NCBI RefSeq assembly: GCF_900115055.1
Contig: NZ_FOVD01000001.1
Coordinates: 248,001-312,000, forward strand
Source: Chryseobacterium oleae
Lineage (GTDB): Bacteria; Bacteroidota; Bacteroidia; Flavobacteriales; Weeksellaceae
Reading direction: 5' to 3'
DNA: 64,000 bases
Each line of letters opens with the position of its first letter. Position 1 is the stretch's first letter. The notes under the pieces are model-generated. The model saw only the letters and a list, made by a program, of their open reading frames with translations. It did no database searches and had not been told where the DNA came from. Both the position numbers and the translations under genes were made by a program. Shown here in pieces: positions 1-64,000 of this stretch.

Positions 1-1678
1 CACGGTAGATCATATTGTAAACCGTTCTTTTATCGTTTTTCTTCCATATGGCAACGCTCAGAAGGTCTTTTCCGACGAATATTTTCGCATCCACCTTCAC
101 CACCTTCATAGTTCCGTCTTTTCTGAATATAATGATATCATCAATATCCGAACAGTCGAACAGATACTGATCTTTTTTCAGCGATGTTCCGATAAAGCCT
201 TCCTCGAAATTGGCATAGAACTTTTCATTGGCTACCGCTACTTTAGTGGCATCAATGGTGTCAAAGATTCTAAGCTCCGTCTTTCTCTGTCTGTCTTTTC
301 CGTATTTCTTCTGAATATTTAAATAATAATCAATCGCGTACGCAATCAGATTGGCAAGATTGTATTTTACCTGCTCTATTTTGCCTTCTAGTGCGGCTAT
401 ATTTTCTTTAAATTTATCTAAATCGAATCTTGAAATTCTCTTGATCCTGATCTCCGTCAGTTTTAAAATATCTTCCTCTGTTACCGCTCTTAAAAGATGC
501 TTGGTATGAGGTTTCAATCCTTTATCAATAGTTTTGATAACATCTTCCCAGGTCTTAACTTCTTCAATATCGTGATAGATCCTGTTCTCGATGAAGATTC
601 TTTCCAGTGAAGAAAAATGCCAGCTTTCCTGAAGTTCATGAAGCTCGATTTCCAGTTCTTTTTTAAGTAAAGAAACTGTGTGCTCCGTATTCATTTTCAG
701 AATGTCTGAAACATTCATAAACATCGGCTTATCGCCTACAATAACGCAGGCATTCGGAGAAATCGTTACCTGACAGTCTGTAAAGGCATACAGTGCATCA
801 ATGGTTTTATCCGGTGATACATCATTATGAAGATGAATCAGGATCTCTACGGTATCTGAAGTATTATCTTCAATCTTTTTGATCTTGATCTTTCCTTTTT
901 CGTTGGCCTTCAGGATAGAATCAATCAGGTCGCTCGTTGTTTTTGAGAAAGGAAGTTCAGAAATCACCAGCATATGTTTGTCGGTGTGGGTAATTCTTGC
1001 TCTCGCTCTTACTTTTCCTCCCCTGTGGCCGTCATTATATTCTGAAACATCCAGATAACCTGCCGTCATAAAATCCGGAAAGAGTTCAAATTTCTTTCCT
1101 TTCAAATGGGCAACAGAAGCATTGATCAGTTCATTGAAGTTATGCGGTAGGATTTTCGTGGAAAGTCCTACCCCGATTCCCTCTACTCCCTGTGCCAGAA
1201 GCAAAGGAAATTTAACGGGAAGATCAATGGGTTCGTTATTTCTGCCGTCATAGGATTTCGCCCATTCCGTGGTTTTCGGATTGAAGACCACCTCCAGTGC
1301 GAAAGGGGTCAGCCTGGCTTCAATATATCTTGCCGCTGCTGCAGAGTCTCCGGTATAGATATTTCCCCAGTTTCCCTGAGTATCTATCAAGAGTTCTTTC
1401 TGCCCGATCTGTACCATGGCATCGGTAATGGAAGCATCTCCGTGAGGGTGATACTTCATGGTATTCCCTACGATATTGGCTACTTTATTGTAACGGCCGT
1501 CTTCCAGTTCCCGCATAGAGTGCATGATCCTTCTCTGAACGGGTTTTAGCCCATCATAGACGGAAGGAATCGCTCTATCCAGAATTACATAGGAAGCATA
1601 GTCCAGAAACCAGTCTTTATAAAGTCCTGAGACTTTTTTCAAGCTCTCACCTTCGTGCGAGTTTTCTTCTGTCGTCAT
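1..1678 (-). CDS. parC: DNA topoisomerase IV subunit A (ParC), partial
   Basis: The 3' part of this gene lies beyond the left edge; about 559 N-terminal codons are visible from ATG at 1678. It is the DNA-cleaving subunit of topoisomerase IV, which unlinks daughter chromosomes together with ParE. The N-terminal region carries the usual GyrA/ParC blocks: GLKPVQRRI near residue 43, YHPHGD at 76-81, and AARY with the catalytic tyrosine at about residue 118. The breakage-reunion domain and the start of the coiled-coil/C-terminal region follow. It is the last gene of a minus-strand run parE - small membrane protein - parC, with only 6 nt to the gene upstream. GyrA is the alternative, but the pairing with a ParE-type subunit starting [10 protein letters not shown] favours ParC. 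Identity as a type IIA topoisomerase A subunit is certain; ParC versus GyrA is very likely. Confidence 0.93.
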   Translation of the reverse strand, partial: MTTEENSHEGESLKKVSGLYKDWFLDYASYVILDRAIPSVYDGLKPVQRRIMHSMRELEDGRYNKVANIVGNTMKYHPHGDASITDAMVQIGQKELLIDTQGNWGNIYTGDSAAAARYIEARLTPFALEVVFNPKTTEWAKSYDGRNNEPIDLPVKFPLLLAQGVEGIGVGLSTKILPHNFNELINASVAHLKGKKFELFPDFMTAGYLDVSEYNDGHRGGKVRARARITHTDKHMLVISELPFSKTTSDLIDSILKANEKGKIKIKKIEDNTSDTVEILIHLHNDVSPDKTIDALYAFTDCQVTISPNACVIVGDKPMFMNVSDILKMNTEHTVSLLKKELEIELHELQESWHFSSLERIFIENRIYHDIEEVKTWEDVIKTIDKGLKPHTKHLLRAVTEEDILKLTEIRIKRISRFDLDKFKENIAALEGKIEQVKYNLANLIAYAIDYYLNIQKKYGKDRQRKTELRIFDTIDATKVAVANEKFYANFEEGFIGTSLKKDQYLFDCSDIDDIIIFRKDGTMKVVKVDAKIFVGKDLLSVAIWKKNDKRTVYNMIYR

Positions 1679-1684
1679 TTATTT

Positions 1685-2161
1685 TTAATCATTTTTCTCT
1701 TCATTAGCTTTCACTACTTTATTCAGAGAGAGTTTTAAATCGTTTACTTCTTTTTGGCTCAGATAAGATATTTCATATTTGAGGATAGTAGAACCGCTAT
1801 TCTTACTTGAAATTGTAATATATAATCTTTTGATAAAGAATACATTAACAACCTCATATTTCATCAGTTTATACTTCGGAAATTCATCATGAAGCGGTCT
1901 GTCTAAAAAAGGAATAATGTTCCTGTTTTTAAAGTTCAGCGCTTCTCCGTCACTGTCGTATTCAAAGATCTGTCTGCCGTTCAGGTGAAAAATCACCAGC
2001 AGCAGGATCGGAAGAATAAGAATAATATAACTTTCTTTTCCTACAGCATGAAATCTGTACTCATTGAGTAAAAATACGGCTATCCCAAATATGACCATCA
2101 TCAGAAGCAGCGTATGTACAAAATTGTAAATTGAAGCTTTGTTGCGGTTGCTAAGTCTCAT
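1685..2161 (-). CDS. small membrane protein between parE and parC
   Basis: This 158-residue protein is not assigned to a named family. Two hydrophobic segments are visible at about residues 14-33 and 44-60, followed by a soluble domain of about 95 residues rich in beta-type sequence. That layout (two membrane helices, then a small PH-like domain) is common in bacterial membrane proteins, but the fold is inference. It sits 34 nt after parE and 6 nt before parC in the same direction, so it is almost surely co-transcribed with both. The context alone does not show a role in topoisomerase function. Confidence that it is a real gene comes from tight packing and the lack of a competing frame. Confidence 0.75.
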   Translation of the reverse strand: MRLSNRNKASIYNFVHTLLLMMVIFGIAVFLLNEYRFHAVGKESYIILILPILLLVIFHLNGRQIFEYDSDGEALNFKNRNIIPFLDRPLHDEFPKYKLMKYEVVNVFFIKRLYITISSKNSGSTILKYEISYLSQKEVNDLKLSLNKVVKANEEKND

Positions 2162-2195
2162 GTTTGGTGTTTTATGTGATTAGTTTAGTTTTTTT

Positions 2196-4079
2196 TTAAC
2201 CTGCGGCCTCATCCAATATTTCCTTCTTCTCAATATCTGCATCTTCCACCACAAGGTTTTCAAGGATAAATACTTGTCTGTCCGGGGTATTTTTACCCAT
2301 ATAGAATTCCAGCAGCTGATCAATCGTCTGATCTTTACCGATTACAACAGGCTCCAGACGGATATCTTTTCCGATGAAGTGTTTAAACTCATCCGGAGAG
2401 ATCTCTCCAAGTCCCTTGAATCGGGTGATCTCAGGGTTTTTCCCAAGTTCATTCAGCGCTTTGATCCTTTCTACTTCGCTGTAGCAGTATCTTGTTTCTT
2501 TTTTATTTCTTACCCTGAACAATGGGGTCTGAAGGATATAAAGGTGACCGTTCTTGATCAGATCCGGGAAAAACTGAAGGAAGAACGTAATCATCAGAAG
2601 ACGGATGTGCATCCCATCCACATCGGCATCGGTGGATATAATCACCTGATTGTATCTCAGATCTTCCAGGCTTTCTTCGATATTCAAAGCAGCCTGAAGA
2701 AGATTGAACTCTTCATTCTCGTACACTACTTTTTTCGTCAGTCCGTAGCAGTTCAGCGGTTTTCCTTTCAGTGAAAATACAGCCTGAGTTTCTACGTCCC
2801 TGGACTTGGTGATAGATCCTGATGCAGAATCTCCCTCGGTAATGAAGATCTGGGTTTCCCCTTTTCTTTCGTTTTTCTGGTCGTTATAATGTTGTCTGCA
2901 GTCACGCAGTTTTTTGTTGTGCAGCGATACCTTTTTAGCCCTTTCCCTTGCCAGCTTCTGGATTCCGGAAAGTTCTTTTCGCTCTCTTTCGGAGATCAGG
3001 ATCTTTCTCTGGATAGCTTCTGCAATCTCAGGGTTTTTGTGAAGGAAATTATCCAGCTTGCTTTTCAGGAAGTCAATGATGAAGGTTCTTACGGTTGGTC
3101 CGTTCGGGCCCATATCATTAGATCCCAGTTTTGTTTTGGTCTGGGATTCAAATACGGGTTCTTCCACATTGATGGAAATAGCCGCTATAATTGATTTTCT
3201 GATGTCTGAAGCATCAAAGTTTTTATTGAAAAATTCGCGGATGGTTTTTACATATGCCTCACGGAAAGCATTTAGATGTGTTCCTCCCTGTGTGGTATTC
3301 TGTCCGTTTACGAAAGAGAAGTATGTTTCCGTCTGCGATTTGTCTGAATGCGTGATCGCTAATTCTATATCCGTATCTTTCAGGTGAATGATGGAGTACA
3401 GAATTTCGTTTTCCATCTCTTCTTCCAAAAGGTCTTTCAATCCGTTTTCAGAATAATAGGTTTCCCCGTTGAACATTATTTTCAGGCCGGGATTCAGATA
3501 TGCGTAGTTACGCAGCATCTTTTCTATGTATTCTTTTCTGTATTTGAAATGAAGGAAGATTTCATCATCCGGAACAAAGGAAATCTCTGTACCATTGCGG
3601 TCTGAAGTATCTTTTTCTTCGTGGTTTTCGGTAATCAGTCCTCTGGAGAATTCCGCCATCTTCATTTTTCCTTCACGGAAAGACCGTACGCGGAAATATT
3701 CTGAAAGGGCATTCACGGCTTTGGTACCTACCCCATTCAATCCTACAGATTTCTTGAAAGCTTTGCTGTCATACTTTCCTCCTGTATTCATTTTAGAAAC
3801 AGCATCTACCACCTTTCCCAGCGGTATTCCACGGCCAAAGTCACGGATACTGACTTTCCCGTCGTCCACTTTTATTTCGATTCTTTTCCCTGATTTCATT
3901 CTGAACTCATCAATGGAGTTGTCCAGAATTTCTTTCAGTAGAATGTAAATACCGTCGTCGGCAGAGGAGCCGTCTCCGAGCTTCCCGATGTACATTCCGG
4001 GGCGCAGACGGATGTGTTCCTGCCAGTCGAGGGTTCTGATATTATCTTCGGAGTAGATTGGATTTATTTCTTGTGACAT
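2196..4079 (-). CDS. parE: DNA topoisomerase IV subunit B (ParE)
   Basis: This is the ATPase subunit of topoisomerase IV, 627 residues from ATG at 4079. The GHKL ATPase elements are in order: [10 protein letters not shown] with the catalytic Glu and Mg-binding Asn, DFGRGIP, and [14 protein letters not shown]. The transducer domain follows, then the TOPRIM domain with [12 protein letters not shown] and [11 protein letters not shown] longer reading from TTG at 4094 exists but is unlikely, because a TAnnTTTG box at 4100-4107 places transcription start at about 4093-4096 and the conserved N-terminus begins [10 protein letters not shown]. Length matches ParE rather than the longer GyrB of many phyla. 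It heads the run parE - membrane protein - parC. Confidence 0.95.
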
Positions 4080-4099
4080 ATATGATTTCAGCAAACATA

Positions 4100-4107
4100 C
4101 AAAAGTA
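4100..4107 (-). promoter_or_regulatory. parE promoter -7 element
   Basis: On the minus strand the sequence reads TACTTTTG, an exact match to the Bacteroidota sigma-A -7 consensus TAnnTTTG. It lies 20 nt upstream of the chosen parE start. No clear TTTG element was seen at the right distance upstream. Confidence 0.6.
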
Positions 4108-4170
4108 CGAAATTGTACAAAATTATCCGAATTTTTTCAATTCGATTTTTTTCAATATTCAATCTGAACC

Positions 4171-4202
4171 TTTGCATTATTATCAATCAAATTATATATT
4201 TA
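4171..4202 (+). promoter_or_regulatory. promoter of the first LytS-type kinase
   Basis: TTTG at 4171-4174 is followed after 20 nt by TATATTTA at 4195-4202, close to the Bacteroidota consensus TTTG-N20-TAnnTTTG. The same block, with only one clear change over about 30 nt, occurs upstream of the second kinase at 8245-8275, so the promoter was duplicated with the genes. Confidence 0.65.
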
Positions 4203-4221
4203 CCATATTATTCAATATCAT

Positions 4222-7152
4222 GTGAAAAAAGCAATCCTTTTCTACTTATTTTATTTCATTTTGCTATTTCCCTCATTATTTTTTGCGCAGATTCCCGGAA
4301 TGGTCAATTATAATGAAGAAGATGGCCTCAATAGCTCATATACTTATCATTTGCGGCAGGATAAAAATGGTTTTATCTGGATAGGCAGCGACAACGGATT
4401 ATTCAGATTTGACGGAAAAGATTTTAAGCAGTATGGAAAAGACGAAGGATTAAAAAATATCGACATAATATCCTGTGAGCCTTTGCCTAACGGAGAGGTT
4501 TTTATACTTCCTTTCCTGAACGATTTTGCTTATCTGAAAAACGGGCGGGTGATCAATTTAAATATAAACGATTATCTGAAAAACCAGTTTTCAGGCTCAA
4601 TTCCCAAGATAACGCGTGACGGCAACAGACTTTATTTATACAGCACCCAGAATCCGCGGAATATTTTCATCTATGAAAATGGAAAAGTAAAGAAAAAACC
4701 AATCCTTTTAAATGATAACAAAAGAGAATTTTCAACGGTACAATATGACTTCCGAACTCAAAATTTATATTTAAATAATAGTGTTACCGGTCAGATTTTA
4801 ATTCACAACCTGATCACCCGGAAAGAAAAAGAGATCAGAATAGATCCTGGAAGCATAATCTGCGAAAAGGATGATTTCTTTGTATTTCAGCATCAGGGAA
4901 AAATTACGGTCTATCAACGGACTGATCCGCTTCGTATAAAGAAAATCCATTCCTATGATACAAAAGAGAACATCTTCTACGGTGTTATTGATAAACATAA
5001 TAAACTTTGGCTCAATGTTCAGAATGGCGGTGTTCTGTATTTCAACCAGTCACTGCTAGAAAATAAAAAGAATCTGGACCCTCCTGTAAAAATATTAAAC
5101 CAGCATATGATCAATAATGTTCTGGTAGATAATGATGATAATGTCTGGTTCAATTCCAGGAACAGCGGTGTTTTTTTCATCACTAAAGCTCTTTTTACCA
5201 ATCACATCAATTTATCGGTGAAAAGCAATTCCGAGTATATCAAAGCGATCGCTAAAGATGATCAGCACATTATTTTAGGGTACAATAATTCTCGTGGGGC
5301 CATTATTTATAAGAATGGGAAAATGCAGGATATTACGCTTGATGAAAACAACAAGGATGAAAACAAGTCTATTTATATTAACAATAATATCTCTATTTTC
5401 GGACTGGCCGCTAAGATTGTCATTCATGATATGTCCAACAACAAAAGTGTAAAACTGCAATATAGTTTAAAAAGCATTGTTCCTTACACCCGGAATTCAG
5501 TTTTTTTCTGCACGTCCGGCAGCTTAATGACTTACCATTTAAAAACCGGAAAAATCACCAGCCTTCTTGATGAACGAGTATATACGGTTCTCCCTTTTGA
5601 TACAGAAAATTTATGGGTGGGTAATTTCAGTGATCTGTACAAATTCAATATTAAAAGTAAAAAAAAGACTTTGTTCTTAAAGGGATATTATTTTACCGAT
5701 CTAAAAAAGTTAAGAGAGAATGTCTATCTGGGGGCAACCAACCTGAACGGAATTATCATTTTCAACGATAAGGGTATTTTAAAGAAAATTGAAAAGAAGA
5801 ATGGTTTAATTAATGACCAGATAAAAAAAATAGAGGTAGAAAACAAAAATACGTTTTGGGCCAGCACCAATTCCGGCATCTCCCGAATTGAATTCACAGA
5901 CGATCATAATACGGTAATCACCAACCTCACCCAGACAGACGGTCTGCCATCGAATGCGGTCTCCGGCTGTGTCATCAGAAACGACACCATTTTCATTGGT
6001 ACATCTAAAGGCCTCGGAATTTTTTCTATAAAAAAACTGCTGACCCAGGAAAAATCGATCCACAAAAAGGTTATTATCAATTCTATAACTATTGAGAACA
6101 ATGAACATTATGATCTACGTGAGAATCTTACCGGCCATTCCAATAATAATGTTATTTTCAACCTCAGCTTTCCCGATTACGCTTCACAGGGGAAAATAAG
6201 TTATAAATATAAGGTGGAGGGCCTTGACGATGCCTGGCAGGTAAGCAATTCCTCAACCATTATATTTAATTCCATTCCTCCGGGAAAATATGTATTCCGG
6301 GTTTATGGATTGGGCTACAATGGAAAGCTGTCTTATATTTCGTCTGATCTGCCTTTTGAAATTAAACCCAGATTCTGGCAGACCTTGTGGTTCAGGGTGG
6401 CTTTGGCGATTATTATCATCATGATAGTCACTTTGATTATTAATTCGTGGCTGCAGAAAAAGCGTAATAAAAAATTAGAAAAGTTCTTTCATGAAAAGAA
6501 AATTGCGGAGCTGGAACTACAGGCCATTAAGGCACAGATCAATCCACATTTCATTTATAATTGCCTCAATTCCATCAAGTTTCTGCTGTTCAAGGAAGAC
6601 TATCAGGAAACAGAAAACTATCTGGATATCTTTTCACAGCTGATCCGAAAAACACTTCATTACTCAGAAAAAACCTTCATGCCAATAGAAGAAGAGGTAG
6701 AATATCTTTCTCTGTATATGGATATGGAAAAGCTTCGCCAAAACGAACTTTTTGATTATGAAATCCATATCTCTGAAAAGGTAAATAAGAGATGGGCTAT
6801 TCCTTCCCTCTTAATTCAGCCTTTTGTGGAGAATGCGATCAAACATGGAATTTCCAGCCTGAGAAATACCAAAGGCTTCGTTAAAATATCTTTTGAACAT
6901 ACAGATTCCACCCTCTCCATTACGATTGAGGATAATGGCACGGGAATCAAAACTAAAGACGAATCTTCCATACATACGGACTCTTTTGGATTAAAATTAT
7001 CTCAAAAAAGAATCAAAACCTTTCAACAGCTTTTTGAAACCCACATCACTTTGGAAATCAACGATTTGTCTGACAAATCTGAAAAACAAGGAACACAAGT
7101 TAAACTATTCATCAGTCCCTATGAAAACCAAAACACAAATCTGCATCATTGA
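4222..7152 (+). CDS. LytS-type sensor histidine kinase with Reg_prop sensor, copy 1
   Basis: This 976-residue membrane kinase should sense a periplasmic signal and phosphorylate the regulator encoded just downstream. Order of parts: signal peptide 1-22 (ends FFAQ); a long periplasmic sensor with two-component propeller repeats such as DKNGFIWIGSDNGLFRFDG and TFWASTNSGISRIE; a Y_Y_Y domain (ISYKYKVEGLDDAWQ) at about 655-715; one transmembrane helix at about 730-750; and a His_kinase domain (Pfam PF06580 type) with AQINPHFIYNCLNSI carrying the phospho-acceptor His. An ATPase-like end with NAIKHG and EDNGTGI follows. Start is GTG at 4222, read out of the string ATGTGAAAAAA; the overlapping ATG is followed at once by TGA. 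Its close paralogue at 8295 has the same start arrangement. The last 32 nt overlap the regulator gene. Confidence 0.92.
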   Translation: MKKAILFYLFYFILLFPSLFFAQIPGMVNYNEEDGLNSSYTYHLRQDKNGFIWIGSDNGLFRFDGKDFKQYGKDEGLKNIDIISCEPLPNGEVFILPFLNDFAYLKNGRVINLNINDYLKNQFSGSIPKITRDGNRLYLYSTQNPRNIFIYENGKVKKKPILLNDNKREFSTVQYDFRTQNLYLNNSVTGQILIHNLITRKEKEIRIDPGSIICEKDDFFVFQHQGKITVYQRTDPLRIKKIHSYDTKENIFYGVIDKHNKLWLNVQNGGVLYFNQSLLENKKNLDPPVKILNQHMINNVLVDNDDNVWFNSRNSGVFFITKALFTNHINLSVKSNSEYIKAIAKDDQHIILGYNNSRGAIIYKNGKMQDITLDENNKDENKSIYINNNISIFGLAAKIVIHDMSNNKSVKLQYSLKSIVPYTRNSVFFCTSGSLMTYHLKTGKITSLLDERVYTVLPFDTENLWVGNFSDLYKFNIKSKKKTLFLKGYYFTDLKKLRENVYLGATNLNGIIIFNDKGILKKIEKKNGLINDQIKKIEVENKNTFWASTNSGISRIEFTDDHNTVITNLTQTDGLPSNAVSGCVIRNDTIFIGTSKGLGIFSIKKLLTQEKSIHKKVIINSITIENNEHYDLRENLTGHSNNNVIFNLSFPDYASQGKISYKYKVEGLDDAWQVSNSSTIIFNSIPPGKYVFRVYGLGYNGKLSYISSDLPFEIKPRFWQTLWFRVALAIIIIMIVTLIINSWLQKKRNKKLEKFFHEKKIAELELQAIKAQINPHFIYNCLNSIKFLLFKEDYQETENYLDIFSQLIRKTLHYSEKTFMPIEEEVEYLSLYMDMEKLRQNELFDYEIHISEKVNKRWAIPSLLIQPFVENAIKHGISSLRNTKGFVKISFEHTDSTLSITIEDNGTGIKTKDESSIHTDSFGLKLSQKRIKTFQQLFETHITLEINDLSDKSEKQGTQVKLFISPYENQNTNLHH

Positions 7153-7852
7153 CGATGAGAAACATGGAAGAGATTATATTGCCCTGTTATTAAAAAAGGA
7201 ATTTCCTGAAATTGAGATCAATTTTGAAGCTTCCAGCGTAGAAGAAGCCTATATTTATCTTACGAAAAACACACCGGATATTTTATTTTTAGACATCCGG
7301 CTTAATGATGGTACCGCTTTTGATCTGCTGTCCAAATTCAGAGAGATTTCGGCTCAGATGATCTTTATCACAGCCTTTGAAAATTTTGCGATTCAGGCGA
7401 TTAAAAACGGGGCCACCGATTATCTTTTAAAGCCTATTAAAAAAATTGATTTTGTGATAGCCGTCAATAAAGCTTTGGAAAATATCAAAAAAAATCAACC
7501 CGTATCTACCAATCCTCTACAAGATCATAAAATCATTCTTTCTACCCTTCAGGGCTTCAGAGTGATCGGTATTGCTGATATAGTACGTTGCGAAGCAGAT
7601 TCCAGCTATACTACTTTTTATCTTGCCAATAAGACCAAAATCATGGTATCCAAAACCCTTCACGAGTTTGAGATGACCCTTCCTGATCTTAATTTTTTCA
7701 GGATACACCATAAGCACCTTATTAACGTAGATCATCTTCAGGAATATATTAAAGGCAGAGGCGGCCAGGTTGTTATGAGTGACGGATCTGTTCTGGATGT
7801 ATCTTTCCGCAGGAAAAATGATTTTCTTCATAAAATAGGAAACGCAGATTAA
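7121..7852 (+). CDS. LytTR response regulator, copy 1
   Basis: The protein is 243 residues from ATG at 7121, which lies inside the end of the kinase gene (32-nt overlap, so translation is probably coupled). It has an N-terminal receiver domain: acidic pair D11-D12, phospho-acceptor D58 in LFLDIRLNDG, and K in DYLLKPI at about 107. The C-terminal LytTR DNA-binding domain spans about 140-240 and includes FFRIHHKHLINVDHL. A longer in-frame reading from 7034 exists, but the paralogue starts at the equivalent MKTK, which supports 7121. It is the cognate regulator of the kinase at 4222. Its target genes cannot be read from the sequence. Confidence 0.93.
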   Translation: MKTKTQICIIDDEKHGRDYIALLLKKEFPEIEINFEASSVEEAYIYLTKNTPDILFLDIRLNDGTAFDLLSKFREISAQMIFITAFENFAIQAIKNGATDYLLKPIKKIDFVIAVNKALENIKKNQPVSTNPLQDHKIILSTLQGFRVIGIADIVRCEADSSYTTFYLANKTKIMVSKTLHEFEMTLPDLNFFRIHHKHLINVDHLQEYIKGRGGQVVMSDGSVLDVSFRRKNDFLHKIGNAD

Positions 7853-8136
7853 TTTGAGTTCGGGATAAGATATTGGTTTTAGATTTCAGATGATAATTTA
7901 TTAGCTTAATGACTCTATGGATTAAACAGTTTAAGTACACAGCTTAAAGCTAACAGACCAGCAGGAGTAAGTGAAGCGCAGATTGGTCTGTTATTAAGCT
8001 CTTATTAAGCTTTTTTAATGAGAAATAGTTTATGTATCGAATTTCCTAGACTGCCTGTAAGATAAAGAATAAGATAGATTATACGGACCGCAAAAGCATC
8101 TGTAATACCATACAAAAAAACAACAAATGATACCTG
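7853..8136. other. intergenic stretch between duplicated two-component pairs
   Basis: No gene is seen. It contains an inverted repeat, AACAGACCA at 7952-7960 with TGGTCTGTT at 7984-7992, separated by 23 nt and not followed by a T run. It may be a binding site or a remnant of the duplication event. Confidence 0.4.
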
Positions 8137-8169
8137 ACAGTAGAAATCACAGAATTTCTACTGTTTTTT
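8137..8169 (+). terminator. rho-independent terminator after first two-component pair
   Basis: An 11-bp perfect stem (ACAGTAGAAAT at 8137-8147 with ATTTCTACTGT at 8154-8164) is followed by a T run. It lies 285 nt after the regulator and just before the promoter of the second pair. Confidence 0.75.
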
Positions 8170-8244
8170 GTTTCCACATCGTACATTATTCATATTAAAA
8201 AAACATCCTATCAATTCATTTTAAATAATTTTCATCGCCATGTA

Positions 8245-8275
8245 TTGCATTATTATCAATCAAATTCTATATTTA
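8245..8275 (+). promoter_or_regulatory. promoter of the second LytS-type kinase
   Basis: TTG at 8245-8247 is followed by 20 nt and then TATATTTA at 8268-8275. The block is nearly identical to 4171-4202 and sits the same distance upstream of the GTG start. Confidence 0.6.
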
Positions 8276-8294
8276 CATCATTATTCAATGTAAT

Positions 8295-11231
8295 GTGAAA
8301 AAATTATTTATCCTTTTCTCATTGACTTTCATTTTGCTGTCTCCATCATTATTCTTTGCGCAAATTCCCGGAATGGTCAACTATAATGAAGAGGATGGCC
8401 TGAACAATTCATATACCTACTCGCTCAGTCAGGATACATCCGGACTTCTCTGGATAGGAAGTGATAACGGTTTGTTCCGATTTGACGGAAAGGAATTTAA
8501 GCATTTTAATAATAAACAGGGTTTAAAAAATATAGAAGCTTTATCCTGTATTCCTTTATCCAACGGGGAAGTTTTTGTGGCTCCTTTCCTGAATGACTTT
8601 GCTTACCTGAAAAACGGGAAGGTCATCAATTCGGATATGAATAACGAACTAAAAAAAATACAGTTCACCCACAATCCTGACTATTATATTGATGGTAGTG
8701 CCCTGTATTTATACTCACCCTATAATCCTAACCAGATCTATTTCTACAAAAACGGAAAGGTAAACAGGATTCCAGTGGATCTCAACATAAAACCAAAGGA
8801 TGAATATTATTCTTTTGGTCTTAATATACCTGACCATGTTTTCTATCTGTTCAATCAGCATGATGGAGGAAAAGTGATGGCTTATGATATCATCACTAAA
8901 AAGAAAACAGTTTGCAATATTTCTGCCGATAAAAGCACATTCATCCTTAGAAAGGGGAATATTTTTGTTTTCAGAAATAAAAGAAATATTGATATCTATA
9001 CACTGCAACAACCATTTTATTTTAAAAAGATTAAAAGCTATAAGGCGCAGCAAAATGTAGACAGACATATTATAGACAATAATTACCGGCTGTGGCTATG
9101 TCTGGAAGAAGGCGGAATTCTTTACTTTAAAGAGTCTCTTCTGGAAGATGGCGAACTCTCCCACCCGGTAAAAATGATGGAAAACTACATCATTAGTGAT
9201 ATTCTGATAGATAAGGACAACAATACCTGGTTTTCTACCCGCAACAATGGTCTTTTTTTCATTGCCGACCGGTTCTTTAAAAACCACATGCAGCTTCCTA
9301 TCAAGAATAATTCGTCATACATCACCGTCATTGCCAGAAATAACCACGGCATCTATCTGGGATACAATGAGGCAAAAAGCGGTATTTACCATAACGGAAA
9401 GGTTACTGACCTTGTTTTTGAAAAGAATATTAAAATAGAACATAAAGCTATTTTCGCGGAAGGAAATACCGTTATATTCGGGCTTACCAGAAGGCTTTTC
9501 CAGTACAATACAAAAATCAAAGAAAAGCATCTGTTAAACAATTTTGTTCTGAAGAATATTGTCCCCTATACACCGGGATCTATTCTTCTGTGTACATCAG
9601 ACGGCCTTATTTCCTACAATTATAAGACAAGAAAATACACAGATGTTCTCAGTAAGGAAAGAATTTATACGGCCCTGCCTTACACCAGTGACAGCCTGTT
9701 TGCAGGAAGTTTTAAAGACCTGTACAAAGTAAACACCGTCACCAAAAAGAAAACCCTGTTTCTGGAAGGATATTATTTCACAGATCTCAAGAAGCTCAGA
9801 AATAATCTGTACGTTGGAGCCACTAATCTGAATGGCATTGTCCTTTTTGACAATACGAGAATCATCAGAAAAATTACAGAAAGTACAGGACTGACTAACG
9901 GCCAGATCAAAAAAATAGAAATAGAAAATAAAAATACATTCTGGGCAAGTACCAATTACGGGCTCAGCAGAATAGAGCTTAAAGGCAATGATGTAAAAAT
10001 TAATAATTTCACACAAACAGATGGTCTTCCATCCAATACGATAGCCGGATGCGTGATATCCGGCGACACCATCTTTGTAGGAACATCCAAGGGTCTGGGA
10101 ATTCTTTCCATTAAAAATCTGATGACACAAAAGAATTTTATTGACAAGAAAGTGATCATTAATTCTGTGGTGGCGGGAGGAAAAGAAATTTTTGACACCC
10201 ATCAGCCATTAACTGGGCAAACTCCTGAAAATGATATCATATTCAATGTCAGTTTCCCCGACTTTACTTCGCAGGGAAAGATAAGCTACCGATATACCAT
10301 TGAAGGGCTCAGTACCGGATGGCAGACCAGCAGCTCGCAGAAAATCGCTTTCTATTCTCTGCCGCCCGGCAATTATATATTTAAAGTGTTCGGAATCGGA
10401 TATAACGGGAAACGTTCTTATGCTCCTACTGAAGTACAATTCGAGATTCTTCCCAAATTCTGGCAAACCTGGTGGTTCAAGACTATGATTATCTTTCTGG
10501 GTGCCGCTGCACTGTTTATTCTTATTACTGTTTATTTTCAGAAAAAAAGAAATAAAAAACTGGAAACGCTGTATTACGAAAAGAAAATCGCAGAGCTGGA
10601 ATTACAGGCGATTAAGGCACAAATCAACCCTCACTTTATTTACAATTGCCTCAATTCCATTCAGTTTCTTCTGTACAAAAAAGATTACCGAGAAACGGAG
10701 AATTATCTGGAAATATTTGCCCAAATGATCAGGAAAACCCTGCATTATTCAGAGAAAACATTTATGCCAATCAAAGAGGAAGCAGAATATCTTGCCCTGT
10801 ATCTGAATATGGAAAAACTGAGACTGAAAGATTTGTTTGATTATTCAATCACAATATCTGAAAAAGTCAATGAAAATTGGGTTGTCCCTTCCCTGCTGAT
10901 CCAGCCTTTTGTAGAAAATGCCATAAAACACGGCATTGCGGGATTAACCGATAGAAAAGGGAACATTCAGGTGTCATTTGATCATAACGGAACTTCGCTT
11001 TGTGTCGTTATTGAAGACAACGGTATCGGCATTGGTAACGGAAAACAAAAGAAAGCTGATTCTTTCGGGGTTAAATTATCTCAGAAAAGAATTGAAACAT
11101 TCCGGCAGCTTTTTGAGACTCATATCCTATTGGAGATTTATGATCTTTATGAAAAAGAACAGAGACCAGGAACCCAGATTAAACTATATATAAAGCCTTA
11201 TGAAAACCAAAATACAAGCATGCATCATTGA
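8295..11231 (+). CDS. LytS-type sensor histidine kinase with Reg_prop sensor, copy 2
   Basis: This 978-residue protein is a close paralogue of the kinase at 4222 with the same layout: signal peptide 1-23, Reg_prop propeller with repeats such as LLWIGSDNGLFRFDG, Y_Y_Y domain near 660-720, one membrane helix at about 735-755, and a His_kinase domain with AQINPHFIYNCLNSIQFLL, then NAIKHG and EDNGIGIG. The kinase core is almost identical to copy 1 while the periplasmic middle (about residues 130-420) is more diverged. This suggests divergence in the sensed signal with shared signalling chemistry. Start is GTG at 8295 in the string ATGTGAAAAAA. The end overlaps the next gene by 32 nt, exactly as in copy 1. 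Confidence 0.92.
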   Translation: MKKLFILFSLTFILLSPSLFFAQIPGMVNYNEEDGLNNSYTYSLSQDTSGLLWIGSDNGLFRFDGKEFKHFNNKQGLKNIEALSCIPLSNGEVFVAPFLNDFAYLKNGKVINSDMNNELKKIQFTHNPDYYIDGSALYLYSPYNPNQIYFYKNGKVNRIPVDLNIKPKDEYYSFGLNIPDHVFYLFNQHDGGKVMAYDIITKKKTVCNISADKSTFILRKGNIFVFRNKRNIDIYTLQQPFYFKKIKSYKAQQNVDRHIIDNNYRLWLCLEEGGILYFKESLLEDGELSHPVKMMENYIISDILIDKDNNTWFSTRNNGLFFIADRFFKNHMQLPIKNNSSYITVIARNNHGIYLGYNEAKSGIYHNGKVTDLVFEKNIKIEHKAIFAEGNTVIFGLTRRLFQYNTKIKEKHLLNNFVLKNIVPYTPGSILLCTSDGLISYNYKTRKYTDVLSKERIYTALPYTSDSLFAGSFKDLYKVNTVTKKKTLFLEGYYFTDLKKLRNNLYVGATNLNGIVLFDNTRIIRKITESTGLTNGQIKKIEIENKNTFWASTNYGLSRIELKGNDVKINNFTQTDGLPSNTIAGCVISGDTIFVGTSKGLGILSIKNLMTQKNFIDKKVIINSVVAGGKEIFDTHQPLTGQTPENDIIFNVSFPDFTSQGKISYRYTIEGLSTGWQTSSSQKIAFYSLPPGNYIFKVFGIGYNGKRSYAPTEVQFEILPKFWQTWWFKTMIIFLGAAALFILITVYFQKKRNKKLETLYYEKKIAELELQAIKAQINPHFIYNCLNSIQFLLYKKDYRETENYLEIFAQMIRKTLHYSEKTFMPIKEEAEYLALYLNMEKLRLKDLFDYSITISEKVNENWVVPSLLIQPFVENAIKHGIAGLTDRKGNIQVSFDHNGTSLCVVIEDNGIGIGNGKQKKADSFGVKLSQKRIETFRQLFETHILLEIYDLYEKEQRPGTQIKLYIKPYENQNTSMHH

Positions 11232-11931
11232 TGACGAACAGGATGGAAGAGACTATATCGCTCTTCTGCTGGAGAATGAATTCCCTGAGATCCAGACGGC
11301 ATTTCAGGCATCAAGCGTGGAGGAAGCCTATATTTATCTGTCTAAAAATACACCGGATATTATTTTTCTGGATGTACAGTTGAAAGACGGGACCGCCTTC
11401 GATCTTCTTTCCAAATTCAGGGAGGTAGATGCCCAGATTATTTTCATTACAGCATTTGAAAATTTCGCGATCCAGGCCATCAAAAACAGTGCAGCGGATT
11501 ATTTACTGAAGCCCATCAGGAAAATGGATTTCATTATTGCCGTCAATAAAGTTTTGGAAAGCATTAGAAAGACTAAAAACGCTTCTGGTATTTCTCTGAA
11601 TGAAAACAAGATCAGTCTTCCGACCCTTCAGGGTTTCAAACTGACCAGCATCACTGATATCATCCGTTGTGAAGCAGATTCCAGCTATACCACATTTTAT
11701 TTAACGGATAAAACGAAAATCATTGTTTCCAAAACACTGCATGAATTTGAGGAACAGCTTTCGAAATATAATTTTTTCAGGATCCATCACAAGCATCTGA
11801 TCAATCTTTCTCACCTTAAAGAATATATCAAAGGGAAAGGCGGCCAGGTGGTGATGGCCGATCAGTCTGTTCTGGATGTTTCCGTGCGTAAAAAGAATGA
11901 TTTCTTACATAAGATCGAAAACCTGGAATAA
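11200..11931 (+). CDS. LytTR response regulator, copy 2
   Basis: The 243-residue paralogue of the regulator at 7121 starts at ATG 11200 inside the kinase gene. The receiver domain has D11-D12, phospho-acceptor D58 in IFLDVQLKDG and K in DYLLKPI. The LytTR domain includes FFRIHHKHLINLSHL and, like copy 1, ends with an Arg/Lys-rich segment before the C-terminus. The recognition region is very similar in the two copies, so cross-regulation of shared targets is plausible but not shown. It is convergent with the next gene, 4 nt away. Confidence 0.93.
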   Translation: MKTKIQACIIDDEQDGRDYIALLLENEFPEIQTAFQASSVEEAYIYLSKNTPDIIFLDVQLKDGTAFDLLSKFREVDAQIIFITAFENFAIQAIKNSAADYLLKPIRKMDFIIAVNKVLESIRKTKNASGISLNENKISLPTLQGFKLTSITDIIRCEADSSYTTFYLTDKTKIIVSKTLHEFEEQLSKYNFFRIHHKHLINLSHLKEYIKGKGGQVVMADQSVLDVSVRKKNDFLHKIENLE

Positions 11932-11935
11932 AAAA

Positions 11936-12487
11936 CTAAGGTTCAGAACGATATTCCAGCTTTGCAATCATTTTTTTCAGCATCACCGGAACAATCAGCC
12001 GATGAAAAGGGCGTACCGGCAGGAAATACAATTTTCCCATCCGGTTGTGGTATTTTACGGTGGTTGAAATCGTTAAAGAATCTGCTTCGGTGCTATGTTT
12101 TGCTTTATCATAAAGAAGGGAAACTCTGAAATCAAGGTGTTTATCGTTCTCACCTAGAATAATTTCATGATCTGTCTTATCAAATATGGTGAAAATCCCG
12201 ACCTGCTCTCCTATTTCAAGATGAAGGTCTTCCGGTCTCAAAGATTCATTTCGCTCTTTTCCGGTTTTCAGTCCGAATATTTTAACAATTCTGTTCCTGA
12301 AATCAAACATTTTCTTTCCCCACTGAGGTGTGCTGGTGAAAAAGGCCCTGCCAATATCCGCTGTACTAATATTCCGTTCACCATTCAACACATCTCCTCT
12401 GAAGCTGTCTGTATAATCAAAAAAAGATTTTTCTCCGGACAATACAGATTTTGCGGGTAGCTCAGTCTTTTTAATTTTCATGGTCAT
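11936..12487 (-). CDS. DUF2867 family-like protein
   Basis: About 183 residues from ATG at 12487; ATG at 12481 is equally possible, and a longer reading from 12541 is less likely. The sequence has features I associate with DUF2867: a core with FFTSTPQWGKKMFDFRNRI near 50-70, the pattern EIILGENDKHLDFRVSL in the middle, and a C-terminal block HNRMGKLYFLPVRPFHRLIV. Some DUF2867 domains are fused to NAD-binding proteins; this one stands alone. No function is claimed. It converges on the LytTR regulator with 4 nt between stop codons and has no visible operon partner. Confidence 0.7.
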   Translation of the reverse strand: MTMKIKKTELPAKSVLSGEKSFFDYTDSFRGDVLNGERNISTADIGRAFFTSTPQWGKKMFDFRNRIVKIFGLKTGKERNESLRPEDLHLEIGEQVGIFTIFDKTDHEIILGENDKHLDFRVSLLYDKAKHSTEADSLTISTTVKYHNRMGKLYFLPVRPFHRLIVPVMLKKMIAKLEYRSEP

Positions 12488-12789
12488 AATTTTAGGAGAT
12501 TTAGTTTTATTTTTCACAAATGTAAGGGGCTTGCAGCACAAAGGATGTGAGCAATCTCAGCTTTAAGTTAAAATAAGTTCCTGATTATTTATTTAATCCA
12601 TATTCAAAAATTACACTTATCTGTCAATCAGATACACTTATTAGAAAATTGTTAACACTTACCAATTCACACAATAGGGAATTTTAAAACCCCTTAATTT
12701 TATTCAAAACTAAAATACGGAATGATGTACCAAAGCTTCCGGGCCTTCTCATCTTCCCAAAAACGACCAACCATAAAAACTTTACTAAT

Positions 12790-13599
12790 ATGAAACTCAA
12801 AAACATTGCAATTTTAGGATTGTCAGCCGGGCTTTTCTTTTTATCAGGATGCCGCGACAGCAACGAACAACTCGAAGAATCTACAGGCATTGCGCCAACA
12901 GCTTTAAGCAAAACAGATCCGTCTAACCTGCCACCTCCACCACCGGGAGTCAGGGAAGAATTTGCTCAGGACGGCATTAACATTGATAAAATAAGAGTCG
13001 AATATTTCTCTGACGGCCAGCAGGTTGATGTCATTGCTGATCTGGAAGATAAATATCCCGTAGCTTCTCTGGTGAAAAACCCAATCGATCAATCCGCCCT
13101 TATCACGGTGAGAACTTTTACTTCCGAAGAAAGATATCTCCAGTATGGCGATCAAAACGGACTGAAGTTCCGGGAAACCAAAGCATTCAATGAGACCATT
13201 CAGAAATATGCAGAAGTGAACGGTTTAGTTCAAATGGCAGAAGCCGGAGAACAGTTGCCCGACAGCTATTATGCTTTCGAAAAGCAGCAGTATCAGACTT
13301 TTTTCGGAGCATTCAGTCCGGGATGGCTTCGGGTATATGATGATATTATTCCCTATGGTTCCAACAAATATGTCATGTCCCCATTTACCCCAACGCTGGG
13401 CTTCTGGTTTTTTGACAACTGGAACAATAAAATCGGATGTTATAAAAGACAACACCTTTATATGGTGGAACACCTGTATGATAAAAAGTTTTTCAGAAAA
13501 CATTTAGTTTCCCTTTCCGGATGGGGAGGCTCTACCGTGATGTTTTGGGGAATCCTTGGCTATGTCAACAACAGAGTGGAATCTATGATCCTGTTTTAA
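12790..13599 (+). CDS. putative lipoprotein with crystallin-like C-terminal half
   Basis: This 269-residue protein has an N-terminal lipoprotein signal with lipobox LSGC (Cys at 21), so it should be an envelope lipoprotein. A proline-rich linker (LPPPPPG) follows at about 46-52. The C-terminal part (about 170-269) has two segments, WNNKIGCYK and VNNRVESMILF, reminiscent of the closing strands of beta/gamma-crystallin motifs, and Trp/Gly-rich sequence between them. The crystallin link is a weak, visual inference. A hairpin terminator follows at 13621. It stands alone between unrelated genes. Confidence 0.7.
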   Translation: MKLKNIAILGLSAGLFFLSGCRDSNEQLEESTGIAPTALSKTDPSNLPPPPPGVREEFAQDGINIDKIRVEYFSDGQQVDVIADLEDKYPVASLVKNPIDQSALITVRTFTSEERYLQYGDQNGLKFRETKAFNETIQKYAEVNGLVQMAEAGEQLPDSYYAFEKQQYQTFFGAFSPGWLRVYDDIIPYGSNKYVMSPFTPTLGFWFFDNWNNKIGCYKRQHLYMVEHLYDKKFFRKHLVSLSGWGGSTVMFWGILGYVNNRVESMILF

Positions 13600-13620
13600 C
13601 ATAAAGCAAAATAAATAGCT

Positions 13621-13648
13621 GGCTGTTTCGAAAGAAGCGGCCTTTTTT
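13621..13648 (+). terminator. terminator after the lipoprotein gene
   Basis: GGCTGTTTC at 13621-13629 pairs with GAAGCGGCC at 13634-13642 (two G-U pairs) around a GAAA tetraloop, and a six-T run follows. Confidence 0.75.
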
Positions 13649-13773
13649 ACGTTGAACTCATTTTGACCATTTTCTTTGAAGTTGTTTAAATTGTTATTTT
13701 CTCAAGAATGAAAATAGAAAAATCAGGTCATTTACATTGATCTAATTGATATTCAAAATTTTATCTTTTTACA

Positions 13774-13964
13774 GTTGGAAAAGCGCAAAGGAACGCAAAG
13801 CTTGAACAAAAATGACGATATTTTAAGGCGCAAGAAAATCAGAGATTTTCAGCAAGTTCATTGGCATTTATTGAACGGCCTACAATTTTATCGGAGAGAA
13901 AATCCTCGCGCCTTAAAGCATTCGACTTAGAAAAAAAACTTGCGTTCCTTTGCGCTTTTCCAAC
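13774..13964. repeat. 191-bp nested inverted-repeat element
   Basis: The ends form a perfect 25-bp inverted repeat (13774-13798 with 13940-13964; outer bases GTTGGAAAAGCGC). A second, inner inverted pair is TTTAAGGCGC at 13822-13831 with GCGCCTTAAA at 13908-13917. No reading frame fills it. Related but degenerate sequence (GCAAGGACGCAAA, TTTTAAGGCGCAAG) recurs at 22.5-22.8 kb, so this belongs to a dispersed intergenic repeat family. It occupies most of the gap upstream of the aminotransferase gene. Confidence 0.85.
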
Positions 13965-14044
13965 TCAAAAGTTTAAACAATTTGGTTCTTCTGTTTCATG
14001 ATTGCAAAAAATAAATTAAATTGGGATCAACAAAATTGATCTTC

Positions 14045-15193
14045 ATGATACAACTTCCTTTATCCAAGCTTTCTAATGTAGGAACTACCATTTTCAGCCA
14101 GATGACACAACTCGCCAATGAAAATGAGGCCATCAATCTTTCTCAGGGATTCCCGGATTTCATGCCGGATGCTGAACTGCTGGATCATGTAGACCATTTC
14201 ATTAAAAAGGGTTTCAACCAATATGCTCCACTGGGAGGGATGATGTCTTTAAAGGAAGAAATCGCCAGAAAAATTGAGAACAGTCATCAGGTAATTTATC
14301 ACCCCGATTCTGAAATAACGGTTACTGCAGGAGGCACACAGGCTATTTTCACCGCTATTGCCACGTTTGTAAAAAAGGATGATGAAGTCATTATTTTTGA
14401 GCCCGCTTATGATTGCTATGAACCTACTGTAGAGCTTTTCGGAGGAATCGTAAAACGTTTTGAAATGAAAGCTCCGGATTATGAAATCGACTGGACTATG
14501 GTAAAAGGCCTTGTGAGCGATAAAACGAAGATGATCATTCTCAACAATCCGAATAATCCTTCAGGAAAGATTTTAAAGGAAAACGATCTGCAGGAACTGG
14601 TTAGCATCGTGAAAGACACTCCTATCCTTATTCTGAGCGACGAAGTATATGAAAATATTGTATTTGATGGAAAACAGCATTTGAGTATCTGTCACTATCC
14701 TGAACTTAAAGAAAGAAGCCTTCTTGTTGCATCTTTTGGAAAGCTGTTCCATGTTACAGGCTGGAAAACGGGATATTGTGCAGCTCCTAAAAACCTTACC
14801 GACGAGTTCAGAAAGGTACATCAGTTCAATGTTTTCTGTGTGAATACACCGATCCAGCTGGCTTTGGCAGAATACATGAAAAATGATGATCATTACAATA
14901 ACCTAAATATATTCTTTCAGGAAAAAAGAGATTTTCTGAGACAGGGACTTGCGGGTACTTCTTTCGGGCTTCTGGACTGTGAGGGAACCTATTTTCAGGC
15001 GCTCACCTATGATAAAATTTCCGAGAAAAATGATTTTGATTTCGCTTCCGAACTGACGATCAATCATAAAGTGGCCAGTGTTCCTTTTTCATCGTTTTAT
15101 AAAAATAAAAGAAATGATCATGTCATCAGATTGTGTTTCGCGAAAAAACAGGAAACCTTAGAAAGAGCAATAGAAAACCTTTCCAGACTTTAA
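14045..15193 (+). CDS. class I/II aminotransferase, methionine aminotransferase-like
   Basis: A PLP-dependent fold type I aminotransferase of 382 residues from ATG at 14045; a longer reading from 14021 lacks conservation. Signatures: INLSQGFPDF near the N-terminus, NNPNNPSGK in the middle, DEVYE, and the PLP-binding Lys in SFGKLFHVTGWKTGY. This pattern and length resemble the YbdL/kynurenine aminotransferase branch, which transaminates methionine and aromatic amino acids. It is monocistronic and converges on cardiolipin synthase with 4 nt between the genes. The exact substrate is inference; the enzyme class is certain. Confidence 0.88.
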   Translation: MIQLPLSKLSNVGTTIFSQMTQLANENEAINLSQGFPDFMPDAELLDHVDHFIKKGFNQYAPLGGMMSLKEEIARKIENSHQVIYHPDSEITVTAGGTQAIFTAIATFVKKDDEVIIFEPAYDCYEPTVELFGGIVKRFEMKAPDYEIDWTMVKGLVSDKTKMIILNNPNNPSGKILKENDLQELVSIVKDTPILILSDEVYENIVFDGKQHLSICHYPELKERSLLVASFGKLFHVTGWKTGYCAAPKNLTDEFRKVHQFNVFCVNTPIQLALAEYMKNDDHYNNLNIFFQEKRDFLRQGLAGTSFGLLDCEGTYFQALTYDKISEKNDFDFASELTINHKVASVPFSSFYKNKRNDHVIRLCFAKKQETLERAIENLSRL

Positions 15194-15197
15194 AATT

Positions 15198-16661
15198 TTA
15201 TATCAGCGGGGAAAGCAGTCTCGCCAGATGCTCAAAGAACACTTTGGATTTTGGCCTTTTTCTCCAGGATTCTAAGGAGATTTCTTCGCAATCGTTCATA
15301 TCTTCATGAAACAAATCCTGAAGTTTCTTGTTGATCTTTTGATCAAAAACCAATGCATTCACCTCGAAATTCAGTTCCTGGCTTCGCACATCCATATTCG
15401 CGGTACCTACTGAAGAAAATTGATCATCTATGAGCATTGTTTTCGCATGAATAAAGCCTTTTTTGTAAAAGAAAACCCTCACGTTATTCTCTAAAAGTTC
15501 TTCATAATAAGAATATGCCGCTGCATTTACGATGACAGAATCACCGGATTTGGGAACCATCAATCTTACGTCAACCCCGGAAAGAGCGGCCTGTTTAATA
15601 GCATTCAGCACCGTTTCAACCGGAATAAAGTAAGGCGTAACGATATAGATCCTTTTTTTCGCTGAAAGTACTGCGGAAGTTGTACTCAGCATGATGGAAG
15701 GTTTGGTATCCGGTCCGCTGGCTGCAGTCTGGATCAGTGAAGTTCCATCACCTTCGTGTTTTGTAAAATAGAGCTGGGAAATCTCGGGAATTTTTTCCGT
15801 TGCAAAAATCCAGTTGCTGAAAAACAAGAACTGAAAATAAAAGGCAGCCTCTCCTTTCATATACAGATGAACATCCCTCCAGTACTGTTTGGGATTAGGG
15901 TTAATATATTTATCTGAAACATTAATTCCGCCTGTAAAAACTTCTGCTCCGTCTACAATAATGATCTTTCGGTGATCTCTGTAATTGACCCGGTTCGCGA
16001 GAAGTCTGAATGTGATTTTATTAACGGGAGACACCTGTACTCCGCCTTCCTTAAGCCTTTTTAATAGTTTTTTTCCTATTTTTCCACTGCCCATATCATC
16101 ATACAGAAAACGGATGATCACACCTTCTTTTGCTTTTCTGATCAGCAAATCCGCAAGCCTGTTTCCGATATCATCATTATCATAAATATAATACTCCAGG
16201 TGAATGTGATGAACTGCTCTTTCAAGCACCTCAAAAACTTTTTTAAATTTCCCTTCACCGTTGATCAGTACTTCTGCATGATTTCCCTGTGACAAAGGAG
16301 AATGCCCGGCATTATACAGAAAATTAACGGTCGTGAGAAACTGGTCTATGTCTTCCCTATGATTTTCCAGCGTTTTATGGTGTGTTTCCCTGATATAAGT
16401 ACTTATAGCCTGATAAACCTGCTCGTTCCGCTCTATTTTAAAAGTATAAAACTTATTTTTCCGGTAATTCACCCCAAAGACAAAGTAGATGATAATTCCC
16501 ACCACCGGAAGGAAGATGATCAGCATGAGATAAGCCAGGGTTTTGCTTGTATTCTTCGTATCCATGATAATTTTCCCGGCCAGGAAGATAATCCCGACAA
16601 GATAAAGAACTTCGAGCCCTACGAGAATATAGGGAAACTGGTTGAAAAATTCTTTAATCAT
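15198..16661 (-). CDS. cls: cardiolipin synthase, phospholipase D type
   Basis: A 487-residue membrane enzyme that joins two phosphatidylglycerol molecules to make cardiolipin. Two N-terminal membrane helices (about 10-30 and 40-62) are followed by two PLD catalytic motifs: HRKIIIVDG with downstream FTGGIN, and HAKTMLIDD with downstream SVGTAN. The preceding HLEYYIY block is also typical of bacterial Cls. Length is normal. It starts at ATG 16661 and ends 4 nt from the convergent aminotransferase gene. A general phospholipase D is the alternative, but the two membrane helices and motif spacing favour Cls. Confidence 0.92.
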   Translation of the reverse strand: MIKEFFNQFPYILVGLEVLYLVGIIFLAGKIIMDTKNTSKTLAYLMLIIFLPVVGIIIYFVFGVNYRKNKFYTFKIERNEQVYQAISTYIRETHHKTLENHREDIDQFLTTVNFLYNAGHSPLSQGNHAEVLINGEGKFKKVFEVLERAVHHIHLEYYIYDNDDIGNRLADLLIRKAKEGVIIRFLYDDMGSGKIGKKLLKRLKEGGVQVSPVNKITFRLLANRVNYRDHRKIIIVDGAEVFTGGINVSDKYINPNPKQYWRDVHLYMKGEAAFYFQFLFFSNWIFATEKIPEISQLYFTKHEGDGTSLIQTAASGPDTKPSIMLSTTSAVLSAKKRIYIVTPYFIPVETVLNAIKQAALSGVDVRLMVPKSGDSVIVNAAAYSYYEELLENNVRVFFYKKGFIHAKTMLIDDQFSSVGTANMDVRSQELNFEVNALVFDQKINKKLQDLFHEDMNDCEEISLESWRKRPKSKVFFEHLARLLSPLI

Positions 16662-16734
16662 AGACTTGAAGTTTATTATTGATATTAAAGGTAGGTAAAT
16701 TTGTTAAAAAACCTCTTTATCCGTTCTATCGGTA

Positions 16735-16775
16735 ATAAAAAATAAGACCAGTCCCTTATCTGAACTGGTCTTATT
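16735..16775 (-). terminator. terminator after the SDR gene
   Basis: AATAAGACCAGT at 16741-16752 and ACTGGTCTTATT at 16764-16775 form a 12-bp stem. On the minus strand a T-rich tail follows, downstream of the SDR stop. A sister hairpin with the same ACCAGT/ACTGGT core is at 22771. Confidence 0.8.
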
Positions 16776-16846
16776 AATAATATAAGATTGCTTCGTTACT
16801 TCGCGCCTCGCAATGACGGGAAGCAAGCGAATTGACCTATTTTCGT

Positions 16847-17611
16847 CTATAAAAACATTCCTCCTGAAGCCTCAATTCTCTGCCCGGTAATCCAGCCGGC
16901 ATCTTCAGTACAAAGAAAAGCAACTACCCCGCCGATATCATCCGGAAGTCCGGCTCTGCCTAAAGCGGTAATATTGGAAATCATTGAATTTACATTCTGA
17001 TCGTCTCTGGTTCTTCCACCTCCGAAATCGGTTTCAATAGCTCCCGGTGCAATCACATTCGCTTTGATTTTACGAGGGCCTAATTCTTTGGCCATGTATT
17101 TGGTCAGCATCTCAACACCCGCTTTCATAGAACCGTAAACAGATGATCCCGGAAGGGCGAATCTTGCCAATCCTGATGAAATATTTACAATTCCGCCACC
17201 ATCATTGATGAAAGGAAGCATTTTCTGTGTCAGAAAGAAAACCCCTTTAAAGTGTACATTGACGATATCATCAAGCTGTTCTTCCGTAGTTTCTGTGATC
17301 GGAGCATATAAAGCCGTTCCCGCATTGTTGATCAGGAAATCGATGTTTGAGTTTCCCGTTTCTGTTTCCAGATGATCGGTGATGTTTTTGACAAATGCAT
17401 CAAAGCTTTTCACATCTCTCGTGTCCAGCTGATAAGCGATGGCTTTTTGACCCAAAGCTTTGATTTCGTTTACAACAGCATCCGCCTCTTCTTTACTGTT
17501 TTTATACGTAATAATAACGTCTAGTCCTTTCTGAGCAATTTTTAGGGCTGCATTTTTACCCAATCCGCGGCTTCCTCCAGTGATTAGTGCAATTTTTGTT
17601 TTTGTATTCAT
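16847..17611 (-). CDS. SDR family NAD(P)-dependent oxidoreductase
   Basis: A classical short-chain dehydrogenase/reductase of 254 residues. The Rossmann glycine motif is TGGSRGLGKN at 11-20, NNAG follows near 93, the catalytic Ser is in NISSGLARF, and Tyr/Lys are in YGSMKAG. A C-terminal GWITGQRIEASGG matches the usual SDR end. Preference for NADP is suggested by basic residues after the glycine motif but is not proven. It is read after the AraC regulator gene on the same strand (98-nt gap), so the regulator probably controls it. Substrate unknown. Confidence 0.9.
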   Translation of the reverse strand: MNTKTKIALITGGSRGLGKNAALKIAQKGLDVIITYKNSKEEADAVVNEIKALGQKAIAYQLDTRDVKSFDAFVKNITDHLETETGNSNIDFLINNAGTALYAPITETTEEQLDDIVNVHFKGVFFLTQKMLPFINDGGGIVNISSGLARFALPGSSVYGSMKAGVEMLTKYMAKELGPRKIKANVIAPGAIETDFGGGRTRDDQNVNSMISNITALGRAGLPDDIGGVVAFLCTEDAGWITGQRIEASGGMFL

Positions 17612-17709
17612 CTTTTATATGATTTGTTTTACTATTTAATGGTACAAAGTTGGGCAATTTTGCGAAGGATGCGGTTGCCCGAATCAATCTGAAATTTGCA
17701 AAATTCAAA

Positions 17710-18648
17710 TCATGAGCGAAATTCCATTGGTGTGAAGGATGTTTTTCTTTTAAAAAAGTTGGAAAAGTGAGCTATTTCTTCAAAACCCAATGCATAGGAA
17801 ATCTCTGAGACATTCCATTTGGTCTGTCTTAAAAGGATTTTAGCTTCCTGAACCATGCGATCTGCGATAAATTCAGTGGTGGTTTTCCCGGTGCTTTCTT
17901 TTAATTTTTTGTTTAAATAATTCACGTGTACAGCCAGACGGTTTGCATAATCTTTGGCTGTTTTCAATTGCAGTCTCTGTTCCGAAGATTCGATAGGAAA
18001 CTGTCTTTCCAACAGCTCTATGAACAATGAAACCACTCTTAATGAAGCATCATTGGAAGCCGATAATTTCGCAGCAGGCTGCAACTTCTGCCCATAATGA
18101 ATGAGTTCCAGGACATAGTTTCTGATCAGGTCATATTTGAATACATAATCTGAATCTATTTCATTTTTTATCTTCCCGAAAAGCACTTCTATTTCGTCTG
18201 CCAGTTCATCTTCAATTTCAAATAAAGGAATGTTTCCGGGCTGAAATATAGGTAGCTCTTCCAATGAAAACCGGGATTGTGCCTTAATGAAAAAATCTTC
18301 TGTAAATACACAGAAACTCCCTGACTGATCAGGATCTTCAGGAACCCAGTGATACGGAACCTTTGGAGTGGCGAACAGCAATGCATTCTTCTTAATCGCA
18401 ACAATCTTATCTGCATACTCTGCCCTGTTCCTGCCTCTGATCAAACTGATTTTATAGTACTTACGCCGGTTATACGGCATTTCTGAAGTCATTTTTACCT
18501 TTTCTATGGTCTGCCTGATATCAAAAACATTAAAGTGTCCGATATCTTTACCAAGCCCTTTTGGAAAAATACTTTCAAGGTCTTTTCCCAGCTTGGCGGT
18601 CATTTCTTTATAAAAATCTTCAAGGGTTGCATGAGCGATCTTTTCCAT
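17710..18648 (-). CDS. AraC family transcriptional regulator
   Basis: A 312-residue regulator with an N-terminal cupin-like ligand domain (about 30-170) and a C-terminal pair of helix-turn-helix motifs (about 215-312) ending in WNVSEISYALGFEEIAHFSNFFKRK, the typical AraC/XylS signature. It lies upstream of the SDR gene on the same strand. In this phylum AraC regulators of this length commonly sit next to an SDR or an exporter they control. The regulator at 52752 has a related sequence, including NRR.YYK.S near residue 60. Confidence 0.92.
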   Translation of the reverse strand: MEKIAHATLEDFYKEMTAKLGKDLESIFPKGLGKDIGHFNVFDIRQTIEKVKMTSEMPYNRRKYYKISLIRGRNRAEYADKIVAIKKNALLFATPKVPYHWVPEDPDQSGSFCVFTEDFFIKAQSRFSLEELPIFQPGNIPLFEIEDELADEIEVLFGKIKNEIDSDYVFKYDLIRNYVLELIHYGQKLQPAAKLSASNDASLRVVSLFIELLERQFPIESSEQRLQLKTAKDYANRLAVHVNYLNKKLKESTGKTTTEFIADRMVQEAKILLRQTKWNVSEISYALGFEEIAHFSNFFKRKTSFTPMEFRS

Positions 18649-18781
18649 AGCGAACGATTTGTAAAATTCAAATATACAAAGTTGCTGTTATATGAAAATC
18701 AAATACAACTGAAATTTTAAAATGTCATTCAATGAGTATTTTTTATACCTTGGTTCAACCAAACAACAACCTATAATTATT

Positions 18782-18943
18782 ATGAAAAATCAAAATTTAG
18801 AAAACGGGAAAAAATTAAATAAGAAGGAATTGAGAAGCATTACCGGTGGATTGATGATCTGTCGTGATCCAAAAACCAATCAGTGCCGGATTTTTTCACA
18901 AGGCTGTGCCGATCCGCAATGCAGGCCCAACCCATTGGATTAA
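18782..18943 (+). CDS. double-glycine-leader Cys-rich peptide 1 (4-Cys type)
   Basis: A 53-residue precursor, first of six tandem homologues. The leader (1-23) is basic and ends GKKLNKKELRSITGG, a bacteriocin-type double-glycine leader normally cut after GG by a peptidase-containing ABC transporter. The core starts LMIC and has Cys-x7-Cys-x6-Cys-x4-Cys ending CRP. The true start is ATG at 18782, as all six members begin MK; an in-frame extension from 18722 is spurious. A hairpin terminator follows, so this copy is its own transcript. An antimicrobial or signalling role is inference. In related genomes such peptides are called bacteriocin-like, on the leader alone. Confidence 0.8.
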   Translation: MKNQNLENGKKLNKKELRSITGGLMICRDPKTNQCRIFSQGCADPQCRPNPLD

Positions 18944-18954
18944 CCGATGAAACA

Positions 18955-18987
18955 GAGTACCATTCCAAAAGGAGTGGTATTTTTTTA
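18955..18987 (+). terminator. terminator after peptide gene 1
   Basis: TACCATTCC pairs with GGAGTGGTA (one G-U pair) around a short A-rich loop, followed by a seven-T run. It separates peptide gene 1 from gene 2. Confidence 0.75.
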
Positions 18988-19129
18988 TGAATATCACAGA
19001 TCAATCAGCCGTACACCCATATTAAAACAACATATTTATTATTTGTTTAAATATTTATCATAATCAGGTGATATAATATCAATTTTTTTCTTTATTTTAG
19101 TTAAAGCTAACACACTAAAAATCAAAACA

Positions 19130-19294
19130 ATGAAAAATCAAGATTTACCTAAAGGGAAAAAACTGAACAAAAAGCAATTAAGAAGCATCACAGGTGGGCT
19201 CATGGACTGTATTGATCCCATGACCGGAGGATGCAGAAAAATATCAATAGGATGTGCACAATTACAATGCAGACCTTTCATAGATCCTTTATAA
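19130..19294 (+). CDS. double-glycine-leader Cys-rich peptide 2 (4-Cys type)
   Basis: A 54-residue precursor found by reading the gap between its neighbours. The leader ends GKKLNKKQLRSITGG and the core starts LMDC, with Cys-x7-Cys-x6-Cys-x4-Cys (second half CRKISIGCAQLQCRP). It has its own upstream A/T-rich region and its own strong terminator, so it is monocistronic. It is most like members 1 and 6. Function is unknown; see member 1 for the family argument. Confidence 0.8.
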   Translation: MKNQDLPKGKKLNKKQLRSITGGLMDCIDPMTGGCRKISIGCAQLQCRPFIDPL

Positions 19295-19305
19295 AAAATT
19301 AAATG

Positions 19306-19334
19306 AGCCGCTCATAATGGGAGCGGCTTTTTTT
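19306..19334 (+). terminator. terminator after peptide gene 2
   Basis: AGCCGCTC at 19306-19313 pairs perfectly with GAGCGGCT at 19321-19328, followed by a seven-T run. Confidence 0.88.
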
Positions 19335-19444
19335 ATGTTTCTCCATCATCCCCTATAATTTGGAATATTTTTTCTTCACTACGTGATATATGTTGATATT
19401 TTTCATATCTTAGTTTTTCAACTAACGTATTAAAAATCAAAACA

Positions 19445-19639
19445 ATGAAAAACTCATTTTTACAAAGAGGGAAAAAATTAAGTAAAAAAGAACTCAAAAC
19501 TATTGCCGGAGGTAAGCTGGACTGTATGGAACCTGTTTTATGTACAGACCCACCTTGCGAGGTATTCTCCTCTGACGATCCAAGAGCATGCACAAAAATT
19601 TCTGTAGGTTGTGCACAGAAAATATGCAGACCGCAATAA
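19445..19639 (+). CDS. double-glycine-leader Cys-rich peptide 3 (6-Cys type)
   Basis: A 64-residue precursor. The leader ends GKKLSKKELKTIAGG. The core starts KLDC and holds six Cys: C-x5-C-x4-C-x10-C-x6-C-x4-C. The last three Cys match the 4-Cys members, while the front has a longer loop with an added Cys pair and an acidic DDPRAC stretch. No terminator is seen between this gene and genes 4 and 5, so members 3-6 may form one transcript ending at 20436. Confidence 0.82.
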   Translation: MKNSFLQRGKKLSKKELKTIAGGKLDCMEPVLCTDPPCEVFSSDDPRACTKISVGCAQKICRPQ

Positions 19640-19684
19640 CTTTCACTACTACCGTAAATCACTGATAAAATAACGACAAGAACC

Positions 19685-19900
19685 ATGAAAAAAAACATTC
19701 TACAAGAAGCGAAAAAGCTAAGCAAAAAAGAACTTAAAACTATTGCCGGAGGCATGATGAATTGTATGGAACCTATTCTTTGTACAGAATTTCCATGCGA
19801 ACCAATTCCTCCAGGGGATCCAAGAGCGTGTACAAAAATTTCTGTCGGCTGTGCACAAAAAATATGCAGGCCGCAACCGGAGCCGGTATTTGTACCGTAA
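19685..19900 (+). CDS. double-glycine-leader Cys-rich peptide 4 (6-Cys type)
   Basis: A 71-residue precursor, nearly identical to member 3 in leader (KKLSKKELKTIAGG) and in the core end ACTKISVGCAQKICRPQ, with six Cys in the same spacing. It carries a short C-terminal tail PEPVFVP that the others lack. It is 45 nt after member 3 on the same strand. The high identity to member 3 points to a recent local duplication. Confidence 0.82.
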   Translation: MKKNILQEAKKLSKKELKTIAGGMMNCMEPILCTEFPCEPIPPGDPRACTKISVGCAQKICRPQPEPVFVP

Positions 19901-19951
19901 GCTTTAGTATACAGACTATTAAAAAAAAACTAACTAATCAAATCAAAGACC

Positions 19952-20155
19952 ATGAAAAAAATAATTTTACAAAGCGCGAAAAAGCTAAGCAAAAAAGAAC
20001 TTAAAACTATTGCCGGAGGTAAGCTGGATTGTATGAGGTCAAATCCTTGTATGGAGCCTTGTGAGCAGATCCCTCCCGGTACCTGTACCCGAATTTCTGT
20101 CAACTGTGCACAAAAAGAATGCAGACCACAGATTATCGATATATCCATTCAATAG
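19952..20155 (+). CDS. double-glycine-leader Cys-rich peptide 5 (6-Cys type)
   Basis: A 67-residue precursor. The leader again ends KKLSKKELKTIAGG. The core starts KLDC and has six Cys with a shorter middle (C-x5-C-x3-C-x7-C-x6-C-x4-C), then a tail IIDISIQ. It is 51 nt after member 4 with no terminator between them. The conserved last three Cys and CRP end are kept while the middle loop is trimmed, which suggests that the middle loop varies between family members. Confidence 0.82.
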   Translation: MKKIILQSAKKLSKKELKTIAGGKLDCMRSNPCMEPCEQIPPGTCTRISVNCAQKECRPQIIDISIQ

Positions 20156-20207
20156 CCTTTACTGTAAAAACAATTATTGAATATAATAAACCAAAAATCA
20201 AATCATC

Positions 20208-20387
20208 ATGAAAAATCAGAACTTAAGCAACGGTAAAAAATTAAACAAAAGAGAATTAAGAACAATTGTTGGCGGAAAAGAAATGTGCATTGATCCTTTT
20301 ACAGGAGAATGCAGAAAATACGGAAGAGGATGCGCTGAACAGCAGTGCCAACTGATCATTATAGATCCTATCGAGCGTTTATTCTAA
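20208..20387 (+). CDS. double-glycine-leader Cys-rich peptide 6 (4-Cys type)
   Basis: A 59-residue precursor read directly from the sequence. The leader ends GKKLNKRELRTIVGG (note IVGG rather than ITGG or IAGG). The core starts KEMC and has Cys-x7-Cys-x6-Cys-x4-Cys, but ends CQLIIIDPIERLF instead of the CRP end of the others. It is 52 nt after member 5 and is followed by a terminator that closes the array. Confidence 0.8.
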   Translation: MKNQNLSNGKKLNKRELRTIVGGKEMCIDPFTGECRKYGRGCAEQQCQLIIIDPIERLF

Positions 20388-20408
20388 TATCAAGAAATAT
20401 TTTTAAAG

Positions 20409-20436
20409 AACCACTCTCCTGCAGGGTGGTTTTTTT
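20409..20436 (+). terminator. terminator closing the peptide array
   Basis: AACCACT pairs with GGTGGTT (one G-U pair) around a GC-rich loop, followed by a seven-T run. Confidence 0.75.
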
Positions 20437-20440
20437 ATGC

Positions 20441-20475
20441 AAAAAACGCTTCCCATATTGCGTGGAAGCGTTTTT
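20441..20475 (-). terminator. terminator of ychF, probably bidirectional
   Basis: A 12-bp stem (AAAAACGCTTCC at 20442-20453 with GGAAGCGTTTTT at 20464-20475) has A/T tracts on both sides. It lies between the peptide array and the convergent ychF gene. Confidence 0.85.
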
Positions 20476-20501
20476 CATTTATAACTAACTTTAATATATT
20501 C

Positions 20502-21593
20502 TTATACGTTGAATCTAAAGTGCATGATGTCTCCATCCTGAACGATATATTCTTTACCTTCTACAGAAAGTTTTCCGGCTTCTTTAATTTTCACTTCAGA
20601 ACCGTACGTTAAATAATCATTGTACTTGATTACTTCTGCACGGATGAACCCTTTTTCGAAGTCTGTGTGGATCACTCCGGCAGCCTGTGGAGCTGTCCAT
20701 CCCTGACCAATTGTCCATGCTCTTACTTCTTTTACACCCGCTGTAAAATACGTCTGAAGCTTCAGTAAGTCGTAAGCTTTTCTGATCAAACGGTTTACTC
20801 CAGGCTCTTCAAGACCTAATTCTTCAAGGAAAATCTCTCTTTCCTCAAATGTTTCAAGCTCATTGATATCTGCCTCGATCTGTGCTGCCAAAACAACAAC
20901 TTCTGCCCCTTCATTCTTAGCCATCGTTTCGATTTTCTCTATCCATTCGTTTCCGTTTTTGATAGAATTTTCGTCTACGTTGCATACATACAATACCGGC
21001 TTTTTCGTTAAAAGCTGGATATCATCAATGATGGGCTGCGTTAAGTCATTAACAGGAAATTCTCTTGCATTCTTTCCATCTTCAATGAACTTCTCTAAGT
21101 TTTGAAGGGTTTCGTATACAAGGATATCGTCTTTCTTTCCGGACTTGATGAATTTTTTAGCTTTTTCAACTGCTTTTCCTACCGTTTCAAGGTCTTTCAG
21201 CTGTAACTCGATGTCGATGATTTCTTTATCTCTCATCGGATCTACAGAACCTTCAACGTGGATGATATTACCATTGTCAAAACATCTTAAAACGTGGATA
21301 ATAGCTTCACACTCGCGGATGTTCGCAAGAAACTGGTTTCCCAATCCTTCTCCTTTGCTCGCCCCTTTTACAAGACCTGCAATGTCAACGATTTCAACTA
21401 CCGCAGGCAGTACTCTCTCCGGATTAACTAATTTTTCAAGCTCGAATAATCTCTGATCCGGTACCGATACCGTTCCTAAGTTCGGTTCTATGGTACAGAA
21501 AGGATAGTTCGCAGACTGTGCTTTAGCATTGCTTAAGCAGTTAAAAAGAGTTGATTTACCTACATTCGGAAGGCCTACAATTCCACATTTCAT
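20502..21593 (-). CDS. ychF: redox-regulated ATPase YchF (Obg/OLA1 family)
   Basis: A 363-residue conserved P-loop protein of the OLA1 branch that prefers ATP over GTP and associates with ribosomes. The G1 motif is GLPNVGKSTLFNCLS at 6-20, switch and G3 are in VDIAGLVKGASKGEGLGNQFL, and the C-terminal TGS domain includes AAGVIHTDFEKGFIRAEV. Length is exactly that of the family. A -7 box (TACCTTTG at 21705-21712 on the minus strand) lies about 110 nt upstream of the start. It converges on the peptide array. Confidence 0.97.
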   Translation of the reverse strand: MKCGIVGLPNVGKSTLFNCLSNAKAQSANYPFCTIEPNLGTVSVPDQRLFELEKLVNPERVLPAVVEIVDIAGLVKGASKGEGLGNQFLANIRECEAIIHVLRCFDNGNIIHVEGSVDPMRDKEIIDIELQLKDLETVGKAVEKAKKFIKSGKKDDILVYETLQNLEKFIEDGKNAREFPVNDLTQPIIDDIQLLTKKPVLYVCNVDENSIKNGNEWIEKIETMAKNEGAEVVVLAAQIEADINELETFEEREIFLEELGLEEPGVNRLIRKAYDLLKLQTYFTAGVKEVRAWTIGQGWTAPQAAGVIHTDFEKGFIRAEVIKYNDYLTYGSEVKIKEAGKLSVEGKEYIVQDGDIMHFRFNV

Positions 21594-21704
21594 ATTGTAA
21601 AATTCAAAGTTTAATGTTCAATGATACGATTTAAGTTCAAGGTTTAGGGTCTTGTATGCAAAGGCTTTCCTTTATCAACTCCGGACCATTGAACTTTCAG
21701 CCTG

Positions 21705-21712
21705 CAAAGGTA
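21705..21712 (-). promoter_or_regulatory. probable ychF promoter -7 element
   Basis: TACCTTTG on the minus strand fits TAnnTTTG exactly. It implies a leader of roughly 105 nt before ychF; no clear upstream TTG was found. Confidence 0.5.
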
Positions 21713-21739
21713 GTGAATTTATGGGGAGATTCATAATAA

Positions 21740-21769
21740 AAAAATCTGTCAGTAATTCTGACAGATTTT
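21740..21769 (-). terminator. terminator after the ferritin gene
   Basis: A perfect 12-bp stem (AAAATCTGTCAG at 21741-21752 with CTGACAGATTTT at 21758-21769) has a five-base loop and a T run on the minus strand. Confidence 0.88.
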
Positions 21770-21796
21770 TAATAATTTTAGTTCACCGATTGGTTT

Positions 21797-22348
21797 TTAT
21801 GGATTCTCACCGGTAGCTTCCTGAGCCAGAGGAACGTCATTCGGTGCATTCTGCAATGCTTTATCTAAAGTAAATAATGATTCATCTGTAGCTCTGTCTC
21901 CCCCTGCAATTTTTAATTTATCAATCAGGTTGGCAGCCAGTGTTTCTTCTTCGATCTGTTCCTGAACGAACCACTGCATGAAATTCCAGGTTGCCCAGTC
22001 TTTTTCTTCCAATGCCATATCTACAATTTTATAAATCGCAGTCGTATTGTCTACTTCATGTTTAAAGACGCCATCGAAACAGGCCGTTAAAGAGTCCGGA
22101 TCGGCTGGAGGAGCCGGAATGGTATCTACTTTCGGTTTTCCGCCTCTGTTCAGTACATATTCCATGAATTTGATGGAATGGTTTCTTTCTTCCTGCGAGT
22201 GTCTGTAAAGGAAATTGGCGATTCCCTGATAACCTTTGTCATCTGCCCATATTCCATAAGATAGAAAAACGTGTGACGCGTGAATCTCTTTGTTCATCTG
22301 ATCACTCAATGCTTTTTCAATAGTCGCGGAAAGTCTGTTGGTATTCAT
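21797..22348 (-). CDS. ftnA: ferritin
   Basis: A 183-residue non-haem ferritin that oxidises and stores iron in a 24-subunit cytoplasmic shell. The ferroxidase ligands are visible: E21 in MNKEIHASH, E54 and H57 in EERNH, and a later Glu/Gln group in VQEQIEEE. This is a FtnA-type protein; there is no haem-binding Met pattern of bacterioferritin. The C-terminal tail (about 165-183) extends beyond the usual fifth helix and is rich in Pro, Asn and Glu. Monocistronic with its own terminator. Confidence 0.93.
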   Translation of the reverse strand: MNTNRLSATIEKALSDQMNKEIHASHVFLSYGIWADDKGYQGIANFLYRHSQEERNHSIKFMEYVLNRGGKPKVDTIPAPPADPDSLTACFDGVFKHEVDNTTAIYKIVDMALEEKDWATWNFMQWFVQEQIEEETLAANLIDKLKIAGGDRATDESLFTLDKALQNAPNDVPLAQEATGENP

Positions 22349-22530
22349 AATGGTATATTTTTGTGATTATGGAAATAATAATGCAAAAATGGTTCCGCCC
22401 GTGTCTCTTTTTTCTTCCAATAAATTTGATATCGTTTATAAATCATTGATTTAAAGATAATTAAATGTTTAATTTATAGTTATTCTAAAATAAATTGATG
22501 TCATTTCTCGAATGGGTTTTGTGTTTTTTT

Positions 22531-22770
22531 GGTGAACGCAAGGACGCAAATTATTTTCTGATTCGACTGTTTTAAGGCGCAAGGATTTTATCTTCGATAA
22601 AATTTCATGCCGTTAAGTAAGGTGTTATTTAAAGAAAAAACGGTTCAAAAAGATCATTTTCTGGTGAATGCTAGGGTGCAAATTATTTTCTGATTCGGAT
22701 GCTTTAAGATGCAGAGATAGTATCTCCATAAAATTTTATACTTCTGATTGGATGTTTTATTTAAAAGAAA
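22531..22770. repeat. two degenerate direct copies of an intergenic repeat
   Basis: Blocks starting at 22531 and 22663 (132-bp spacing) share AAATTATTTTCTGATTCG, a TTTAAG(G/A)(C/T)GCA core and an ATAAAATTT segment, then a GTTTTATTTAAA-type end. The first copy also shares CGCAAGGACGCAAA and TTTTAAGGCGCAAG with the 191-bp element at 13774. No gene fits this 576-bp gap between ferritin and the GHL10 lipoprotein. Confidence 0.7.
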
Positions 22771-22794
22771 AACCAGTCCTTTTCTGAACTGGTT
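22764..22794 (-). terminator. terminator after the GHL10 lipoprotein gene
   Basis: AACCAGT at 22771-22777 pairs with ACTGGTT at 22788-22794. On the minus strand the tail is TTTTTCTTTT. It shares the ACCAGT/ACTGGT core with the hairpin at 16741. Confidence 0.75.
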
Positions 22795-22924
22795 GTATTG
22801 TGGTTTTATTAAACGTAAAAGGTTTTTATTCGATTTTTTTCAGGCTGCTGAATCCAACTGATAATTGTGAGTTATGACAAGACTAATACTAACTTCCAGC
22901 CTCCTTCTTCCCTCTTCCAGCCCT

Positions 22925-24535
22925 TTACTTTATCTTCTTAGCCATATAATCACTTTCATTTCCAAGTCTGTCGACTGCTTTTATAGCTACTGCATTGAGT
23001 TTCTTGCCGTCTTTAAATTTCGGAATGTCTTTTGAAAGCGTGTCTAAAGTAAGGATTTCTGTTTCCCAAACTCCGTTATACTGGGTGAAAAGTACCCATT
23101 GAAATACATCACCTATATTTTTAGTGCTCCAGCTTGTTCTGGCTGAACTTCCGCTGTCTGTCACAAAAATAGTAGGGGTCTGCAATGGAATGGCTTTGAT
23201 CCAGGATGTTTTCGGAATCAGAGCTTTTTCTTTATATGGGCCATTTTTCAGGATAGGAAGCATATTGGCATTTTTCGTAAGTCCGGCAATACTCCAGTGG
23301 ATTTCTCCGGCATCGTTCTTTAAGATCTGTCTGGAAACTTCAATCTGATTTTTAATTTCCGTAGGTCGATCTGATACTTTGATCTCAACGGTATTCAGTC
23401 CCGGCCACAGGTGACGGTTCATTGTATTTTCAGATTTCCACCAGTTCAGTAAAGCTTCAAAACCCTGCCCTTTTGAATCAATCGGCCAGTACAGCTGTGG
23501 TGAAAAATAATCTACCCAGCCTTTATTCAGCCATAATTTAGCATCAGCATACAATTCGTCGTACTGGGATGAACCTACGATTCCTTCAGGATATCCGGGT
23601 TTCCAGATCCCAAACGGACTGATTCCAAATCGTACATAATTTTTCTCTGCATGAATTTCTTTATAAATTCTTTCCACGAATTTATTCACGTTGTCTCTTC
23701 TCCAGTCTGCTCTGGACAATGTTCCGCCGTTTCTCAGATACTCATTCCAGCTTGCATTATCCGGAAAATCTGCCCCTCTGTTGTATGTGGCGTAAGGATA
23801 GAAATAGTCATCAAAGTGAACAGCATCGATATCATATCTTTTCACAATATCTTTTACGACATTGGAAACGTGGCCCTGCGTTTTTGGATTAGCGGGATCA
23901 AACCAGTACATTCCGTTCTTTAATTTAATCACGATGTCGGACAGCTTGCTTGCCATAGAAAGACTATTAACAGCTCCTCCGTTTGAATGATGGGCACGAT
24001 AAGGATTTAACCAGACATGCAGCTCCAAACCTCTTTTATGCGCTTCTTCAATCCAAAACTGAAGGGGATCATAATTAGGATAAGGAGCGGTTCCGGTTTG
24101 TCCGGTCAGAAAGTAAGACCAGGGTTCAATATTACTCGTATACAAAGCATCTGCAGAAGGTCTGATCTGGAAAATGGCTGCATTGAAATTATTGTCTTTC
24201 AGCATATCGAGCATGCTTATCGCTTCTGCTTTCTGCTGATCCACCGTTAAGTCATTTCTTGAAGGCCAGTTGATATTGGCTACGCTCGCAATCCATGCGC
24301 CACGGAATTCTCTTTTAACTTCGGGAAGAACAGTTCTGAAGTTTTCATCTGCCGGAGGAACTGGTGTTCCGGGTTTTACTACGGCAACCGGTTCTTTAGG
24401 TTTTGATATATTGGTATTGGGCTTTGCTGTATTTTTTGTCGGGGTTGCTTTTACGGTATTGTTCTGGACGGAGCAACTGGCATATGATGCAAAAACTCCG
24501 GCTAAAACAGTAAGCTTTATGATATTCATTCTCAT
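22925..24535 (-). CDS. family 10-like glycosyl hydrolase (GHL10/DUF187) lipoprotein
   Basis: About 536 residues from ATG at 24535 (ATG at 24529 is also possible; a TTG reading lies 9 nt upstream). It has a lipoprotein signal with lipobox YASC and a Thr/Pro/Lys-rich linker to about residue 65, so it is anchored in the envelope. The catalytic domain begins REFRGAWIASVANINWPS and includes WLNPYRAH and YDIDAVHFDDYFYPY, all typical of the YngK/GHL10 group, thought to act on cell-wall or extracellular glycans. A C-terminal fibronectin-like region with VAIKAVDRLGNES ends the protein. The substrate is not known from sequence. Confidence 0.88.
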   Translation of the reverse strand: MRMNIIKLTVLAGVFASYASCSVQNNTVKATPTKNTAKPNTNISKPKEPVAVVKPGTPVPPADENFRTVLPEVKREFRGAWIASVANINWPSRNDLTVDQQKAEAISMLDMLKDNNFNAAIFQIRPSADALYTSNIEPWSYFLTGQTGTAPYPNYDPLQFWIEEAHKRGLELHVWLNPYRAHHSNGGAVNSLSMASKLSDIVIKLKNGMYWFDPANPKTQGHVSNVVKDIVKRYDIDAVHFDDYFYPYATYNRGADFPDNASWNEYLRNGGTLSRADWRRDNVNKFVERIYKEIHAEKNYVRFGISPFGIWKPGYPEGIVGSSQYDELYADAKLWLNKGWVDYFSPQLYWPIDSKGQGFEALLNWWKSENTMNRHLWPGLNTVEIKVSDRPTEIKNQIEVSRQILKNDAGEIHWSIAGLTKNANMLPILKNGPYKEKALIPKTSWIKAIPLQTPTIFVTDSGSSARTSWSTKNIGDVFQWVLFTQYNGVWETEILTLDTLSKDIPKFKDGKKLNAVAIKAVDRLGNESDYMAKKIK

Positions 24536-24613
24536 CGTCTGCAAACTACTTTAAAATTTATTTTTTCTAAGAGATTATTATGCCAAAATAAACATTTTAA
24601 GACATAGTATAAT

Positions 24614-24643
24614 AAAAAAGCCCCGAAAAATTCGAGGCTTTTC
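24614..24643 (-). terminator. terminator after typA
   Basis: On the minus strand AAAGCC-CGAA pairs with TTCG-GGCTTT, followed by a T run. It lies 18 nt beyond the typA stop. Confidence 0.8.
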
Positions 24644-24660
24644 TTATATGTAAGAATTTC

Positions 24661-26466
24661 TTATGCTTTCGCAGATCTGTCCATTCTTTTTCTTTCTTCT
24701 TCAGAAAGTACTTTCTTTCTCATTCTGATGAAGTTTGGAGTCACCTCAATCGCTTCATCACCTTGGATATATTCCATACATTCTTCAAGAGAGAATAAGA
24801 TTTTCGGTGCAACACCTGTATCTTTATCTTTACCTGAAGCTCTCATGTTGTTCAATTGTTTTGCTTCAACGATGTTTACTACCAAGTCACCTGGCTTGTT
24901 TTGTTCACCGATGATCATACCTGCATAGATTTCCTCACCCGGATCTACATAGAACTTACCTCTATCCTGTAGTTTAGCGATAGAATATTCTGTAGCAGGA
25001 CCTTGAGTTTTGCTGATCAATACTCCATTACTTCTTCCAGGAATCGCACCTTTGAAAGGCTTGTATTCTGTGAAACGGTGAGCCATAATAGCTTCACCAG
25101 CGGTAGCTGTCAACATTTGAGAACGCAATCCGATCAAACCTCTTGAAGGAATTTCGAATTCCATATGCTGCATTTCTCCTTTAGTTTCCATAATGTGAAG
25201 GTCACCTTTTCTCTGAGTAGCCAAGTCGATTACTCTTGAAGCAAATTCTTCAGGAACGTCTACTACTAAAGATTCATAAGGCTCACATTTTTCTCCGTCG
25301 ATTTCTCTAAGGATAACCTGTGGCTGACCAATTGTCATTTCATACCCTTCTCTTCTCATTGTTTCGATCAAAACTGACAAGTGAAGAATACCTCTACCGA
25401 AAACAAGGAATGTGTTGGCATCATCAGTTTGTTCAACTCTTAATGCTAAGTTTTTCTCTAATTCTTTTGTTAATCTTTCTTTCAGGTGGTTAGAAGTAAC
25501 ATATTTACCGTCTTTACCGAAGAAAGGTGAATTGTTGATAGAGAACGTCATGTTCAATGTAGGCTCATCAATTGCAGTTCTTGGCAATGGTTCAGGATTT
25601 TCAAGATCTACGAATGAATCACCGATTTGGAATGCATCAAAACCTACAACAGCACAGATATCACCTGCTTTTACTTCTGTAACTTTTTTCTTACCTAAAC
25701 CTTCAAAAACATAAAGTTCTTTTACTTTTCCTTTCAATACTTTACCGTCTGCCTGAGCTAAACCGATCCACTGAGATTCTTTGATCTCACCTCTGATTAC
25801 TTTTCCGATTGCGATTCTTCCTAAGAAAGAAGAAAAGTCAAGGGAAACGATTTGCATCTGTAAGTTTCCTTCCTCTACTTTAGGTTCAGGAACATATTGT
25901 AGGATACCATCTAATAATGGGAAAATATCTTCTGTCTGCTCTAATGAAGTGTTGAACCAACCTTGCTTGGAAGAACCATAGAATGTTGGGAAATCAAGCT
26001 GCTCTTCAGTAGCCTCAAGGTTGAAGAATAAATCAAATACCTGGTCATGAACTTCTTCAGGACGACAGTTTGGTTTATCTACTTTATTGATTACCACTAA
26101 TGGTCTAAGTCCTAATTCCAATGCTTTCTGAAGTACGAATCTTGTCTGAGGCATTGGCCCTTCAAAGGCATCCACCAACAAAATAACTCCATCCGCCATT
26201 TTTAAAACTCTCTCTACTTCCCCACCGAAATCGGCGTGACCGGGAGTATCGATTACGTTAATCTTAACGTCTTTATAAGTAACAGAAATATTTTTAGATA
26301 GAATGGTAATACCTCTTTCTCTTTCAAGATCGTTATTATCCATTATTAATTCTCCACTTTCCTGATTTTCTCTGAAAATGTTTGTAGCATGAATAATCTT
26401 GTCAACCAAAGTCGTCTTCCCGTGGTCAACGTGTGCGATAATCGCAATATTTCTAATGTTTTGCAT
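24661..26466 (-). CDS. typA: ribosome-binding translational GTPase TypA/BipA
   Basis: A 601-residue translational GTPase related to EF-G that binds the ribosome and supports assembly and stress adaptation. The G1 motif is AHVDHGKTTL at 11-20, switch II is DTPGHADFGGEVERV, and NKVDKP is G4. EF-G-like domains III and V follow, then the BipA-specific C-terminal domain with SRGLIGLRSQMLTATAGEA. Length is typical. A Bacteroidota promoter lies just upstream. Confidence 0.97.
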   Translation of the reverse strand: MQNIRNIAIIAHVDHGKTTLVDKIIHATNIFRENQESGELIMDNNDLERERGITILSKNISVTYKDVKINVIDTPGHADFGGEVERVLKMADGVILLVDAFEGPMPQTRFVLQKALELGLRPLVVINKVDKPNCRPEEVHDQVFDLFFNLEATEEQLDFPTFYGSSKQGWFNTSLEQTEDIFPLLDGILQYVPEPKVEEGNLQMQIVSLDFSSFLGRIAIGKVIRGEIKESQWIGLAQADGKVLKGKVKELYVFEGLGKKKVTEVKAGDICAVVGFDAFQIGDSFVDLENPEPLPRTAIDEPTLNMTFSINNSPFFGKDGKYVTSNHLKERLTKELEKNLALRVEQTDDANTFLVFGRGILHLSVLIETMRREGYEMTIGQPQVILREIDGEKCEPYESLVVDVPEEFASRVIDLATQRKGDLHIMETKGEMQHMEFEIPSRGLIGLRSQMLTATAGEAIMAHRFTEYKPFKGAIPGRSNGVLISKTQGPATEYSIAKLQDRGKFYVDPGEEIYAGMIIGEQNKPGDLVVNIVEAKQLNNMRASGKDKDTGVAPKILFSLEECMEYIQGDEAIEVTPNFIRMRKKVLSEEERKRMDRSAKA

Positions 26467-26484
26467 GAATGATTTTTACGGGTG

Positions 26485-26517
26485 CAAAAATAGTGATTTC
26501 TAATGAATAATAAGCAA
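26485..26517 (-). promoter_or_regulatory. typA promoter
   Basis: On the minus strand TTG (26515-26517) is followed by 22 nt and then TATTTTTG (26485-26492), then GCACCC at the likely transcription start. The TAnnTTTGCACCC arrangement recurs at 26915 and 41241. Confidence 0.7.
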
Positions 26518-26651
26518 GAATATAAATTAATTAACAAATTCATAATGAGCACGTTCACCAGTTTACCCTGTTAAAGCTTTAAAATTGAAGATTTTAGAAT
26601 TCCATTTAAATTGAAGATTAAGAATCTACCATTAGGTTTAAACGATTAATC

Positions 26652-26909
26652 TCACGAATATTTTTCTAAAAAATAAATACATATGGCCTGAATTAAAATA
26701 ATTCCGCCCAATTTCAGCAAAAAAGATTTTTTAGAAATTTTATGCCTGAAAATGAGCATTCCTAAAATTGCTCCAACGGTTCCACCAAGAAATGTGAATC
26801 CTAAAAGTGTACTTTCAGAAATTCTCCTTTTATGTTTAATGGAAAGTCTTTTGTCCCAGCCAAAAATGATAAAGGTAATCACGCTTGTGATAAGCAGAAT
26901 GTAGATCAT
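26652..26909 (-). CDS. DUF1294 family small membrane protein
   Basis: About 85 residues from ATG at 26909. A longer reading from 26957 is unlikely because a -7 box (TACTTTTG, 26915-26922) lies inside it, placing transcription start just upstream of 26909. It has an N-terminal membrane helix (IYILLITSVITFIIFGWDK), the FGWDKR..I..KRRISE.TLL motif, a glycine-rich helix GFTFLGGTVGAILGMLIFRHK and a third hydrophobic segment, which together match DUF1294. Function unknown. Confidence 0.85.
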   Translation of the reverse strand: MIYILLITSVITFIIFGWDKRLSIKHKRRISESTLLGFTFLGGTVGAILGMLIFRHKISKKSFLLKLGGIILIQAICIYFLEKYS

Positions 26910-26914
26910 GGGTG

Positions 26915-26922
26915 CAAAAGTA
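26915..26922 (-). promoter_or_regulatory. DUF1294 gene promoter -7 element
   Basis: TACTTTTG on the minus strand, followed by GCACCC and the ATG almost at once. The leader would be very short. It decides the start codon of the gene. Confidence 0.6.
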
Positions 26923-26974
26923 GTGAATTGAGCGGTGGCTTCGAGTGCCTTAGCCACGATAAAATAAATCCCAT

Positions 26975-27004
26975 AAAAAAAGCTGCTTTTATAAAAAAGC
27001 AGCT
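26975..27004 (-). terminator. terminator after the YceI lipoprotein gene
   Basis: AGCTGCTTTT at 26981-26990 and AAAAGCAGCT at 26995-27004 form a 10-bp stem, with a T run on the minus strand. Confidence 0.85.
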
Positions 27005-27030
27005 CTCCCTATTTGTATTGTATCTAACAA

Positions 27031-27708
27031 TTATTTTTTAGCTTTCACATCAACAGAGATCTCGATGTCTTTGCTGATCATCCATTCTGCAGGATCTGCT
27101 TCTGAAGTACCGAATTTAAGTCCCCAATCTGCTCTGTTTACAGTGAATTTAGCATTCACAGCCGCTGAAGTTTCTGTTACATCTACTTTAGCAGGGAAAG
27201 TTACATTAACTGTTTTTCCTGATAAAGTAAGGTTTCCGCTTACTGTTTTGTTAGCTCCTGCAACAGCATCTTTAGGTGCATCCTTCAAATCTGTTACACT
27301 GGTAATTTTGAAATCTGAAGTTGGGTTCTTTGCCGTATCAAAGAAATCAGGATTTTTTAAGTGAGCTTCAAGATCTGCAGGTTTTTTATCTTTCTCCGTT
27401 ACTGAAGCCGGATCCACTTTAATAGAATTCATATCGATCACAAAATTTCCGGCAGCCAGCTGACCTCCTTCAATGCTAAGATCTCCAGACTTTACGTTAA
27501 GTGTTCCCCAACGAGGTGCCATACCTCCTTTGTGGAAAGCTTTCCAGTTTACTACAGAAGTAGCAACATCTACCGGTAAAACTTCACCTTTGCTCTCAGC
27601 TACTTTCTGTTCTGTAGCCGTAGCTGCAGTATCTGCTGACTTGTCTTTATTACATGATGCTGCAAGCAATCCAATTCCTACTAATGCGATTACACTAAGT
27701 TTTTTCAT
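27031..27708 (-). CDS. YceI family lipoprotein
   Basis: A 225-residue envelope protein with lipobox LAASC (Cys at 19), a short Ala/Thr/Lys-rich linker, and a YceI-like lipid-binding beta-barrel domain from about 45 to 222. The domain opens with SVVNWKAFHKGG and ends NRADWGLKFGTSEADPAEWMISKDIEISVDV, a good match to the YceI end pattern. YceI proteins bind isoprenoid-type lipids in a lipocalin-like fold. Monocistronic, with a terminator; the CRISPR array begins beyond its upstream side. Confidence 0.92.
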   Translation of the reverse strand: MKKLSVIALVGIGLLAASCNKDKSADTAATATEQKVAESKGEVLPVDVATSVVNWKAFHKGGMAPRWGTLNVKSGDLSIEGGQLAAGNFVIDMNSIKVDPASVTEKDKKPADLEAHLKNPDFFDTAKNPTSDFKITSVTDLKDAPKDAVAGANKTVSGNLTLSGKTVNVTFPAKVDVTETSAAVNAKFTVNRADWGLKFGTSEADPAEWMISKDIEISVDVKAKK

Positions 27709-27828
27709 ATTGTTTGTTTGTTTAGAAAATTGTTTTAAAACTTTAAATTTAAGAATTTCAAAAATAGAAAACCATATTAATGATCACCTTAACATACATC
27801 AAGAAATAAAAAATTACAGTTTTTGTAT

Positions 27829-28415
27829 AGAAAATACTTTATTTTAGATTTATTAACTTTGTGATGAGTTACAGCGATTTATCTTCCTTACTGAATTCAA
27901 GGCTGGGTTGTGAATTGCTTTCAAAATTTATTAACTTCGTGATTAGTCACAGCATATGGGAATTACTTTAAGAATGGAAACCTGTTGTGAATTGCTTTCA
28001 AAATTTATTAACTTCGTGATTAGTCACAGCTTGATCTGTACAAAGAATACTTTGTAATGTGTTGTGAATTGCTTTCAAAATTTATTAACTTCGTGATTAG
28101 TCACAGCTTAAATAACTTAATTTTTCTATATGCTTTCGTTGTGAATTGCTTTCAAAATTTATTAACTTCGTGATTAGTCACAGCCAATATCCTTTACTAT
28201 ATCCTGCCACGATAGTTGTGAATTGCTTTCAAAATTTATTAACTTCGTGATTAGTCACAGCCGACAATCAAAGTCGTATAAGGCGAAGCGTGTTGTGAAT
28301 TGCTTTCAAAATTTATTAACTTCGTGATTAGTCACAGCTGAATATAGTCTTTTCGGAACGCCAAATCAGTTGTGAATTGCTTTCAAAATTTATTAACTTC
28401 GTGATTAGTCACAGC
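27829..28415 (+). CRISPR. type II-C CRISPR array, eight repeats, seven spacers
   Basis: Seven identical 47-nt repeats start at 27907, 27984, 28061, 28138, 28215, 28292 and 28369 (each begins GTTGTGAATTGC and ends TTAGTCACAGC). They are separated by six 30-nt spacers. A degenerate repeat at 27829-27875, conserved mainly in its 3' half, and a 31-nt spacer precede them. The repeat start is complementary to the tracrRNA anti-repeat at 34463-34488 when read on the plus strand, so mature crRNAs read on this strand, converging on cas2. Each repeat contains TTG-N21-TAACTTCG, a possible internal promoter as known for some type II-C arrays. No spacer matches were recognised within the window. Confidence 0.98.
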
Positions 28416-28425
28416 CTCAAAATTT

Positions 28426-28453
28426 AACCCATTGAAATTCAATGGGTTTTTTA
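28426..28453 (+). terminator. terminator at the end of the CRISPR array
   Basis: AACCCATTGAA at 28426-28436 pairs with TTCAATGGGTT at 28438-28448, followed by a T run on the plus strand, 10 nt after the last repeat. It supports plus-strand array transcription. Confidence 0.85.
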
Positions 28454-28472
28454 TTTAATTAGAATTTTAAAA

Positions 28473-29701
<1,229 letters not shown>

Positions 29702-29703
29702 GA

Positions 29704-32700
29704 TTACGATTGAGTTATATTTCCTATACGGTCAATTTTTAACTTTACACAGCAATCTTTAATCATTTTGCCATCAATAGCCCTTTCCATCTTGTTTAAA
29801 GTAGAAAATTCAGCTTTATTTACAATAGAAACAGCAATATTCTGTTTCACAAAGAAAATTTGGCTGCCAGAAAAGCTTACAACTTTATAAACATTATTTA
29901 TATGTTCTTGAGAAGCAGACTGAAAATCCAGGTTATCTATAGATTCAGCTTCTGTAGCAACATATACCAAGTCATTGGGAGACAAATAAAAATCATTTTT
30001 ACTTTTTAATGTAACTGGCGCCAATCCCTGTTTCTCTCTCTCAATCACTTCATTTAAAGGAATCGTTTCATATGTTCTTTTGCCTTTATCATCTTCATAT
30101 ATGGCAAAAAAGAGATTAGTTCCTTTTGCCGTTTCCACATATTTATCTTTTTTATTCCCGTTTTGCCCTAATGGAAATTTACTGCCTAATTCAAAAATCC
30201 TCACTTTAGTAATAGGCTGATGCTGTTTTCCATCATTAAATTTTTCGATATTCTTATTCATATCTTCAATTCCTTCAGGTGAAAAAGCTTCCTCAGAACT
30301 TCCTTTATATTCAAGATAATTTTTTAGAATTTTCTGAATTCCAGTATCTGTAATGGAATTGATGGTTTTCATATCGAAAGAAGTATCAATACTTTTCCTC
30401 GTAGCAGTTAGTATTTTTCCTTTAGGAACTTTGATTCCCGGTAAATCTACTTTTCCGGAAACCGTGTCTTTATGCAATGGTTTTCTTATTGCCCAATTCA
30501 AACCTTGCTGCTCCACCAAACCTTTTACTTTAACATTATCTTTTTCAATCCATTTTTCATAATGATTTGTAGCTTTATTAATTACTCTAAGATTCTGTTT
30601 AAAGCTTACAATAATTCTATCAAGACTATCTCTCGCTTCGACAATAAAATTATCCCACGGTTTTAAAAATTCTACCGGAACATCCTTTATAATTCTTTCT
30701 CCTGTTTGTGAATGCTGATAGGCTTTCTTTTCAAACTTCATCAGCTTTCTTTTCAAATCATACCGTTTCATTTCTGATTTTGCAGACTGATTATTAAGCA
30801 GATTAACATGATCTTTCGTTGCACAGGCAATTACCAAAGCATCTAATGCATGATGACGATGATCTATTCTCTTTTTTGAAAACCCCTTTGAAAATTCGAC
30901 GGGCACTGTTGGCAAAAACTTCTGGTATTTTTCATTCCAGACTGTAAAGTCATTAGATTTTGTAAGCTCGTTCATTCGTTCAAAACGAGGAAGAACTAAA
31001 TCATTCCAAACATCATTTAATCCCCAGTCCTGTTTAAGTTGTGATGTGATTTTTCCATTACCGGGAATAATATCTTTAGAATTTACGCCATCATCATTTT
31101 CTCTTTTCCTTACAACATTAGAAAGGATACCTGAAATATATTTACTGATATACCGGGTATCATTAAGTTGACGTTCAATCATCTCTTCCGGAATTTCTTC
31201 CAGCAGAAGTTTTGATCTCTTAGACCAGTTATTGGCATAATTTTTCTTCACAAAATCCTCATATTCATCCACTTCAAAGACTTTAGTTTTATCAGAAATT
31301 TTATAGCCATGAAACTGTTTAATGAATCCAAGACCAATGTAATTATCTTTTAGCCTGTTAACTGAAGATTCACAAATCACTTTATTGCTGAAACTGTCGT
31401 CAAAATATCGGCTTTGAGGAATAATATGTTCAATTTCATATTCAGTTGTAAAAAGTTTATTAAGGGGAATAATATCTCCTGTATAAGGTGAACGGTATTT
31501 TTGTTCCAGCCAAAGTTTATACTTTTTCAGATCGGACGGAGAAGGTTGCGCTGTTTTACTGATTTTAAGAATATCATCATCCACAGAGATCTCAGAATTC
31601 AGAGCTCCATCTTCATATATTTTCAGAATTTCCTGCTGCATGGGAGAATAGGGCCTTACATTCTGTACTTCACTATCATTCATCATTTCTGCCAGTAAAG
31701 CCTTAATACGAAGATTAGTATTTTCGTTTTCTGATATTTTTTGGGTCATTTTACTTCGCTCCTTTGCCGGAAGCTTCATTTCTCTACCAAGTTCAATATG
31801 AATTTCATCGAAAAAATCTGCCGCTCCATTACCATATTTTATCCAGATATCTTTCACCACCCGGATGGTTTCCGTTATCACCTGTTCTACAATTGGGTTA
31901 CGAAGAGAATGTTGTTTGAATTCTTTCAAATACTCTTCCATATCATTCACAGAATTCCATTTTCCTGCGACTGAAGCTTCAGAATGTCTTCCATATACAA
32001 CATATTGGGCTAACCATAAAGGTAATCCTTGAAAATCACTTTCTTTCTGAAGAGAAAGAGTTTTTTCCCTTATATTATCTTTAATATCTTCATCATATTC
32101 TCCGGTAATTATTTTTTGAATCCTGATTTTTGTTTTTTCATCAACAGCTTCCCAATTCCAATACTTCCCGGTTCTCATCAATGGTAACAGTTTCTTAATG
32201 GCTTTCTCAGAAAAGGAGCCATACTCACTATCAAATGGAGGAAATTTTCTGAAAGCTTCAAAGAACGAATCGTCATCGAGATCATTTTTCCTGGCAAAGG
32301 ATTTCAAGGCTTTTTCATATTCTGTTTTATCATTCACAGAATAGATTATATGCCAGATTTGTTGCTCCATTTCTCTTGTAAAGATATTATCTGTGCTATC
32401 CCATACTTTTTTAAGTCTTTCCAAAATCATTGTTCCGGTCTCATTGCTGGGATATTTTTTATCTTCAACATAATTCCAGCGATGCGTTTTTTCACTTACT
32501 TTAAAATGTTTTAGACATGCTTTCTGGTCAACTTCTTTTCTCGTATTTAGAAATACAAAAAAATCTTCGTAATCTTCAGTTGTTTTTAAATACTCCGAAG
32601 TCATATTCACATCATCATCTCTTCTGTAAATTTTCAGGTTAGATATCCACTGCCAGATGCGGAATTCCTGATAATATGGGTTTGATTTAGGGATAACCTT

Positions 32701-33936
32701 CAGTAATTGAGTTCCTTCTGTTCCGCTTTTATCTTTGTATCTTCTACATTCCAAAGTACAGTTAGAAACAGAAGACTTCTGACTTCTTAAAGGTCTCTGA
32801 TAAAAAATGATATCCTCTACGAAAAGATGTTTAAAATTCTTTTTAGCCAGACTTAACTGGTGGGCGTCATTATTTCTGTATAATTCTCTTACACAATCGC
32901 TGTACAAATCTTCATTTTGCAGTTCAGGATGAAAGTCTTTTTGTTTTTCAAGAATCTGGCTCAGCTCTTCTTTGTAAAACTTTCGTTCAATTGTTCGGAC
33001 AAGTTTTCCCTTTATTTTTTGTTTAGGATTTTGAAGAATGGTATCATAAATATAAGATCCTACTGTTTTATGAGCTACTTCAATTTCCTGTTCTGTTTTC
33101 GTCTTGATGGCAATCCAATCCTTTTCAGAATCAACAGCTTTAAAAGTCCGCTTTACTTCACCATTTTTTAATAAGGATTCGGTGATGATAAATTCTTTTG
33201 AACGCCCAAGCCAATCTTCCGGCTTTGTTATTTGCTTTTCATATTTCCATCCATTGGTAAAATATACATCAAAAAGGACATTTCCTTTCACTTTTTCCCC
33301 GGAATCAATCACTTTCTCAACGTCTAACGTCAAAAATGTTTTATCTTTTTCTTCGTCAAAATCTTCTCCTCTAAGCTGGTAGTAGCCTCTTTTCTGATTA
33401 AAATTTAAAATAATCCAGGCCAGCTCTTCTTTCTCTATTCTCTGAGAGACTGCTTTTTTTCTTAAATAATAAATCGTCCAGTCATAAGGAACTTTTTTGT
33501 TTCCTGATAAAAGCTCAGGTTGAGATATTTTAAAATCTGAAAGCATTTCTTCAAATGAATTCTTGAAAATAAAACCTTCATTGTTATAGGGTAGTTTAGG
33601 CTCTGTTTCTTGTTTAAACTTTCCTACTCTTTTATCGAAATCTATTCGAGCAGCATAATAATCCGGCAGAAAACCTAAAATATTCAAAACCCGGTGCAGT
33701 CTTTCTCTTCTTAGTAAAAACCGTTCCCGCAGCCTTCTTACTCCTCTATAACCAGTTCTGTCAGCTGTTTGTGAAACTGAATTACCTTTTCCAAAATCCC
33801 CTAAAACATCCTGTGACATAGGTAATACACGGGTTCCCATTCCTAGAATACTTCCCTGCTTCTCTTCAGCGTTTTGTTTAATTAAAGCCCAACCAATTGA
33901 GTTGGTTCCTAAATCTAGCCCAAGTATATTTTTCAT
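29704..33936 (-). CDS. cas9: CRISPR-associated endonuclease Cas9 (type II-C)
   Basis: About 1410 residues from ATG at 33936; a reading from 33948 adds four residues without support. RuvC-I is MKNILGLDLGTNSIGWAL with D8 and the Arg-rich bridge helix follows at about 66-90 (RRLRERFLLRRERLHRVL). RuvC-II includes IHIELGREMK. The HNH domain has EIEHIIPQSRYFDDSFSNK with its His near residue 840, and RuvC-III has DHRHHALDALVIA near 1028. All catalytic residues are in place, so it should be an active nuclease. The size is at the large end for II-C, as is common in Bacteroidota. The promoter region at about 33960-33992 overlaps a 12-nt match to the crRNA-like RNA described below. Guided by crRNA and tracrRNA, it cuts DNA; the PAM is not known from this sequence. 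Confidence 0.98.
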   Translation of the reverse strand: MKNILGLDLGTNSIGWALIKQNAEEKQGSILGMGTRVLPMSQDVLGDFGKGNSVSQTADRTGYRGVRRLRERFLLRRERLHRVLNILGFLPDYYAARIDFDKRVGKFKQETEPKLPYNNEGFIFKNSFEEMLSDFKISQPELLSGNKKVPYDWTIYYLRKKAVSQRIEKEELAWIILNFNQKRGYYQLRGEDFDEEKDKTFLTLDVEKVIDSGEKVKGNVLFDVYFTNGWKYEKQITKPEDWLGRSKEFIITESLLKNGEVKRTFKAVDSEKDWIAIKTKTEQEIEVAHKTVGSYIYDTILQNPKQKIKGKLVRTIERKFYKEELSQILEKQKDFHPELQNEDLYSDCVRELYRNNDAHQLSLAKKNFKHLFVEDIIFYQRPLRSQKSSVSNCTLECRRYKDKSGTEGTQLLKVIPKSNPYYQEFRIWQWISNLKIYRRDDDVNMTSEYLKTTEDYEDFFVFLNTRKEVDQKACLKHFKVSEKTHRWNYVEDKKYPSNETGTMILERLKKVWDSTDNIFTREMEQQIWHIIYSVNDKTEYEKALKSFARKNDLDDDSFFEAFRKFPPFDSEYGSFSEKAIKKLLPLMRTGKYWNWEAVDEKTKIRIQKIITGEYDEDIKDNIREKTLSLQKESDFQGLPLWLAQYVVYGRHSEASVAGKWNSVNDMEEYLKEFKQHSLRNPIVEQVITETIRVVKDIWIKYGNGAADFFDEIHIELGREMKLPAKERSKMTQKISENENTNLRIKALLAEMMNDSEVQNVRPYSPMQQEILKIYEDGALNSEISVDDDILKISKTAQPSPSDLKKYKLWLEQKYRSPYTGDIIPLNKLFTTEYEIEHIIPQSRYFDDSFSNKVICESSVNRLKDNYIGLGFIKQFHGYKISDKTKVFEVDEYEDFVKKNYANNWSKRSKLLLEEIPEEMIERQLNDTRYISKYISGILSNVVRKRENDDGVNSKDIIPGNGKITSQLKQDWGLNDVWNDLVLPRFERMNELTKSNDFTVWNEKYQKFLPTVPVEFSKGFSKKRIDHRHHALDALVIACATKDHVNLLNNQSAKSEMKRYDLKRKLMKFEKKAYQHSQTGERIIKDVPVEFLKPWDNFIVEARDSLDRIIVSFKQNLRVINKATNHYEKWIEKDNVKVKGLVEQQGLNWAIRKPLHKDTVSGKVDLPGIKVPKGKILTATRKSIDTSFDMKTINSITDTGIQKILKNYLEYKGSSEEAFSPEGIEDMNKNIEKFNDGKQHQPITKVRIFELGSKFPLGQNGNKKDKYVETAKGTNLFFAIYEDDKGKRTYETIPLNEVIEREKQGLAPVTLKSKNDFYLSPNDLVYVATEAESIDNLDFQSASQEHINNVYKVVSFSGSQIFFVKQNIAVSIVNKAEFSTLNKMERAIDGKMIKDCCVKLKIDRIGNITQS

Positions 33937-33961
33937 GTTGATTATCAATTAATTACATAAA

Positions 33962-33992
33962 ATAATTTAAAATATTTTATAACTCTGTACAA
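33962..33992 (-). promoter_or_regulatory. possible cas9 promoter overlapping a guide-match site
   Basis: On the minus strand TTG (33990-33992) is followed after 20 nt by TAAATTAT (33962-33969), a weak TAnnTTTG. Spacing is right but the -7 fit is poor. The 12-nt segment 33980-33991, matching the seed of the crRNA-like RNA, covers the TTG. Confidence 0.4.
33980..33991. promoter_or_regulatory. predicted Cas9 self-regulatory target site 1
   Basis: TAACTCTGTACA on the plus strand is the exact reverse complement of the 12 nt directly upstream of the pseudo-repeat at 34312. As a protospacer, the non-target strand reads TGTACAGAGTTA, followed by TAAAATATT on the PAM side. After three mismatches, guide positions 16-20 match again. 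The site lies 44 bp from the cas9 start. Confidence 0.6.
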
Positions 33993-34009
33993 TATAAATA
34001 ATTTGTTCC

Positions 34010-34017
34010 TATATTTG
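34010..34017 (+). promoter_or_regulatory. promoter -7 element of structured RNA copy A
   Basis: TATATTTG is an exact TAnnTTTG. TCTG at 33984-33987, 22 nt upstream, may be the -33 element and lies within target site 1. Confidence 0.6.
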
Positions 34018-34021
34018 TATA

Positions 34022-34119
34022 AGCTTATTGATTAAGTAACTCACCTGACGAGTTGAGTTTGTTAAGGTCCAAACTTAACTTATTACTATCCAAGTAGAAA
34101 TAGCTTAATCAATAATTTT
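34022..34119 (+). ncRNA. structured RNA, copy A
   Basis: Predicted small RNA of about 98 nt, unrecognised. A 12-bp closing helix (TTATTGATTAAG at 34025-34036 with CTTAATCAATAA at 34104-34115) encloses three hairpins. P1 is AACTCA/TGAGTT with loop CCTGACGAGT (34038-34059). P2 is GTTAAG/CTTAAC with loop GTCCAAA (34061-34079). A small third hairpin lies at about 34084-34095. A TTTT tract follows the closing helix. The start is inferred from the -7 box at 34010. Copy B has the same plan with changed stem sequences, which argues for selection on structure. No start codon with a reasonable frame was seen. Confidence 0.65.
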
Positions 34120-34133
34120 AAAAATTCATTTAT

Positions 34134-34145
34134 TAACTCTGTACA
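34134..34145. promoter_or_regulatory. predicted Cas9 self-regulatory target site 2
   Basis: The same 12-mer TAACTCTGTACA as site 1, located 20 nt before the -7 box of structured RNA copy B. The PAM-side flank on the non-target strand is ATAAATGAA. The two sites share AAAT at PAM positions 3-6. Confidence 0.6.
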
Positions 34146-34164
34146 AATTTAAAAATATTTTTTA

Positions 34165-34172
34165 TACATTTG
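34165..34172 (+). promoter_or_regulatory. promoter -7 element of structured RNA copy B
   Basis: TACATTTG is an exact TAnnTTTG. TCTG at 34138-34141, 23 nt upstream, lies within target site 2, mirroring copy A. Confidence 0.6.
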
Positions 34173-34175
34173 TAA

Positions 34176-34269
34176 CTTATTGAGCAAGTATTTTGAACTG
34201 ACGAGTCAAATTTGTTAAGGTCCAAACTTAACCTATATATTGCCAACAATATATAACTATCAATGTAAG
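34176..34269 (+). ncRNA. structured RNA, copy B
   Basis: A second copy of the unrecognised RNA. The closing helix is CTTATTGA (34176-34183) with TCAATGTAAG (34260-34269, one or two bulged bases). P1 is TTTGA/TCAAA with loop ACTGACGAG (34192-34210). P2 is GTTAAG/CTTAAC, identical to copy A. The third hairpin is a 9-bp stem TATATATTG/CAATATATA with loop CCAA (34234-34255). Conserved with copy A are CTGACGAG in the P1 loop and a 22-nt block around P2. No terminator follows directly, so the transcript may run on into the crRNA-like segment and stop at 34362. Confidence 0.65.
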
Positions 34270-34299
34270 CTAGCCATGTATAAGATTTCTAATTTAGGC

Positions 34300-34362
34300 T
34301 GTACAGAGTTAGTTGTGAATTACTTTCGGAGACTATCCAGCATTGGATAGTCTCTTTTATTT
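34300..34362 (+). ncRNA. crRNA-like (scaRNA-type) RNA with pseudo-repeat
   Basis: This segment contains a 12-nt guide seed TGTACAGAGTTA (34300-34311), directly followed by GTTGTGAATTACTTTC (34312-34327), which matches the first 16 nt of the CRISPR repeat with one change. A terminator hairpin follows. The pseudo-repeat is fully complementary over 15 nt to the tracrRNA anti-repeat (34474-34488). The seed matches sites at 33980 and 34134 exactly. The 5' end is unknown: it could be part of a longer transcript from copy B, or start near 34302 from a weak TAATTTAG box at 34290. By analogy with scaRNA, tracr-L or CreA, it should guide Cas9 to bind but not cut. This is inference from sequence. Confidence 0.65.
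34329..34362 (+). terminator. terminator of the crRNA-like RNA
   Basis: A 10-bp perfect stem (GAGACTATCC at 34329-34338 with GGATAGTCTC at 34345-34354) with loop AGCATT, followed by TTTTATTT. Confidence 0.9.
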
Positions 34363-34431
34363 AATTATTTCTGCCTTGAAATAACATAAAGTTAGAAATA
34401 AAAAAAATATTCGAATTACGGATTTCCATAA

Positions 34432-34460
34432 TTGGATTATTTTTTTTTCTTCTATATTTG
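34432..34460 (+). promoter_or_regulatory. tracrRNA promoter
   Basis: TTG at 34432-34434, an 18-nt T-rich spacer and TATATTTG at 34453-34460 match the Bacteroidota consensus. Transcription should start at about 34464-34467. Confidence 0.8.
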
Positions 34461-34462
34461 TC

Positions 34463-34541
34463 TAATAAATTTAGAAAGTAATTCACAATAAGGATTATTC
34501 CGTTGTGAAAACATTTAAGGCGGGGCAACTCGCCTTTTTTT
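34463..34541 (+). ncRNA. tracrRNA
   Basis: About 76-79 nt. The anti-repeat (34463-34488) pairs with the first part of the CRISPR repeat over 26 nt with one A-A mismatch and one G-U. A nexus-type hairpin GGA/TCC near 34492-34501 follows, then the terminator hairpin AAGGCG/CGCCTT (34517-34536) with a T run. It is divergent from cas9. The anti-repeat has a U that forms a wobble with the CRISPR repeat but a perfect pair with the pseudo-repeat at 34312. Confidence 0.93.
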
Positions 34542-34580
34542 CATTCTAAAGCCTTATTTTAGCCTTCCGAAACTAAGATA

Positions 34581-36704
34581 ATGACGACCGTAACATTTAT
34601 ACAACAACAGCTCCATATACCAGAAAAGAGCATCAACAATACCCTACAATTACTCGCAGAAGACTGCACCATTCCATTCATTTCCCGTTACAGAAAGGAT
34701 AAGACCGGAAATCTGGATGAAGTTCAGATCGAACAGATCTCAAAAATCAGCAAACAGTTTGAAGAAATTGTGAAGCGGAAGGAAAGTATTTTGAAATCCA
34801 TTGAAGAACAGAATGCATTGACTCCTGAACTGAAACAGAGAATTGAAGAAAGCTTTGATCTGCTTGAGCTGGAAGATTTATATCTGCCCTTCAAAAAACG
34901 AAGAAAAACAAAAGCGGATACAGCCAAAGAAAAAGGACTGGAGCCTTTAGCCAAGATCATTATGAGTCAGAAAAGCAGTGATCTGCAGTTTTTGGCTTCG
35001 AAATATCTTAACAATGAAGTTCCTTCCGAGGAAGAAGCACTTCAGGGCGCAAGAGATATCATGGCGGAATGGATCAATGAAAATATGTATGTCCGTAAAA
35101 ATCTTCGCCGCCTGTTTCAGCGTAAAGCATTGATCACTTCGAAAGCGGTCAAAGCCAAAAAGGATGAAGAAGACGCACAAAAATTCTCTCAATATTTCGA
35201 ATGGGAAGAAAGTCTCAACAGAACCCCTTCTCACAGACTTCTGGCCATGCTCAGAGCTGAATCTGAAGGTTTCGTAAAGGTGAATATCGGCATTGATAAG
35301 GATGAAGCGGTTGATTTTATAGAAAAAGCCATCATTAAATCCAATAATGAAAGTTCAGACCAGATCGCTCTGGCTATTAAAGACAGTTACAAACGTCTTC
35401 TGGAACCTGCTATTTCCAACGAAGCGCTACAGGAAGCCAAAGAAAAAGCGGATAAAAAAGCCATTGAAATATTCTCTGAAAACCTGAGCCAGCTGCTTCT
35501 TGCACCACCTTTGGGCGAAAAAAGAATTCTGGCGATTGATCCCGGATACAAAAGCGGATGTAAAGTGGTCTGCATTGATGAAAAAGGTGACTTATTGCAT
35601 AATGAAACCCTCTACCCTCATGCGCCTCAGAACGAAAGTGGAATGGCGATGAAAAAGATCCGTTCCATGGTGAACGCCTACAATATTGAAGCGATCTCTA
35701 TAGGAAACGGAACCGCTAGCCGGGAAACTGAGTTTTTTATCAAGAAAATTGCTTTTGATAAGCCGTTGCAGGTTTTTGTAGTCTCTGAAGCTGGAGCATC
35801 GGTGTATTCTGCAAGTAAAATTGCGAGGGATGAGTTTCCATCTTATGATGTCACGGTTCGTGGTGCGGTGTCTATCGGAAGGAGATTGGCCGATCCGTTG
35901 GCTGAGCTGGTAAAAATTGATGCTAAATCGATCGGTGTGGGCCAGTATCAGCATGATGTGGACCAGACTCAATTGAAAAACGAACTTGATTCAACAGTGA
36001 TGAAATGTGTGAATTCTGTTGGAATCAATTTAAATACGGCCAGTAAATCTTTATTAAGCTACGTTTCGGGAATCGGTGAGAAAATGGCCGAGAATATCGT
36101 TAATTACCGGATGGAAAACGGCGCTTTTGAAGACAGAAAACAACTTAAAAAAGTTCCTAGACTTGGAGAAAAGGCTTATCAACAGGCTGCAGCTTTTGTA
36201 AGAATTACGAATGCGAAAAACCCGCTTGATAATTCGGCTGTGCATCCGGAAGCTTATGGAATCGTAGAAAAAATGGCAAAAGATTTAGGTATTAAAACCA
36301 ATGAACTGATTGCCAGCAAAGAAAAGACAGCTTTGGTAAAACCTGAGAATTATGTTACGGAAGACATAGGAATTTTAGGGATCAAAGATATTTTAAAAGA
36401 GCTGGAAAAACCTGGATTAGATCCAAGAAAAGCAGCCAAAGTATTTGAATTTGACCCTAATGTAAAAAGCATCAGAGATTTAAAACCAGGAATGATTCTT
36501 CCCGGAATTGTCAATAATATTACGGCTTTCGGATGTTTTGTAGACATGGGAATCAAGGAAAGTGGGCTGGTTCATATTTCTCAGCTGAAAGAAGGCTTTG
36601 TATCTGATGTGAACGAAGTGGTAAAACTTCACCAGCACGTCCGCGTAAAAGTAACAGAAGTAGATGAAGCCAGAAAAAGAGTTCAGTTAAGCATGATTTT
36701 ATAA
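34581..36704 (+). CDS. tex: Tex family S1 RNA-binding protein
   Basis: A 707-residue Tex/YhgF protein. The Tex N-terminal helical domain is followed by a YqgF/RNase H-like fold (ILAIDPGYKSGCKVVCID near 318) and helix-hairpin-helix motifs (SYVSGIGEKMAENIVNYR, KKVPRLGEKAYQQAA). A C-terminal S1 domain (GIVNNITAFGCFVDMGIKES) ends the protein. Tex acts in the cytoplasm in transcription or RNA metabolism; its exact role differs among species. It starts 40 nt after the tracrRNA terminator and is probably unrelated to CRISPR function. Confidence 0.95.
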   Translation: MTTVTFIQQQLHIPEKSINNTLQLLAEDCTIPFISRYRKDKTGNLDEVQIEQISKISKQFEEIVKRKESILKSIEEQNALTPELKQRIEESFDLLELEDLYLPFKKRRKTKADTAKEKGLEPLAKIIMSQKSSDLQFLASKYLNNEVPSEEEALQGARDIMAEWINENMYVRKNLRRLFQRKALITSKAVKAKKDEEDAQKFSQYFEWEESLNRTPSHRLLAMLRAESEGFVKVNIGIDKDEAVDFIEKAIIKSNNESSDQIALAIKDSYKRLLEPAISNEALQEAKEKADKKAIEIFSENLSQLLLAPPLGEKRILAIDPGYKSGCKVVCIDEKGDLLHNETLYPHAPQNESGMAMKKIRSMVNAYNIEAISIGNGTASRETEFFIKKIAFDKPLQVFVVSEAGASVYSASKIARDEFPSYDVTVRGAVSIGRRLADPLAELVKIDAKSIGVGQYQHDVDQTQLKNELDSTVMKCVNSVGINLNTASKSLLSYVSGIGEKMAENIVNYRMENGAFEDRKQLKKVPRLGEKAYQQAAAFVRITNAKNPLDNSAVHPEAYGIVEKMAKDLGIKTNELIASKEKTALVKPENYVTEDIGILGIKDILKELEKPGLDPRKAAKVFEFDPNVKSIRDLKPGMILPGIVNNITAFGCFVDMGIKESGLVHISQLKEGFVSDVNEVVKLHQHVRVKVTEVDEARKRVQLSMIL

Positions 36705-36746
36705 TGATGCTGAAATCTGTTCAACACTATTAATCAAACACAATAA

Positions 36747-37391
<645 letters not shown>

Positions 37392-37404
37392 ATACAGATA
37401 AAAA

Positions 37405-37449
37405 AATTACAAAGCCGGGACAATTTGAATATTGTCCCGGCTTATTTTA
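37405..37449. terminator. bidirectional terminator
   Basis: A 13-bp perfect stem (AAGCCGGGACAAT at 37412-37424 with ATTGTCCCGGCTT at 37431-37443) is flanked by an A run on the left and a T-rich run on the right. It serves both the HAD gene and the convergent beta-helix gene. Confidence 0.9.
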
Positions 37450-37496
37450 TTTAAAAATGATTGTTAATTTTAAATCTTCATCTTATTGGACTGAAA

Positions 37497-38924
37497 TTAA
37501 AGCTTCGGAATTTTTTTCCACGCGCCATTGTCATAAACAGCTGTATAAGGCGTATATCCAATAGTTCCATACAATGAGGCACCATCGTCACCGGGATATC
37601 CCGAATTGGCGAAAGTTGTGATCATACCATTCTGAGCTCCCGTCACTGCATTATACTGGTATGGAGAAACCGTGTTCAGATTAGAAAGATGAGTACCGGC
37701 CAGTTCATGTCCTGTAGGATAGGTAATCTGTATCATTCCTTTTCCTTTTTTAAGTAAGGAAGGCGTAATCGAGATATAGGACGATCCGGCTATAACATCA
37801 TTTTTATAATTATCTCCCGAGATATCAATGGTGTAGCCTTCAAAATTTGTGGCTTCAAATTTATAAACTGAAGTATACCATCCATCGGTATACTCAAATT
37901 GATTATTTTTTGAATATACATGAGCCGACGTTACTGTAGACGGAATACGTACAAATGAACTTGAATGACCGATTTTCAAATACGTATGACAATTAGCCGC
38001 CATCACTCTGCAATTATTATCCAGAACTTTAATACAGGAAGCCTGATCGTCTGCTTTTTCTCCTTCAAAATAAATTCCCATGCATGAAATTCTGGATGAA
38101 GAAAGAATAATTCCGGCATCGGAAAAACTTTCTACACTTCCGCCAAACAAATTTAAATTAGTGCCATCCAGTAAGAGAATCCCAATATTCGTTAAAGCTG
38201 TACTTCCTCCATATCCTGCTCTTATTGAAAGTGAAGAAGCAGTCGCATTATAACAGTTTTCCAACACCAGACATGTAGAACAGTATCCAATGTAGGAATT
38301 AACAAATCTATTGTAATACCCTTTTCTGACTTTAACTCCTACTTCAAAATTCTGTACTACGGCAGAGTCTAATGTGATAGATGCCAAACCATTTCCGTCT
38401 AATTTTACCCCTGTTTTTCCAGGGAGCTCATTCCCGAAAATAACCAGATTCTTAATACATAAACTCACAGCAGCTTTGATACATGAATCTACGGTCTGAT
38501 CAGTAAAATCATTGAAAATAATTCTTGATCCTTCATTCTTTCCATCATCATTTCCATTGATATAATTCTGGCCTAAAAGCATTATGGCACATTTAGTAAT
38601 GGTGATCTGCTCCGAACACCTGTACTTTCCTCTTATTAGAATCGTATCATTGATGTTTGCTGCATTAATTGCCGCCTGAAGCTCGACATGTGTTTTTCCG
38701 GGACCAAACCATTCCGGATTAATAACTCCGTTGTGTACTCTTGCGTATTTAAATCCGTTTTTTTCCAGATACATAACGCCGTCCACGGTGGGAGATCCTG
38801 TTGTGACTTTTTCAAAGTTGACTAATTCTTTTGTTCGGCTGTCAATTAGTGTGACAATTCCTGTAGGTGTAATACCTGAAGTTGGAAAATCATTTGTTTC
38901 CAATAAACCTAGTGTGTTGCTCAT
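37497..38924 (-). CDS. right-handed beta-helix (pectate lyase-like) protein
   Basis: A 475-residue protein without a visible signal peptide. After an N-terminal region (MSNTLGLLETNDFPTSG) it has WFGPGKTHVELQAAINAANINDTILIRGKY near 73-105, the usual entry to a pectate-lyase-3 type beta-helix, then many short repeated strands with Asn, Gly and Val. Such proteins are glycan-acting enzymes or phage-tail-spike-like fibres. The absence of a signal peptide and of visible catalytic residues leaves the role open. It stands alone; no phage genes are nearby. Confidence 0.75.
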   Translation of the reverse strand: MSNTLGLLETNDFPTSGITPTGIVTLIDSRTKELVNFEKVTTGSPTVDGVMYLEKNGFKYARVHNGVINPEWFGPGKTHVELQAAINAANINDTILIRGKYRCSEQITITKCAIMLLGQNYINGNDDGKNEGSRIIFNDFTDQTVDSCIKAAVSLCIKNLVIFGNELPGKTGVKLDGNGLASITLDSAVVQNFEVGVKVRKGYYNRFVNSYIGYCSTCLVLENCYNATASSLSIRAGYGGSTALTNIGILLLDGTNLNLFGGSVESFSDAGIILSSSRISCMGIYFEGEKADDQASCIKVLDNNCRVMAANCHTYLKIGHSSSFVRIPSTVTSAHVYSKNNQFEYTDGWYTSVYKFEATNFEGYTIDISGDNYKNDVIAGSSYISITPSLLKKGKGMIQITYPTGHELAGTHLSNLNTVSPYQYNAVTGAQNGMITTFANSGYPGDDGASLYGTIGYTPYTAVYDNGAWKKIPKL

Positions 38925-39119
38925 AATTGTAAGGATTAATTTTGGTTAATAATAGTCTCCTGCAGGAATTCTATTGAAGCAAAAGTAAGAGCTGAAAGCG
39001 ACAGAAGTTGACGTGTTTTATTAAACTATTATCGTTATTTTGAATGATCAGGAAAAAAAACAGAAACCTACATCTTTAAGGGAAATAAAATTCACGAAAT
39101 AAGAAACCATTTCTATCCA

Positions 39120-39158
39120 AAAAAACAAAGGCTGCACAGTAATCTGTACAGCCTTTAA
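39120..39158 (-). terminator. terminator after the M28 peptidase gene
   Basis: AAAGGCTG-ACAG pairs with CTGT-CAGCCTTT around a short loop with one mismatch, with a T run on the minus strand. Confidence 0.75.
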
Positions 39159-39213
39159 ATATTTCCAGAATAAAGTCTGAAATCTGATGTCTGAAATCTG
39201 ACATCTTATGTCT

Positions 39214-40785
39214 CTATTTATACTCCTTAGAATCTCTCCTTGGCTCCTTAGCTTCCGGCCATTTTACCGTTTCGCCTTTATCGTCCTGAGGCATTACTCT
39301 TCTTTCTCTGCTGGTAAATTCAGGGTCTTCTGATGCCATATAAGCCAATGCAGCTGTTAAAACCACATTGTTTTTCACCTCATCGAAAACGATCTTGTCA
39401 TACGTATCTTTTGTTGTGTGCCATGTGTATCCGAAATATCCCCAGTTCAGAGAGCTTAGAGAAAATCCTGGTACTCCTGCTGCCACGAATGATGCATGAT
39501 CAGAACCTCCACCGCCGGGCATTCCCGGGAAATCTGTTTTAATGTGATCTCTCACGGTTTTAGGAACTCCGCCCAGCCATTTTCCGATATAGCTGTAAGA
39601 ATCTGCGAATCCCTGACCGCTGATATTGATCACACGTCCTGTTCCGTTATCCTGGTTGAATACCGCCTGTGTTCCTTTCATGATCTGTGGATTATCTGCC
39701 ACAAAACCTCTGGAACCGTTCAATCCCTGCTCTTCACTTCCCCAAAGTCCGATAACGATGGTTCTTTTATTGTTCGGGTAATATTTTTTCAGGATTCTCA
39801 TGGTTTCAAGCATCGTAAGTGTACCTGTTCCGTTGTCTGTCGCTCCCTGTGCTCCGTCCCACGAATCAAGGTGGGCAGAAAGGATCACATATTCCTCAGG
39901 CTTTTCTTTTCCTTTGATCATCCCGATGGTGTTGAAATTTTTCGCATCAGGAAGGATTTTAGACTGAGCTTCTATCTTAATCTTAGGTTTTGGTCCTTTT
40001 TCAGCCATTCTGTAAAGCATTCCATAATCTTCCACATCAATGTCGATCATTGGAATCTTTGAAGTTTTAGCTCCGAAAATCCTGTTTGCTCCCATAATTC
40101 CGGTCCAGTTGGAAATAGCAATTCCTTCTGCTCCTGCTTTTTCCAAAGCTTCCGGAAGCGTATTGTTATCATACCCAATATTTTTCACATAGTCACGGAA
40201 GTCTTTTCCGGCCTGTTCTTTTTCTGCTTTCAGTTTTTCGTAAAGTTCCGGAGTGGCAAATTCTTTAATCTGCTCATCAGAACGTCCGATTTTCTGGTAT
40301 TGTGCCATAAGCACGATTTTTCCTTTTACGGAAGGTAGCCACGCATCAAATTCAGCTTTGGAAGAAACCTTTGGAAGTACTACAACCTCAGCTTCAACGG
40401 CTTTTTTCGTTGCCGGACTCCAGGCAAGCTGTGTTGCCGCTAATGATTTCACACGTGGATAGGTCATATCTACATGCGTAATCCCACGCTGCCATCCTTT
40501 CCATGTTCCGAACTGCTGAAGGTTGGATTCTATTCCCCATGAACGGAGTTTAGCCGCAGACCATTCATTGGCAGCAAGCATTTCAGGAGTTCCTACAAGT
40601 CGTGGACCGATACCGTCCAAAAGCTCATAAGCCATGTTTTCCAGCTGAGAACCGGTATTAATTTCATCTACAAAGCTTTTTACGATAGGATCAAGTTTTT
40701 CTTTCGGATCTACCTTCACCTGAGCCCATGAAAACTGGGCAGCCAGCACAACTGCCGGTACAGCAAAAAATTTATTTATCTTCAT
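39214..40785 (-). CDS. secreted M28 family zinc aminopeptidase
   Basis: A 523-residue exported peptidase with a signal peptide ending FSWAQ (about 1-21). A protease-associated (PA) region spans about 130-260. The M28 catalytic domain has zinc-binding elements SAHLDSWDGAQGATDNGTG (His, Asp), the catalytic Glu pair in WGSEEQGL, DHASFVAAGVPGF and the late His in YTWHTTKDTYDKI. All metal ligands are present, so it should be active outside the cytoplasm. Monocistronic with a terminator. It resembles carboxypeptidase Q-type M28 enzymes. Confidence 0.92.
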   Translation of the reverse strand: MKINKFFAVPAVVLAAQFSWAQVKVDPKEKLDPIVKSFVDEINTGSQLENMAYELLDGIGPRLVGTPEMLAANEWSAAKLRSWGIESNLQQFGTWKGWQRGITHVDMTYPRVKSLAATQLAWSPATKKAVEAEVVVLPKVSSKAEFDAWLPSVKGKIVLMAQYQKIGRSDEQIKEFATPELYEKLKAEKEQAGKDFRDYVKNIGYDNNTLPEALEKAGAEGIAISNWTGIMGANRIFGAKTSKIPMIDIDVEDYGMLYRMAEKGPKPKIKIEAQSKILPDAKNFNTIGMIKGKEKPEEYVILSAHLDSWDGAQGATDNGTGTLTMLETMRILKKYYPNNKRTIVIGLWGSEEQGLNGSRGFVADNPQIMKGTQAVFNQDNGTGRVINISGQGFADSYSYIGKWLGGVPKTVRDHIKTDFPGMPGGGGSDHASFVAAGVPGFSLSSLNWGYFGYTWHTTKDTYDKIVFDEVKNNVVLTAALAYMASEDPEFTSRERRVMPQDDKGETVKWPEAKEPRRDSKEYK

Positions 40786-41008
40786 AACATATATTGAATG
40801 CTTAAAGATAAAGGAATTTACGGGAATGACGAAGGGAATTTGATGGGATGATGTGGTGATTGGGATAAGAAAAGACCATCTTCAACAGGACGGTCTGTAT
40901 ATTTGATCTAAAACGCATTATTAAAGTATGAAACGGATCGGATCTAAAGGTTAGGGGAGAAAATAATACGTTTAATAACCCCATGATAACCTGATGAATA
41001 AGGGCATA

Positions 41009-41034
41009 AAAAAACCGGCTCAGTGAGCCGGTTT
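41009..41034 (-). terminator. terminator after the histone H1-like gene
   Basis: AAACCGGCTCA at 41012-41022 pairs perfectly with TGAGCCGGTTT at 41024-41034, with a T run on the minus strand. The loop is a single base, so the top pairs probably open. Confidence 0.85.
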
Positions 41035-41043
41035 GGGAACGAA

Positions 41044-41220
41044 TTATTTTTTAGCTTCTTCTACAGAAACTTTTCTGAATTCTTTGAACAATTTGCTAAG
41101 TTCTAAAGCTGATTTACGAGCTCTTGTACCTGCAGCTTTGTTTCCTTTTTCTGCTTGTTGGTTAGCCTCACCTGCAAACGCTTCGAATTCAGCGTTGATT
41201 TTTTCAATTAGTTCTTTCAT
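41044..41220 (-). CDS. histone H1-like DNA-binding protein (Hc1-like)
   Basis: A 58-residue protein read directly from the sequence (ATG at 41220). It is Lys/Glu/Ala-rich: MKELIEKINAEF, an Ala/Lys-rich middle GNKAAGTRARKSALELSK and a C-terminal FKEFRKVSVEEAKK. This matches the small histone H1-like proteins common in Flavobacteriia and related to chlamydial Hc1. It should be a helical nucleoid-associated protein. It has its own promoter (TATATTTG followed by GCACCC) and a strong terminator, typical of a highly expressed gene. Confidence 0.85.
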   Translation of the reverse strand: MKELIEKINAEFEAFAGEANQQAEKGNKAAGTRARKSALELSKLFKEFRKVSVEEAKK

Positions 41221-41240
41221 TATTTTTAAAATTTAGGGTG

Positions 41241-41248
41241 CAAATATA
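41241..41248 (-). promoter_or_regulatory. histone H1-like gene promoter -7 element
   Basis: TATATTTG on the minus strand fits TAnnTTTG and is followed by GCACCC, the same start-site context as typA and the DUF1294 gene. It lies 20 nt upstream of the ATG. Confidence 0.65.
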
Positions 41249-41532
41249 GGTTTTATGGTCATTCCAGCCTAGCTTCGACTAAAAAATTTTGGTCGAAAAT
41301 GTCACTTTTTTCTTCTTTTCCTCTACTGAAGTCTCATTTTTTACGTTTATGCTAAAAAATCAGGGCTTTTATTAGGTCTGCTGACCCTGTAAAAGGATTA
41401 TCCGGGTATTATCTCCCCCTTTCCATTTGTACATTTATTCTTATTCCAAAATTCTATGACTGTCATATATCCTTCATTGCAGCTGAATGTTGTTTAGACT
41501 CGTAAAATAAAATCTTTTTAAGCAACCAAACC
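41249..41532. other. intergenic region without recognised features
   Basis: No gene, repeat or strong hairpin was recognised between the histone gene promoter and the 3' end of the ABC/TonB operon. Confidence 0.4.
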
Positions 41533-42882
41533 TTATAAAACCGTCTGCTTCCTGAAATTGACACTTCCCAGATAATAAAACAGCAGACTGAACAGCAATA
41601 GCGGTCCCAGCATCGCTAACCAGTTGATTTTGCTTCGTTCATTGTAATATTCCAATTGAAATTGTTTCCAGTTGATACTTCCCGTAGGTTCATTTGCAAA
41701 GATTTTAGGATAAAACAAAAGTCTTTTCCCTTCGTGGAAATGTTCGGCGGCCTGTGTAAACCTCAGCTGATCAGCCAATCCTGAGCCTGTAAGATCACTC
41801 AGCTGAAACTGCATATGAATTCCGGGAACAAAATACGAAAGGGTACGGCTCATTTTCTCTCTTTTCCAAAGTTTTGCCTTTAACTGATCAGACTGACTTT
41901 TAGACTCATCATCTCCCATCTGCTGCATCGCATAATACCAAAGCCAGTTGAAGCTTTCCTTCGGATAACCATAGGATTTGAACTGCGGATAATGTTTGTA
42001 AAACTTGTCTATGGTCGGTTTCTGATCGGTATCCCATTTTTCGTGATACGCTTCCCTTTGCTCAATGGCCGTATCCAATGCTTCCGGTAAAGGATATTGG
42101 CTTAAAATAAAATGATTGAGAATGGCAGGAAGAATAATTGTAAGCACGATCCAGAAGCACAGAAGCCCTGCAGCCCCTGCTCTGGAGCTTTTATTCCAGG
42201 AAACAACCCAGAAACTTAACGCAAACCAAACGATAATATAAAACAGTGAGACCAGAACAAAACCAGCCAATGCCCCATTAATCCTCAAATCCAGAATGGG
42301 GATCGCGAGGATAATCAGAAACAGTAAAACTCCGGTAATTGCAGCAAAACGCACCATGAATTTTTTAAATAAAATCCTGAAAGGTGTTTGAGATTGTACG
42401 GACAGCAGAATCCAGGTGCTTTCCTCTTTTTCTTCAGACAGAAGATTATAACAATAGGAAATAATGACCAGCGGAAACAGGAAAATAATCACAAAGCCCA
42501 GATCCAGACTGCCCAGTAGCAGGCTTACAGGATTCTGAAGATCCGTATCATACTTCTGCCCTTCCAGGTTTCTTATCGTTAAGCTCTGTATGGAAGGATT
42601 GACATCTCTCTGCCCTATTGACAGCCCATTCAGATTGTCTGTAGTATTGACCAATCCAAATTTCAGATAATATAATAGAAGTCCAAGGTCTTTTTCTATA
42701 TATCCTGTGTACCTTTCAATATGTTCTTTCTGATAGATAGCCGTATGCTCAATATTGGCTTTCTGCTTCTCTATAAACTGCCTTCCCACAAAAATACTGA
42801 CCAGTCCTGACAACAGCAGGAACAGCATTCCCAGATAAGCAGACTGGGAACGGATGAAGTTCTTAAATAATAAAAGATACAT
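41533..42882 (-). CDS. ABC transporter permease, DUF3526-type (second)
   Basis: A 449-residue membrane protein, last gene of a five-gene minus-strand operon. An N-terminal helix (LGMLFLLLSGLVSIFVG), four central helices (about 125-265) including the sequence LLSEEKEESTWILLSVQSQ typical of ABC-2 permeases, a large periplasmic insert (about 268-420), and a final helix are visible. It is distantly related to the permease just upstream, so the two likely form a heterodimer with the ATPase at 46829. The gene starts 2 nt after its neighbour's stop. Confidence 0.85.
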   Translation of the reverse strand: MYLLLFKNFIRSQSAYLGMLFLLLSGLVSIFVGRQFIEKQKANIEHTAIYQKEHIERYTGYIEKDLGLLLYYLKFGLVNTTDNLNGLSIGQRDVNPSIQSLTIRNLEGQKYDTDLQNPVSLLLGSLDLGFVIIFLFPLVIISYCYNLLSEEKEESTWILLSVQSQTPFRILFKKFMVRFAAITGVLLFLIILAIPILDLRINGALAGFVLVSLFYIIVWFALSFWVVSWNKSSRAGAAGLLCFWIVLTIILPAILNHFILSQYPLPEALDTAIEQREAYHEKWDTDQKPTIDKFYKHYPQFKSYGYPKESFNWLWYYAMQQMGDDESKSQSDQLKAKLWKREKMSRTLSYFVPGIHMQFQLSDLTGSGLADQLRFTQAAEHFHEGKRLLFYPKIFANEPTGSINWKQFQLEYYNERSKINWLAMLGPLLLFSLLFYYLGSVNFRKQTVL

Positions 42883-42884
42883 GA

Positions 42885-44333
42885 TTAATTTATTTTTATT
42901 GTTTTAGACATAAAATGAAGGATAAAAAGAAGGCCCAATGCCCATACCAGCAGGGAAAGTACAGAAGCTATCTCATTCTGAAACAAAGCCCTCTGACCTA
43001 TAAACCTGTACTGAAAATCAGGAAGTTCTTTCCAGTGATCTTTGCTGATGGTGTACGGTTTATCATTTTCCTGCTGCTTTTTATTGCTGATGTTTTCCAT
43101 CTGCAGTTTGTTCATCAGTTGCGCAAGTTGGTATCTGTACGCTTCCACCTGCTCCTGATAATAGATATAGGAATTAAAATCTGAACCCGTAAGTGCTGTA
43201 GACAAATCTTTAACTGCCTGAAAAGGATTCACAAAAGCCAGGGAACGGTTAATGCTGTTCTGATTTTCATAAATATCAAGCTGCTTCTGCCATTGCCTGT
43301 TATAAATTCCTGAGCTGATCTTTTCTCCTTCCGCCATGATATAGCCACTGTAGTTAAAAGGCAGTTCTTCCACCGTTTTCACGTGATGAGCCTGCAGAAG
43401 GGAATCTTTTATGCCTTTGTAGTAACTGTCATTCGGATTGTGGCTGTCTCCGGTTTTCACCAGTTCGTTTTCCACTTTGGTATCAAAATCTATCTTGGAG
43501 GGCGCCGGATGCAGATAAGCTCCGAAAGCCTGTGCCGTTCTTGGAATAATGACGATAAACAGCAGCCATAAACCGATCAGTTTAACCAAAGAAGATCTTG
43601 AAGTTTTGCTTACTGCAGAAACCATTACGCAAACGCTGCATACGATAAAAAAGTAGATCAGATAAGCTCCCGCGATCCAGAACAGACGAAGAAATTCATC
43701 AACCGTTCCTTTAAAACCTGTCAGAGAAAACCACATGACCGCAGACAGAAGCATTACCGGAACAAAAACCAGTCCTACCAGACAAAGCAATCCCAATATT
43801 TTTCCGGCCAGCAGTTCTTTCCACCGTACGCCCTGACTGATCAGTACTTTCAGCGTATTATTTTCCCGTTCGGCCGAAATACAGCTGAATCCCAGGAAAA
43901 ATATAAACAGGGGAATCAGGGTTTGCAGGATCATAGCCGTACTTACTTCTCCGAAACGCAGCATTCCCGATGAAAATCCGGCTTCGGAAAAATTAACGGT
44001 ATTCTGCTTATGGGCCTCCAGAAATACTGAATTTCCCATATACCGTTCCAAACCATAATCAAAAAAGCTTAAAGGATATCTTGCCCTGAAGATCAGATAG
44101 CCGTAATGCGCCATTCTGTGGGGATGTTTATCCGGTTTGTTTTCCCATTGATGACGAACATCCACCTGATGTTTTACCCTGGTGTCTTCCTGCACTTTGT
44201 AGTCCTGCCATCCCGTGTAGGCGGCAAATACAAACAGGAGACTCAGGATCATCAGAAGAACAATGACCGCCTTATTCTGTAATGACTGTTTCCAAAGCTG
44301 TATGGAAATCAGACGGATTATATGTATTCTCAT
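42885..44333 (-). CDS. ABC transporter permease, DUF3526-type (first)
   Basis: A 482-residue ABC-2-type permease. It has an N-terminal helix (AVIVLLMILSLLFVFAAYTGW), a periplasmic loop, then helices around ISAERENNTLKVLISQGVRWKELLAGKILGLL, the canonical ABC-2 coupling region. A second large loop (about 265-440) and a last helix follow. The split helix pattern with two large extracytoplasmic loops is that of DUF3526 permeases. The gene is 11 nt after the TonB-dependent receptor and 2 nt before the second permease. Confidence 0.85.
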   Translation of the reverse strand: MRIHIIRLISIQLWKQSLQNKAVIVLLMILSLLFVFAAYTGWQDYKVQEDTRVKHQVDVRHQWENKPDKHPHRMAHYGYLIFRARYPLSFFDYGLERYMGNSVFLEAHKQNTVNFSEAGFSSGMLRFGEVSTAMILQTLIPLFIFFLGFSCISAERENNTLKVLISQGVRWKELLAGKILGLLCLVGLVFVPVMLLSAVMWFSLTGFKGTVDEFLRLFWIAGAYLIYFFIVCSVCVMVSAVSKTSRSSLVKLIGLWLLFIVIIPRTAQAFGAYLHPAPSKIDFDTKVENELVKTGDSHNPNDSYYKGIKDSLLQAHHVKTVEELPFNYSGYIMAEGEKISSGIYNRQWQKQLDIYENQNSINRSLAFVNPFQAVKDLSTALTGSDFNSYIYYQEQVEAYRYQLAQLMNKLQMENISNKKQQENDKPYTISKDHWKELPDFQYRFIGQRALFQNEIASVLSLLVWALGLLFILHFMSKTIKIN

Positions 44334-44344
44334 AATCTTAAGAT

Positions 44345-46819
44345 TTAAAATTTATAAACTGCTGTGAGCACTGCGTTTCTTGGAGCTCCAGGAAACAGAC
44401 GGAGATAATTCTGCGCGCCCAGCCAGTACGTTGTGTTGAAAAGGTTATTGATATTGAGTGAAATGCTCACAGGCCCTTGTTTAGGGCTGTAATAAACTGC
44501 GGCGTCAAAGATTGTATATCCGGGAACCAGGAAGGAGCGGTTGTACATCGGAACTTTATTTCCACTGTACTGAACGCCTAATCCTACGGCAATGTCCTTC
44601 AGAAAAGAGGTTTCACCAAAGCTGTATTTCTGCCAGATATTCGCACTGTGGAACGGAGTATTTTGCTTTCTCGCACCGATTAATGCAGGATTAATATCGT
44701 CAATAATTCTCGCATCATTGTACCCGTAAGAAGCAAATACCTGCCATGCCTGCGATATATTCCCGATAACGTCCATCTCAAAACCTCGGCTGCGTTCCTG
44801 TCCTCTGGTTACGAGACGGTCCGGCTCTGCAGGGTCATTAGCATTCAAAAGGATATTCTGCTGACGGATTTCGTAGAAAGCAACATCAACATGAATTTTT
44901 TTATTAAAGAAATCTGCCTTCATCCCAACCTCTTTGGACTGGCTTTTCAAAGGTTCAAAAGCTCTGCCTTCCGGAATAACCACCGGAGCCAGTGAAGCTG
45001 TATTCGACTGTGGCTGGAATCCTTCGATATAAGAAGCATAGACATTGATCTTTTCATTCACATTATAGGTTAGACCGATTCTCGGAATCAGTTTGCTGTC
45101 TTTGACCACGATTTCATTATTCTCTTTATAACGGGTAATATCCTGAAACCACTCCTGTCTGAGGCTTAGAAACAGATTGAAGCGGTTCCATTTCATCTGA
45201 TCCTGAATATAAATTCCATGAGAACGTATCAAAGCAGGCGGCAGTGCAGCCTTTGAAAATACATACTCCTCCGGATTTTTGATACTGTAAACAGGATTGG
45301 CCAGATTGAAATGCTCCACATTCGGTTTAGGCATCGTAATCCCGTTAACGGTCACCATCTGGTAGTCAGCTGCGTTCTGCGGATTATAGGAAGAAGCTGT
45401 TTTCCCATTGGTCAGAAGATATCCTCTTGCCGTGTTTTGTGCTCCGCCTTTGTATTTATGGGTGCTGATCAAATCATAGCCTGCCAGAATTTTATGCTCA
45501 ATAGGTCCAGATTTCATGTTAAATACAAGGTAAGCATTAAAATTATCCGTATTCCAGAACTGGTTTCTCTGAACCATCTGCATGCCCGCCAGCGTTGGAA
45601 TAGGCTTGTTATTCGCATCTACAGCAAAAGCATTCGTTGTTCTGTGTTCCTGAAGGTCCTCTTTCCAGGTTTGCTTCATATACGATGCATTGATGCTGAT
45701 CTTATCGGTAATCCGGTGGGTAAAATTGGACATGATGATCAACTCCTTTGATTTAAAATAATCATTAATGGCACCAAGATTAAAGCTTATGGGAGTACTC
45801 CGAAGATCCGTCATTCCGTCTACCGCTCCGAAAATAGGCTGTCCTCTGTCTATTTTCCCATTCAGGTCGCTGTAGATCATTTCTACGTTGATCGCCGTCC
45901 TGTCATTCGGGATATAGGAAATGGAAGGAGACACCAGAAGACTTTTCTGAGACTGAATATCCCTGAAACTCTGCGCTTGTGCATAGCCTGCATTCAACCT
46001 GTACAAGAGTGTTTTCTCCTTGTTCAGTGGTCCTGTAAAATCTAGAGAACTTCTTATGGCGCTAAAACTTCCTGCGCTCATGGTCACTTCCCGGCTTGGG
46101 GTTTTCAAAGGTTTTTTAGTCACCAAAACAATACTTCCTCCCGGATCCACACTGGAAAGAACGGCACTTGCAGGGCCTTTTATAACTTCTATCTTTTCAA
46201 GGTTGGTCGTAATCGGCTGCATAAAATAATACTGCCGGGTCCGCATTCCATTGATGATCGTACCTTCTTCATTCTGCGCAATTCCGCGTATGCTGAACTG
46301 ATTATAATAACTCACAGGCGTTACACTGCTAGCCATTTTTACAGCATCACCCAATTGAAAAGCCTGCCGGTCTTTGATCAGCTCCTTACTCACCGTAGAA
46401 ATGGAAAAGGGAATGTCTTTGTTCTGAACCCCAATTTTAGTAGCCGAGAAAGAATAATCACTTTGGTATTTTTTAGCAGCTCTTCCTAAAATTTCCACTT
46501 CCTGAATCGTTCCGACCTTATACAGATGAATGACCAGTTTTTTAGTTAAAAATGTGCTGTCTGCTTCAATCTGTTCAGTATAGGCATCATAGGATTCAGC
46601 ATTGACACTGATTTCATAAGTTCCTTTTCTGACATCCGGTATGCTGAAATTTCCGTCACCGGATGTCGTTTCATATCTGTTTTCGTTGTTTTTAATAATG
46701 ATTCTGGCATTTTTAAGCCTCTGACGATGTTCGCCAATCACTTCTCCGGACAATGTTTCCTGCGCACAGACCTTCACACTGGCGGCGGCCAGTGCTGCTG
46801 TGATATACAAATATTTCAT
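44345..46819 (-). CDS. TonB-dependent siderophore receptor
   Basis: An 824-residue outer-membrane receptor. Signal peptide 1-19; a carboxypeptidase-like regulatory domain (about 22-105, SGEVIGEHRQRLKNARIIIKN); plug domain (about 120-230, with FSIRGIAQNEEGTIINGMR and IEVIKGPASAVLSSVDPGGSIVLVTKKP); and a beta-barrel ending LFPGAPRNAVLTAVYKF. The plug signatures match siderophore receptors of the FhuA/FoxA type. Its place between an ABC ATPase and two permeases suggests uptake of a metal-chelate. Substrate unknown. Confidence 0.92.
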   Translation of the reverse strand: MKYLYITAALAAASVKVCAQETLSGEVIGEHRQRLKNARIIIKNNENRYETTSGDGNFSIPDVRKGTYEISVNAESYDAYTEQIEADSTFLTKKLVIHLYKVGTIQEVEILGRAAKKYQSDYSFSATKIGVQNKDIPFSISTVSKELIKDRQAFQLGDAVKMASSVTPVSYYNQFSIRGIAQNEEGTIINGMRTRQYYFMQPITTNLEKIEVIKGPASAVLSSVDPGGSIVLVTKKPLKTPSREVTMSAGSFSAIRSSLDFTGPLNKEKTLLYRLNAGYAQAQSFRDIQSQKSLLVSPSISYIPNDRTAINVEMIYSDLNGKIDRGQPIFGAVDGMTDLRSTPISFNLGAINDYFKSKELIIMSNFTHRITDKISINASYMKQTWKEDLQEHRTTNAFAVDANNKPIPTLAGMQMVQRNQFWNTDNFNAYLVFNMKSGPIEHKILAGYDLISTHKYKGGAQNTARGYLLTNGKTASSYNPQNAADYQMVTVNGITMPKPNVEHFNLANPVYSIKNPEEYVFSKAALPPALIRSHGIYIQDQMKWNRFNLFLSLRQEWFQDITRYKENNEIVVKDSKLIPRIGLTYNVNEKINVYASYIEGFQPQSNTASLAPVVIPEGRAFEPLKSQSKEVGMKADFFNKKIHVDVAFYEIRQQNILLNANDPAEPDRLVTRGQERSRGFEMDVIGNISQAWQVFASYGYNDARIIDDINPALIGARKQNTPFHSANIWQKYSFGETSFLKDIAVGLGVQYSGNKVPMYNRSFLVPGYTIFDAAVYYSPKQGPVSISLNINNLFNTTYWLGAQNYLRLFPGAPRNAVLTAVYKF

Positions 46820-46828
46820 TCCCGGTTC

Positions 46829-47530
46829 TTAAATGGTTTCCAGATAAATCTTCTGCAACTCGTCTGCTGTAACAGATTTGGCATCAAGGGTGTGAACCAG
46901 TCTTCCTTCTTTCATAATACCAATCCGCGTTCCCACGTTCACTGCATTGAAAATATCGTGGGTAGCCATAATGATGGTTTTCCCTTTGGCAGCAAGTTCT
47001 TTACAGATTCTGGTGAATTCTGCGGTGGCTTTCGGGTCAAGTCCTGAAGTGGGTTCGTCCATTAAGATGAGGTCTGCACTTTTCGCAACAGCAATAGCAA
47101 TAGCTACTTTCTGACGCATCCCTTTGGAATAGGCAGCCAGTTTTTTGTGATGGGCCTCTTTCTGAAGGCTTGTGTTTTCCAGCAACATTCCCAGTTCTTC
47201 TTTGGAATACCTGAAACCGGCCATCTGACTGAAAAAATCTAAGTTTTCAATTCCTGTAAGATTGGGATACAGCTGCACCACTTCCGGAATATAGGCCGTG
47301 AACTTTTTGGTCGTTTCTCCATTAACTTCCACCGGAACTCCTTTAATGAGAGCCTGTCCGGAACTTGCTTTTAAGAAGCCTAAGAATATATTGATCGTTG
47401 TGGTTTTACCGGCTCCGTTTTGTCCGAGCAGACAGAAAATTTCTCCTTTTTGTACGGATATATTGAGTCCGCTTAGCGCAGTGACATTATTGTACTGCTT
47501 ACTAAGCTCAATCGCTTGTAATATTGACAT
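46829..47530 (-). CDS. ABC transporter ATP-binding protein
   Basis: A 233-residue ATPase. Walker A is GQNGAGKTTT at about 38-47, the Q-loop follows, the signature is YSKGMRQKVAIAIAVAKSADLILMDEPTSGLDP (ABC signature plus Walker B), and the H-loop is ATHD. It is of the ABC-2/NosF-like group that pairs with DUF3526 permeases. It is 9 nt before the receptor gene and should power the two permeases downstream. Confidence 0.95.
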   Translation of the reverse strand: MSILQAIELSKQYNNVTALSGLNISVQKGEIFCLLGQNGAGKTTTINIFLGFLKASSGQALIKGVPVEVNGETTKKFTAYIPEVVQLYPNLTGIENLDFFSQMAGFRYSKEELGMLLENTSLQKEAHHKKLAAYSKGMRQKVAIAIAVAKSADLILMDEPTSGLDPKATAEFTRICKELAAKGKTIIMATHDIFNAVNVGTRIGIMKEGRLVHTLDAKSVTADELQKIYLETI

Positions 47531-47600
47531 GAAAATGTATTATGTAATTAAATAATTAAAAAAGTTCAGCCCGCAGAAGCAGGCATGGGATATTTAAAAA

Positions 47601-47960
47601 TTATAATACAGCCGGTGGGCCTCTGTCTGAAAGAGAAAAAAGAGTGTAAGAAAATAGAAATTCGGGAGAAGAGAAGATCTTTCCCGTGATTTTTGATACA
47701 GAAAAAACAGCCGTGTAAATCTTTCCGATTCCACCTTCACCCAACAATTTATGGTGACAGATGGGGCACTTGGTATCACATGATGAAAAGGCCTTTTTGA
47801 AAATTTTTCCATTCTCCCCTTTTGTCTGCTGAAAAGAATTTCCGGCATTCTGACTGTGAAGAAAATGATGGTGGAGATATTCCGCCGGAGAAACAGCAAA
47901 GGCATACACAGCAATAAAAATTGCCGTCAGAAAGTTTTTAAAATGCCTTGTGACTCTCAA
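47601..47960 (-). CDS. small exported His/Cys-rich protein heading the operon
   Basis: A 119-residue protein with an N-terminal hydrophobic signal (FLTAIFIAVYAFAVSPA). After it come a His cluster EYLHHHFLHS, a Cys/His pair segment SSCDTKCPICHHK at about 59-71, a hydrophobic segment and the C-terminal SDRGPPAVL. Small proteins with HH clusters and an RGPPA end occur beside TonB-dependent receptors in Flavobacteriia; the metal-binding idea is inferred from the His/Cys content. It lies 70 nt upstream of the ABC ATPase on the same strand and probably heads the operon. Another frame overlaps but lacks such features. Confidence 0.7.
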   Translation of the reverse strand: MRVTRHFKNFLTAIFIAVYAFAVSPAEYLHHHFLHSQNAGNSFQQTKGENGKIFKKAFSSCDTKCPICHHKLLGEGGIGKIYTAVFSVSKITGKIFSSPEFLFSYTLFSLSDRGPPAVL

Positions 47961-48163
47961 TGGATAGATTTGCTGATTGAACTTGAATGTTGCGAAATTA
48001 AAAAATATTTACTTAACATAGGGTTTTACCGGAATCAATTTCAAAATTTTTACAGCAATAAAACTGATTAATCTCTTTCTCGCCCCAAAAAATGGCACTT
48101 GATGTAAGAAATAATATATTTGGATTGTCCTATTCTTAGAAACACTTTTAATCATCCTGAAAT

Positions 48164-49645
48164 ATGATCAGACCGCTACTTTTTATATTACTTTTCATCT
48201 CATCCTATATCTTTTCACAGAATAAGATCAGCTATAAAGTGTATTATGATGAAAATCTTGAGCAGAATGGCTTAAAAATCAAAGTAGATTATACTCAGAA
48301 AAAATCTTCGGAAACGACAGAGTTCTACTACCGTAATGAAAACTGGGGTGAAAAAGACCTGTTTAAAAGTGTAATTATTTTGAAAGAAGACAATCCCGGT
48401 ATCAGTTTCGAAACAAAGCCGGACAATGATGAAATAAAAGTCCGGCACAAAAACAGCAGAAAAGTTTCTTTTGTGTATCATATCAAACAGGATTTCAAAG
48501 ATCCGAACCACCGCATTTTCAATCGCCCCAAAGTGAAGGATCATTTTTTCCACGTTATGGGCAAAAATTTATTCATTGTTCCCAAAACATTCACCGAAAT
48601 GCCGGATGACCATGAATTCGAATTCTCGATTGAATGGATCGGTTTTCCGGCAGATTTCAAAATACACAATACTTTTGCAAGCCAGATTAAAAAACAAAAG
48701 ATCAAAACAGTGCTTTGGGAAGGCTTTTATCATTCCCTTTTTGTAGGCGGAGATTACCGGATCTATGATTTTAAAATTCACGATAAACCCGTCTATTTTG
48801 CGGTAAGAGATGAGTGGAATAACGGATTCTCCGATGACTTCCTTTTTTCCAACCTTAAAAAAGCGGTACAGTCGCAGCGGGATTTCTGGAAAGATCACGA
48901 TCAGGATTATTTTACCGTGATCATGAGCTCGACCGTTTCTCAAAAAGACAGCTTATTTAAAGGCTACAGTACCAACGGATCAGCTATAAAAAATGCTTTT
49001 ATGATCCAGGGAACCAACAATCCGTTTAACAATAAAAATTCTTATCTCTACCTTCTTCACCACGAGCTGATGCATGACTGGATTGGAAACAGGATCAAAA
49101 ACCAGCATGAAGAACTCAATTACTGGTTCAGTGAAGGTTTTACAGATTATTACACCTATAAAAACAGGCTTAGAATCAAAGATATTTCATCCGTAGAATG
49201 GCTGAAACTTTTCAATGAAGAGGTGATTAAAAGCCATTGGAAAAACCCACAACGCAACATCCCGAATTACAAAATAAAAGATGAATTCTGGAAAAGCCGG
49301 AACGTAGAAAAAGTTCCGTACCGAAGAGGCTCTATCTTCGCGTTCTGGCTGGATAATCAGATCATGATCAAAAGCGGTCATAAAAAATCTCTGGACGACC
49401 TGATGCAGGAACTTTTAAAAACCTGTACAGAGAAAAAGCTGAAGTTTACAGACGAGCTGTTTCTTGATCTTGTCCAAAAGTATCTGGATAAAGACCTGTC
49501 TTACTTTTTCCAGAAACACATCCTGAGCGGTGAAGACATTGATCTGACCAATGAAAAATGGATCGATGGTTTTCAGTTTAAAACAACAGATGACATTCCA
49601 CAGCTTCAGACCGATAAAAATAAAGAAGTGAAGTACATTTTATAA
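48164..49645 (+). CDS. M1 family (gluzincin) metallopeptidase-like protein
   Basis: A 493-residue exported protein with signal peptide 1-18. An N-terminal beta-rich domain is followed by a zinc-peptidase core: HHELMHDWIGNRI carries HExxH and ELNYWFSEGFTDYYTY supplies the third ligand Glu, with the spacing of M1 gluzincins. Family members in Bacteroidota are often annotated only as M1 family peptidase. The GAMEN motif of classic M1 aminopeptidases is not seen (the corresponding region reads NGSAIKNAFMIQG), so the substrate mode may differ. Monocistronic. Confidence 0.85.
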   Translation: MIRPLLFILLFISSYIFSQNKISYKVYYDENLEQNGLKIKVDYTQKKSSETTEFYYRNENWGEKDLFKSVIILKEDNPGISFETKPDNDEIKVRHKNSRKVSFVYHIKQDFKDPNHRIFNRPKVKDHFFHVMGKNLFIVPKTFTEMPDDHEFEFSIEWIGFPADFKIHNTFASQIKKQKIKTVLWEGFYHSLFVGGDYRIYDFKIHDKPVYFAVRDEWNNGFSDDFLFSNLKKAVQSQRDFWKDHDQDYFTVIMSSTVSQKDSLFKGYSTNGSAIKNAFMIQGTNNPFNNKNSYLYLLHHELMHDWIGNRIKNQHEELNYWFSEGFTDYYTYKNRLRIKDISSVEWLKLFNEEVIKSHWKNPQRNIPNYKIKDEFWKSRNVEKVPYRRGSIFAFWLDNQIMIKSGHKKSLDDLMQELLKTCTEKKLKFTDELFLDLVQKYLDKDLSYFFQKHILSGEDIDLTNEKWIDGFQFKTTDDIPQLQTDKNKEVKYIL

Positions 49646-49687
49646 CGAGGCAAGCCAAAAGACAGAGATGGGTTTACTTACCGATTT

Positions 49688-51142
49688 TCAGTACTTCCCG
49701 CTCCCATCTTCCTGCTTCCTTTCTTCAAGCAGCTCTTTTGCTTTTTTACCCGCATTTTCAAGCAATGCCAGACTTTCAGCTGTGATCCGGTCTGCAAAAA
49801 CGATCCGGAAATGATGACTGTATTCATCAGTTAATGAAAATGTATTTCCGGGCGTGAACAGGATTCTGTTTTTATCACAATAATCAAAGAATTTCTTCAT
49901 ATCAGTTCCTTCCGGTAGCTTTCCCCAGATACTGTATCCTCCTTCAGGACTATGAAAATAGGAATCTTTGGGAAAATAATCTCGTAAAGCATTCAACAGC
50001 TCAATAGCCTGCCTGTTCAGCTGTTTGCGGAATGACCGCAGGTGCCGTTCATAACCGATTCCCTGAAGAAGTTTCAGCATCAATTCCTGATAAATGGGAG
50101 AAACTGATCTTCCCAGGACAAATCTTGCCCTTTCCGAGCGGGCATAGAAACGTCCGGTATGCAACCAACCCAAACGAATGCCCGGCGCCAGTGTTTTTGA
50201 AAACGAAGAATAGGTCATCACCAGTCCTGAATCATCAAAGCTTTTGATGGAGCGTGGTCTTTTATTACCAAAGTAAAGATCACCATAGATGTCATTTTCA
50301 ATAACCGGAGTCTGATAGAGAGATGCGACAGACAAAAGTTCTTTTTTAGCATCATCACTCATGACGATACCTGTCGGATTGTGAAAATTGGGTGTAACGA
50401 CCACGGCTTTTATTGTATTCGAATTACAAACTTCCCTGAAATAGTCTGTATCAAAACCGTTTTCGTAATGCACAGGAATCTCGATTATTTTTAGTCCCAG
50501 ATTCGCCACAGCCTCCAAAACTGAAAACACACACGGACTTTCGACAGCTACAATATCTCCGGGATCGGTTACCGCTCTTAAAGCAATGGTCAGTGCCTGC
50601 AGTGCCCCGTCTGTAATAATCAGTTCATCAGGATTAAATACACATCCGTGACCTGCCATCTGTATGGAAATCTGTTTTCTTAATTCGTACAACCCGTTTG
50701 AAGGATAATAACGTAACAATGCAGCACCTTTTTCGCGGATCACTTCCTGCATGGTTCTGAGGATCAGTTTTTGTGGAATTAAAAGATCTCCCGGCGCTGC
50801 CGTATGGAAAGAGCTGGATTCAGAAGGTTTGTTTCTGGCAGAAGTAAGCATCACATTTTTTGCAAATACGGCATCTCTTACAACAGGCATCAGATCTGTC
50901 CTTACTTGCGAAATATGGTTTTCATCAATAGTGGACACAAAATAGCCTGAACGTGGACTGCTTTCTATTAATCCTTTCATCATCAGGTATTCAAAACCAC
51001 TTTGAACTGAGCTTGTGCTTAGTTGATATCTGCTTTTTATCTCCCTTACAGAAGGCAGGCGTTCTCCTTTCAGCAAAATCCTATTCCTGATCTGCTCTTC
51101 AATAACGGATGTGAAAATTTCGTATTTATAGGACCGCATCAT
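49688..51142 (-). CDS. MocR-type GntR/aminotransferase regulator
   Basis: A 484-residue fusion. Residues 1-75 form a GntR winged helix (LPSVREIKSRYQLSTSSVQSGFEYLMMKGLIESSPRSGYFV), and about 110-475 form a fold type I aminotransferase-like domain with the PLP Lys in YSSFSKTLAPGIRLGW. This is the MocR/PdxR/GabR architecture, in which PLP binding controls DNA binding. The gene is divergent from a GNAT-like gene at 51260, with three AACTGTA(C/T) direct repeats between them. It most likely regulates that gene and itself. Confidence 0.93.
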   Translation of the reverse strand: MMRSYKYEIFTSVIEEQIRNRILLKGERLPSVREIKSRYQLSTSSVQSGFEYLMMKGLIESSPRSGYFVSTIDENHISQVRTDLMPVVRDAVFAKNVMLTSARNKPSESSSFHTAAPGDLLIPQKLILRTMQEVIREKGAALLRYYPSNGLYELRKQISIQMAGHGCVFNPDELIITDGALQALTIALRAVTDPGDIVAVESPCVFSVLEAVANLGLKIIEIPVHYENGFDTDYFREVCNSNTIKAVVVTPNFHNPTGIVMSDDAKKELLSVASLYQTPVIENDIYGDLYFGNKRPRSIKSFDDSGLVMTYSSFSKTLAPGIRLGWLHTGRFYARSERARFVLGRSVSPIYQELMLKLLQGIGYERHLRSFRKQLNRQAIELLNALRDYFPKDSYFHSPEGGYSIWGKLPEGTDMKKFFDYCDKNRILFTPGNTFSLTDEYSHHFRIVFADRITAESLALLENAGKKAKELLEERKQEDGSGKY

Positions 51143-51152
51143 TATTTCATTA

Positions 51153-51214
51153 AACTGTACTGAACAAATTTACAAAATAAACAACTGTACCGATTAAATT
51201 AATGAAAACTGTAT
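51153..51214. promoter_or_regulatory. putative MocR direct-repeat operators
   Basis: AACTGTAC occurs at 51153-51160 and again at 51183-51190 (30 bp apart, about three helical turns), with AACTGTAT at 51207-51214. A TAnnTTTG box on each strand (51165-51172 minus, 51238-51245 plus) lies among or next to them. MocR regulators are known to bind direct repeats in divergent regions. Confidence 0.6.
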
Positions 51215-51259
51215 CCCTTTCGAATCCAATAATCCTCTAATTTTGAATAAAAAAGATTC

Positions 51260-51775
51260 ATGAATATAATTTCAAAATTTACAGTGGGTTCTGAGGAGGG
51301 AATTTCTGATCTTATAACCATTATCGATTCTTCAGTTTATGCCCTGCACAAAGGACTGATTCCTGAGGAAGATATCAAAAAATATATTGCAAACGATATT
51401 GATCCCAGAAAAATGATCAATGACCTGAATGATCTGTCTAACCAGTTGATTATTACCTATGCGGATGATAAACCTGCAGGTTACAGTATTATCAGAAGCG
51501 GATTGAGTCATCCTTCCCTTCCGGAAGAGAAAAAAGCAACAGAAATCAGTCTTGTGATTCTCCCGGATTTTGATTCACCGGAAATCAGAGAATCACTTTG
51601 GAAAAAAAGCAGATCAGCCGCCAGTTTCACGGATATCATCTGGATCAATATGATGACGCATGATCCGCTTTTGCCGTTTTTAAAAGAATCAGGGTTCTCT
51701 GTTGTGGAGGATGCTGTGGCGGGGCCTTTTAAGCTTCCTTCTCACCTGTTAAAATTCGAAATCAGCAGAGGTTAG
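51260..51775 (+). CDS. GNAT-like acetyltransferase
   Basis: A 171-residue protein. The pattern of a variable N-terminal helix region (ISDLITIIDSSVYALHKGLI), a central strand with QLIITYADDKPAGYSIIR, EISLVILP, and a C-terminal FLKESGFSVVEDAVAGPFKLP resembles GNAT acetyltransferases, though the acetyl-CoA-binding R/QxxGxG/A motif is not clear. It is divergent from the MocR gene and probably under its control. A terminator follows. The assignment is moderate; the substrate is unknown. Confidence 0.6.
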   Translation: MNIISKFTVGSEEGISDLITIIDSSVYALHKGLIPEEDIKKYIANDIDPRKMINDLNDLSNQLIITYADDKPAGYSIIRSGLSHPSLPEEKKATEISLVILPDFDSPEIRESLWKKSRSAASFTDIIWINMMTHDPLLPFLKESGFSVVEDAVAGPFKLPSHLLKFEISRG

Positions 51776-51820
51776 ATCATTTTTCTGCTTTTCAAAATAT
51801 TTTGACACTATTATTTTTTT

Positions 51821-51855
51821 AACCACAAAAGAGGCAAAAGTTTTTTGTGGTTTTA
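51821..51855 (+). terminator. terminator after the GNAT-like gene
   Basis: AACCACAAAA at 51821-51830 pairs with TTTTGTGGTT at 51843-51852, followed by a T-rich run. Confidence 0.7.
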
Positions 51856-52616
51856 TTTTTTAATCTCTCGCTGATTAATCAGATCATGCAGATTTGATTC
51901 AGCATTTTTTTAAACATTAAGATCAATAAGATGATAAGGAAAGCTCAAACTTAATATTCTTAAAAACTTAAAACACCTTAATGGTTCAATTTTTTAATCT
52001 CTCGCGGATCAAATAAATCAAAAATGATTTTGTGGCTTTGTGTTTTTTTAACCACAGATTGCACAAATTTGCACAGATGTTTGAGCATATTTTCTACCTG
52101 TCATTATAAAAGTCTTTGATTTTTCACAAAGCTTTAGTGAACTTCTGTTCAATAGAATTTTAAACTTTAAATAAACTTAAGTGTTTTAAAAACTTTTGTG
52201 ACTTTTGTGGTTTTATTTTTTTAATTCTCGCGGATTAATCAGATCATACAGATTTGATTCAGCATTTTTTTAAACATTAAGATCAATAAGATGATAAGGA
52301 AAGTTAAGGAAAAATCAAATGATTTTTTATAAGCCGTTTCCTTAAAGCAAAGCTCAAACTTAATATTCTTAAAAACTTAAAGAAGCTTAATGGTTCAATT
52401 TTTTTAATCTCTCGCGGATCAAATAAGTCAAAAATGATTTTGTGACTTTATGGTTTTATTTTTTCAACCACAGATTGCACAAATTTGCAAAAATGTTTGA
52501 GCATATTTTCTACCTGTCATTATAAAAATCTTTGATTTTTCACAAAGCTTTAGTAAACTTCTGTGCATTAGAATTTTAAACTTTAAATAAACTTAAGTGT
52601 TTAAAAAACTTTTATG
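51841..52616. repeat. 0.4-kb tandem direct duplication, noncoding
   Basis: Copy A (51841-52200) and copy B (52201-52616) are about 90% or more identical by eye over their full length. Copy B carries an extra 49 bp (52304-52352) with inverted ends TTAAGGAAA/TTTCCTTAA. The unit contains smaller motifs such as ACCACAGATTGCACAAAT and CTCTCGCGGAT that recur. There is no reading frame of note. It fills the gap before the AraC regulator. Confidence 0.9.
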
Positions 52617-52722
52617 ACTTTTGTGGTTTTATTCAATTCCTCATCAAAGGAAATTGAGAAAAACTATTTTGTCAATAATCATAACATCACAGAAAATGAA
52701 TTCGGATTCAGTAGAGTTTACG

Positions 52723-52730
52723 TATCTTTG
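52723..52730 (+). promoter_or_regulatory. AraC gene promoter -7 element
   Basis: TATCTTTG is an exact TAnnTTTG, 21 nt upstream of the ATG at 52752. It decides against the longer in-frame start at 52614. Confidence 0.55.
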
Positions 52731-52751
52731 ATTTTTATAATTTATAAAATC

Positions 52752-53666
52752 ATGAGTGATCAGCTGGAAACCATTGAAGATTATTACAGACGCCTCAGAA
52801 AGAATCAGATGAAGATGTTCGATTCCGATGATTTTGAAACCGGAAAGTCGCATTTCAATGTCTCCATGCGGAAATACTGCAGCTTTAAAAGTCCATACAA
52901 CCGCCGTGATTATTATAAGGTGAGTTTTATTCTGGGAAAAGGGACTTTTCAATATGGATCACATGAGCTGTATATTGACCGCCCCGCTCTCTTTTTCCCT
53001 TCACCAAATATTCCGTACTCCTGGGAATGCGACGGAGATCTTCAGGAGGGCTATTTTTGCCTGTTCAATCAGAAGTTTTTTAATGAAAATTCTGAATTCA
53101 ATCTGTTTAAAAAGACTTCATTGTTTAAAGAATGGAGTAAGCCTATTATTTTTTTAACGGACGAACAGACTGAGCTGGCAACTCTTTATTTTCAGCAGAT
53201 GTACAAACTTAATAATTCGGCATATCCTTTCCGGTGCGGCAGTATTAAAAGTCATCTGGCTTCTCTGATGCATCTCGCTCTGGAGATCCGTGTAGATGAT
53301 ATCAATCCCAATGAACTTCCTGCGAATATCCGCCTGTACCGCTTATTTGATGAGCTTTTGAACAAACAATTCCCATTGGATTCCCCCGCTTATCCTTTGG
53401 CTTTGAAAACGGCTTCGGACTTTGCAGAACACCTTAATGTACATGTCAATCATTTGAATTCATCGGTAAAATCGGTGACACAATTGACCACCACACAAAT
53501 CATTAAAGAAAGGGTCTTTGAAGAATCCAAAAACTTATTGAAATATACCAACTGGGATATAGCTGAGATTGGATACACGCTGGGATTTGATCAGCCTTCC
53601 CATTTTAATAACTTCTTTAAAAAACATGCTGAGGTTTCTCCGTTGAAATTTAAGAACACTTACTAA
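52752..53666 (+). CDS. AraC family transcriptional regulator
   Basis: A 304-residue regulator with an N-terminal sensory domain and C-terminal AraC helix-turn-helix pair (about 200-304), including WDIAEIGYTLGFDQPSHFNNFFKKH. It is related to the regulator at 17710. A longer in-frame reading from 52614 runs into the upstream repeat and over the -7 box, so ATG 52752 is preferred. It is followed on the same strand by an MFS exporter after 90 nt, which has its own promoter; the regulator most likely controls that exporter. Confidence 0.92.
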   Translation: MSDQLETIEDYYRRLRKNQMKMFDSDDFETGKSHFNVSMRKYCSFKSPYNRRDYYKVSFILGKGTFQYGSHELYIDRPALFFPSPNIPYSWECDGDLQEGYFCLFNQKFFNENSEFNLFKKTSLFKEWSKPIIFLTDEQTELATLYFQQMYKLNNSAYPFRCGSIKSHLASLMHLALEIRVDDINPNELPANIRLYRLFDELLNKQFPLDSPAYPLALKTASDFAEHLNVHVNHLNSSVKSVTQLTTTQIIKERVFEESKNLLKYTNWDIAEIGYTLGFDQPSHFNNFFKKHAEVSPLKFKNTY

Positions 53667-53704
53667 ATATTTGATTTTTGTAATTTTTACTTTGTCTTTT
53701 TAAA

Positions 53705-53734
53705 TTGAAACGCTCATTTCTTAGTCTACTTTTG
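53705..53734 (+). promoter_or_regulatory. MFS exporter promoter
   Basis: TTG at 53705-53707, a 19-nt spacer and TACTTTTG at 53727-53734 fit the Bacteroidota promoter well. The ATG follows at 53757. Confidence 0.75.
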
Positions 53735-53756
53735 CATAGTAAAATAACGAACGAAT

Positions 53757-54965
53757 ATGTTGTTGAAAGAAGCATCTGAAAAAAGAATCAGATTAATCAC
53801 CATTATGGCCTTTGTGTCGATCCCGCTTTCAGGGTTTGTCACGGATATTTATTTGCCTTCATTTCCCTCGATGGCCAAAGAACTGCAGGTTTCCGAAAAG
53901 GATATTCAGATTACTTTAACGTCTTACCTGTTGAGTTACGGGATCTCCCAGCTCTTTGTCGGAGGAATTTTGGACAGCATCGGGCGTTACCGTCCTAAGC
54001 TGATCGCCCTTTTTCTATTGATTATCAGCAGTCTTTTGATTACCATGACGGACAGTATTCTGTTGATCTGCCTGTTGCGTATCCTTCAGGGAGCTGCGGT
54101 TTCCGTACTGGTTGTGGCTACCCGTGCTATTTTTGTAGACCTTTACGACTCGGAAAAAGTCAAGCATTATCTGAGCTATTTCACGATTGTATGGTCGTGC
54201 GGGCCTATTCTGGCTCCTTTTCTGGGTGGATATCTTGAAAAACTGTTTAACTGGCATGCGAATTTTTATTTCCTGGCTTTTTATGCAGGTGCACTGTTTC
54301 TGTTTGAGTGGTTTTTCAGTGGAGAAAGCTTACCGGAGAAAAAGAAGCTCAATCTTTCCGAGAACATCAGTCTGTACAAAATGATGTTGAAAAACAGGAT
54401 TTTTATGTTGGGGATCATTATTTTAGGACTAAGTTATTCTATTGTTATGCTTTTCAATTTGACGGGACCTTTTATTATTGAGAACACCTTTCACTTTACT
54501 CCTGTAGTTATAGGATATTGTACACTGATCTTAGGGTTTTCATGGATGATCGGAGGATTTATAGGAAAACGAAGACTTAAACTTGACTTTAAAGCAAGAA
54601 TTCTTCAGCCTATTATTTTTCAGCTTATTTTAATTGCCGGACTGATCGCCACGAGCTTCTACGCAGAAAGTCTGTATATCATGGTTCCATTCGCGTTTTT
54701 TATTCACATCTGTTCCGGAATTCTGTTTACTTCGTTTTTCACAACGAGTATGCTGTACTTCCCTAAAAATGCAGGAACAGCAGGTGGGCTGATGGGTGGT
54801 TTGGTATATGTGATCACGTCTATTACAAGCTTTATTATATCTGTCAGTGGAAACGTTACGGAGCAGGATGGCCTGGCCTGGCGTTATCTGGCGATTGCCA
54901 TTGTGCTTTTGGGAATTATTCTCGTCATGCATCAGGCGGTTAAAAAAGAACAGGCAGAGAGTTGA
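53757..54965 (+). CDS. MFS multidrug exporter, Bcr/CflA type
   Basis: A 402-residue inner-membrane transporter with about 12 hydrophobic helices. The start region TDIYLPSFPSMAKELQVSEKDIQITLTSYLLSYGISQLFVGGILDSIGRY carries the Bcr/CflA signatures: TDIYLP.F near helix 1, and G...D..GR between helices 2 and 3. These are proton-driven drug exporters of the DHA1 group. The substrate is unknown. An AraC regulator lies just upstream and a terminator overlaps the stop region. Confidence 0.9.
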   Translation: MLLKEASEKRIRLITIMAFVSIPLSGFVTDIYLPSFPSMAKELQVSEKDIQITLTSYLLSYGISQLFVGGILDSIGRYRPKLIALFLLIISSLLITMTDSILLICLLRILQGAAVSVLVVATRAIFVDLYDSEKVKHYLSYFTIVWSCGPILAPFLGGYLEKLFNWHANFYFLAFYAGALFLFEWFFSGESLPEKKKLNLSENISLYKMMLKNRIFMLGIIILGLSYSIVMLFNLTGPFIIENTFHFTPVVIGYCTLILGFSWMIGGFIGKRRLKLDFKARILQPIIFQLILIAGLIATSFYAESLYIMVPFAFFIHICSGILFTSFFTTSMLYFPKNAGTAGGLMGGLVYVITSITSFIISVSGNVTEQDGLAWRYLAIAIVLLGIILVMHQAVKKEQAES

Positions 54966-54979
54966 TCTCTGCTTTTTTT
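54954..54979 (+). terminator. terminator overlapping the end of the MFS gene
   Basis: GCAGAGA at 54954-54960 pairs with TCTCTGC at 54966-54972, followed by seven T. The stop codon lies in the loop. Confidence 0.8.
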
Positions 54980-55240
54980 ATGTCTTTATTATTGCTCAAC
55001 ACCTGAGTTCATTCCAGTGATTTCTTCATTAAATCTATAAAGTAGCTACAATCCCATTGTTGATGCCGCCAATAAAGCTATTGATGGAATATATTTTAGC
55101 ATTGCTATGATAAGAACTAATATTGCAGTGTCAAAAAGAGAATTGTTGTAATTTTAATAAGTGATTAAGTATTATTTATAGAAAAATATTTAATCACAAA
55201 AGCAACAAAACCAAACCATTAAATAAAAGCAGGGAATTAA

Positions 55241-56290
55241 ATGTTAGAGACGGTCAAAAAGCAATGGAAACAGATTCTGGTCATTCTCATGTTGTACACA
55301 GCATGGAATATCGCGGTATTTTTCTTTCTCGTCAGACTTCAGGGACTTGAGACCACGATGAAGCAGTTTGGAGTCGGAACTCAGCTGTATGTCAATTTTA
55401 TTCATACCATTATTAAGGGAACTATTGTTTATTATATCCTGATCTATCATCTGATCATTCCATTCATCAGGAACAGAAACTGGAAAAGATTTATTCTGCA
55501 GTGTACGCTCCTTTTTGTAGCCCTTACCGCTTATGAATATGTCTGGAATTTTACAATATCAAAAACAGATCCTGCGAGCAACAACTATATTTCACCCAAA
55601 GTATTTCTTATCAGTGCTGCTGTTCTGGACTGCTTTATTATACTCATCTCTTATTTCGTGGCGACATTAATTACCTCTAATGAAATGCGGAAGCATAAAG
55701 AGGAACTGGAGAAGGAAAAACTCAGGGCAGAGCTTGCGGCGATCAAATACCAGATCAATCCTCATTTTCTGTTTAATTCACTGAGTTTTATTTATACAAA
55801 AACCCTTAGAAGCAGTCCGGAAGCCGCTCATGCCGTGCATCTTCTTTCTGAAATTATGAGCTATGCCCTTGATGACTGGGGAGAATTAGGAACGGTTCCT
55901 CTGGCGCTGGAAGTGGAGCATATGAAAAAAGTAATTGAGATGAACCAAATCCGTTTCAGCCATAACCTGAAGATTAAATACTATGAAGATGTTCAGGAGA
56001 GCGATGCCTCCATACCTGTTCTGGCTTTTGTTACCCTTGTGGAAAATGCCTTTAAACACGGCGATCTGAACGATGAGAAAAACCAGGTATCCATTGAACT
56101 CATTGCTACAAAAAGTAAAATCTGCTTTCTCGTGAGCAATAAAAAGAAAACAGGTCCCAAAGAACCTTCCAAGGGAATCGGCCTGAACAATGTGCAGCAG
56201 CGACTGCAACTGATGTATGGAATCAAGCATTCTTTTACCATCAAGGAAGATGAGAATTATTATTTAAACGAAATTATCATTAATCTATAA
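55241..56290 (+). CDS. LytS-type sensor histidine kinase
   Basis: A 349-residue membrane kinase. Four N-terminal helices (about 12-31, 47-75, 83-101 and 122-142) form the sensor without a large periplasmic domain. A short coiled coil leads to the His_kinase domain with YQINPHFLFNSLSFIYTKTL carrying the phospho-acceptor His, then ENAFKHG and KGIGLNNVQQRL. Its regulator starts 4 nt downstream. Unlike the two kinases at 4-11 kb it has no Reg_prop domain. It is of the LytS/YehU-like type. Confidence 0.92.
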   Translation: MLETVKKQWKQILVILMLYTAWNIAVFFFLVRLQGLETTMKQFGVGTQLYVNFIHTIIKGTIVYYILIYHLIIPFIRNRNWKRFILQCTLLFVALTAYEYVWNFTISKTDPASNNYISPKVFLISAAVLDCFIILISYFVATLITSNEMRKHKEELEKEKLRAELAAIKYQINPHFLFNSLSFIYTKTLRSSPEAAHAVHLLSEIMSYALDDWGELGTVPLALEVEHMKKVIEMNQIRFSHNLKIKYYEDVQESDASIPVLAFVTLVENAFKHGDLNDEKNQVSIELIATKSKICFLVSNKKKTGPKEPSKGIGLNNVQQRLQLMYGIKHSFTIKEDENYYLNEIIINL

Positions 56291-56293
56291 ATT

Positions 56294-57043
56294 ATGATGA
56301 ACTGTATTGTTGTAGACGATGAGGCTCACGCCATAGAACTGCTGACACTGCATATTGAGCAGACTCCGTTTCTGAAACTTGTAGGTACCGCCACCAATCC
56401 TGCGGAAGCATTACAGCTGCTGAACAGCACGGAAGTTGACCTTATTTTTCTGGATATCCAAATGCCCGGAATGTCGGGAATCGAATTGCTTAAAGTATTG
56501 AACGACCGTTATAAAGTGATTCTTACCACCGCTTTCAGAGAATATGCCCTCGACGGATTTGATCATCATGTAGTGGATTATCTGCTGAAACCCATCTTTT
56601 TCCCAAGGTTTCTTATGGCTGTACAGCGGGCACAGGAAACAACTTCGGCCCCTAAAACGGAAACAGAAGATTTTATCCTTGTTAAAACTGAGTACAAAGG
56701 GAAACTCCTGAAAATCAAAATTAACGATATCATCTATATTGAAGGAAAAGGGAAGTATGTATGTTTTCATACCAAAGATGGCGAACAGATCATGGCCCTT
56801 CTGAATATCGGAGGCCTGGAAGAAAAACTGCCTACAGACCGTTTCAAACGGATCCATAAATCTTTTATCATCGCTGTTCCGTTTATCATCATGATTCAGG
56901 GAAATACCGTACAGCTCGAATTTACGAAAAACCAGATCCCGATCGGGCAAACCTACCGCGATACTTTTATGGCCCAGATGATGGACAAAGTACTGACCAA
57001 TAAAGGCAGAGAAGAGCCGGGACCCATTGATCCCATCCGATAA
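56294..57043 (+). CDS. LytTR response regulator
   Basis: A 249-residue regulator (ATG at 56294; an adjacent ATG follows). The receiver domain has D8-D9, phospho-acceptor D54 in IFLDIQMPGMSG and K in DYLLKPI. The LytTR domain spans about 140-235 (RFKRIHKSFIIAV). It is translated right after the kinase and followed by a lipoprotein gene 58 nt downstream, which may be co-transcribed or a target. Confidence 0.94.
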   Translation: MMNCIVVDDEAHAIELLTLHIEQTPFLKLVGTATNPAEALQLLNSTEVDLIFLDIQMPGMSGIELLKVLNDRYKVILTTAFREYALDGFDHHVVDYLLKPIFFPRFLMAVQRAQETTSAPKTETEDFILVKTEYKGKLLKIKINDIIYIEGKGKYVCFHTKDGEQIMALLNIGGLEEKLPTDRFKRIHKSFIIAVPFIIMIQGNTVQLEFTKNQIPIGQTYRDTFMAQMMDKVLTNKGREEPGPIDPIR

Positions 57044-57101
57044 ATCAATTAATAACCAACTATATAAAAATCTAACAATTTTAATTTACAAATCAAAAAC
57101 A

Positions 57102-57500
57102 ATGAAAAAATTATTCATCCAATCTATTGGAATTTTTGCACTGGCTACAGCTACATCATGTACCCCTTCTTATTTCGGAAAAACGTATTCACCGACGCAG
57201 AATGTTGATGTATATTTCGATGCCGCAGATGTCAAAAAAGAGCATGAAGTAATGGGAACAACAGATGTAGGCCAGGGATTTAATTCTCTCAATGCCGTAC
57301 AGCAGAAAGTCATTGAACTGGGCAAAGCACAAGGAGCAGACGGAGTTATCATGAAGCTTACGGAAGAAGTTACAGGAAGCTCGACAAGTGATTTTGGAAG
57401 CATGAAAAATGGCAGTAAAAAAAATACGTACAGTGGCGGATCCATAACTTCTAATATCAAAACTAAAAAAGTACTGGCTACTTTTATTAAATATAAGTAA
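57102..57500 (+). CDS. small putative lipoprotein downstream of LytTR system
   Basis: A 132-residue protein from ATG at 57102 (a longer reading from 57027 overlaps the regulator and lacks a signal). The lipobox is ATSC (Cys at 20). The rest, with VDVYFDAADVKKEHEVMGTTDVGQG and LNAVQQKVIELGKAQGADGVIMKLTEE, looks like a compact alpha/beta domain, similar in style to small YbjQ/DUF4156-like heavy-metal-type folds, but no family is claimed. Its tail is Ser/Gly-rich. It follows the two-component pair closely. Confidence 0.75.
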   Translation: MKKLFIQSIGIFALATATSCTPSYFGKTYSPTQNVDVYFDAADVKKEHEVMGTTDVGQGFNSLNAVQQKVIELGKAQGADGVIMKLTEEVTGSSTSDFGSMKNGSKKNTYSGGSITSNIKTKKVLATFIKYK

Positions 57501-57882
57501 GCTACTACCCTATTCATCAGGTTTCTCAACTGATGATTACCCTGCGGGATGATGCAGGAATCTATTCATACATTCTATCCAAATTTATCATTTTCAATAC
57601 TATAAACCGCTGTAAAATACAGCCGGAGGGGTGAAATATTGGTAATGGGTTTGGGAGTTTGAGAGTTTGAGGGTTTGAGGGTTTGAGGGTAAAGTAGTTG
57701 TTGGTTTGAATCTCGAAACGTGTCTGAAATCCAGAATCTTTACTCTTGATTCTTGGATTTTAACTCTTAACAACACAAATTTAAAATAGTCGTTTTATCC
57801 TTTTTATCCAATGTTTTTTGATCCGGAGCTGTTGTGGCTCCGGATTTTTGATCACAGGTTTGAAACCGTGTATGTCTCCATA
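57501..57882. other. intergenic region with octamer repeat and terminator
   Basis: Nearly five copies of the 8-bp unit G(A/G)G(A/G)GTTT at 57653-57690. A hairpin ATCCGGAGC/GCTCCGGAT at 57821-57845 with T run on the plus strand may end the lipoprotein transcript. No gene was seen. Confidence 0.6.
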
Positions 57883-58758
57883 TCAATTACATAGGATCTT
57901 TTTCCCATTCTTATCATAGCAGCAGGATTCATTCACATAACATGGATGGTATGGATAGATTTGTTTCACAAACGAAATATCTGTTGGCGATAAATCCGAA
58001 TTCCATGGCGTCGAATACCCACCATTCGTCAAAAAGGAAGGAATCGCATAATGCATGATAGAAAGAGAATCATATGCTGTATAATTCGTTGAACTGGTGC
58101 TGTATCTTTCAAATACATTACGATCTACCTTTTCTTTGCTCCACGGAGGATTTTGAGTTCTTCTGTAATAGTCATACACCTCGGGTTTATTCCACGGAAT
58201 ATTGGCGGTCGGGTTTTGATGTTCATGAATAAATCCTAAAGCGTGACCGAATTCATGGAGCACCACCTGTTTGATAGATTCTTCCGGTTCACTCTCATTG
58301 ATCCAGCCAAAAAACATGGTCGGCTGATCCTGAGGAATTGTTTTACAGTCTATTCCAATGTAGGATGAGGAACCACCGTTCCCGAATGAAATCCTGATAT
58401 CCGCATTATTTCCACTGGTTGTCACGTCATAAGGGATGAACCTGAAATTGATTTTTTTCTTTTCATGGAATTTATATTCAACGCCATCCGCAGAGGCCTG
58501 GGTCCATAATTTCACATATTCCCGAACTTTATTTTTCTGAAAATCGGTACCGTTTAAAAATTTTACTGTGATCCGCAATGGAAAATTCACTGAATGTGGC
58601 CATAAGCTTTTCTTAACCACGGCAGCCTTAATATCCATCGGCATAAATGGATGATCATCCGTATAAAGTTCCGTACACAATCTTTGTTTATCTGCTGATT
58701 TTTTATCGGTACAACTGATCATGGCAAGAAGTACCAAAGGGAGAATTAAAGTTTTCAT
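57883..58758 (-). CDS. astacin-like (M12A) zinc metalloprotease, lipoprotein
   Basis: A 291-residue exported protease with lipobox ISC (Cys near 16). The zinc motif is HEFGHALGFIHEHQNP, the extended HExxHxxGxxHE of the astacin group, and the Met-turn is SIMHYAIPSF. It therefore has all signatures of an active metzincin anchored as a lipoprotein. The C-terminal part ends with Cys pairs (CYVNESCCYDKNGKKILC), perhaps disulphide-linked. The target is unknown; such enzymes act on extracellular or envelope proteins. Confidence 0.9.
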   Translation of the reverse strand: MKTLILPLVLLAMISCTDKKSADKQRLCTELYTDDHPFMPMDIKAAVVKKSLWPHSVNFPLRITVKFLNGTDFQKNKVREYVKLWTQASADGVEYKFHEKKKINFRFIPYDVTTSGNNADIRISFGNGGSSSYIGIDCKTIPQDQPTMFFGWINESEPEESIKQVVLHEFGHALGFIHEHQNPTANIPWNKPEVYDYYRRTQNPPWSKEKVDRNVFERYSTSSTNYTAYDSLSIMHYAIPSFLTNGGYSTPWNSDLSPTDISFVKQIYPYHPCYVNESCCYDKNGKKILCN

Positions 58759-59109
58759 GGTTTTTAGTTTTTGTTAATCGTGAAGACACCAACACTTTCA
58801 TTAACAAATCTAAGCTATAACCTACCCTTTATCAAGTACCCGTTCGGGTGAATTTGAATTGAAGCCATTGTCATATGATGAATTAATTCTTCATCATAAA
58901 GCTGACTAAAAAAAAATCAGCTTGTTTGTTTCGAGTCTACAATTCTATTTAAAACAATCTAAACTACGTGAAAATAAAACACTCACAAACCGCTTCATAC
59001 AAAGCCTTTCTTTAAAATATTTCAAAATATCCATATTGAAATTAAGTAAAAACACTGAATGACATCTACCCCATTCTGATTAATTTTGAATAAACAAAAA
59101 CTGAAAATT
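58759..59109. other. AT-rich intergenic region upstream of the astacin gene
   Basis: An inverted repeat TATGATGAA (58874-58882)/TTCATCATA (58890-58898) is present; no gene was recognised. The pseudogene at 59110 follows. Confidence 0.4.
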
Positions 59110-59449
59110 ATGGATCACTGGAAGGAATTTTAAATGTGCCTTTTGTCAATCGTTTCGTTCCTACGGTTGAAATGGATTTCCGTCTGTAGATTGAAACCGT
59201 GATTGAAGATGGAAAAGAAATTCTTCAGCTGCAATATGAGCAGATTGTATTTTTCGAATCTGATTTCGGAAATGATGGTGGAACGACCAGCTGGCCTCAC
59301 ATCCAGGTCAATACACTTCGTAAATTACAGGATATCCCTGAAGATCAGGAACGTGTATAGAAGAGCAATTCTTTGACTGTAAACCTACTACTTCAGGTAC
59401 TGTTGAAACAGCTAATCCTGCTTCGGGATGTGCTTATCATAAAGGATAG
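59110..59449 (+). pseudogene. decayed gene of unrecognised family
   Basis: A chain of about 110 codons can be followed across lesions. One frame from 59118 reads LEGILNVPFVNRFVPTVEM and, after an in-frame TAG at 59187-59189 (a likely Trp codon in the ancestor), IETVIEDGKEILQLQYEQI and then FGNDGGTTSWPHIQVNTLR. It stops at 59358. A +1 shift there continues IEEQFFDCKPTTSGTVETA to a TAG at 59447. An ATG at 59110 is out of frame with this by one base. Three lesions in 340 bp make it a pseudogene. I do not recognise the family. Confidence 0.7.
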
Positions 59450-59632
59450 AATGATTAAAAAAAATGACGGGCTGATTGCTGCTTTTCGTTTTATTAAAAA
59501 ATTTCCACGGTGTTTTTACGAAATGCCGTGGAATTATATTTTGTAGCTATATTTATAAAAAATCTTAATACTAATCTAAAGCTGCTTTACGCTCAAATAT
59601 CTCCATGTGATCAACTTAAAAATTAATCTACA

Positions 59633-60100
59633 GTGAAAGAAAAAGTGTATAGCATTGATAATTACTGGGACATGACTGTTATTGAAGGTATGGCAGACTT
59701 TAAAGATAATCCCTGTTATTTTGTAAATATTTTCTCAGAAAATCAAAACGATTGGACAGATGAGTATCTTCTTACGCTATTACCTGAAGATATTTTGATA
59801 CTGGGTAAAGAAGTCTGGAAGTACTGGCTTTACTGGTTAGCAACTTCTAAAGAAACAAAAATTCCTCACCCCCATGATTATGCAGATCAGAGAAAAAATA
59901 AATCTTTTGAAAATTTATTAAGCGTAGATCAGAATCCTGAAGAATACATTAAAGCCGAGCATAATTACCAGAATCAAATTGTCTTTAATGATTACTTACA
60001 ATCTAATTCTCCAACGATGAAAGCAAAAGGTTTATTTAGCGGAAAAATCGATGGAACTGAAACGTTCGTGGAATGGCTGGATGAAGTACCATTACTTTAA
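59633..60100 (+). CDS. hypothetical protein, acidic, GTG start
   Basis: A 155-residue protein without signal peptide or membrane helix. It is acidic and aromatic-rich (YWDMTVIEGMADFKDNPCYF, WKYWLYWLATSKETKIPHPHDYAD). The composition and a short length resemble immunity proteins of polymorphic toxins, but no toxin gene is near, so this is only a possibility. The start is GTG at 59633. It converges on the TetR gene with 6 nt between the stops. Confidence 0.65.
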   Translation: MKEKVYSIDNYWDMTVIEGMADFKDNPCYFVNIFSENQNDWTDEYLLTLLPEDILILGKEVWKYWLYWLATSKETKIPHPHDYADQRKNKSFENLLSVDQNPEEYIKAEHNYQNQIVFNDYLQSNSPTMKAKGLFSGKIDGTETFVEWLDEVPLL

Positions 60101-60106
60101 ACAGTA

Positions 60107-60736
60107 TTAAAGATTTTCATAAGTCTGGTCCACCAGGAAAGATACCGCCTTTTTGATTTTCTCACGGCCTTCTTCTGTACTGAGGTCTATTCCGCAAAAA
60201 ACGCTGCCATTCAAGGAAGAATACATATTCAGATAGTAAAGTCCTGAAATGATAATAGCCGTTATGGCACGGAAGTCCTGTGTACGTTCCCCAAAATGAG
60301 GTTCGATAATAAATTTAAAAAGACCTTCCCCGTTTTCCTCCTGCGCATTGGTCATTTTTGTTAATGATTTTCTGGACTCAGATAAGCGCCACAGTAATAG
60401 TTTTTGCAGCTCTTTATTTTTGAATACATAATCGTATTGCTCCAGTAACATGGCTTCCGTAAATAATCTCCCGCCGCTTTCCATATCCGGCACCATTTTT
60501 TCGGTCGTTACATTGCTCCAGTAATCCTTGGATCTGATATATTCGTCCATAAGGCCATCCATTCCACCAAAATAGGTGTAGATCATTTTCTTATCTACTC
60601 CCGCGACGGTGGCGATATCATTCACCTTTAATCCTGCATATCCTTTCGTTTTCAGAATTTTTCCAACCGCATCCAAAAATTTCTTTTTACTGCGTTCCTT
60701 GTTCCGGATACTGCCTGCTGCTGATTTTCTTTCCAT
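60107..60736 (-). CDS. TetR family transcriptional regulator
   Basis: A 209-residue regulator with an N-terminal TetR helix-turn-helix (about 15-62, KILKTKGYAGLKVNDIATVAGVDKKMIYTYFGGMDGL) and a C-terminal ligand-binding helical domain. It is divergent from a small ORF at 60858, and a perfect 22-bp palindrome lies between them at 60781-60802. The regulator probably represses the plus-strand promoter there and perhaps itself. The gene it once controlled may be decayed. Confidence 0.92.
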   Translation of the reverse strand: MERKSAAGSIRNKERSKKKFLDAVGKILKTKGYAGLKVNDIATVAGVDKKMIYTYFGGMDGLMDEYIRSKDYWSNVTTEKMVPDMESGGRLFTEAMLLEQYDYVFKNKELQKLLLWRLSESRKSLTKMTNAQEENGEGLFKFIIEPHFGERTQDFRAITAIIISGLYYLNMYSSLNGSVFCGIDLSTEEGREKIKKAVSFLVDQTYENL

Positions 60737-60780
60737 GATTAAACATTAGATTATACAAGTTTATGAAATTTTTAATTATT

Positions 60781-60802
60781 TTAGACACTAGTTAGTGTCT
60801 AA
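60781..60802. promoter_or_regulatory. putative TetR operator
   Basis: A perfect palindrome with 10-bp arms TTAGACACTA and TAGTGTCTAA and 2-nt centre GT. It ends 5 nt before a -7 box TATATTTG (60808-60815), so binding would block that promoter. The TetR gene starts 45 bp away on the other strand. Confidence 0.8.
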
Positions 60803-60807
60803 TTTTA

Positions 60808-60815
60808 TATATTTG
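60808..60815 (+). promoter_or_regulatory. promoter -7 element under the TetR operator
   Basis: TATATTTG, an exact TAnnTTTG, directs transcription away from the TetR gene into a stretch that now has no intact gene of note. Confidence 0.6.
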
Positions 60816-60857
60816 CACAAACTAAGCCATTCTATATATATTTAAACACTCATTAAG

Positions 60858-61052
60858 TTGAAAAAACTAAAGACAATTCAGATTGCAGCATTGCGTAAGT
60901 CAGGACAAAACAGCCCACAAACACAGGAAAAATCCGACCTTTTATCTAAGGATAGATTGTTGGGTGAAAGTATTTTGATTTCTTTTACAGATTCCAGCTT
61001 TTATTCCGGTTCCGAAGGTTGTACACATACTGATCAACAAAATACCGATTGA
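60858..61052 (+). CDS. doubtful small ORF downstream of the TetR operator
   Basis: A 64-residue reading from TTG at 60858, basic at the N-terminus. It has no recognised motif. It may be a short peptide gene or a fragment of the former target gene of the TetR regulator. A second open stretch in another frame (about 61070-61218) with IPSFGQDQKSFAAFIQKLQ follows, which would suit a decayed gene. Confidence is low. Confidence 0.25.
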   Translation: MKKLKTIQIAALRKSGQNSPQTQEKSDLLSKDRLLGESILISFTDSSFYSGSEGCTHTDQQNTD

Positions 61053-61440
61053 TTTGAATCCCCAGTTTCGGACAGGATCAGAAATCTTTCGCAGCTTTTA
61101 TCCAAAAGCTCCAGAAGCAAATCCATGAAAACAAAATGATCCTCTCCTCAAATGGTTCCCTCGGTTTATTCTCTCAGTTTAATAATGCTTCAGAAATAAC
61201 CATAGAACGAAGCACTTAAATATGAGGTTTTGAAACAAGCGAAAATGTGGTTGTACCCGTAACATAAAGACAATTTCGAACCAAATTACTAAGGTAAAAA
61301 CACTTAATGTAGCAGCATCATTAGAACTCTAATGGTGCTGTTTTTATTTTCCCGGAATCCTTTTGCTGACCCATGATCAAATTCTACAGGAAGTCTAAAT
61401 ATTTTATAAAAATCTATTGTAATACAAAACTCGATTATAA
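61053..61440. other. region of probable gene remnants
   Basis: It contains an open stretch at about 61070-61218 without a start codon, and no intact gene. It may be the remains of the gene controlled from 60781. Confidence 0.3.
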
Positions 61441-61443
61441 TAA

Positions 61444-61610
61444 TGTACAGTTTTGAGGAAGGCAAAAAATTCGACGTCGCCGCCGATGAAGCTTCCGCCT
61501 GAAACAGCCGCTTAGTAGAATCAATGCAATTCATTCCCTCTTTGCTCAACTTTTAATATGTAGAATGGTGATTGAACTTTGCTTTCAAAAATAAAAAATT
61601 GTCATTTTCT
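61444..61610. repeat. intergenic repeat copy 1 flanking the VOC gene
   Basis: It is related to 62228-62385 over about 150 bp: a TTCGAC..CG.CG..GATGAAGCT block, then AGAATCAATGCAATT and CTTTGC. Both copies can be read as a protein end like FDxxxDEA(S/A)x-stop, so it may be a duplicated gene tail. The centre resembles the GAATCAAT-GCA-ATTGATTC hairpin of copy 2 with one change. Confidence 0.6.
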
Positions 61611-61639
61611 ACTGACAGCTTCTTGTCACACCTCCACCC

Positions 61640-61647
61640 TATTTTTG
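61640..61647 (+). promoter_or_regulatory. VOC gene promoter -7 element
   Basis: TATTTTTG fits TAnnTTTG and lies 24 nt upstream of the ATG at 61672. Confidence 0.5.
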
Positions 61648-61671
61648 TTGAATAATTTAAAATCTTAAAAA

Positions 61672-62085
61672 ATGAATTTAGTATCCATCCGCATCATCAC
61701 AGCTCAAATCGAAAGTCTGGTGAAATTTTATGAGAAGATAACAGACACTACCGCTATACAATACACCCCTGATTTCGCTGAGCTTAAAACACCCAATGCA
61801 ACTCTTGCCATCGGGAGTACAAGGACATTGCAGTTTTTTGGAGGAGAAAGTGTGGCACAACCTGCAGAAAACCGTACTGCAATAATAGAATTTATGGTGG
61901 ATGACGTAGATCAGGAATTTGACCGCCTAAAAAATGTACTGTCACCTTATATCGTACAGGAACCTACAACCATGCCCTGGGGAAATAAATCATTATTGTT
62001 CAGAGACCCGGATGGCAATCTGGTAAATTTCTTTACACCTGTAACCAAAGAATCAGTAGAAAAATTCGCAACAAAGCAGGAATAA
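61672..62085 (+). CDS. VOC (glyoxalase/bleomycin resistance) family protein
   Basis: A 137-residue single VOC-fold protein with two beta-alpha-beta-beta-beta halves: MNLVSIRIITAQIESLVKFYEKI at the start and AIIEFMVDDVDQEFDRLKN then GNKSLLFRDPDGNLVNFFTP at the end. The FRDPDGNLV(N) element is the family hallmark. Function may be a dioxygenase, glyoxalase or resistance binding protein; it cannot be chosen from sequence alone. A hairpin terminator follows. It is flanked on both sides by copies of an intergenic repeat. Confidence 0.88.
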   Translation: MNLVSIRIITAQIESLVKFYEKITDTTAIQYTPDFAELKTPNATLAIGSTRTLQFFGGESVAQPAENRTAIIEFMVDDVDQEFDRLKNVLSPYIVQEPTTMPWGNKSLLFRDPDGNLVNFFTPVTKESVEKFATKQE

Positions 62086-62119
62086 AGCATCTGATTCAAC
62101 AAAAAGTATTTTTAAAATT

Positions 62120-62151
62120 AAGGCTTGGATTTTATTATCTGAGCCTTTTTC
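62120..62151 (+). terminator. terminator after the VOC gene
   Basis: AAGGCT at 62120-62125 pairs with AGCCTT at 62142-62147, with an inner GAT/ATC, followed by a T run. Confidence 0.7.
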
Positions 62152-62227
62152 ATTTACAATCAATTTATTTTTATTGAATTTAAATTTTATATAAATTATT
62201 TTAACGTAAAGGTTTAATTCAGATCTC

Positions 62228-62385
62228 ACGAAGACAAAGAGTTCGACTACGTCGTTGATGAAGCTGCCGGATAATACGTTCGCTTCGTCGAATCAATGCA
62301 ATTGATTCCTTCTTTGCACACTTAAAAATAGGCAGTATTAGAATATAACTTTGCGTTAAAAAAATAAAAATTCCATTTCTACGGA
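62228..62385. repeat. intergenic repeat copy 2 flanking the VOC gene
   Basis: See copy 1 at 61444. It contains the perfect hairpin GAATCAAT-GCA-ATTGATTC at about 62294-62312. No gene was seen from 62152 to 62629. Confidence 0.6.
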
Positions 62386-62629
62386 TATCCAGATCATTCA
62401 TTTTTTGACACCCCATTTTAATTTCATTTTCCTATAAATAAAAAGCTTAATATTAAGAATTTGTAAAATAATTTGAATTATAATGTAAATTGGAACAGGA
62501 TTGGGAAGTAATTTAAGCTTAGTTCGGATTAAACAATCAGGATCAAGGAACACGAAACAGGAACTGAGCTCAATATCTGTCTCCTTGTGACTTTCGTCCT
62601 TATGCAATAAACACCAAAAAAACAATACA

Positions 62630-64000
62630 ATGGAAAAAAAATTAATTTCGAAAAAAACCGGAAAAAGGAAGAAAGTTGTACTGATCATCATTGGGGCTCT
62701 GCTCCTTTTAGCACTTATTTTTCCGTTTGCATTGAATATCTATCTCAAAAACAAGCTGCCAGAACTGGTGAATGAAAAAACACCTTATCAAATCCGTCTT
62801 GCTGATTTTAGTCTTAATCTTTTTAAGGGTGATATTTCAGCCAACTCCATATATATTACAACCAAACAGACCAAAGACCCCACTGTTACTCAAATCAACG
62901 GGAATATAAAAAGTCTGCGTGTACAGAATTTTGGAATCTGGAAGGCGATCTTCAACAAATCCTATCACGTCAAAGAAGTACAACTTATTGATCCTGATTT
63001 GAAAGTGATGCTGGGAAAATCAAAAGAAAAAAAAGATGCCCCGAAGAAGAAAATCAATTTCGGAATTGAAAATATTTTGGTAACGAACGGAAACATTTCT
63101 GTGAAGGACAAAAACAAAAAAGATCTCGTGACCGGAAAGAATGTCAATATTAATCTTACGGAAATTAAACTGAGCGAAAATGTATCAAAAATCCCTGTTG
63201 AATTCAAAAATTTTAAGATTGATGCTCATGATATCCTTATCACTGTAAACGATTTTTATCAGATTTATGCTGCAAAAATTGATGCAAAAAACAAGCAGCT
63301 CAATATTTATGAGTTTCACCTGAAACCCATTGAAAGTCCTGCACTTTACAACGCAAAAAATGTCTTTGATCTAAGAATCAATCAACTTGCTGCAGAGAAT
63401 TTCACAGTGAGCAAGGATTCTCTTATCATTGACAATGCAAAATTCGTTAAACCACAACTGACTGTTACTTCAACCAACAAGAAGGAAGTCAAAGAAAATC
63501 CTAAAGAAGTTAACCTGAAAATCGGCATCAAAAATCTTGATTTCGGTCAGGGCTCTGTTCTTATTCAGCAAAGAGATAAAACAAAAGTGGCCTCTGTGGA
63601 TAATTTCCACCTGAATTTAAAGGATATTGTTTTCGACAAAAAAACAGTGAAGGAGAAGATCCCTTTTGCATTTTCCACACACAATATTGAGTTTGAAAAC
63701 ATCTATTTCAAAACGGATCCACTGCAGGCAGTGAACATTAAAAAGATCACATCAAATGATTCCAATATTTTAATTGATGATATAGCATTTACAGCCCTAG
63801 GAAAGAGTGCTGTGAAAGACGTTTTCAACATTAAAACCGAGAAAGTTGAAATACTGAACAATACTTCAAAATTTGCAGGACAGCAGCTGCAGCTGCAATT
63901 GGGAAAAATTAATGTGTACCGTCCTAAGGTAGAAATTATTGCTGCCACCCATAAACCGAAGGTGACTAAAAAAAGCAATACAGCAACGCCTGATCTGCTG
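62630..64000 (+). CDS. AsmA/DUF748-like envelope protein, partial
   Basis: The gene runs off the right edge; 457 codons are visible from ATG at 62630. A Lys-rich start and one membrane helix (VVLIIIGALLLLALIFPFALNIYL) anchor it in the inner membrane, with a large periplasmic part. That part is made of repeating beta-strand segments of AsmA/TamB-like character (LADFSLNLFKGDISANSIYI, NFGIENILVTNGNISVKDKN, LKIGIKNLDFGQGSVLIQQ). Such proteins are thought to help move lipids between membranes. Detailed family and length cannot be given because the gene is cut. Confidence 0.85.
   Translation, partial: MEKKLISKKTGKRKKVVLIIIGALLLLALIFPFALNIYLKNKLPELVNEKTPYQIRLADFSLNLFKGDISANSIYITTKQTKDPTVTQINGNIKSLRVQNFGIWKAIFNKSYHVKEVQLIDPDLKVMLGKSKEKKDAPKKKINFGIENILVTNGNISVKDKNKKDLVTGKNVNINLTEIKLSENVSKIPVEFKNFKIDAHDILITVNDFYQIYAAKIDAKNKQLNIYEFHLKPIESPALYNAKNVFDLRINQLAAENFTVSKDSLIIDNAKFVKPQLTVTSTNKKEVKENPKEVNLKIGIKNLDFGQGSVLIQQRDKTKVASVDNFHLNLKDIVFDKKTVKEKIPFAFSTHNIEFENIYFKTDPLQAVNIKKITSNDSNILIDDIAFTALGKSAVKDVFNIKTEKVEILNNTSKFAGQQLQLQLGKINVYRPKVEIIAATHKPKVTKKSNTATPDLL

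What the first reader, a model, noticed from the sequence alone, without database searches (positions are those of the whole stretch)
18782..20387. Six tandem double-glycine-leader Cys-rich peptides
Six precursors of 53-71 residues share a leader ending (G/A)KKL(S/N)K(K/R).L(K/R)(T/S)I.GG, a Cys three or four residues after GG, and a C-terminal Cys-x6-Cys-x4-Cys. Several copies are flanked by their own terminators and the rest may be one operon. The leader type is established for peptides cut and exported by PCAT ABC transporters. The core family was not recognised as a known bacteriocin. Even Cys numbers (4 or 6) suggest disulphides. No transporter, maturase or immunity gene is adjacent, so export would need a transporter elsewhere in the genome.
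Basis: partly seen in the sequence, partly recalled or inferred. Interest (0 to 1): 0.85.

Follow-up and report, generated by a model that had tools for sequence, protein, structure and literature searches.

The report
Six exported disulphide peptides in Chryseobacterium
A Chryseobacterium chromosome carries a tandem set of six small cysteine-rich secreted-peptide genes that recurs at the same spot across much of the genus and appears to be served by one distant cut-and-export pump paired with a disulphide-forming enzyme; what the peptides do is unknown.

Summary
In detail: six intact precursors (53-71 aa) with a double-glycine leader and a C-x6-C-x4-C core, against none in 100 Markov-shuffled windows. 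The host is Chryseobacterium. Relatives lie between an AraC/SDR pair and ychF in 69 of 73 places examined; 46 of 60 sampled genus genomes have the family. Cores are under purifying selection (dN/dS 0.115). The missing transporter was found: a C39-peptidase ABC exporter beside a VKOR-thioredoxin oxidase and a HlyD adaptor on another contig. All 46 array genomes match that oxidase, one copy being broken; in 10 of 46 the C39 beside it is the only one found. The three of 60 genomes without the oxidase have no match to this family or to the wider leader family at the thresholds used. Best reading: unmodified peptides, exported by this pump with two or three disulphides, working like bacteroidetocins but encoded far from their exporter, alongside some 45 other candidate precursors. 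Antibacterial action is not shown; anionic cores, no immunity gene seen and wide conservation leave a non-weapon role open.

The parts
18782..18943 (+). Precursor 1, 53 aa, 4 core Cys; core 18851-18940
   Evidence: ORF and alignment; reciprocal-best orthologues of 79-96% identity in 7 of 8 relatives compared
19130..19294 (+). Precursor 2, 54 aa, 4 core Cys; core 19199-19291
19445..19639 (+). Precursor 3, 64 aa, 6 core Cys; core 19514-19636; first gene of the presumed operon 3-6
19685..19900 (+). Precursor 4, 71 aa, 6 core Cys; core 19754-19897
   Evidence: AF2 model of the core, mean pLDDT 77.9
19952..20155 (+). Precursor 5, 67 aa, 6 core Cys; core 20021-20152
20208..20387 (+). Precursor 6, 59 aa, 4 core Cys; core 20277-20384
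   Evidence: AF2 model of the core, mean pLDDT 80.7
18746..18753 (+). TACCTTGG, presumed -7 promoter element of gene 1 (one base off the motif tested)
   Evidence: position -36 from the ATG
19093..19100 (+). TATTTTAG, presumed -7 promoter element of gene 2
   Evidence: motif TA..[TC]T[TA]G at -40..-31: 62 matches before 142 family genes with more than 100 bp of upstream gap (or first in the locus), 1 before the 115 others
19406..19413 (+). TATCTTAG, presumed -7 promoter element of gene 3
18954..18983 (+). Terminator-like hairpin after gene 1
   Evidence: -16.5 kcal/mol, z -5.0, T run; not reported by the pattern scan
19305..19329 (+). Terminator-like hairpin after gene 2
   Evidence: z -3.9
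20405..20435 (+). Terminator-like hairpin after gene 6
   Evidence: -14.5 kcal/mol, z -3.9; not reported by the pattern scan
17710..18648 (-). AraC-type regulator, divergent neighbour; marks the left edge of the array site, probably not part of the system
   Evidence: Pfam HTH_18/HTH_AraC; still beside ychF in 11 of 14 array-less genomes
20502..21593 (-). ychF-type GTPase gene, right edge of the array site; housekeeping neighbour
   Evidence: conserved neighbour; name recalled, not from a family scan

Best explanation
The six genes make secreted mini-peptides, unmodified apart from two or three disulphides. Shown: intact precursors, a PCAT-type leader, invariant Cys, terminator-like hairpins and a positionally fixed promoter-like element, and a linked VKOR-thioredoxin / C39-ABC / HlyD locus that accompanies the family. 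Inferred: the C39 domain of that transporter cuts after GG, the ABC part with HlyD (and an outer-membrane channel not looked for) exports the 30-48 aa cores, and the VKOR-thioredoxin protein oxidises the Cys pairs. One exporter would serve this array and some 45 other candidate GG-leader precursors scattered over this genome. The unit is a four-Cys module, C-x(5-7)-C-x6-C-x4-C, which gains a third Cys pair in some copies and is doubled inside one precursor in others. Most likely role (about 45%): bacteroidetocin-like antagonism of other bacteria, without a dedicated immunity gene. The figure given as confidence is for the export-and-oxidation mechanism.
For: Leader positions L(-12), E/Q(-8), L(-7), I(-4), GG dominate in 257 family peptides of window and relatives. 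Three C39 ABC genes in the genome. The C14 one has VKOR (PF07884) with Thioredoxin_4 and HlyD_3 neighbours and two leader peptides; its C39 domain shows Cys, His and Asp at the expected places, read by eye. VKOR carries two CxxC motifs. The order VKOR-C39-HlyD is kept in all seven further same-genus stretches read (L162-L166, L169, L170), and a C39 lies within 4 kb of VKOR in 45 of 46 array genomes. Family in 46 of 60 genus genomes (E 1e-8) and VKOR in 57 of 60 (E 1e-60), none having the array without a VKOR match (Fisher p 0.011). 10 of 46 array genomes have a single C39 at E 1e-5, in each the VKOR-linked one (coordinates; one of the ten, G155, has the broken VKOR, and another, G120, has one weak family match). 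Leader_Chryseo peptides at E 5e-4: 16 of 17 VKOR-bearing genomes have 6-42, 0 of 3 VKOR-less ones have any (p 0.0035). Core Cys number is even in 39 of 40 own-genome leader peptides extracted and in 257 of 257 family members (that set was selected for C-x6-C-x4-C). In the 9 of 18 eight-Cys precursors aligned the four-Cys unit occurs twice.
Against: No expression or mass data. The exporter is unlinked to the array, so the pairing rests on co-occurrence, not corrected for phylogeny. G155 has eight family matches but a VKOR with stops, split into two pieces; that assembly is 95% complete with 4% contamination. G146 has VKOR and a C39 orthologue but no leader_Chryseo match at E 5e-4. 11 of 14 array-less genomes still have VKOR, so it is not specific to this array. 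Array leaders score below the leader_Chryseo cut-off, so that both sets share one exporter is an inference. The antibacterial role is weakened by cores of mean net charge -1.0, purifying selection, a fixed genomic site and no immunity gene seen.
Confidence: 0.75

Rival explanations
1. Same export and oxidation, but the peptides are not weapons: they are conserved secreted factors (signals, surface or matrix components, inhibitors or host-directed peptides) of the genus.
For: Fixed chromosomal site in 69 of 73 places; core dN/dS 0.115 over 30 reciprocal-best pairs without an identity threshold; cores mostly neutral to anionic; no consistent immunity-like gene in the array (gene orders, ORFs of 110 aa or more).
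Against: Copy number of family members runs from 1 to 9 per locus and paralogues diverge (38-72% identity to the first member), as in weapon repertoires; 14 of 60 genomes lack the family, so it is dispensable; bacteroidetocins too lack immunity proteins (passages of PMC6671954).
Confidence: 0.35
2. The cores are enzymatically modified RiPPs (radical-SAM thioether or lanthionine) and the Cys are thioether-linked.
For: The genome has a radical-SAM/SPASM maturase beside a C39 transporter (L138) and a lantibiotic-dehydratase N part, a TIGR03891-type protein and a LanC-like protein beside another (L137); some leaders resemble TIGR04149 below its cut-off.
Against: A match to that rSAM protein at E 1e-60 occurs in 7 of 60 genus genomes and in only 5 of the 46 with the array. 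In 10 of 46 array genomes the only C39 is beside VKOR. TIGR04149 scores at most 19.6 for the six, cut-off 25. Other maturase families, and the LanB/LanC set, were not surveyed across the genus.
Confidence: 0.1
3. Cytoplasmic or periplasmic metal-binding (metallothionein-like) peptides.
For: Cys is 13.4% of core residues.
Against: A secretion leader with the PCAT positions; VKOR co-occurrence points to oxidised Cys; His is only 0.7% of core residues.
Confidence: 0.04
4. An addition to the best reading rather than an alternative: the AraC regulator next door controls the array and forms one regulated cluster with it.
For: AraC recognised beside the array in 71 of 73 places; copies lie on both sides of the AraC/SDR pair in 24 of 69.
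Against: AraC stays beside ychF in 11 of 14 array-less genomes, in four with a gap of only 256-367 bp and with SDR following, so the pair has a life of its own.
Confidence: 0.15

Closest known systems
Bacteroidetocins (proposed class IIf bacteriocins of Bacteroidetes; passages of PMC6671954 seen)
   Same: Small GG-leader peptides, at least two and often four Cys, an ABC exporter with a double-glycine peptidase, a thiol oxidoreductase thought to make disulphides, no immunity protein found, Bacteroidetes hosts.
   Different: There: leader 15-16 aa, mature peptide about 42-48 aa, one peptide inside a four-gene region with transporter, oxidoreductase and a 5-TM protein, few strains, in larger genetic elements. 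Here: leader 23 aa, core 30-48 aa with its own Cys pattern, several peptides in tandem, exporter locus elsewhere with HlyD, widespread in the genus and syntenic. The peptides themselves were not aligned with bacteroidetocins.
NCBIfam NF047798 leader_Chryseo 'bacteriocin-like protein' (and NF047792 CCPGW)
   Same: Similar leader; the genome has 45 matches over the cut-off (counted), mostly with Cys-rich cores where extracted.
   Different: All six array leaders score below the curated cut-off of 23.5 (14.2-21.3), have an N-terminal extension of about five residues (by eye), and share a core of their own.
Class IIa microcins such as microcin V (passages of PMC9746304 and PMC10233263 seen)
   Same: GG leader, PCAT plus membrane fusion protein, unmodified apart from possible disulphides.
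   Different: Microcins have a cognate immunity gene and are about 5-10 kDa; here no immunity gene was seen by the array and cores are 30-48 aa (roughly 3-5 kDa).
Prochlorosins of Prochlorococcus (up to 30 double-Gly precursors; passages of PMC6363468 seen)
   Same: Many diverse precursors with one leader type in one genome.
   Different: Prochlorosins carry thioether (lanthionine) crosslinks; here disulphides are inferred, and the one maturase surveyed (rSAM of L138) is absent from most of the genus.

Membership tests
PCAT (C39) double-glycine substrates | Leader with L(-12), E(-8), L(-7) and a double Gly | tested here: met
   All six leaders, with Q at -8 in gene 2; positional counts over 257 relatives
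PCAT (C39) double-glycine substrates | A C39-peptidase ABC transporter in the genome | tested here: met
   Three found. Read by eye: Cys and His at the expected places in all three; Asp before Pro in the C14 and C8 proteins but Asn in the C7 one
PCAT (C39) double-glycine substrates | Cleavage and export observed | not testable with these tools
   needs mass spectrometry
Bacteroidetocin (class IIf) | GG leader of 15-16 aa | tested here: not met
   leaders are 23 aa
Bacteroidetocin (class IIf) | At least two Cys in a core of about 35-50 aa | tested here: met
   4 or 6 Cys, cores of 30-48 aa; two of six (30 and 31 aa) are shorter than 35 aa
Bacteroidetocin (class IIf) | ABC transporter/peptidase encoded beside the peptide, usually with a thiol oxidoreductase | tested here: not met
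   both exist but on another contig
Bacteroidetocin (class IIf) | Sequence similarity of the mature peptide | not tested
   no bacteroidetocin sequence was fetched
Bacteroidetocin (class IIf) | Five-TM protein gene | not tested
   not looked for
Bacteroidetocin (class IIf) | Killing of Bacteroidetes | not testable with these tools
   no assay
NF047798 leader_Chryseo | Score over the curated cut-off of 23.5 bits | tested here: not met
   16.6, 15.8, 21.3, 21.1, 21.2, 14.2 bits
TIGR01847 bacteriocin_sig (leader motif only) | Score over the curated cut-off of 15.7 bits | tested here: met
   five of six (17.4, 15.8, 15.9, 16.3, 16.7); gene 6 has 13.7 and fails
TIGR04149 rSAM-modified RiPP | Score over the cut-off of 25 bits | tested here: not met
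   at most 19.6
Class II microcin | Cognate immunity gene near the precursor | tested here: inconclusive
   neighbours are AraC, SDR and ychF and no consistent extra gene is seen, but the comparison covered ORFs of 110 aa or more plus GG-leader peptides, and known immunity proteins can be as short as 51 aa (passage of PMC9746304)

The most novel reading that the evidence does not exclude
Much of a bacterial genus maintains a one-exporter, many-cargo secretome: dozens of candidate disulphide mini-peptides per genome (about 50 in this one), made from scattered and tandem genes, all cut and oxidised by one VKOR-PCAT-HlyD machine. The syntenic four-Cys module family at the ychF site is a conserved branch of it and serves not as a classical bacteriocin but as a conserved secreted factor of the genus, a prokaryotic counterpart of defensin-like or conotoxin-like peptide repertoires.
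Probability: 0.35. Interest if true: 0.78.

Novelty: new variant of a known kind. Interest (0 to 1): 0.55.

Why it matters
It turns an orphan array into a testable system: one exporter-oxidase locus that should feed dozens of disulphide peptides in Chryseobacterium, common environmental and occasionally opportunistic bacteria (recalled). If right, deleting one gene (VKOR or its C39 neighbour) would remove a whole class of secreted peptides at once, and the four-Cys module would be a small disulphide scaffold without a good match in the PDB searches made here.

Tried and rejected
Rejected: radical-SAM maturation as a general need (7 of 60 genomes). AraC as a dedicated regulator (11 of 14 array-less genomes keep it beside ychF). 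A known core family: Pfam on 61 cores gives only three single weak matches; a PDB sequence profile gives two matches, both confined to leader positions 6-18; Foldseek finds no match for the six-Cys model and one at E 9.3 for the four-Cys model. The sigma-70 consensus scan was uninformative (7 sites against 7.7 expected); a Bacteroidetes-type element was recalled, loosened to fit genes 2 and 3 of the window, and then tested by position over the family, which includes those two genes. The first dN/dS estimate (core 0.08, leader 0.15) used pairs of at least 70% identity and is biased downward; one search repeats it without a threshold on reciprocal-best pairs in eight relatives chosen by closeness (core 0.115, leader 0.080). 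A first peptide scan of the loci found only one peptide because its pattern was poor, and was replaced. Papers: searches listed no paper on these arrays, judging by titles and abstract starts; one search was for bacteroidetocins. Passages of five papers were seen (PMC6363468, PMC9746304, PMC10352776, PMC10233263, PMC6671954), no whole text, and the library holds open-licence papers only. The second genus with relatives (g23) is unnamed in the data; I did not name it.
Full report
WHAT IS THERE. The window lies in a Chryseobacterium genome: of the 73 loci found in a named genome collection all but one bear the name Chryseobacterium, the other being a Weeksellaceae MAG. Its own assembly is 5.28 Mb in 16 contigs. 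The six ORFs are real, intact and similar to each other. Invariant residues are M1, K2, L6, the KKL.K..L..I.GG leader positions, four core Cys and one core Ala. A regular expression for leader plus C-x6-C-x4-C finds six ORFs in the window and none in 100 first-order Markov versions of it.

TRANSCRIPTION UNITS. Strong hairpins followed by T runs lie after genes 1, 2 and 6; the gaps between genes 3, 4, 5 and 6 have none. The stricter pattern scan reports only the one after gene 2 on this strand. A Bacteroidetes-type -7 element (recalled; TA..[TC]T[TA]G tested) is found 31-40 bases before the ATG 62 times among 142 family genes that have more than 100 bp of upstream gap or are first in the locus, and once among the 115 others. 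Genes 2 and 3 have it; gene 1 has a one-base variant. So the likely units are gene 1, gene 2 and genes 3-6.

THE FAMILY. 73 related loci were fetched (the best 80 of 86 stretches). A regular expression found 257 members in the window and 72 of the 73 loci. Core Cys numbers are 4 (154), 6 (85) and 8 (18). The last two loops are x6 and x4 in all 154 four-Cys members, which the selection imposes; the first loop, which it does not, is 7, 6 or 5 in 98, 50 and 6. In nine of the 18 eight-Cys precursors, those aligned, the four-Cys unit is present twice; at least one other eight-Cys member is a six-Cys core with two extra Cys. Cys is kept in 0.999 of pairwise comparisons, more than any other core residue. 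Reciprocal-best orthologues in eight close relatives give dN/dS of 0.115 for cores and 0.080 for leaders over 30 pairs. Cores are mostly neutral to anionic, mean net charge -1.0.

GENOMIC SITE. In 69 of 73 places the array lies between an AraC regulator with an SDR gene and ychF, and in 24 of these 69 further copies lie beyond AraC. In the other four places one or both marker genes were not recognised. In the 14 genus genomes without the family ychF was found in all; AraC was seen next to it in 11. Four of these have only 256-367 bp between the two genes, six have an ORF of 355-366 aa with a lipoprotein-like start instead, and two of the three without AraC have another gene there. The array is therefore a variable insert at a fixed site, and AraC/SDR is not tied to it. 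No consistent immunity-like neighbour is seen, within the size limit of the ORF comparison (110 aa).

HOW WIDE. In a sample of 60 genus genomes 46 have the family at E 1e-8. In 120 genomes of the taxonomic family 13 match at E 1e-4: nine of the twelve same-genus ones, four of these nine only weakly (best E 5.9e-6 to 3.9e-5), and four genomes of one other genus, g23, of which at least five were in the sample. The g23 peptides are a C-x-C variant beside a clpB-like gene (name recalled), and the window's own genome has a corresponding pair of peptides beside the corresponding gene, 93% identical.

THE EXPORTER. The genome has three C39-ABC genes. One (C7) lies with lantibiotic dehydratase and LanC-like genes, one (C8) with a radical-SAM maturase, and one (C14) with a VKOR-thioredoxin fusion, a HlyD protein and two leader peptides. 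Read by eye, the C14 and C8 peptidase domains show Cys, His and Asp at the usual places, while C7 has Asn for Asp. The order VKOR-C39-HlyD is kept in all seven further same-genus stretches read, C39 at 90-99.7% identity; in two g23 stretches VKOR and HlyD are neighbours, and one of them shows C39 at the stretch end. VKOR matches (E 1e-60) occur in 57 of 60 genus genomes and in all 46 with the array. The three without VKOR (G128, G169, G172) lack the array, and in a test of 20 genomes they also have no leader_Chryseo match at E 5e-4, while 16 of 17 VKOR-bearing ones have 6-42. G169 still has a 92% C39 orthologue, so there the absence of peptides goes with VKOR rather than with C39. In 45 of 46 array genomes a C39 lies within 4 kb of VKOR; in the exception, G150, the best C39 is at a contig start. 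Ten of 46 have only one C39 at E 1e-5, and it is this one. The C8-type radical-SAM gene is in 7 of 60, five of them with the array.

AGAINST. G155 has eight family matches and 41 leader_Chryseo matches but a VKOR gene with stops. G146 has VKOR and a C39 orthologue and no leader_Chryseo match. Eleven of 14 array-less genomes keep VKOR. The co-occurrence figures (p 0.011 and 0.0035) are not corrected for phylogeny, and the 20 genomes were picked by me to include the VKOR-less ones. G120, counted among the 46, has a single match at E 7.5e-11 that may not be an array member. The array leaders fall below the leader_Chryseo cut-off, so sharing one exporter with that pool is an inference. Nothing shows expression, processing or activity.

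MECHANISM. Shown: precursors, leader pattern, Cys invariance, signs of unit structure, and an exporter-oxidase locus that accompanies the family. Inferred: C39 cleavage after GG, export of 30-48 aa cores, oxidation to two or three disulphides by the VKOR-thioredoxin protein. The closest known parallel is the bacteroidetocins, where deletion of the thiol oxidoreductase weakened toxin activity and no immunity protein was found (passages of PMC6671954). The array works like that system, but is not a member on two of the features tested: leader length and linked exporter both fail. Antagonism is my leading guess for the role (about 45%), a conserved non-weapon role next (about 35%).

NOVELTY. NCBI already models a closely similar leader as 'bacteriocin-like protein', so secreted GG peptides of Chryseobacterium are not news. 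New, as far as the searches here reach (papers; families), are the four-Cys core family and its in-gene doubling, its syntenic site, its promoter and unit structure, and the link to a VKOR-C39-HlyD exporter that probably also serves dozens of scattered precursors (45 leader_Chryseo matches over the cut-off in this genome, counted). I rate it a new variant of a known kind.

Noticed in passing
own genome C7:346900 (L137:8844-16495), about 35 kb beyond the window's end: A C39 transporter (Asn in place of the usual third catalytic residue, by eye) followed by a lantibiotic dehydratase N part, a TIGR03891-type protein and a LanC-like protein: a class I lanthipeptide-like cluster.
   Followed up: partly
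own genome C8:356791-359459 (L138) and leader matches at C8:370770-371370: A radical-SAM/SPASM maturase (742 aa) beside a C39 transporter, with four leader_Chryseo matches about 11 kb away.
   Followed up: partly
own genome C14:351282-351534 (L010, L173): A C-x-C variant relative of the family with a second Cys-rich double-glycine-type peptide beside a clpB-like gene; a corresponding pair lies beside the corresponding gene in another genus (g23).
   Followed up: partly
L067:11087-12163 and its relatives in 20 of the fetched loci; similar-looking ORFs in array-less loci L176, L177, L179, L182, L185, L186: A lipoprotein-like gene of about 360 aa with no Pfam match lies at the array site next to ychF or AraC in part of the genus; absent from the window.
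   Followed up: partly
L079, L117, L126, L130, L134 (and L136, partly): A block of three or four other genes (about 259, 376, 217 and 341 aa) is inserted at the same AraC-ychF site, which suggests an insertion hotspot.
   Followed up: no
G155:C1:4131916-4133420: The VKOR-thioredoxin gene is interrupted by stops in a genome that keeps eight array-family and 41 leader_Chryseo matches; decay or assembly error.
   Followed up: no
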